Shown one piece after another: positions 1 to 20,637 of a DNA stretch of 20,637 bases (positions within the stretch are counted from its first letter, which is position 1; each line of letters opens with the position of its first letter). The DNA lies in the IMG/VR virus record IMGVR_UViG_3300010885_012727, positions 1 through 20,637 of that record. The stretch is one strand, 5' to 3'. The notes beneath the pieces were generated by a model. That model was not told the origin of the DNA. It searched no databases and worked only from the letters and a program-made list of their open reading frames with translations. Source of the DNA: a virus. The position numbers and the translations under genes are program-made.

Positions 1-463
1 CTGACTTCTTAGGACGTCCGCCCTTCTTAACAGCAGCCACTACATCAGCTACATCAACCTTACCGTCTTCGTTAACGTCGGCAACCTTCTTAACACGAGC
101 CTTGGTCTTCTTAACTTCAGCTACTACAACTTCTTCAACCTTGGCTTCTACTGCCTTAACTTCTTCGACTATTTCTTTTGCTACTTTAGTTTCTGTTTCA
201 ATAAAAGCTGCCAATTCTTCTTTATACTTCGCTACTACAACTTCTTCAATCTTAGCTTCTACTACCTTGACTTCCTCAACGATCTTAGCAACTTCTGCCT
301 TAACTATAGGTGCAGCAGCCTCTTCAACCTTCTTTACTTCAGCAACAATTTCACTCTTTATTTCGGCCGCTGCTTCTGCCGGTGTTTCCTTCTTTACAAA
401 AATCTTATAAACGGCGTATCCAACAATCGCTAGTACAGCCATTCCTACTATTACTGATTCCAT
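1..463 (-). CDS. Membrane-anchored coiled-coil protein with dockerin-like EF-hand loop (C-terminus off the window)
   Basis: The frame reads without a stop from an ATG at 463 down to base 1 (154 codons), so the C-terminus is missing. A ribosome site (AGGAGAAGG, 468-476 on the complement) precedes the ATG. Residues about 2-23 form a single hydrophobic membrane segment (VIVGMAVLAIVGYAVYKIF), followed by KK. Residues about 25-127 are rich in Ala, Lys, Glu and Val with a coiled-coil look, including a repeated block (residues about 62-82 and 99-119). Residues 129-140 (DVNEDGKVDVAD) place D, N, D, D and D at positions 1, 3, 5, 9 and 12 of an EF-hand calcium loop, as in dockerin repeats. A basic GGRPKKS, loosely like an AT-hook, follows. 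The phage role is unknown; insertion in the host membrane with the charged rod in the cytoplasm or periplasm is an inference. It is divergent from the Fe-S carrier gene. Confidence 0.82.
   Translation of the reverse strand, partial: MESVIVGMAVLAIVGYAVYKIFVKKETPAEAAAEIKSEIVAEVKKVEEAAAPIVKAEVAKIVEEVKVVEAKIEEVVVAKYKEELAAFIETETKVAKEIVEEVKAVEAKVEEVVVAEVKKTKARVKKVADVNEDGKVDVADVVAAVKKGGRPKKS
121..281. repeat. Two imperfect direct repeats of about 50 bp inside the coiled-coil gene
   Basis: Bases 121-170 and 232-281 align with only a few differences (both begin CTACTACAACTTCTTCAA). On the coding (minus) strand they encode the related blocks VEAKVEEVVVA and VEAKIEEVVVA. This indicates an internal duplication that lengthened the coiled-coil rod. 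Confidence 0.7.
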
Positions 464-496
464 TTACCTTCTCCTTTTTAGGCTGTTTTATTTAGT

Positions 497-504
497 GATA
501 AATA
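497..504 (+). promoter_or_regulatory. Putative T4-type late promoter (GATAAATA)
   Basis: The octamer GATAAATA differs by one base from the T4 late-promoter consensus TATAAATA. It lies in the 89-bp divergent gap, 49 nt before the ATG of the Fe-S carrier at 553, which leaves room for a short leader. A second A/T match (AATAAATA, 540-547) is too close to the ATG to be a useful promoter. No factor-independent terminator is seen in this gap. Confidence 0.55.
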
Positions 505-552
505 TAGCAGTGGCAAAAAAAATCTTTCACAGGACTTAGAATAAATATCATT

Positions 553-897
553 ATGATAATAAACGTAACTGAATCAGCTAAAAATCATATAGTAAAAGTT
601 CTAAAGGACATGGAAAAGCCATACTTAGTCTTTGGATTAAAGGGTGGTGGGTGTGCTGGCTTTGAATATTTTTGGGAACCCGCAGATCAAGAATTATATG
701 ATAAAAACGGAGATCCAAAACGAGACGAAGTCGTTGATCTCAACGAAGACAAAAAATTAATAATAGACTGTACTAGTTTGGTATATCTATTTGGTAGCAC
801 TATCGACTATAAAAGTGACTTTGTAAGTAGTAGTCTCGTAGTAATTAATCCAAATGCTAAATCAAGTTGTGGTTGCGGTACTAGCATTGCTGTATAA
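553..897 (+). CDS. A-type iron-sulfur cluster carrier (IscA/SufA/ErpA/HesB family)
   Basis: The 114-residue product has the length and architecture of A-type carriers, which hold an Fe-S cluster or iron and deliver it to apoproteins. The three family cysteines are present: C34 in GLKGGGCAGFEY and C106 and C108 in the C-terminal SSCGCGTSIAV. C73 is an additional cysteine. Residues about 46-62 (LYDKNGDPKRDEVVDL) form a longer charged loop than in short bacterial homologues. The ATG has only a weak upstream AGGA (531-534). The stop is 15 nt before the giant fibre gene, so the two are probably co-transcribed. Related carriers are known in marine T4-like phages. The client protein here is unknown: it could be a host enzyme kept active during infection or a phage metalloprotein. 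The family assignment is firm. Confidence 0.93.
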   Translation: MIINVTESAKNHIVKVLKDMEKPYLVFGLKGGGCAGFEYFWEPADQELYDKNGDPKRDEVVDLNEDKKLIIDCTSLVYLFGSTIDYKSDFVSSSLVVINPNAKSSCGCGTSIAV

Positions 898-912
898 TAG
901 GATGGAGTTAAA

Positions 913-3900
913 ATGGTTAAACAGATAATCGACGTTGGTATTACAGGAAATGATGCTACAGGTGATGCCATTAGAGATGCGTTTTCTAAGACAAATAGTA
1001 ATTTTACAGAAATCTATGCAGCTCTAGGAAACTCCGGTGGACTAGCATTTACTGGACTAGTAGGAGCACCTAAACATCTAGTTCCAAACAATATACTAGT
1101 TACTAATCACAACGGAAATGCTCTATTACAAAAAGAACTAGTTGTTGAAGGCGAAGGATTGACTATTGATGCCGCTTCGGATCCTACAAAAATAACTTTT
1201 ACAAACACTGGCGCTAGGATAGTAACTGATACAGCCCCAGCACTCGGAGGTGATCTAGACTCTAGGAGATTTATGATCTACAATCTCCCAGAGCCTGAGG
1301 ATTATGCAACTAGACAACAACAGATTGGTGCAGCAGATCAAGGATCATTTGCTGTTTCTAAAAAGTTTGCCGATCAAAATTATGTACAACTATCAGGTTC
1401 AGCCTTAGTGACCGTTTCTGAACTAGTAGTTGGTCAGTTCTATATCATTGTTAGCTTAGGTACAACCACGAACGATCAATGGAACACTATCGCAGGCACA
1501 ACCGGAGTAACTTATGATGTTGGTAGCACTTTTGTTGCTGCTAGTGTACATACTGATTTTGGAAATGGTACTGCTTATGATAGTATGAGTGGATATTTAA
1601 CAGTACCGGCAGGAGCAACAGGTCCACAGGTACCTCAAAAACAAGAAGTAGTTGGGATAGGCGGAGATACGATGACTGGTCCGTTAATATTGTCGGGCGA
1701 TCCAACAGCATCGAGTGGTCCATATGTCGCAGCAACTAAAAACTATGTTGACACAAATTCTGTCGCTAGCCAAGTAAATTTCTTTGTCAGCCTTAGCGGA
1801 AATGATTATCAACCAGATATTTCGGAAGAAAAGAAAGGCCGAGCATTAGCTTATGCTTTTAGATCACTAGCCAGGGCCTGTGCTGCTGCTGAAAAAATCC
1901 AAGCAGCTGCTGGTATTGAATTAGGTCCTTATCAGAAATTAATAACATACACTTCTGATCAAAAATATATACCGTCTACAATCGCGTCAATAACACAAGT
2001 TGGAATCACTAGTGAATATTATTTAGATATAACAAATAACGGTAACGGAACTATTCCACGCATCGGAACAAATTACGATATACGAGCAGGAATGTTGCTT
2101 TTAGGTAACACAAGTAATACGATAGCAGTTATAGATAACGTTGGAGACATTGACACTGGAACTTCTCTAGAAAGATATACTATACACTATCTCAATGACA
2201 AAACTTTTGTTTTAGGAGAAACATTAACTTATGGCGATCCTATTAAGAAACAGCAGATATCAATACATATAGAAAGCGGAGAATATTACGAGCAATATCC
2301 AATCCGTGTTCCAGAAAATGTATCAATCATCGGCGACGAATTACGTAGGACTATAATACGTCCCAAAAGCGGCGTCAGTGGTAGCAAATGGGCTAATTTA
2401 TTTTTCAGAAGAGATATCACATTTGACGGTGCCGCACCTTTAACGCTTGTAAATCCTATTAAACTAGGCAGTTTAATTGTTGGATTAGAATATACTATAG
2501 CAAGTTTAGGCAGTACTTCGGATCTAGAATGGAACACTATCGCAGGAACAGAAGAGATAGTATATTCAGTAGGGGCTACATTCGTAGCTGCAACAACTGG
2601 AACTCTATCAGCTGGTGATACAGCTGGTACAGTATATTGCGTATATGGATACCATTATCTAACAGATCCAAGCAAGCCAATATATAGCAAGACTATCACA
2701 AATGCTGGCGGTTATAGTAATGCAGTTTCTTTACTAAGAGAAAATAAGGAATTTATAAAAGCAGAAACTGTTGGATATCTAAATGATCGATATCGAGATG
2801 TAATTTTATCATCTGATTCAACAAGCGATAGTTTTACTTGTGTGTCTAATACTAATATGAATGTAGGAATGCCTATAAGATTTTCCAAGCTAACATCTTA
2901 TGTAGTATCATCTAATTCAACTACTGATCAGCTAACAGTTAAATCAACTAGCGGAATGAGCATTGGTCAAACTGTAAAATTTAGTGGTGAACTTATTGGC
3001 GGTGTCGATTCTGTTACTGAATATTTTATTTTAGGAGTTAATTCTGTAGCTAATACATTAGTTATTGGTACTGAATATCCAGGAGTATCAATTGCACTAT
3101 CCAATGGCGCTGGTGCAATGGTAATCACTGTGCAGGATGCAGTTTTCGGCGGAGTTAATTCTGACACAACATATTATGTATTAAACAAAATCGGCGCAGA
3201 TAAGTTTACTATATCTAATAGTATATCAGGATCTGTACCTGGAAACATAGTCCAACTTACAACATCTGCACTAGGCGATGCTGCAATGCAGACTAATTTT
3301 GATTATAATCAAACTACTTGTGCGAGAGATGTTGGACTAATAATAGACGCAATAGCATCAGATTTAATTGATGGTGAATATGTTAGGTCTCTTGAAGCAG
3401 CGATTTCCTATTATTCAAATGCTAGCGGATTGTTGGCTATCGGAGATCAACTGACTCAAACGGCAGCAGCTATAACATATGCAGGAGTATTAATAGGTAG
3501 AGTATTAAATGAAATTCCTCCTGTGGTTTCTTATCAGTACTATACAGCTGATCCAATAGTAATGATTACATCATCATTGATAAACGCAGAAGCGGCTTCA
3601 AAAACTGCTGCTGCTAGTTTAATACAATTGATGTTAGATGTTATCAAGAGTGATAGTTCTTTTAACTTTCCAAGAAAAAATGAAGACATGGATGTGTTCT
3701 TGTTAAACAACGCCAATGTAATGAGGATGTTTACAGCACAAGGACACGGCGGATTTATGGCTGTGTTAGATCCAGAAGGACAGATACTAACAAAATCTCC
3801 ATTTATTGAGATATGCGCCAGTTTTACACGAAGTATCAACAGACAGATATTTGCAGGTGGTATGTTCGTTGACGGCTTCTCAGGAAACTTACCCTGTGTC

Positions 3901-6900
3901 ATAACTGAACATACTAGCGATCAAGTTATAAAAGTATCTTCTGATGCATTTAAGATTAGGAAACCAAATGCGCCCTGTTCGTTTTATATAAACGGCATCA
4001 CATTTTCAGTAGACTACATATCTAATTATAACAAAACAAATGGAACTCTAGTAATACATCTAAACAATAATACAAGAGATGTGTTCACTTATACAAACAA
4101 AGTTTCTAATACTGTACTAACAGTAGGTACGAGATTGGATATAGTTGGTGGTGGTAACAGATCTATGGTTACTACACACTTTACAAATATCAATGATCTT
4201 GGTTATGCTCTTGTAGCCACAAATAATGCGCTTATCGAAGCCGTTAGCATATTCACATATTACAGCTTTAGGGCGTTCTTCTCGCTTAATGGATCACAGA
4301 TGAGGAGCCTAAACAGTTCCAATGCCTATGGTGTGTATGGCATAACAGCAGAAGGTTCGGATCCTACTGAAATTCCTTTCCCAGCTAACTTATATTATCC
4401 AATGACCCAAACTGCTCAAATCTACAGGCAAGGAGCTGTGTCTTCAAAGGGTGAAATAGGAGATATTATATTTTATATAACTGGCTACAAATATCTCCCA
4501 ACAAATACATCCCTGTTAGAAATTGATCACTCCGGCATCATACTTGAATACGAAATACAGCTTGTTAGACAAACTGATACGCCAAATGTTGCACAGATAA
4601 CATTAACAAGTAGCAGTAATTCTTCAGTGTCGGTAGGTACTAGTGCATCTGGATTAGGATACGCAGTTGCTGATGGGCAACCATTAATCATTAGACAGTT
4701 ACAGAATTTTAGATTTAATAACGTCATAAACGTAAATCCTATTAGACCAAGTACTGCACTAGTGTTTGATAATGACGTTGATGTGTATAGGGTCCTTTCT
4801 TATTCATCAGTAGGATTGCCAGCTCAAGAGTCACTATTAACTACTAGCCTTTCATACAATTATATAAAGGTGTTAGCTTCGTTTAGTGCAGGAACAGTTG
4901 CAGGTTCTGGTCAAGTTGGTGACACACAGATACGTATACAAAATTCTCTACGAACTGATGAAATTAGTAGAATCATAGGAAAGACGTTTGCTTGGGGAAC
5001 AAGTGTACATACCATTATAGGCTACGAGTCATATGCAGCTATCAACCAGTCTTATTCTAGGATAACAATTGATACTCCATTGACAAAGTCATTGTTGAAT
5101 AATACTGGATATATCAAAATATATAGTGTCGAACGAAACAGCAGCGGATTAGTAACTATCGTAACAGATGGTAATCATGGTCTTAGTTCATTAAATTATG
5201 TAACTATAGCAAACACATCAGTCGTTGATACGATTAGAACTTATGTGCCAATCACAGTTATAAATGGAACTACATTTACTTTCCAAAGCACAGTGACTTC
5301 AGCTAGTGGCGTGCAACTTGCACCATTAAATTCAACTTGGAGTGTTGGCGGAATAAGTTATACCGGTGGCGTAAGTAATATCATACTTCGATCTGGAATG
5401 AATAATTTCCGTTCTCTCAAGATTGATTATGTTTCTCGTTCTAGTAACGTAGCTACTGTTATCACAGCATATCCACACAATTATAAAGATGGAATACTTG
5501 TTAATGTAAAAGGTGTATCGACCATTGATGATTCCAATCCGGGATTTAATGCTAACGGTGTTTCGATATCTGTCTTTAATGATTATCAATTCTCTTATGC
5601 TAACACCGGTGACAATGTTACATTAACGCCTGCATCAACTGGTGTTATACAAAAAGCCACAACGATAGTACCTTATTCTTTTAAAAGAGATAGTAATATA
5701 ACTACAGTAGTTACAAGTGCTCCGCACGGATTAGTACAAGGCGATACTGTAAGCATCGTTGATAGTGACTATAATCTAACAATATACGGAATATATGGTG
5801 ATATCGGTGACGAAGCACTCAATCATTCTATATCAATAATCCAAAGCTATAGTGATGGGGGCAGTAGTTATACAACCACTAACACTACTACTGGATTAGC
5901 TCCAGGAATGCCTATAAAATTTACAGGAACTGAACTATCATATGCTAACATAGATCTTAGGAACACATATTATATTAAAGAAATAGTTAATTCTACAAGG
6001 ATTAGGATAAGTGAAACAAATATCACTACCGATTGGGCTGTACATACTCTAACTACCCAATCAAATATAAATGCAACTGCATTTGTTGGTTTTGGATTTG
6101 ATGCGCTAAATGTGAACCTAATATCAAGCGATGGCGATACTCAGTTTACTTACGGAAATCAAAACAATAATCAATCTTTAGTTACTAGATCAGTATATCT
6201 ACCAAACGGTATTGTTAAACCAATAGATCCTATCGTGGCTAGAATCACAGTTCTTATCTCTCTAACTCGTTGTACAGGTCACGACTTCTTGTTAATTGGT
6301 ACTGGCGGATTTGCAGATACAAACTATCCAAACAATATATACGGAGCATCAAACAATAAAGCACAAACTGCGAATGAAATCACTGAAGTTGGAAATGGTA
6401 GGTGCTTTTATGTAAGCACAGATCAAAGCGGTAACTTTAAAGTAGGACCTTACTTCTCAGTTGATCAAGGCACTGGCGTAGTTAAATTTGCATCTAGTAT
6501 CGTTCTGACTAATCTAGATGGATTAGGATTTAAACGAGGTGTTGCTATCTCTGCATTTAGTGCAGATGATACGATGCTCAACAATGCTATCGACGAAGTT
6601 CCGACACAGTCAGCAGTAGTTGGTTATCTTAATCGACGTTTAGGTATTACAGAAAGTGGTGGATTATTAACAACTGGTGGTAATATAGGTCCAGGATTCT
6701 TACCACTAGACGGCGGCGCTTCATTTGGTGGTACACTTGATATGGGTAGCCATAGGATCAGCAACTTGGCTGCTCCATCAGCTAACAGCGATGCTGCTAC
6801 TAAGGGATTCGTAACTACTTCTATTTCCAATCTATTATCTACAACAGGTGGTACACTAACAGGAAATCTAAATCTAAACGGACATACTATTACTAACTTA

Positions 6901-9462
6901 GGTTCGCTAGATTTAGGCAATAATAAGATTACAAGCGTTGGAACTCCAACCCTATCAACAGATGCGGTTAATAAGTCATATGTCGATGCTGCTACCTTAA
7001 GCTTCAATTCATTAAGCAAATTAGTAGATACTAGTATACAAACTACAACTAGTTACCTAGCAACTGCGGCTGGCGCTGCAACAGGAAATGGTCCGTATAT
7101 TGTACAATTTGTTATACCTACACAAACTACTGCTCCAACTTCAGGAATAGGATATACTGTATCTGGTAATACAAATACTAACTTTAACGGAACATTTGTT
7201 GCTACATCAACGACTACTACATCTATATCTCTAAGCTATGCATCAAATCCAGGAACATTTAGTACTGCTAGTGCGACTACCCTCTCATATGGTGGTGCAA
7301 GCAGTGGCGACGTGTTGATTTGGAATGGTACTTCTTGGGTAAATTCTACACAATCTGGAAACTTATCTAATACATTCTTGATCCTTCCAGTATCACAAGT
7401 TTCTAGATCTAATAACATAACAACTATCGTAACTGCATCAGCACACGGATTAATCACTGGTGATAAGGCAACCATAAGCGGCCTAGTTGTGAATAGTAAT
7501 AGTAATCCTGGATTCTCAGGAACTTACTCAATAACTAGAGTTGATAATACTACCTTTACATACAGTAATACTGGAGCTTCGCTTAGTTCACTGACTGCGG
7601 TAACTGGAACGGCTACAGCTACATCTAGTGTTGGTAATCTAATACTGCTTTCAACAACTACAAACATATTAGCTAACTCACCTATATCATTTACAGGAAA
7701 CGTTCTAGGTAATATCGTAGCTAATACTAAGTATTGGGTTAATACAGTAGTTTCTCAAACTGCTATACCTATATCACAGTATTCAAGATCGGGCTATACT
7801 GTCAGTATAAACACTGGCGCTCCAAATATCACATTACTTTCGTTCACTAGCAAGATCTTGCAAACTAGCGGACAATATTCTGGACAATATTGGGTTACAT
7901 TCAGTATATCTACTCAGGTCACAGCACCTGCTACTGGTGTAAGTTATATTGTTTCAAATAACAATAATAACAATTATAACGCAACTGTTACTGCTGTAGC
8001 AAGTACTACTACAAGCTTAACATTTACTTACTTAACAGATCCTGGCACATACACCGGTGCTGCTTCTGGTCTTACTCCAAGGGCACAACAACCAATATCA
8101 CATGGACTAGTAAGTGGTCAAGTTGTTACAGTAGCTATAGGCGGATCACCCGTTGATCAAGCTAGCGTTACTGTAACTGTAGTCAATGGAACCCAATTTA
8201 CTTACACATCATTGATATCAGGTACTATAGCTGTAACAAATGCTGTTGGAACAGCTACTCCAAATCCGCAGATCACAATAAGTGCAACACTCGGCGGAAC
8301 TGTATTAACACAAGTTACAGCTACAGGAAGTATGTCGTTTATTGCTTCGGTAGTTGGTTCAATGCAGACACTCAGCGGCACGATCAACAACGGTGTTATT
8401 ACTAACAATATGATTAGCTCAATAGCAGCGATCGATCAAAGCAAACTAAACCTCAGCAGGGCAACAACTGGTCTTAATAATTCCGGTAGTCCCGTAACAT
8501 TCGGCGTGGCTGCATTTAGTAGTAACTACTTTACTTCAACTAACGGATTCGTAGAAATAGCAAACAATGCTATACAGTTATCAAAACTATCAACTATGTC
8601 TACTGGGTATTTGCTAGGAAATATAAGTGGTAACAACAATAACGTCAGTACTGTATTAGTTGATACTGCTAATACTCCAAGCAGTGTTGTATTGAGAGAT
8701 AATTCAGGTAACTTCAGTGCTGGAACTATAACTGCTACATCTTTTGTAGGTAACGTAACAGGTAACGTAACAGGTAACGTAACAGGAACTGTTACTGGAT
8801 CAGTAGCGGCATCAAACTTAACTGGAACTACATTAGCTGGAAACGTAATATCATCTAGCTTAACAAATCTAGGAACACTAGTTAGCTTGACGATTAGTGG
8901 TAACATACTTCCAACTACTACTAGCACATCAAACCTAGGCAGTTCTAGCATATACTGGAGCAATGCTTATATCAACACACTCAATATAGGTACAACTATA
9001 GTTCCGAATGCTAATAATACATTAAACTTAGGTAGCAGCAGCTACGCTTGGAACACGATATATGGTAATGCAACTTCAGCTAACTATGCTGACTTAGCAG
9101 AAAACTATGAAGGTGATCAAGAGTACGAAATCGGCACTGTAGTAATGATAGGTGGTGACAAGGAAGTGACCCTAGCCAAGGGTTTTGGAACTACTAAGGT
9201 AGCAGGTGTTGTTTCTGAAAATCCAGCACATTTAATGAATGCACAATGCCCTGGAATAAAAATACCAGTAGCACTAACGGGTCGCGTACCTTGTAAGGTT
9301 GTTGGTAAGATTAGCAAAGGTGATTTATTAGTTGTTAGCATTATTCCTGGCGTGGCACAGGCTAGTGAGGATCCAAAAGCTGGCAGTATCATTGGAAAAG
9401 CATTAGCCAATTATGATTCTGATAGGATTGGAACAATTGAGGTGCTAGTTGGTAAGCACTGA
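913..9462 (+). CDS. Giant modular tail-fibre/adhesin-like virion protein (2849 aa)
   Basis: The ATG follows a GGAG site (904-907). Modules seen in order: (1) residues about 6-37, a docking-type N-terminus (GNDATGDAIRDAF..TNSNF); (2) phage fibre repeats of the type GGDTMTGPLILSG...AATKNYVD (about 250-278); (3) a region with GRALAYAFRSLARAC (about 310-325); (4) a pectin-lyase/beta-helix-like stretch with ESGEYYEQYPIRVPENVSII (about 453-483) and a block containing QGHGGFMAVLDPEGQILTKS (about 940-960); (5) several NHGL/PHGL-type beta modules (nt 5128-8240); (6) two further fibre repeats (nt 6700-7000); (7) a GNVT repeat; (8) paired NLGSSS..W..IYG motifs (about 2680-2720); and (9) a C-terminal domain from YADLAENYEGDQEYEIGTVV that resembles the C-terminal, sometimes autoproteolytic, domain of other phage fibres. 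It probably binds the host surface as a trimer. No catalytic site is assigned. The gene is intact and has no internal stop. Confidence 0.9.
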   Translation: MVKQIIDVGITGNDATGDAIRDAFSKTNSNFTEIYAALGNSGGLAFTGLVGAPKHLVPNNILVTNHNGNALLQKELVVEGEGLTIDAASDPTKITFTNTGARIVTDTAPALGGDLDSRRFMIYNLPEPEDYATRQQQIGAADQGSFAVSKKFADQNYVQLSGSALVTVSELVVGQFYIIVSLGTTTNDQWNTIAGTTGVTYDVGSTFVAASVHTDFGNGTAYDSMSGYLTVPAGATGPQVPQKQEVVGIGGDTMTGPLILSGDPTASSGPYVAATKNYVDTNSVASQVNFFVSLSGNDYQPDISEEKKGRALAYAFRSLARACAAAEKIQAAAGIELGPYQKLITYTSDQKYIPSTIASITQVGITSEYYLDITNNGNGTIPRIGTNYDIRAGMLLLGNTSNTIAVIDNVGDIDTGTSLERYTIHYLNDKTFVLGETLTYGDPIKKQQISIHIESGEYYEQYPIRVPENVSIIGDELRRTIIRPKSGVSGSKWANLFFRRDITFDGAAPLTLVNPIKLGSLIVGLEYTIASLGSTSDLEWNTIAGTEEIVYSVGATFVAATTGTLSAGDTAGTVYCVYGYHYLTDPSKPIYSKTITNAGGYSNAVSLLRENKEFIKAETVGYLNDRYRDVILSSDSTSDSFTCVSNTNMNVGMPIRFSKLTSYVVSSNSTTDQLTVKSTSGMSIGQTVKFSGELIGGVDSVTEYFILGVNSVANTLVIGTEYPGVSIALSNGAGAMVITVQDAVFGGVNSDTTYYVLNKIGADKFTISNSISGSVPGNIVQLTTSALGDAAMQTNFDYNQTTCARDVGLIIDAIASDLIDGEYVRSLEAAISYYSNASGLLAIGDQLTQTAAAITYAGVLIGRVLNEIPPVVSYQYYTADPIVMITSSLINAEAASKTAAASLIQLMLDVIKSDSSFNFPRKNEDMDVFLLNNANVMRMFTAQGHGGFMAVLDPEGQILTKSPFIEICASFTRSINRQIFAGGMFVDGFSGNLPCVITEHTSDQVIKVSSDAFKIRKPNAPCSFYINGITFSVDYISNYNKTNGTLVIHLNNNTRDVFTYTNKVSNTVLTVGTRLDIVGGGNRSMVTTHFTNINDLGYALVATNNALIEAVSIFTYYSFRAFFSLNGSQMRSLNSSNAYGVYGITAEGSDPTEIPFPANLYYPMTQTAQIYRQGAVSSKGEIGDIIFYITGYKYLPTNTSLLEIDHSGIILEYEIQLVRQTDTPNVAQITLTSSSNSSVSVGTSASGLGYAVADGQPLIIRQLQNFRFNNVINVNPIRPSTALVFDNDVDVYRVLSYSSVGLPAQESLLTTSLSYNYIKVLASFSAGTVAGSGQVGDTQIRIQNSLRTDEISRIIGKTFAWGTSVHTIIGYESYAAINQSYSRITIDTPLTKSLLNNTGYIKIYSVERNSSGLVTIVTDGNHGLSSLNYVTIANTSVVDTIRTYVPITVINGTTFTFQSTVTSASGVQLAPLNSTWSVGGISYTGGVSNIILRSGMNNFRSLKIDYVSRSSNVATVITAYPHNYKDGILVNVKGVSTIDDSNPGFNANGVSISVFNDYQFSYANTGDNVTLTPASTGVIQKATTIVPYSFKRDSNITTVVTSAPHGLVQGDTVSIVDSDYNLTIYGIYGDIGDEALNHSISIIQSYSDGGSSYTTTNTTTGLAPGMPIKFTGTELSYANIDLRNTYYIKEIVNSTRIRISETNITTDWAVHTLTTQSNINATAFVGFGFDALNVNLISSDGDTQFTYGNQNNNQSLVTRSVYLPNGIVKPIDPIVARITVLISLTRCTGHDFLLIGTGGFADTNYPNNIYGASNNKAQTANEITEVGNGRCFYVSTDQSGNFKVGPYFSVDQGTGVVKFASSIVLTNLDGLGFKRGVAISAFSADDTMLNNAIDEVPTQSAVVGYLNRRLGITESGGLLTTGGNIGPGFLPLDGGASFGGTLDMGSHRISNLAAPSANSDAATKGFVTTSISNLLSTTGGTLTGNLNLNGHTITNLGSLDLGNNKITSVGTPTLSTDAVNKSYVDAATLSFNSLSKLVDTSIQTTTSYLATAAGAATGNGPYIVQFVIPTQTTAPTSGIGYTVSGNTNTNFNGTFVATSTTTTSISLSYASNPGTFSTASATTLSYGGASSGDVLIWNGTSWVNSTQSGNLSNTFLILPVSQVSRSNNITTIVTASAHGLITGDKATISGLVVNSNSNPGFSGTYSITRVDNTTFTYSNTGASLSSLTAVTGTATATSSVGNLILLSTTTNILANSPISFTGNVLGNIVANTKYWVNTVVSQTAIPISQYSRSGYTVSINTGAPNITLLSFTSKILQTSGQYSGQYWVTFSISTQVTAPATGVSYIVSNNNNNNYNATVTAVASTTTSLTFTYLTDPGTYTGAASGLTPRAQQPISHGLVSGQVVTVAIGGSPVDQASVTVTVVNGTQFTYTSLISGTIAVTNAVGTATPNPQITISATLGGTVLTQVTATGSMSFIASVVGSMQTLSGTINNGVITNNMISSIAAIDQSKLNLSRATTGLNNSGSPVTFGVAAFSSNYFTSTNGFVEIANNAIQLSKLSTMSTGYLLGNISGNNNNVSTVLVDTANTPSSVVLRDNSGNFSAGTITATSFVGNVTGNVTGNVTGTVTGSVAASNLTGTTLAGNVISSSLTNLGTLVSLTISGNILPTTTSTSNLGSSSIYWSNAYINTLNIGTTIVPNANNTLNLGSSSYAWNTIYGNATSANYADLAENYEGDQEYEIGTVVMIGGDKEVTLAKGFGTTKVAGVVSENPAHLMNAQCPGIKIPVALTGRVPCKVVGKISKGDLLVVSIIPGVAQASEDPKAGSIIGKALANYDSDRIGTIEVLVGKH
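1405..2620 (+). repeat. Duplicated 'WNTIAGT' insertion module in the giant fibre gene
   Basis: Two related segments of about 55-60 residues are inserted at nt about 1405-1570 and 2461-2620. Both follow the pattern VG..Y.I.SLG.T....WNTIAGT...Y.VG.TFVAA. The second copy interrupts the beta-helix-like region. At DNA level the cores are close (TGGAACACTATCGCAGG occurs in both, at about 1480 and 2529), which suggests a fairly recent duplication or gene conversion. Confidence 0.75.
5128..8240 (+). repeat. Dispersed 'HGL' beta modules and a paired 'TAP-SG' module in the giant fibre gene
   Basis: At least five segments follow the pattern (S/N)x(V/I)xT(I/V)VT...HGL..G..V.I.......ING.TFTY. They are centred near nt 5175 (NHGLSSL), 5470 (PHNYKDG), 5720 (PHGLVQGD), 7445 (AHGLITGD) and 8097 (SHGLVSGQ). 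A separate module occurs twice, at about 7096-7290 and 7888-8079 (QTTAPTSGIGYTVS against QVTAPATGVSYIVS, each followed by a D/NPGT(F/Y) stretch). These are degenerate protein-level repeats that make up much of the fibre shaft. Confidence 0.7.
8749..8796 (+). repeat. 12-bp tandem repeat encoding GNVT
   Basis: Three exact copies of GGTAACGTAACA (8749-8784) are followed by a diverged fourth unit (8785-8796), giving GNVTGNVTGNVTGTVT near the C-terminal part of the giant fibre protein. Copy number could change by slippage without breaking the frame. Confidence 0.9.
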
Positions 9463-9466
9463 TTAC

Positions 9467-9474
9467 TATAAATA
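9467..9474 (+). promoter_or_regulatory. T4-type late promoter (TATAAATA)
   Basis: This is an exact match to the T4 late-promoter octamer, in the 31-bp gap between the giant fibre stop (9462) and the ATG at 9494. A GAGGA ribosome site follows at 9480-9484. It would drive the second fibre gene and the genes after it independently of the giant gene. Confidence 0.75.
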
Positions 9475-9493
9475 TTGTTGAGGAAATTGATAA

Positions 9494-10255
9494 ATGGCTA
9501 TTCAATATGTTAATATCGGAAATGTAGTAAACGACGGTACAGGCGATGACTTATTCACGGCCTTTTCAAAAGTAAATCAAAATTTCCAACAGATTGATTT
9601 TGCACAAGCACAAAATAATACAGCGTCTAATCTTGGATCAGGATTAGGACTCTATAAAGAAAAACTTGGGCCCGATCTAAGATTTAAGTCACTAAAGGTC
9701 GGAGCTGGCTTACAATTAGTAAACAATGACAACGATATAACGATACTTAATACATCCAATAATGTTGGTTCTATACACACCGATTCTGGTACATATTCTC
9801 CTAGTGCTCCAAGCAGTTTGGTAAATTTCCACGGTGGAACTAATATGAATGTCTCCCTAAGTGGAAATACCATAACATTTAATAGTACGTTTACTGTATT
9901 CGATGACAAAACTCCTAGACTAGGCGGCAATCTAGATCTCAACAGTCATAATATAACTGGAAGCGGTAATGTTACTTCAACTGGGTTTTATGGCCCACTA
10001 ACAGGAAATGTTACAGGTAATGTTACTGGTAATGTTACTGGTAATGTTACTGGCCTAGTAAATGGATTGGATGTTTCTTTGCTAGATAAATCATTATCTG
10101 GTTTTGATTTTGGATCAATTGTACAAAAAGACATATCGCCTGAAACTAATTTCATTGGATGGCTTATAGCTAATATACAGATAGATTTGGGATCATTTGC
10201 TAACCCTATTACATCGTTTAGTTTAGGATCAACAGTTGACGGCGGAACAGTATGA
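9494..10255 (+). CDS. Short tail-fibre-like virion protein with docking N-terminus (253 aa)
   Basis: The N-terminus (VNIGNVVNDGTGDDLFTAFS..NQNF, residues about 6-32) is a close relative of the giant protein's N-terminus and of a motif common at the start of marine T4-like phage structural proteins. After a beta-rich middle come a fibre repeat (PRLGGNLDLNSHNI, about 143-156), a GNVT tandem repeat (about 171-186) and a C-terminal part with two similar halves (LSGFDFGSIV... and IQIDLGSFANPI...SLGS). It lacks the C-terminal domain found on the giant fibre. The ATG at 9494 follows GAGGA and an exact late promoter. The stop overlaps the next ATG (ATGA), so translation is probably coupled. It may be a fibre base, a connector or an alternative short fibre; the sequence does not decide which. 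Confidence 0.85.
   Translation: MAIQYVNIGNVVNDGTGDDLFTAFSKVNQNFQQIDFAQAQNNTASNLGSGLGLYKEKLGPDLRFKSLKVGAGLQLVNNDNDITILNTSNNVGSIHTDSGTYSPSAPSSLVNFHGGTNMNVSLSGNTITFNSTFTVFDDKTPRLGGNLDLNSHNITGSGNVTSTGFYGPLTGNVTGNVTGNVTGNVTGLVNGLDVSLLDKSLSGFDFGSIVQKDISPETNFIGWLIANIQIDLGSFANPITSFSLGSTVDGGTV
10004..10051 (+). repeat. 12-bp tandem repeat encoding GNVT (second gene)
   Basis: One GGAAATGTTACA unit is followed by three exact GGTAATGTTACT units, encoding GNVTGNVTGNVTGNVT. It gives the same peptide repeat as at 8749-8796 but with different synonymous codons (AAT/GTT here, AAC/GTA there). Confidence 0.9.
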
Positions 10256-13200
10256 CCGAAAAGCCTATTTGGAGCGTCCAATCAAATACTATCCTAGCAA
10301 CAATAAATGCAGGAGTAGCAGTTAATATACCATTGCCGGTTATTAACCCCCCTGTAGAAATAACTGCTCCATTTCCACCAAATGCTGTACCAGTAGAGAT
10401 TTATGATTTTGCATCTTATCATAATGTTAAAACAACTACAGAACGCAGTGATAGATTTATAGGTAATGCAGTTGCGTTTGCTGATCTCAATGATTTTTGG
10501 GTCAAAAGCAACGGGCTTCCAACTACACAAATATCTTTATCGCCTTACACTCCGTACGAAGCAGTTGCTAAGAATTATGTTTTTAAGTTTCCTCGACAGA
10601 GAAATATACAAGAAGCTGCTACAAAGATCAAGACTTCTAATTTTATTGGCGTAGCGATTGATGGAGTTCCATTTAAAACTCCTAAATCTGGAAAGACACA
10701 CAATTATAACAATAACATATTCACAGAAAACGACGTATTAAACCCTATAAATTTTCCAAAGACAGATGGTTCGGGATTAGTTGGTTCCGATGAGGCATTT
10801 TACTACAGCACAGATCCAAAGAGATTGTATACAAAAGATCCAAGATATCATAGCCCAATCATAGGTTATGCTTTTGATGGTTGGCCTATTTACGGACCTT
10901 ATGGATTCGCCAACACTGACGGAACTGGCGGGATTAAAATAATGACGTCAAGCTATGCCTTTAAAACTGTTCCGAGATCAAACGGTAATATGCCCGATGG
11001 GACTTTTATAGAAGACTTTGAGTATATTGAAGGTAAAGGCACACTGGATCAATACAATGGAAGAGATTGTGTTACTCCAGAATACCCAAACGGAGTATAT
11101 GCTTATTTTGTTACGGTAAATCCGGCAAATATAGACGAAGCCGTATACCCCTATATCGTAGGTCCCTATTACAAAAGCAAACCGTCAAGTGTTAACGGAA
11201 ACTTTGTTTATCCTGGAGATATGTCCCTATCAATTATAAGTTACAAAGTTCCGCCAGGCTTGCGTATCAGCAATAACAATATTGTTGGTACGGCATATTC
11301 TGTAAAGACTGATAGTATATTTAAATTTGTGATCAGAGCAGAGAATAATTCCGGAGTAGCAGATAAAACACTCATCATTAATGTAAATGCACAAGAAGGT
11401 ATATTATGGGAAACACCTTCGGGCGCATTACCTGTAGGCGACAATAAACTATTTCCAATCCCGGTACAATTTGATCCAAATCTAATTGGACCAAACTTGA
11501 GGATAACTAATCAAAATCTAACTGTTACAGCACTAAAAACAATGGTAACCGAAGGTAATGAACCAACTGCACTAGCAACATATAAAATAACTGACGGATT
11601 TAAAATCATGTTTAGTTTAGTTGCAGATCGTGTAGTAAGTGGAGAATATACTGCCGTTGGATTTTGTCCAACTAATGCAGATCTAACAACCTATCTAGGA
11701 AATCACGATTATAGTTTTGGGTTTTGGGACGACGGCTCAGCGATTGGAAATAGCGGAAATATCGTATACGATGCAGGAACATTTCCATCTATCATTAGCG
11801 GTGACCTAATTGACATTGCTATTGACCGACAGAACAATCTAATGTGGATGAGAATTAACGGCGGTAATTGGAATGGCGATTGGTTAGGTGACGACGGAAT
11901 AACAGTACAAGATCCTGTAACAGCTTCAGGTGGTGTTGATATATCTTTCTTAAAGTCAAAAGAAGTACGTCCAGCAGTGTCTCCATATAACGACGGAACT
12001 ACAGCTGGTCAGTTCTTGATAAAGCAATTACCTAACTATGTTATACCATACGGATTTAAATTTGTCGGAAATGAAATAGTTGGTGAAGTTTTCTATGTAT
12101 TAGATAATGCTCTGATAGATTATCAATTGTCAGCAGTTGATCAAAATATAGCACTGTCACAAGATCTAACTTTTTACATACCGCCCAATGGCGGACATTT
12201 ACCTGATGGTATTACACTAAGTCCAAAAGGATTGCTTTCTGGATTTACCAAACCTATCTTTTCGCTGGTAAAAAACAATCGCAACGGCAATTACGACGAA
12301 ATGTTCTATGACTCAGCAGTATATGATTTTGGTATTCCTCCAAACAACGGCTTTGATAGCTTCTTATACGATTTAGAAGATTACGACTTTTTCTATTCCG
12401 TAAATATTCCTAAAAAAATAAACAGATATTATCAATTTATAGTAAGAGCAACTGATGGCTATTTCTATGAAGATAGGAAATTTAAAATCTATCTAGTTGG
12501 TGACGATCACTTAAGAGCTGATACTACGCTAATACAAGCAGGTACTAATTTCTATAGGGCAGATACGACTTATCTAAGGAAACCAATATGGTTGACTCCA
12601 AACTATCTCGGAACTAGGAGAGCTAACAATTACGTAACTATTCCAACATCAGTTTATGTTTCAGATAGCATCGTTGGAGTTGTAACTTATCTATTAGATA
12701 GGACTAACGAAGACGGTTCTCCAAGTGTCTTACCGTTGGGATTAGAACTTGATAATCAAACCGGAGTTATCTACGGAGCATTACCTTATCAAGCAGCAGT
12801 AACAAATACTAGTGTCTTTACTATACGAGCCTATCGCTATGATCCAATCAAGGCAATCACAGTAGATACTCCAAGGACATTTACACTAGATATTATTGGC
12901 GATCTAAAGCACGGTATACAGTTTACTACTAGCGGAGATTTGGGTACTATTAATGCAGGATTAGTAAGCAATCTAAGCGTATCTGCATATAGTTTAGTAA
13001 CAAGCACTGTGATAATATATTCTCTAGTTAGAGGAAAATTACCGCCAGGATTAACACTATTCAATGACGGAACTATACAGGGAAAAGTTAATCAGTTTTC
13101 TAATAGCAAGGGATTAGGATTAACAACTGTAGATATGTCAAACACTACGTTTGATAACGGAACTACGACTGTAGATAGGCAATTTGTCTTTACTGTTAAG

Positions 13201-14124
13201 GCACAGGATCAACTGGGATTAAGTGCTGCAACTAAGATATTCAGTGTTAAAGTATTAACACCATATAGTTTAGAATATAGTAACATTTTTGTAAAACCTT
13301 TCCTAAATTCAACAACACGATTAAACGTATTATCATTCTTAAACAATATCAATATTTTTACTCCCAATCTAATATACCGTCCAACTGATTCTAGTTTTGG
13401 AATACAAACAAGTCTCAGGATGTTAATATATCCAGGAATTGAAACTGTCGATGCTGGAAAGTATGTTGCTGCATTTGGACGTAGTTATAAAAAACAATTT
13501 AGGCTAGGTGATGTTAAGAAAGCAGTAGCAAAACTTCCTGGAACAAATACTGTAGTATACGAAGTCATTTATATAGAAGTATTTGATAATCAAGAAAACG
13601 GAACTGATTCAATAAAGAGCATTATTGATGTTAATACTAGAAGATATCCTATCACAGTAAATCAAGGACGGCGTGATCCAATTGATGGTAGTTTTGGTTC
13701 TAATAAAAACGCTGTTGAAGGTATTGATGCTTATAGAAGATTACGATTACCTGATAGGGCTATGAGCGCAGACTACAATGGACAGTATGTTAGTGATAAC
13801 AACAAATCTACAATATTTGGAAATAGTGTAACTAATATGAGGAATAACATTAGTAATATTGGTGAAACCGAAAGAGATTACTTACCTTTATGGATGAGGA
13901 CACCGCAGACGTTTAGCGGAACAGTTTTGAGTTTTGTTAATGCTATTCCAATATGTTTTTGTGTTCCTGGAGGAGCTGATACAATCCTATTGAATATAAA
14001 ACATAGCGGGTTTGATTTTAAACAGATAAACTACACAATAGACAGGGCCATTATTGACAGTGTCATAGGGTATGCAAGTGATAAATACCTAATGTTCCCA
14101 GCAAGAGAGGTTATAAATGGTTAG
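10252..14124 (+). CDS. Large virion protein with YHYH-type, SPRY-like and repeated Ig-like domains (1290 aa)
   Basis: The ATG overlaps the previous stop by 4 nt (ATGA). Residues about 140-318 match the YHYH-type domain (HSPIIGYAFDGWPIYGPYGF at about 200-219, then LDQYNGRDCVTPEYPNGVYA). Residues about 437-590 look like a SPRY/concanavalin-type beta-sandwich (AVGFCP, YSFGFWDDG, SGDLIDIAIDRQNNLMWMRI). Putative-Ig motifs of the form PPGL.L....G.I.G recur at about 333 (VPPGLRISNNNIVG), 649 (LPDGITLSPKGLLSG), 827 (LPLGLELDNQTGVIYG) and 930 (LPPGLTLFNDGTIQG). The C-terminal 300 residues are not recognised. Such assemblies are typical of virion surface proteins that contact the host or carry other fibres; no enzyme activity is claimed. 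It lies in the fibre operon, and the next ATG lies 8 nt inside its 3' end. Confidence 0.88.
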   Translation: MTEKPIWSVQSNTILATINAGVAVNIPLPVINPPVEITAPFPPNAVPVEIYDFASYHNVKTTTERSDRFIGNAVAFADLNDFWVKSNGLPTTQISLSPYTPYEAVAKNYVFKFPRQRNIQEAATKIKTSNFIGVAIDGVPFKTPKSGKTHNYNNNIFTENDVLNPINFPKTDGSGLVGSDEAFYYSTDPKRLYTKDPRYHSPIIGYAFDGWPIYGPYGFANTDGTGGIKIMTSSYAFKTVPRSNGNMPDGTFIEDFEYIEGKGTLDQYNGRDCVTPEYPNGVYAYFVTVNPANIDEAVYPYIVGPYYKSKPSSVNGNFVYPGDMSLSIISYKVPPGLRISNNNIVGTAYSVKTDSIFKFVIRAENNSGVADKTLIINVNAQEGILWETPSGALPVGDNKLFPIPVQFDPNLIGPNLRITNQNLTVTALKTMVTEGNEPTALATYKITDGFKIMFSLVADRVVSGEYTAVGFCPTNADLTTYLGNHDYSFGFWDDGSAIGNSGNIVYDAGTFPSIISGDLIDIAIDRQNNLMWMRINGGNWNGDWLGDDGITVQDPVTASGGVDISFLKSKEVRPAVSPYNDGTTAGQFLIKQLPNYVIPYGFKFVGNEIVGEVFYVLDNALIDYQLSAVDQNIALSQDLTFYIPPNGGHLPDGITLSPKGLLSGFTKPIFSLVKNNRNGNYDEMFYDSAVYDFGIPPNNGFDSFLYDLEDYDFFYSVNIPKKINRYYQFIVRATDGYFYEDRKFKIYLVGDDHLRADTTLIQAGTNFYRADTTYLRKPIWLTPNYLGTRRANNYVTIPTSVYVSDSIVGVVTYLLDRTNEDGSPSVLPLGLELDNQTGVIYGALPYQAAVTNTSVFTIRAYRYDPIKAITVDTPRTFTLDIIGDLKHGIQFTTSGDLGTINAGLVSNLSVSAYSLVTSTVIIYSLVRGKLPPGLTLFNDGTIQGKVNQFSNSKGLGLTTVDMSNTTFDNGTTTVDRQFVFTVKAQDQLGLSAATKIFSVKVLTPYSLEYSNIFVKPFLNSTTRLNVLSFLNNINIFTPNLIYRPTDSSFGIQTSLRMLIYPGIETVDAGKYVAAFGRSYKKQFRLGDVKKAVAKLPGTNTVVYEVIYIEVFDNQENGTDSIKSIIDVNTRRYPITVNQGRRDPIDGSFGSNKNAVEGIDAYRRLRLPDRAMSADYNGQYVSDNNKSTIFGNSVTNMRNNISNIGETERDYLPLWMRTPQTFSGTVLSFVNAIPICFCVPGGADTILLNIKHSGFDFKQINYTIDRAIIDSVIGYASDKYLMFPAREVING
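14080..14087 (+). promoter_or_regulatory. Putative late promoter inside the 3' end of the 1290-aa gene (GATAAATA)
   Basis: GATAAATA lies 29 nt before the ATG at 14117, the spacing expected for a T4-type late promoter with a short leader. It is within coding sequence (the codons of a ..SDKY.. stretch), so chance is possible, but the same octamer appears at two intergenic sites (497 and 20553). Confidence 0.45.
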
Positions 14125-15013
14125 CCAAATAAATTATAGCAGTATAGACGAAACTTATCCAATCGCAGGAAAGGATAACGATAGTCAGGGTTTTAGAGAT
14201 AACTTTGGTTATATCAAGAATGGTTTAGAAATTGCCCAGGGAGAAATTACTGCTTTACAGAATAATTCAGCTTCAACTTCTGAGGATAATAATTTTAACA
14301 ATAATCAAATTAGCAGTGCTGTATTTCGTAACAATAGCGATTTATATTTTGATGGTGGAACAACAACAGATACTACAACATTAGTTTCATATGAGAATGG
14401 TCCATATCAAAAATTTACCATTGCTAATACAACAACATTAAATCTATCATTTCCAACAACTGCATCTCAGGTTTATAAGATGAGAATTGAATTATGGGGT
14501 CTAGATGATCCATCACCATATGCAGTAGGATTTAGTGGAAGCAGTGCAAATATTATTACCAATAATACTCCTAATCCGATCTATATCACAGGTACTGTGC
14601 TTTCTAGGAGCTTTGATGTATGGACTTTTGACGCAGGTGACAATATCTACATATATGAAGTTGGAAATTATGATAGCTATTACGAAGACACCGAAGGTAC
14701 TACTGTTAACTACAGCAACGGACGATATCAAAAGTTCACAGTTGGAAGTAATTTACTGTTTAGTGTAGGGGGTTTTCCTCCCTACGGTACTCTAGGAAAA
14801 ATAACACTAGAACTGTTTTCTGCTAATAATCAAAGCAAAACGTTAACATTTACTGCTAAGACCAACGACCCGGTTCCTGTAAATGGTGTCATTAAAAAGA
14901 ACTTCAATACAAATTTTACTGTTACAAGCAGCACTAATCCAACTGTCTATGAATTTTGGTCACACGATGGCGGCATGACAGTATTTGCAAGTACACTGGG
15001 GCAGTTTATCTAA
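14117..15013 (+). CDS. Virion structural protein with duplicated beta-sandwich domain (298 aa)
   Basis: The ATG follows AGAGAGG (14104-14110) and overlaps the upstream stop by 8 nt. Residues about 10-50 (DETYPIAGKDNDSQGFRDNF..IK) match the other common N-terminus of marine T4-like structural proteins and then run into a helical stretch. Residues about 90-190 and 195-298 are two diverged copies of one beta domain: (Y/N)GPYQKFTIA against NGRYQKFTVG, then (I/L)EL(W/F), then F(D)VWTFDAGDNIYIYEVG against VYEFWSHDGGMTVFASTLG. The stop TAA shares its last A with the next ATG (TAATG). It belongs to the fibre/tail block by position and N-terminus. The exact place in the virion is not known. Confidence 0.82.
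   Translation: MVSQINYSSIDETYPIAGKDNDSQGFRDNFGYIKNGLEIAQGEITALQNNSASTSEDNNFNNNQISSAVFRNNSDLYFDGGTTTDTTTLVSYENGPYQKFTIANTTTLNLSFPTTASQVYKMRIELWGLDDPSPYAVGFSGSSANIITNNTPNPIYITGTVLSRSFDVWTFDAGDNIYIYEVGNYDSYYEDTEGTTVNYSNGRYQKFTVGSNLLFSVGGFPPYGTLGKITLELFSANNQSKTLTFTAKTNDPVPVNGVIKKNFNTNFTVTSSTNPTVYEFWSHDGGMTVFASTLGQFI
14765..14785. other. GC-rich hairpin inside the 298-aa gene
   Basis: GTAGGGGG, TTTT loop, then CCTCCCTAC can pair over eight base pairs with one bulged T. No T-run follows, so it is not a classical terminator. It encodes the GGFPPYG turn at the start of the second beta-domain copy, so the symmetry may simply come from the peptide. Confidence 0.45.
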
Positions 15014-15249
15014 TGCATCCATTTGCTCCCGATATGGATGGATTATCCGATCAAGAATTAGACAATAAAATAATGGATCTAAGTAAAAAATATTTCCAGG
15101 CGATACGATTTAGTCCTAGTATTTCACAACAAATCGTGTTACTATTAGAGAGTTACAAGTCTGAGCAGCAAAGAAGATTTTCTGCAAAGTATGCTAAATC
15201 TAAAATAGATGGAGATGATGAACTTGATGAACTTATCAGGGTCGACTAG
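15013..15249 (+). CDS. Small conserved-looking phage protein of unknown function (78 aa)
   Basis: The ATG at 15013 overlaps the upstream stop (TAATG), which suits coupled translation and fits better than an upstream in-frame start at 14956 that would bury 58 nt in the previous gene. The product begins MHPFAPDMDGLSDQEL, is largely helical and highly charged (LDNKIMDLSKKYF, LLLESYKSEQQRRFSAKY) and ends in an acidic tail (DGDDELDELIRVD). There is no membrane segment, cysteine cluster or catalytic motif. I do not recognise a family with a known role. Its position between virion genes suggests a structural or assembly accessory. Confidence 0.75.
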   Translation: MHPFAPDMDGLSDQELDNKIMDLSKKYFQAIRFSPSISQQIVLLLESYKSEQQRRFSAKYAKSKIDGDDELDELIRVD

Positions 15250-15889
15250 CACAAACGCACAAGTAGTATCTAATAAAGTAAATTGCATGGTTTATGTAGA
15301 TAACAGTCTAATCATAAACAAATATAAAATCAAAGTTGGGTTTTATTGTGTAAACGAAAACCCAGTTTTAAATGAGATGGCTCTAGATCAGATAGAAATT
15401 TTCTTTAGCCTGCTAATGAGCAATTCCATTATAATCAGCAAAGATTCTTATGAATCTCTAAAAGATTTTCCGTTGAATAATTTCTTTATGACACATAAGA
15501 CTCCGGATGATCAAACTATCGCTAGTATGATCCTCTTTAAGTTGATCAATATCGTTGGTGATAATTTAGATATTGAGTATGTGTCATTGTCGAGCACATC
15601 TGGAGATAAGATCCGTTATACCATAAGCACAGAATCTGGAGAGCCTGCGATCCTGTTGCCATCAAACGAAACTTGGTGGGGTGATAAGAACAACAAATTT
15701 GAGCCATGGTGGATGAGGAATGATACAGCAACATACGATAAGGTATTCAATCGAGACAAGATTTACACGGGTGATTTTTCCTGGGAAGAAATGTTCAAGG
15801 ATGATCTAAAAGAAGCTGCTAATTTCGATGCTCCAAAGGATGTAAAGAAGGGATTCAAACTAATCCCCGGTGGTAAAGATGCAGATTGA
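15227..15889 (+). CDS. Phage protein of unknown function (about 220 aa)
   Basis: Four in-frame ATGs (15209, 15215, 15218, 15227) lie in the end of the previous gene. 15227 is chosen because it is the only one with a purine-rich site (GGAG, 15211-15214) upstream at a usable, though long, spacing. The product is soluble and acidic, with YDKVFNRDKIYTGDFSWEEM and a tryptophan-rich stretch (NETWWGDKNNKFEPWWMRND) in its C-terminal third. No known catalytic motif is seen. The end overlaps the start of the DnaE-like gene. Gene order places it in the late block after the fibre genes, so a tail or assembly role is possible but unproven. Confidence 0.75.
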   Translation: MNLSGSTSTNAQVVSNKVNCMVYVDNSLIINKYKIKVGFYCVNENPVLNEMALDQIEIFFSLLMSNSIIISKDSYESLKDFPLNNFFMTHKTPDDQTIASMILFKLINIVGDNLDIEYVSLSSTSGDKIRYTISTESGEPAILLPSNETWWGDKNNKFEPWWMRNDTATYDKVFNRDKIYTGDFSWEEMFKDDLKEAANFDAPKDVKKGFKLIPGGKDAD

Positions 15890-16403
15890 TACTTTAGGTA
15901 GGATTACATTTTCGACTAAAGATCTCATAGAAGAGATCTATAAAGGAAATGTGGATAAATTATCTAAAGCAACTGTAGCTGCCGATGATGATCTCGTAAA
16001 GTATCTCGAACTTATTAACGAACAAAATTTTACCGATTGGCCTATTCCTCTGCTGGACGACACTAGCGATTTAGATATTGAGACGTTTGACTCGTCAAAT
16101 CAACATAGTTGGTTAATGCCTGGTGAATGTAAGGTTTATTCGATTGCGCCCTATCTATTGAGCTTATGTCAGACAGCAGAGGAAACCGATAGGGTTAAAT
16201 TGGAACTAGAACTGTTTGAAGAACATAAAATGCTAGACCTCTTGTGTTATCTAAAGTTTTTAGTTGACACGATGCGTTCAAATAATATATTATGGGGAGT
16301 AGGTAGAGGATCAAGTGTTGCTAGCTATTGCCTATTCCTTTTGGGAATACATAAGATCGATTCGCTTAAATATAATTTAGATATAAGAGAATTCTTAAGA
16401 TAG
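15879..16403 (+). CDS. Stand-alone protein related to part of DNA polymerase III alpha (DnaE/PolC), no catalytic residues
   Basis: Start taken at the ATG at 15879, overlapping the previous stop; a GTG at 15870 in the same frame would add three residues. The C-terminal third (residues about 115-174) reads LLCYLKFLVDTM...ILWGVGRGSSVASYCLFLLGI..IDSLKYNLDIREFLR. This closely follows the DnaE/PolC segment of the form YFLIV.DFI.WA....I.VGPGRGSAAGSLVAY.L.IT.IDP..Y.LLFERFL. In DnaE the metal-binding aspartates of the palm lie further downstream; here the protein stops at about that border, so it cannot polymerise DNA. The first 110 residues are acidic (LLDDTSDLDIETFD) and not recognised. The role is unknown: host-polymerase mimicry or interference, nucleotide binding, or a repurposed virion part are all possible. 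The family resemblance is clear; the function is inference. Confidence 0.8.
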   Translation: MQIDTLGRITFSTKDLIEEIYKGNVDKLSKATVAADDDLVKYLELINEQNFTDWPIPLLDDTSDLDIETFDSSNQHSWLMPGECKVYSIAPYLLSLCQTAEETDRVKLELELFEEHKMLDLLCYLKFLVDTMRSNNILWGVGRGSSVASYCLFLLGIHKIDSLKYNLDIREFLR

Positions 16404-16413
16404 GAGAATAAAA

Positions 16414-16797
16414 ATGGCACTTAGACAACAATATAGATCTATGCAGGGAAAGGTTGTAGATTTAGGACAACTAATCTCAAAGAACGAACTAACACCAGCT
16501 GTTGGAAATGCGCGAGTTAACGCTCGTGGAGACGAACTCGGACCCGGTGGAAAGATAGTGCGTACTAAGGAAGAAATCATGGCTGAGTACTATCGCAACA
16601 AGAGTAACTCATTACCTGATGCTGTACCAAATAGAGCTAGGACAGTTACAAAGCAGATAGAGTCTGTAAATCCAACTCCGGTACCTACACATACTGCTAT
16701 TCCAGCAGTTAACGATCTATCTCCTGACGAATTGGATTTTAACGATCCAGAACCAATTCCCGCAGCTGATATTACTAAGAGGAAAAGGACTACTTAA
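16414..16797 (+). CDS. Phage protein of unknown function with a GDELGPGG motif (127 aa)
   Basis: The ATG follows AGGAG (16404-16408). The N-terminal half (ALRQQYRSMQGKVVDLGQL, then NELTPAVGNARVNARGDELG and PGGKIVRTKEEIMAEYY) looks well ordered and is of a type I associate with marine T4-like phages. The C-terminal half is Pro- and Asp-rich with a basic end (KRKRTT) and probably disordered. No enzyme motif is present. It lies directly before the co-chaperonin gene with a 3-nt gap. A scaffold, decoration or assembly role would fit that neighbourhood but is not shown by the sequence. Confidence 0.75.
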   Translation: MALRQQYRSMQGKVVDLGQLISKNELTPAVGNARVNARGDELGPGGKIVRTKEEIMAEYYRNKSNSLPDAVPNRARTVTKQIESVNPTPVPTHTAIPAVNDLSPDELDFNDPEPIPAADITKRKRTT

Positions 16798-16800
16798 TAT

Positions 16801-17175
16801 ATGACAAACGAATCTAATACAACAATTTTAGTAACACCAGTAAAAGACTGTGTAATTGCTAGTGATATGTATTTTGGTGATTTGAGAACTACGTTTGGGA
16901 TCATTATCCCAAACGACGACGGTAAGAGTTACGGAATCAAACCGCGATGGGGTAAGGTTCATTCAGTTGGGCCAGCACAACAAGATATTAAACCTGGAGA
17001 TTGGATTCTAGTTGAACACGGGCGGTGGTCAAGAGGTGTAGACCTTGAAATGCCTGATGGTTCAAAAATAAACTTGCGTAAGATAGATAATAATGCTATA
17101 CTCTTAATTAGTGATGAACAGCCTTCCGATGCATACGTTGCAGGAGAAAAGCTGTTAGATCTTAAAACTAATTAA
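16801..17175 (+). CDS. GroES/gp31-like co-chaperonin
   Basis: The 124-residue product has the GroES beta-barrel pattern: a mobile-loop region (about 27-40, LRTTFGIIIPNDD, where GII/III takes the place of the GroES Ile-Val-Leu tripeptide), then GKVHSVGP (51-58), DIKPGDWILVEHG (62-74) and RKIDNNAILLI (93-103). In T4, gp31 replaces GroES on host GroEL and enlarges the folding chamber so that the capsid protein fits; the same job is likely here. Compared with GroES (about 97 residues) it has a longer roof region (RWSRGVDLEMPDGSKINL) and a C-terminal tail. The start ATG lies 3 nt after the previous stop, with AAGGA at 16785-16789. The gene carries a strong hairpin over the mobile-loop codons. Confidence 0.9.
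   Translation: MTNESNTTILVTPVKDCVIASDMYFGDLRTTFGIIIPNDDGKSYGIKPRWGKVHSVGPAQQDIKPGDWILVEHGRWSRGVDLEMPDGSKINLRKIDNNAILLISDEQPSDAYVAGEKLLDLKTN
16892..16915. other. Perfect 10-bp hairpin in the co-chaperonin mobile-loop codons
   Basis: CGTTTGGGAT, loop CATT, ATCCCAAACG form an uninterrupted 10-bp stem with a 4-nt loop. No T-run follows. It sits about 90 nt into the gene, over codons for TFGIIIPND. It could slow ribosomes or protect the transcript, or it could be a by-product of the FGIIIPN peptide. Confidence 0.6.
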
Positions 17176-17184
17176 GAGGAATTA

Positions 17185-17598
17185 ATGTCAAAGAAGATTG
17201 ATCTAAATCGTTATTCAGAATTCGTTAGAGATGTAACTAGCGATAATTCAAACAAGCTAGAAGCACTAATATTACAAATGCGAGAGCTCGATGGAGAACT
17301 CGGAGTAAACATTGCGCTTCTATTAACAGCAGGAGTTGGACTCGCTAGCGAAACTGGCGAGTTCAACGAAATTATCAAGAAGATGCTGTTCCAAGGTAAG
17401 CCCCTCACTGAAGAAAATCGTTTCCATATGATGCGCGAACTAGGCGACATTATGTGGTACTGGACTAATGCTTGTCGTGCCTTAGGATACGATCCTAATG
17501 AGGTCATTACAGAAAATGTACGCAAGCTAGAAGCACGTTATCCTGGGGGAACGTTTGATGCCCACTATAGCGAAAATCGTAAAGAAGGAGACTTATAA
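17185..17598 (+). CDS. mazG: MazG-like nucleoside triphosphate pyrophosphohydrolase
   Basis: The 137-residue helical protein shows the MazG/all-alpha NTP pyrophosphatase metal-binding pattern: E56-T-G-E59 in LASETGEF and, 25 residues later, E85-L-G-D88 in RELGDIMWY. This family hydrolyses (d)NTPs to NMP and pyrophosphate. In marine phages MazG is thought to adjust nucleotide or alarmone pools during infection; the substrate cannot be read from sequence. It is a single-domain form, much shorter than the two-domain bacterial enzyme and similar in size to other phage MazG proteins. The ATG follows AGAGGA (17174-17179). The stop overlaps the next ATG (TAATG). Confidence 0.9.
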   Translation: MSKKIDLNRYSEFVRDVTSDNSNKLEALILQMRELDGELGVNIALLLTAGVGLASETGEFNEIIKKMLFQGKPLTEENRFHMMRELGDIMWYWTNACRALGYDPNEVITENVRKLEARYPGGTFDAHYSENRKEGDL

Positions 17599-18191
17599 TG
17601 GGTATGGAATTTTCAAGAATTAATAATTACATAGATAAAATTCTAATTACAGATGATATATTAGAAATAGGGTCTGATAGAGGTGAAGGTAGTACTGCTG
17701 TCTTGGGAAAGATAGCATATGATGCTAATAAAATACTACATTCAGTTGATATGAATCAAGAACTTATTACAGACAATATGCAAAAATATGTTGCTGATCC
17801 TATTAAATTTTATAATTTAAAGGGAGAAGATTTCCTAGATCAAAATAGTCATTTAAAGTTTAGCGTAGTATTGCTAGATAATTTTGATTGGATTTGGAAC
17901 CCGTTGGATATACCCGACTGGATTGAAAATCAAATATCTGATTATAAGAATAATTATGATCTAGAAATGAACAATCTTAATAGCCAAAAAACACACTTGA
18001 TGCAAAGTATTAAATTAACAAATATGCTTGCCGATCAATGTATTATTATTTGCGACGACACTTGGTTTATATACGAACAAGGTATATTTAGTGGAAAGTG
18101 TGGAGCAGCTATTCCCTACTTAATAAGCTTAGGGTTTTCTTTTTATCACGAACCTTGGGGCGTTATCTTAATAAGAGCAGGAAAATCGTAA
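17598..18191 (+). CDS. Class I SAM-dependent methyltransferase-like protein
   Basis: Residues 20-36 (DILEIGSDRGEGSTAVL) match motif I of Rossmann-fold methyltransferases (acid-x-G-x-x-x-G). KILHSVDMN (45-53) fits motif II with D51 as the ribose-binding acid, and VVLLDNFDW (about 90) and IIICDDTWF (about 148-156) fit the later strands. The length (197 residues) suits a small stand-alone domain. The substrate is unknown: small molecule, nucleic acid or protein. The ATG follows AGGAG (17586-17590) and overlaps the mazG stop. Its base usage is more A/T-rich than the neighbours (many AAT and ATT codons), which hints at separate acquisition. It could instead be a degenerate Rossmann protein without activity. 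Confidence 0.72.
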   Translation: MGMEFSRINNYIDKILITDDILEIGSDRGEGSTAVLGKIAYDANKILHSVDMNQELITDNMQKYVADPIKFYNLKGEDFLDQNSHLKFSVVLLDNFDWIWNPLDIPDWIENQISDYKNNYDLEMNNLNSQKTHLMQSIKLTNMLADQCIIICDDTWFIYEQGIFSGKCGAAIPYLISLGFSFYHEPWGVILIRAGKS

Positions 18192-18557
18192 GTGAGCGGA
18201 CCGTATACAATACAAAAGACAACACTTAGTAGAGAAGCACCTGATGTTTATAACAAGGAAACTAAGAAGATGAATTTTTTACAGCGTTGGTTTGATCGCA
18301 AGTGTCGAGAGTCTTGGGAACGTGCCCAAAATATGCCTTGTAATCCCGTTAGACTTACATCAGTTGAAGATCCGGGCATTAATTCAATCGAAGGATTGCA
18401 GATACGTTTGTACGGAGCTACAGGTGGTCAGATCGTAGAATTCCGCAAATATGATAGACAAAAAGATCGTACTGACTGTAAAATGTATGTTATAAACTCT
18501 GAAAAGAACTTCAGTGAAGAGCTAGCTAAGATTGTAAGCTTGGAGATGTTACGTTGA
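18192..18557 (+). CDS. Phage protein of unknown function (121 aa, GTG start)
   Basis: The GTG at 18192 directly follows the previous stop (TAAGTG), with AGGA (18179-18182) upstream. An internal ATG at 18270 (MNFLQRWFDRKCRESW) is an alternative start and may be the conserved beginning. The rest, with LQIRLYGATGGQIVEFRKYD, RQKDRTDCKMYVI and FSEELAKIVSLEMLR, looks like a compact alpha/beta protein of the kind found near replication genes in T4-like marine phages. I know of no assigned function. The stop overlaps the next start (TTGA). Confidence 0.75.
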   Translation: MSGPYTIQKTTLSREAPDVYNKETKKMNFLQRWFDRKCRESWERAQNMPCNPVRLTSVEDPGINSIEGLQIRLYGATGGQIVEFRKYDRQKDRTDCKMYVINSEKNFSEELAKIVSLEMLR

Positions 18558-18790
18558 CAGATGATCAAGCTATAGAAAATGCCTATTTACGGATGCAAGA
18601 AGTATCAATAGAATTAGCATCAGATAATTCTATTTCTATACTGGCTATTGCTGGAGTTATGATAGCACAAGCATTAACAATTTATAGGACTGCGTTTTCT
18701 CCTGAAGAGTATGAGAAGATATGCGAAACTATATACGAGTCAAGAGACCAGGTTAAGAAGATAACAGTACCAAGGACAGTATTACAATGA
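18554..18790 (+). CDS. Small phage protein of unknown function (78 aa, TTG start)
   Basis: The start is TTG at 18554, overlapping the previous TGA, with GGAG (18542-18545) eight bases upstream. The next in-frame ATG is 13 codons in and has no comparable site. The product is helical, with a hydrophobic central helix (SISILAIAGVMIAQALTIY, residues about 26-44) that could be a membrane segment or a packed core, then charged helices (FSPEEYEKICETIYESRDQV). Its stop overlaps the gene 44 ATG (ATGA), so expression is tied to the clamp loader. It has no resemblance to gp62, the usual gene 44 partner. Confidence 0.72.
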   Translation: MTDDQAIENAYLRMQEVSIELASDNSISILAIAGVMIAQALTIYRTAFSPEEYEKICETIYESRDQVKKITVPRTVLQ

Positions 18791-19710
18791 AAGAACTTTG
18801 GGTAGAAAAATATCGTCCAAATAAAGTTGAGGATTATGTTTTTCGTGACGAAAATCAAAAATCTCAAATTGAACAGTGGATTAAGGACAAATCAATTCCG
18901 CATCTATTGTTAAGCGGCAGTCCGGGCATTGGTAAGACAACTCTTGCTAAAATGTTGCTAAACGAAATGGGCATTAATGATTTTGATGTTCTAGTAGCTA
19001 ACGGATCTAAAGAAGGTCGTAGGATTGAATGGGTTGACAAGGTTATTAACTTCTGTCAGATAATTCCCTTTGGTCCGTTTAAGGTTGTTCTAATTGACGA
19101 AGCTGATTATCTCAATCCAAACTCAACACAACCTGCATTACGCAACTTAATGGAAGATTACAGTCATAGTGTTCGTTTTATTATGACTTGCAATTATCCT
19201 AACAAAATTATTCCTGCATTACATAGTCGCTGTCAAGGGTTCCATATTGAAACAGTTGATAAGGAAGAGTTTACAGCCCGTGTAGCAACTATCCTAATTA
19301 ACGAAAATGTTGAGATTGATCTCGATACACTAGACACTTATGTTAAGGCAACATATCCGGATATGCGCAAGTGTATCAATCTAGTACAAATGAATTCGGG
19401 CGGAGGTAAACTATTTCCTCCGGACAAGGGAGATAAGTCTCAATCTGATTGGCGACTTGCTATGGTACAGTTGTTTAAGCAAGGAAAGATTAGTGATGCT
19501 AGGAAGCTAGTCTGTAAGAATGCCCGTCCAGAAGAAATGGAAGAAATTTATCGTTGGCTTTACGATAATTTGGAATTAATTAGCGCAGATGAATCTATAC
19601 AAGACAAAGCTGTATTGATTATCAAACAGGGATTAGTAGATCATAACAGTGTAGCTGATGCTGAGATTAATCTAGCGGCTACACTGATACGAATCGCTAA
19701 CTTAGTTTAG
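18787..19710 (+). CDS. 44: Sliding-clamp loader ATPase subunit (T4 gp44-like)
   Basis: The 307-residue AAA+ protein (T4 gp44 has 319) starts MKELWVEKYRPNKVEDYVF, the typical clamp-loader opening. It has Walker A GSPGIGKT (44-51), Walker B VVLIDEAD (100-107), sensor 1 at FIMTCN (131-136) and the arginine-finger SRC motif (147-149). With gp62 it would open the gp45 clamp ring and load it on primer-template DNA for the phage polymerase; in T4 the clamp also links replication to late transcription. The gene overlaps the small upstream gene by ATGA. Its stop interlocks with that of phoH on the other strand, and no gp62 gene follows at once. Confidence 0.96.
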   Translation: MKELWVEKYRPNKVEDYVFRDENQKSQIEQWIKDKSIPHLLLSGSPGIGKTTLAKMLLNEMGINDFDVLVANGSKEGRRIEWVDKVINFCQIIPFGPFKVVLIDEADYLNPNSTQPALRNLMEDYSHSVRFIMTCNYPNKIIPALHSRCQGFHIETVDKEEFTARVATILINENVEIDLDTLDTYVKATYPDMRKCINLVQMNSGGGKLFPPDKGDKSQSDWRLAMVQLFKQGKISDARKLVCKNARPEEMEEIYRWLYDNLELISADESIQDKAVLIIKQGLVDHNSVADAEINLAATLIRIANLV

Positions 19711-20438
19711 TCGCCATATATTTCCAATATCTCTTTGACTGCTGGATGTCGTTCGATATCCTTTTGTCCAAAGTTGACTATGTCAACATGCTTGAGATTT
19801 CCGTTGGTATTTTTGAGACGGTTGATAAATTCTATCAACCCGTTATCTTCTAAACGATCAGCTTGCCTTAGATCGCCTGTAATAACCATGCGACTGTTTT
19901 CGCCTATGCGAGTTAACAACATTTTCATTTGATTTGGAGTGGCATTTTGCATTTCATCTGCTAATATAAAAGAGTTCTTAAAAGTCCTTCCTCTCATATA
20001 TGCTAAGGGACTTACTTCTATTATGCCTTCTAGTAACATATTTTGGATTTCTTTAGCATAATAATATTCTGCAAACACATCAAATATCGGACGTGTCCAA
20101 GGTTCCATTTTTTTCTCGAGAGTTCCTGGTAAGAAACCGTGTTGTTCATCAACACTAACTGCGGGTCTAGTAACGATTATTTTGTCTATCTCTCCTTCTT
20201 TTAATAACTTAACAGCGGTCTGTGTAGCCAATAGAGTTTTACCTGTACCAGCCGGACCTACTGCGAATATCATAGTTTTTGTGGGATCTTGTAGTTTGAG
20301 GAAATAAGTTTCTTGTGATCTATTTCTAGGAATTATCTTTACATGAGTTTTTTTCTTTGGTTGATACTCTTGAAAATTTATTACATTATCATTGAAACGC
20401 TGAGATTGTTGCTTTTTTGTAGCTCGTTGTCTAGACAA
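19707..20438 (-). CDS. phoH: PhoH-like ATPase (TTG start)
   Basis: The 243-residue protein has Walker A GPAGTGKT (61-68), Walker B with DE (ILADEMQN, 158-165) and the PhoH-typical stretches RPAVSVDEQHGFLPG (91-105) and ITGDLRQAD (186-194). PhoH proteins are P-loop ATPases of uncertain cellular role, common in marine phages and often linked to phosphate stress or RNA metabolism. The start is TTG at 20438: a TAG stop lies in frame two codons upstream, an AAGGAG site is eight bases away, and the first in-frame ATG (residue 56) would leave little before the P-loop. The N-terminal 35 residues are basic. It converges on gene 44 (TTAG overlap). Confidence 0.95.
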   Translation of the reverse strand: MSRQRATKKQQSQRFNDNVINFQEYQPKKKTHVKIIPRNRSQETYFLKLQDPTKTMIFAVGPAGTGKTLLATQTAVKLLKEGEIDKIIVTRPAVSVDEQHGFLPGTLEKKMEPWTRPIFDVFAEYYYAKEIQNMLLEGIIEVSPLAYMRGRTFKNSFILADEMQNATPNQMKMLLTRIGENSRMVITGDLRQADRLEDNGLIEFINRLKNTNGNLKHVDIVNFGQKDIERHPAVKEILEIYGD

Positions 20439-20446
20439 ATGCTATG

Positions 20447-20452
20447 CTCCTT
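20447..20452 (-). promoter_or_regulatory. Ribosome binding site fixing the TTG start of phoH
   Basis: AAGGAG on the complement lies eight bases before TTG (20436-20438). With the in-frame TAG just upstream, this leaves TTG as the only credible start. Confidence 0.8.
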
Positions 20453-20534
20453 CTTGTTGGAAGGACACTTGCCCAAAACCGAGGACTCATATCCCTCACA
20501 ATTATTTAAGGCAGATCACAAAATCATAACTGGT

Positions 20535-20540
20535 TATAAT
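20535..20540 (+). promoter_or_regulatory. Possible -10 element (TATAAT)
   Basis: An exact sigma70-type TATAAT lies in the 143-bp divergent region between phoH and the last gene. No good TTGACA-like -35 is seen at 16-18 bp upstream, so it is weak evidence for an early or middle promoter. Confidence 0.35.
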
Positions 20541-20552
20541 GTGTTTTTAGTC

Positions 20553-20560
20553 GATAAATA
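20553..20560 (+). promoter_or_regulatory. Putative T4-type late promoter (GATAAATA)
   Basis: GATAAATA, the same octamer as at 497 and 14080, lies 21 nt before the ATG at 20582. It suggests that the gene running off the right edge is expressed late. Confidence 0.6.
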
Positions 20561-20581
20561 CTTTCACAAGAGAGAACCAGA

Positions 20582-20637
20582 ATGCATGACGAAATTGACA
20601 TAATCAAAAACATTTCTACTATCTATGATAGCAATAA
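20582..20637 (+). CDS. Start of an unidentified phage gene (runs off the window)
   Basis: The frame ATG CAT GAC GAA ... (MHDEIDIIKNISTIYDSN) is open to the window end. A nearby ATG at 20586 in another frame stops after five codons. A late-type promoter lies just upstream and the purine-rich AGAGAG (20570-20575) may serve as the ribosome site. Too little is visible to name the product. Confidence 0.6.
   Translation, partial: MHDEIDIIKNISTIYDSN

Follow-up and report, generated by a model that had tools for sequence, protein, structure and literature searches.

A dockerin-type loop in an apparently uncatalogued family of small phage membrane proteins

Gene X and its surroundings

The window, that is, the whole stretch of DNA analysed here, is an entire virus record of 20,637 bases, and its first gene, here called gene X, runs on the minus strand from an ATG at 463 to the contig edge (1..463, -), where it is clipped, probably one residue short of its stop. 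An in-frame TAA and the ribosome-binding site AAGGAGA (469..477, -) precede the start, and the frame is stop-free to the edge, leaving 154 residues visible; the same ribosome-binding motif lies upstream in 34 of the 74 clusters of the family described below, against 0.4 expected. The protein opens with a membrane helix (395..460, -; residues 2-23 of MESVIVGMAVLAIVGYAVYKIFVKK), for which an N-out/C-in orientation is predicted, followed by a helical rod rich in V, A, E and K (83..382, -; residues 28-127) with two copies of a 53-nt direct repeat that are 87% identical (120..172 and 231..283, -). Behind the rod stand the dockerin/EF-type loop DVNEDGKVDVAD (44..79, -; residues 129-140) and the visible C-terminal residues VVAAVKKGGRPKKS (2..43, -), which comprise a short post-loop helix and a basic end. 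The visible protein ends in KKGGRPKKS, in which GGRPKK (5-22, -) is AT-hook-like, and this tail is short, with a net charge of about +5 over the last 14 residues. A preliminary description of this DNA had proposed one membrane helix, a duplicated rod and a near-canonical loop, and all three were borne out down to their coordinates (helix 2-23, 53-nt repeat, DVNEDGKVDVAD). The structure prediction that it had suggested as a check yielded long helices at residues 28-49 and 53-130, though at low confidence (AlphaFold, mean pLDDT 60). We assign this architecture, and membership of the family, with high confidence.

The conserved divergent neighbour of gene X is an IscA/HesB-like gene (PF01521; 553..897, +). 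It is followed by a very large ORF (913-9462) of 2849 aa, Ser/Thr/Asn-rich and fibre-like, and the same order is repeated in L003 (relatives found in IMG/VR are cited by L numbers). Upstream of gene X lies CTAAATA (489..495, -), which is like a T4 late promoter and like the cyanophage late motif NATAAATA, and a divergent ATAAATA (498..504, +) faces the IscA-like gene; such a divergent pair was found in 18 of the 74 clusters. Late promoters read TATAAATA in T4 and NATAAATA in cyanophage (PMC2984593). TAAATA stands upstream of the family gene in 50 of the 74 clusters, at about -21 to -40 in 41 of these 50, compared with 25% of control ORFs overall and 34% of those with a ribosome site. Since the upstream element resembles the late promoters of T4 and cyanophages, late expression of gene X is likely. 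Another TATAAATA occurs in the window ahead of a structural-looking gene at 9494.

A family of small loop proteins in uncultured phages

IMG/VR was scanned with degenerate DNA encoding the loop peptide ADVNxDGK(V/I/M)DxAD, and at least 80 stretches were found. Nearly all of them encode proteins of 55-131 aa that combine a membrane helix with one to three loops and with a basic tail rich in A, K and T; in a few the N terminus is clipped or the membrane helix gives way to a short amphipathic one (MLEFFKKLFGR), and only L047 is clearly a different protein. With a looser pattern, small transmembrane proteins accounted for 44 among the 107 ORFs listed, and tiny amphipathic-helix forms were also recovered. 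Including loop-less relatives there are at least 130 members, all metagenomic and many of them fragments, which form 74 clusters at 85% identity; the cluster representatives have no loop in nine cases, one in 31, two in 33 and three in one, frequencies that derive from pattern scans and are not estimates of abundance, from clusters that are not phylogenetically independent. The family, hereafter family X, is present as one copy in each of 17 large records searched. The window protein shares with it the N-terminal helix, membrane or amphipathic, with positive charges after it, and among the gene orders that mark the family (IscA divergent, UvdE convergent or Dps downstream) the window has the divergent IscA, its other side lying beyond the contig.

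When six members were run by tblastn against 50,697 phage records, nothing matched beyond a single weak and partial alignment, confined to residues 2-22 of a 45-aa loop protein (E 0.2); a DNA search with positions 1-8000 of the window among phages gave no match, and we found no PHROG or Pfam family for family X. The matches listed from bacterial and archaeal genomes that were confirmed (at least 16 loci) were all ordinary dockerins, matched mainly over the dockerin stretch, and no full-length cellular relative appeared among them. A literature search on phage dockerins and on phage islands with SOD, UvdE or Fe-S genes returned nothing describing the gene X protein. Judged by sequence, family X is a widespread and apparently uncatalogued family of phage membrane proteins, new and built from known modules. 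Many uncultured phages have such a small protein, in which a calcium module like that of cellulosomes is joined to a membrane anchor and to a tail of DNA-binding-like character; a gene that recurs near SOD, IscA/IscU, UvdE, Dps, prohead protease or lysis genes gains a name and a test.

The looser pattern has a second class, consisting of large phage proteins with LDPVGKED(S/D)DVNNDGKVDxxDxYLKxRR (L145, L149, L175, L193, L195 and others). Minimal proteins of 36-38 aa (L142, L197, L202, L235) reduce the plan to an amphipathic helix with a single DVNFDGKVDIxD loop and a tail of lysines (MKNFFIKIWNIITFQDVNFDGKVDIKDKFVKAKKKSKK).

The loop and its relation to dockerins

The loop DVNEDGKVDVAD holds the full EF-hand/dockerin coordinating set (positions 1, 3, 5, 9 and 12, with Gly6) and, residue by residue, the type I dockerin signature D1, D/N3, D5, G6, D/N9, D12; the loop pattern arises once in 200,000 shuffles of the window protein. 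The best Pfam domain for it is Dockerin_1 (PF00404), at 16.8 bits and so below the gathering threshold of 22.9. Two-loop relatives with a 28-residue spacing, which occupy a position equivalent to that of the window protein, mostly reach 35-53 bits against this same cut-off, the exception being L094 with 20.1, and the family profile matches solved dockerins at E 5e-7. AlphaFold models of a two-loop relative were of low confidence, as for the window protein, and Foldseek returned no significant fold match, its top hit being the dockerin 2ccl_B (E 0.81). In 25 two-loop proteins, 92% of the differing codons at the coordinating positions of loop 1 are synonymous; the share is 38% for the rest of loop 1, 31% for the membrane helix and 39% for the tail. 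Loop 2 was left out of this comparison as fixed by the search pattern, and loop 1 was itself loosely constrained, the two-loop proteins having been picked by a regular expression. On this codon evidence, the coordinating acids of two-loop members are under strong purifying selection.

The proposal in the preliminary description of a phage membrane protein with a genuine dockerin-type loop thus gains support from the two-loop relatives above the Dockerin_1 threshold, from the alignment with dockerins and from the selection on the coordinating acids. As far as profiles and residues can tell, the loop and the relatives deserve the name dockerin, but the window protein as a whole does not, because it falls below the Dockerin_1 cut-off and has one half-site. 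Binding of a metal by the predicted loop is rather probable. Compared with type I dockerins (PF00404; C. thermocellum 1daq, 4fl4), the family shares the DxNxDGxVDxxD loops with a helix after them, and many relatives have two loops. It differs in that the window protein has one calcium loop where a type I dockerin has two, each with its helix; in the relatives the loops are spaced by 17, 21 or 28 residues, whereas the dockerin linker is longer, and family X is membrane-anchored, probably cytoplasmic, attached to no enzyme and without a cohesin in the 17 records. EF-hands and other Dx[DN]xDG loops (PMC3123361) have the same coordinating pattern, and gain, loss and movement of such loops within a protein is possible; in the window protein, however, no entering helix of the EF-hand type is seen, and the loop sits in the low-complexity rod of a phage membrane protein.

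A facultative and movable loop

The nearest relatives in IMG/VR include L003, L015 and L019, which have the IscA-like gene divergent on one side and UvdE convergent on the other. Together with L141 they share the C-terminal end of the window protein, GGRPKK(S/T)(V/A) and then a stop, one residue beyond the contig edge. These ends led us to reject a second loop left of base 1, which the preliminary description had suggested looking for. Relatives that share the end have their stop one residue further on, so that a single loop is expected, and the full-length product almost certainly has about 155 aa and one loop.

These relatives differ in the loop itself. At the positions aligned with the loop, L003 and L019 have KEKKAVKVKA(T/E)E, where lysine or alanine stands in place of the acids (KEKKAVKVKATE versus DVNEDGKVDVAD). 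L015 keeps every loop acid at the same position as the window; between the two, the non-coordinating positions 4, 8 and 10 have changed, and coordinating position 1 has changed silently only. In L141 a full loop comes immediately after the membrane helix, away from its position in the window, and this protein forms a bridge between subgroups, joining the post-helix loop of the two-loop group to the rod and tail of the window protein VVAAVKKGGRPKKSV. On a tree built from the IscA proteins next door, which are about 87% identical, presence and position of the loop are scattered, so that gain, loss or relocation of the loop separates phages that are this close in the neighbouring gene. From these comparisons the loop is facultative and movable in the clade of the window and conserved where present, and since the close relatives L003 and L019 lack it, the core function cannot depend on it. 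The preliminary description would have given up its reading had the loop proved isolated and its acids unconserved in homologues; the loop is indeed single, and two of the four closest relatives (L003, L019) lack the acids, but L015 keeps them and L141 has a full loop.

Topology and the basic tail

Over the 74 clusters, K/R residues number five ahead of the helix and 173 within the 12 positions that follow it, and 73 of the 74 clusters agree. Applying the positive-inside rule to this charge pattern, we infer that the rod, loop and tail are cytoplasmic; an N-out/C-in orientation with the tail inside is, by charge, quite likely. In some loop proteins a short amphipathic helix replaces the membrane helix (MLEFFKKLFG, MKNFFIKIW), and such forms, which have no signal peptide, would bind the membrane from inside. 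Calcium loops of the Dx[DN]xDG kind are mostly extracytoplasmic, and the exceptions are chiefly EF-hands and calcium blades (PMC3123361); a cytoplasmic placement of the loop therefore sits uneasily with what is known of them. If the loops do bind calcium inside the cell, the family would be a rare candidate for phage use of intracellular calcium.

Across the family clusters the net charge of the final 30 residues has a median of +9, and GR(K)P, an AT-hook-like core, is found in 21 of the 74 tails, against a shuffle mean of 0.19. In being A/K/T-rich and in this core the tails are like those of histone H1-like and AT-hook proteins; they differ in that Pfam AT_hook (PF02178) gave no match at E<=10 in six members, a search in which HMMER filters can drop such short motifs, and DNA binding is putative.

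Gene neighbourhoods

Four settings recur. In setting A, X is flanked by IscA, IscU and an Fe/Mn SOD to one side and by UvdE to the other, and is encoded on the opposite strand; the lineage of the window has IscA without IscU and SOD. In setting B, X lies directly upstream of a Dps-like ferritin (PF00210), which is followed by a long protein that often has an LDKNHNGKLD loop; Dps is the adjacent same-strand downstream gene in 14 clusters, and in L007, L010 and L011 start and stop overlap by 8 b. Setting C has X directly behind a gp21-like head maturation protease (six clusters), and setting D near a holin-like or spanin-like gene. Dps, UvdE, SOD, IscU or IscA is nearby in 45 of the 74 clusters and none of them in the other 29. 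Since neighbourhoods differ between phage groups, no one pathway is indicated: by gene order, this variety speaks against a single enzyme pathway and favours a task that is general, late and linked to the membrane, or a gene mobile from phage to phage.

The block IscA-IscU-SOD-[X]-UvdE, which combines Fe-S assembly, superoxide removal and UV repair, is a recurrent phage arrangement (L085, L092, L108; about ten family clusters). The long charged protein after Dps has the EF-type loop KKLDKNHNGKLDxQDFKMLR (L010:4849-6048, L013:4702-6495, L014:5506-6678), so that setting B has a second loop protein near X.

Proposed role and rival explanations

The reading that accounts best for the whole, to which we give a little less than an even chance, is a late inner-membrane tether with a basic tail on a polyanion and a calcium-stabilised loop as a structural module. 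A T4-like phage would make the gene X product, a small inner-membrane protein, probably late in infection. Its single helix would serve as the anchor, with the N terminus outside and the remainder in the cytoplasm, so that the rod and one calcium-binding dockerin half-site point inward and the basic tail comes at the end. In the most likely mechanism the tail would grip a polyanion and hold it at the membrane, the polyanion being phage DNA or else an acidic protein of the prohead or scaffold; the loop near the tail, clamped by Ca2+, would act as a structural hinge or a site of self-association. The tethering mechanism taken by itself is tentative, and on balance we would not expect it to hold. 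T4 proheads begin on the inner membrane, aided by the viral chaperone gp40 (PMC9958956), and the prohead factors found there (gp40, portal initiator) are like X in being membrane-bound and late, with a gp21-like protease as neighbour of X in six clusters; the likeness is one of setting alone, and setting C as a link to assembly is suggestive, no more.

A rival to this tether is that calcium plays no part in the loop of the window protein, which would then be a fast-evolving charged spacer with a neutral or decaying remnant of a loop. Its absence at the same place in L003 and L019, its shift in L141, its scatter on the IscA tree and the sub-threshold Pfam score of the window all fit; but the window and L015 retain every coordinating residue while positions 4, 8 and 10 have changed and one coordinating codon has changed silently, and the loop acids of two-loop members are strongly selected, so that we consider a remnant unlikely. 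An accessory lysis protein would also be late and single-span, its charged tail tuning the action of holin or spanin, possibly with Ca2+ sensed as the membrane leaks. Here one can point to L209, where X follows a small membrane protein with two spans and an Rz-like spanin (phrog_8821, E 1e-9) lies two genes further on, to L214, where the next gene matches a holin family, to the late-type promoter element, and to the general likeness with Rz-like i-spanins (phrog_739, phrog_8821), which are small phage proteins from late genes with one N-terminal membrane helix and a long helical rod. That similarity is weak, however: L015 has phrog_739 as its top hit at E 0.03, and the window protein matches no such profile. 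Moreover, i-spanins are N-in/C-out, the opposite of the topology that the charge pattern predicts for X, and the basic tail and calcium loops belong to X; only a few of the 74 clusters lie near lysis genes, and the neighbours in the lineage of the window are IscA, SOD, UvdE or Dps. A lysis role is in our view improbable.

Those neighbours suggest instead a DNA-protection and iron/oxidative-stress island, in which X would hold Dps or DNA at the membrane or handle metal for the Fe-S, SOD and Dps neighbours. The 45 clusters with such genes nearby speak for it, as does the adjacent Dps of setting B with its 8 b overlaps. The 29 clusters with none of these genes do not; in the SOD/UvdE setting X is opposite in strand to both flanks, as expected of an independently inserted gene, and dockerin/EF loops prefer Ca2+ over iron, which leaves this explanation about as doubtful as lysis. 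Less probable again is a phage-specific family of calcium switches. The loops would be disordered at the low Ca2+ of a cell whose membrane is intact; once a breach lets Ca2+ in, they would fold and alter the grip of the tail on DNA or on assembly intermediates, which would report membrane damage or set the time of late events. The loops would then be interchangeable cassettes that lineages add, move and drop. The weakest rival, and a very improbable one, is a classical dockerin, through which a phage or host protein with a cohesin would dock at the membrane. The Dockerin_1 homology of two-loop members favours it, and cellular dockerins are the only cellular matches among those listed. The window protein, however, has a single half-site on the predicted cytoplasmic side, and cohesin (PF00963) gave no match at E<=1 in the phage records of 17 relatives, which measure 57-358 kb each and whose completeness is not established. 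Because of this lack of cohesin and of a charge pattern that places loop and tail in the cytoplasm, classical docking is unlikely, and the calcium-dependent protein docking put forward in the preliminary description finds no support.

Other proteins beside the family

Small phasin-like proteins without a Pfam or PHROG match lie beside loop-less and other members (L005:4712-4903, L008:4598-4813, L232:1749-1967). The phage Fe/Mn SODs beside the family have F-rich N-terminal extensions (MTLHFIKFLNEN, MYNFIKWATLQE; L092:3366-3926(-), L065:892-1452(-), L057:953-1516(-)). These recall the capsid-targeting peptides of T4, and similar starts are seen on PNK-like and other neighbours (L011:3383, L024:3378, L004:1960); by analogy, enzymes with such extensions may be packaged in the virion.
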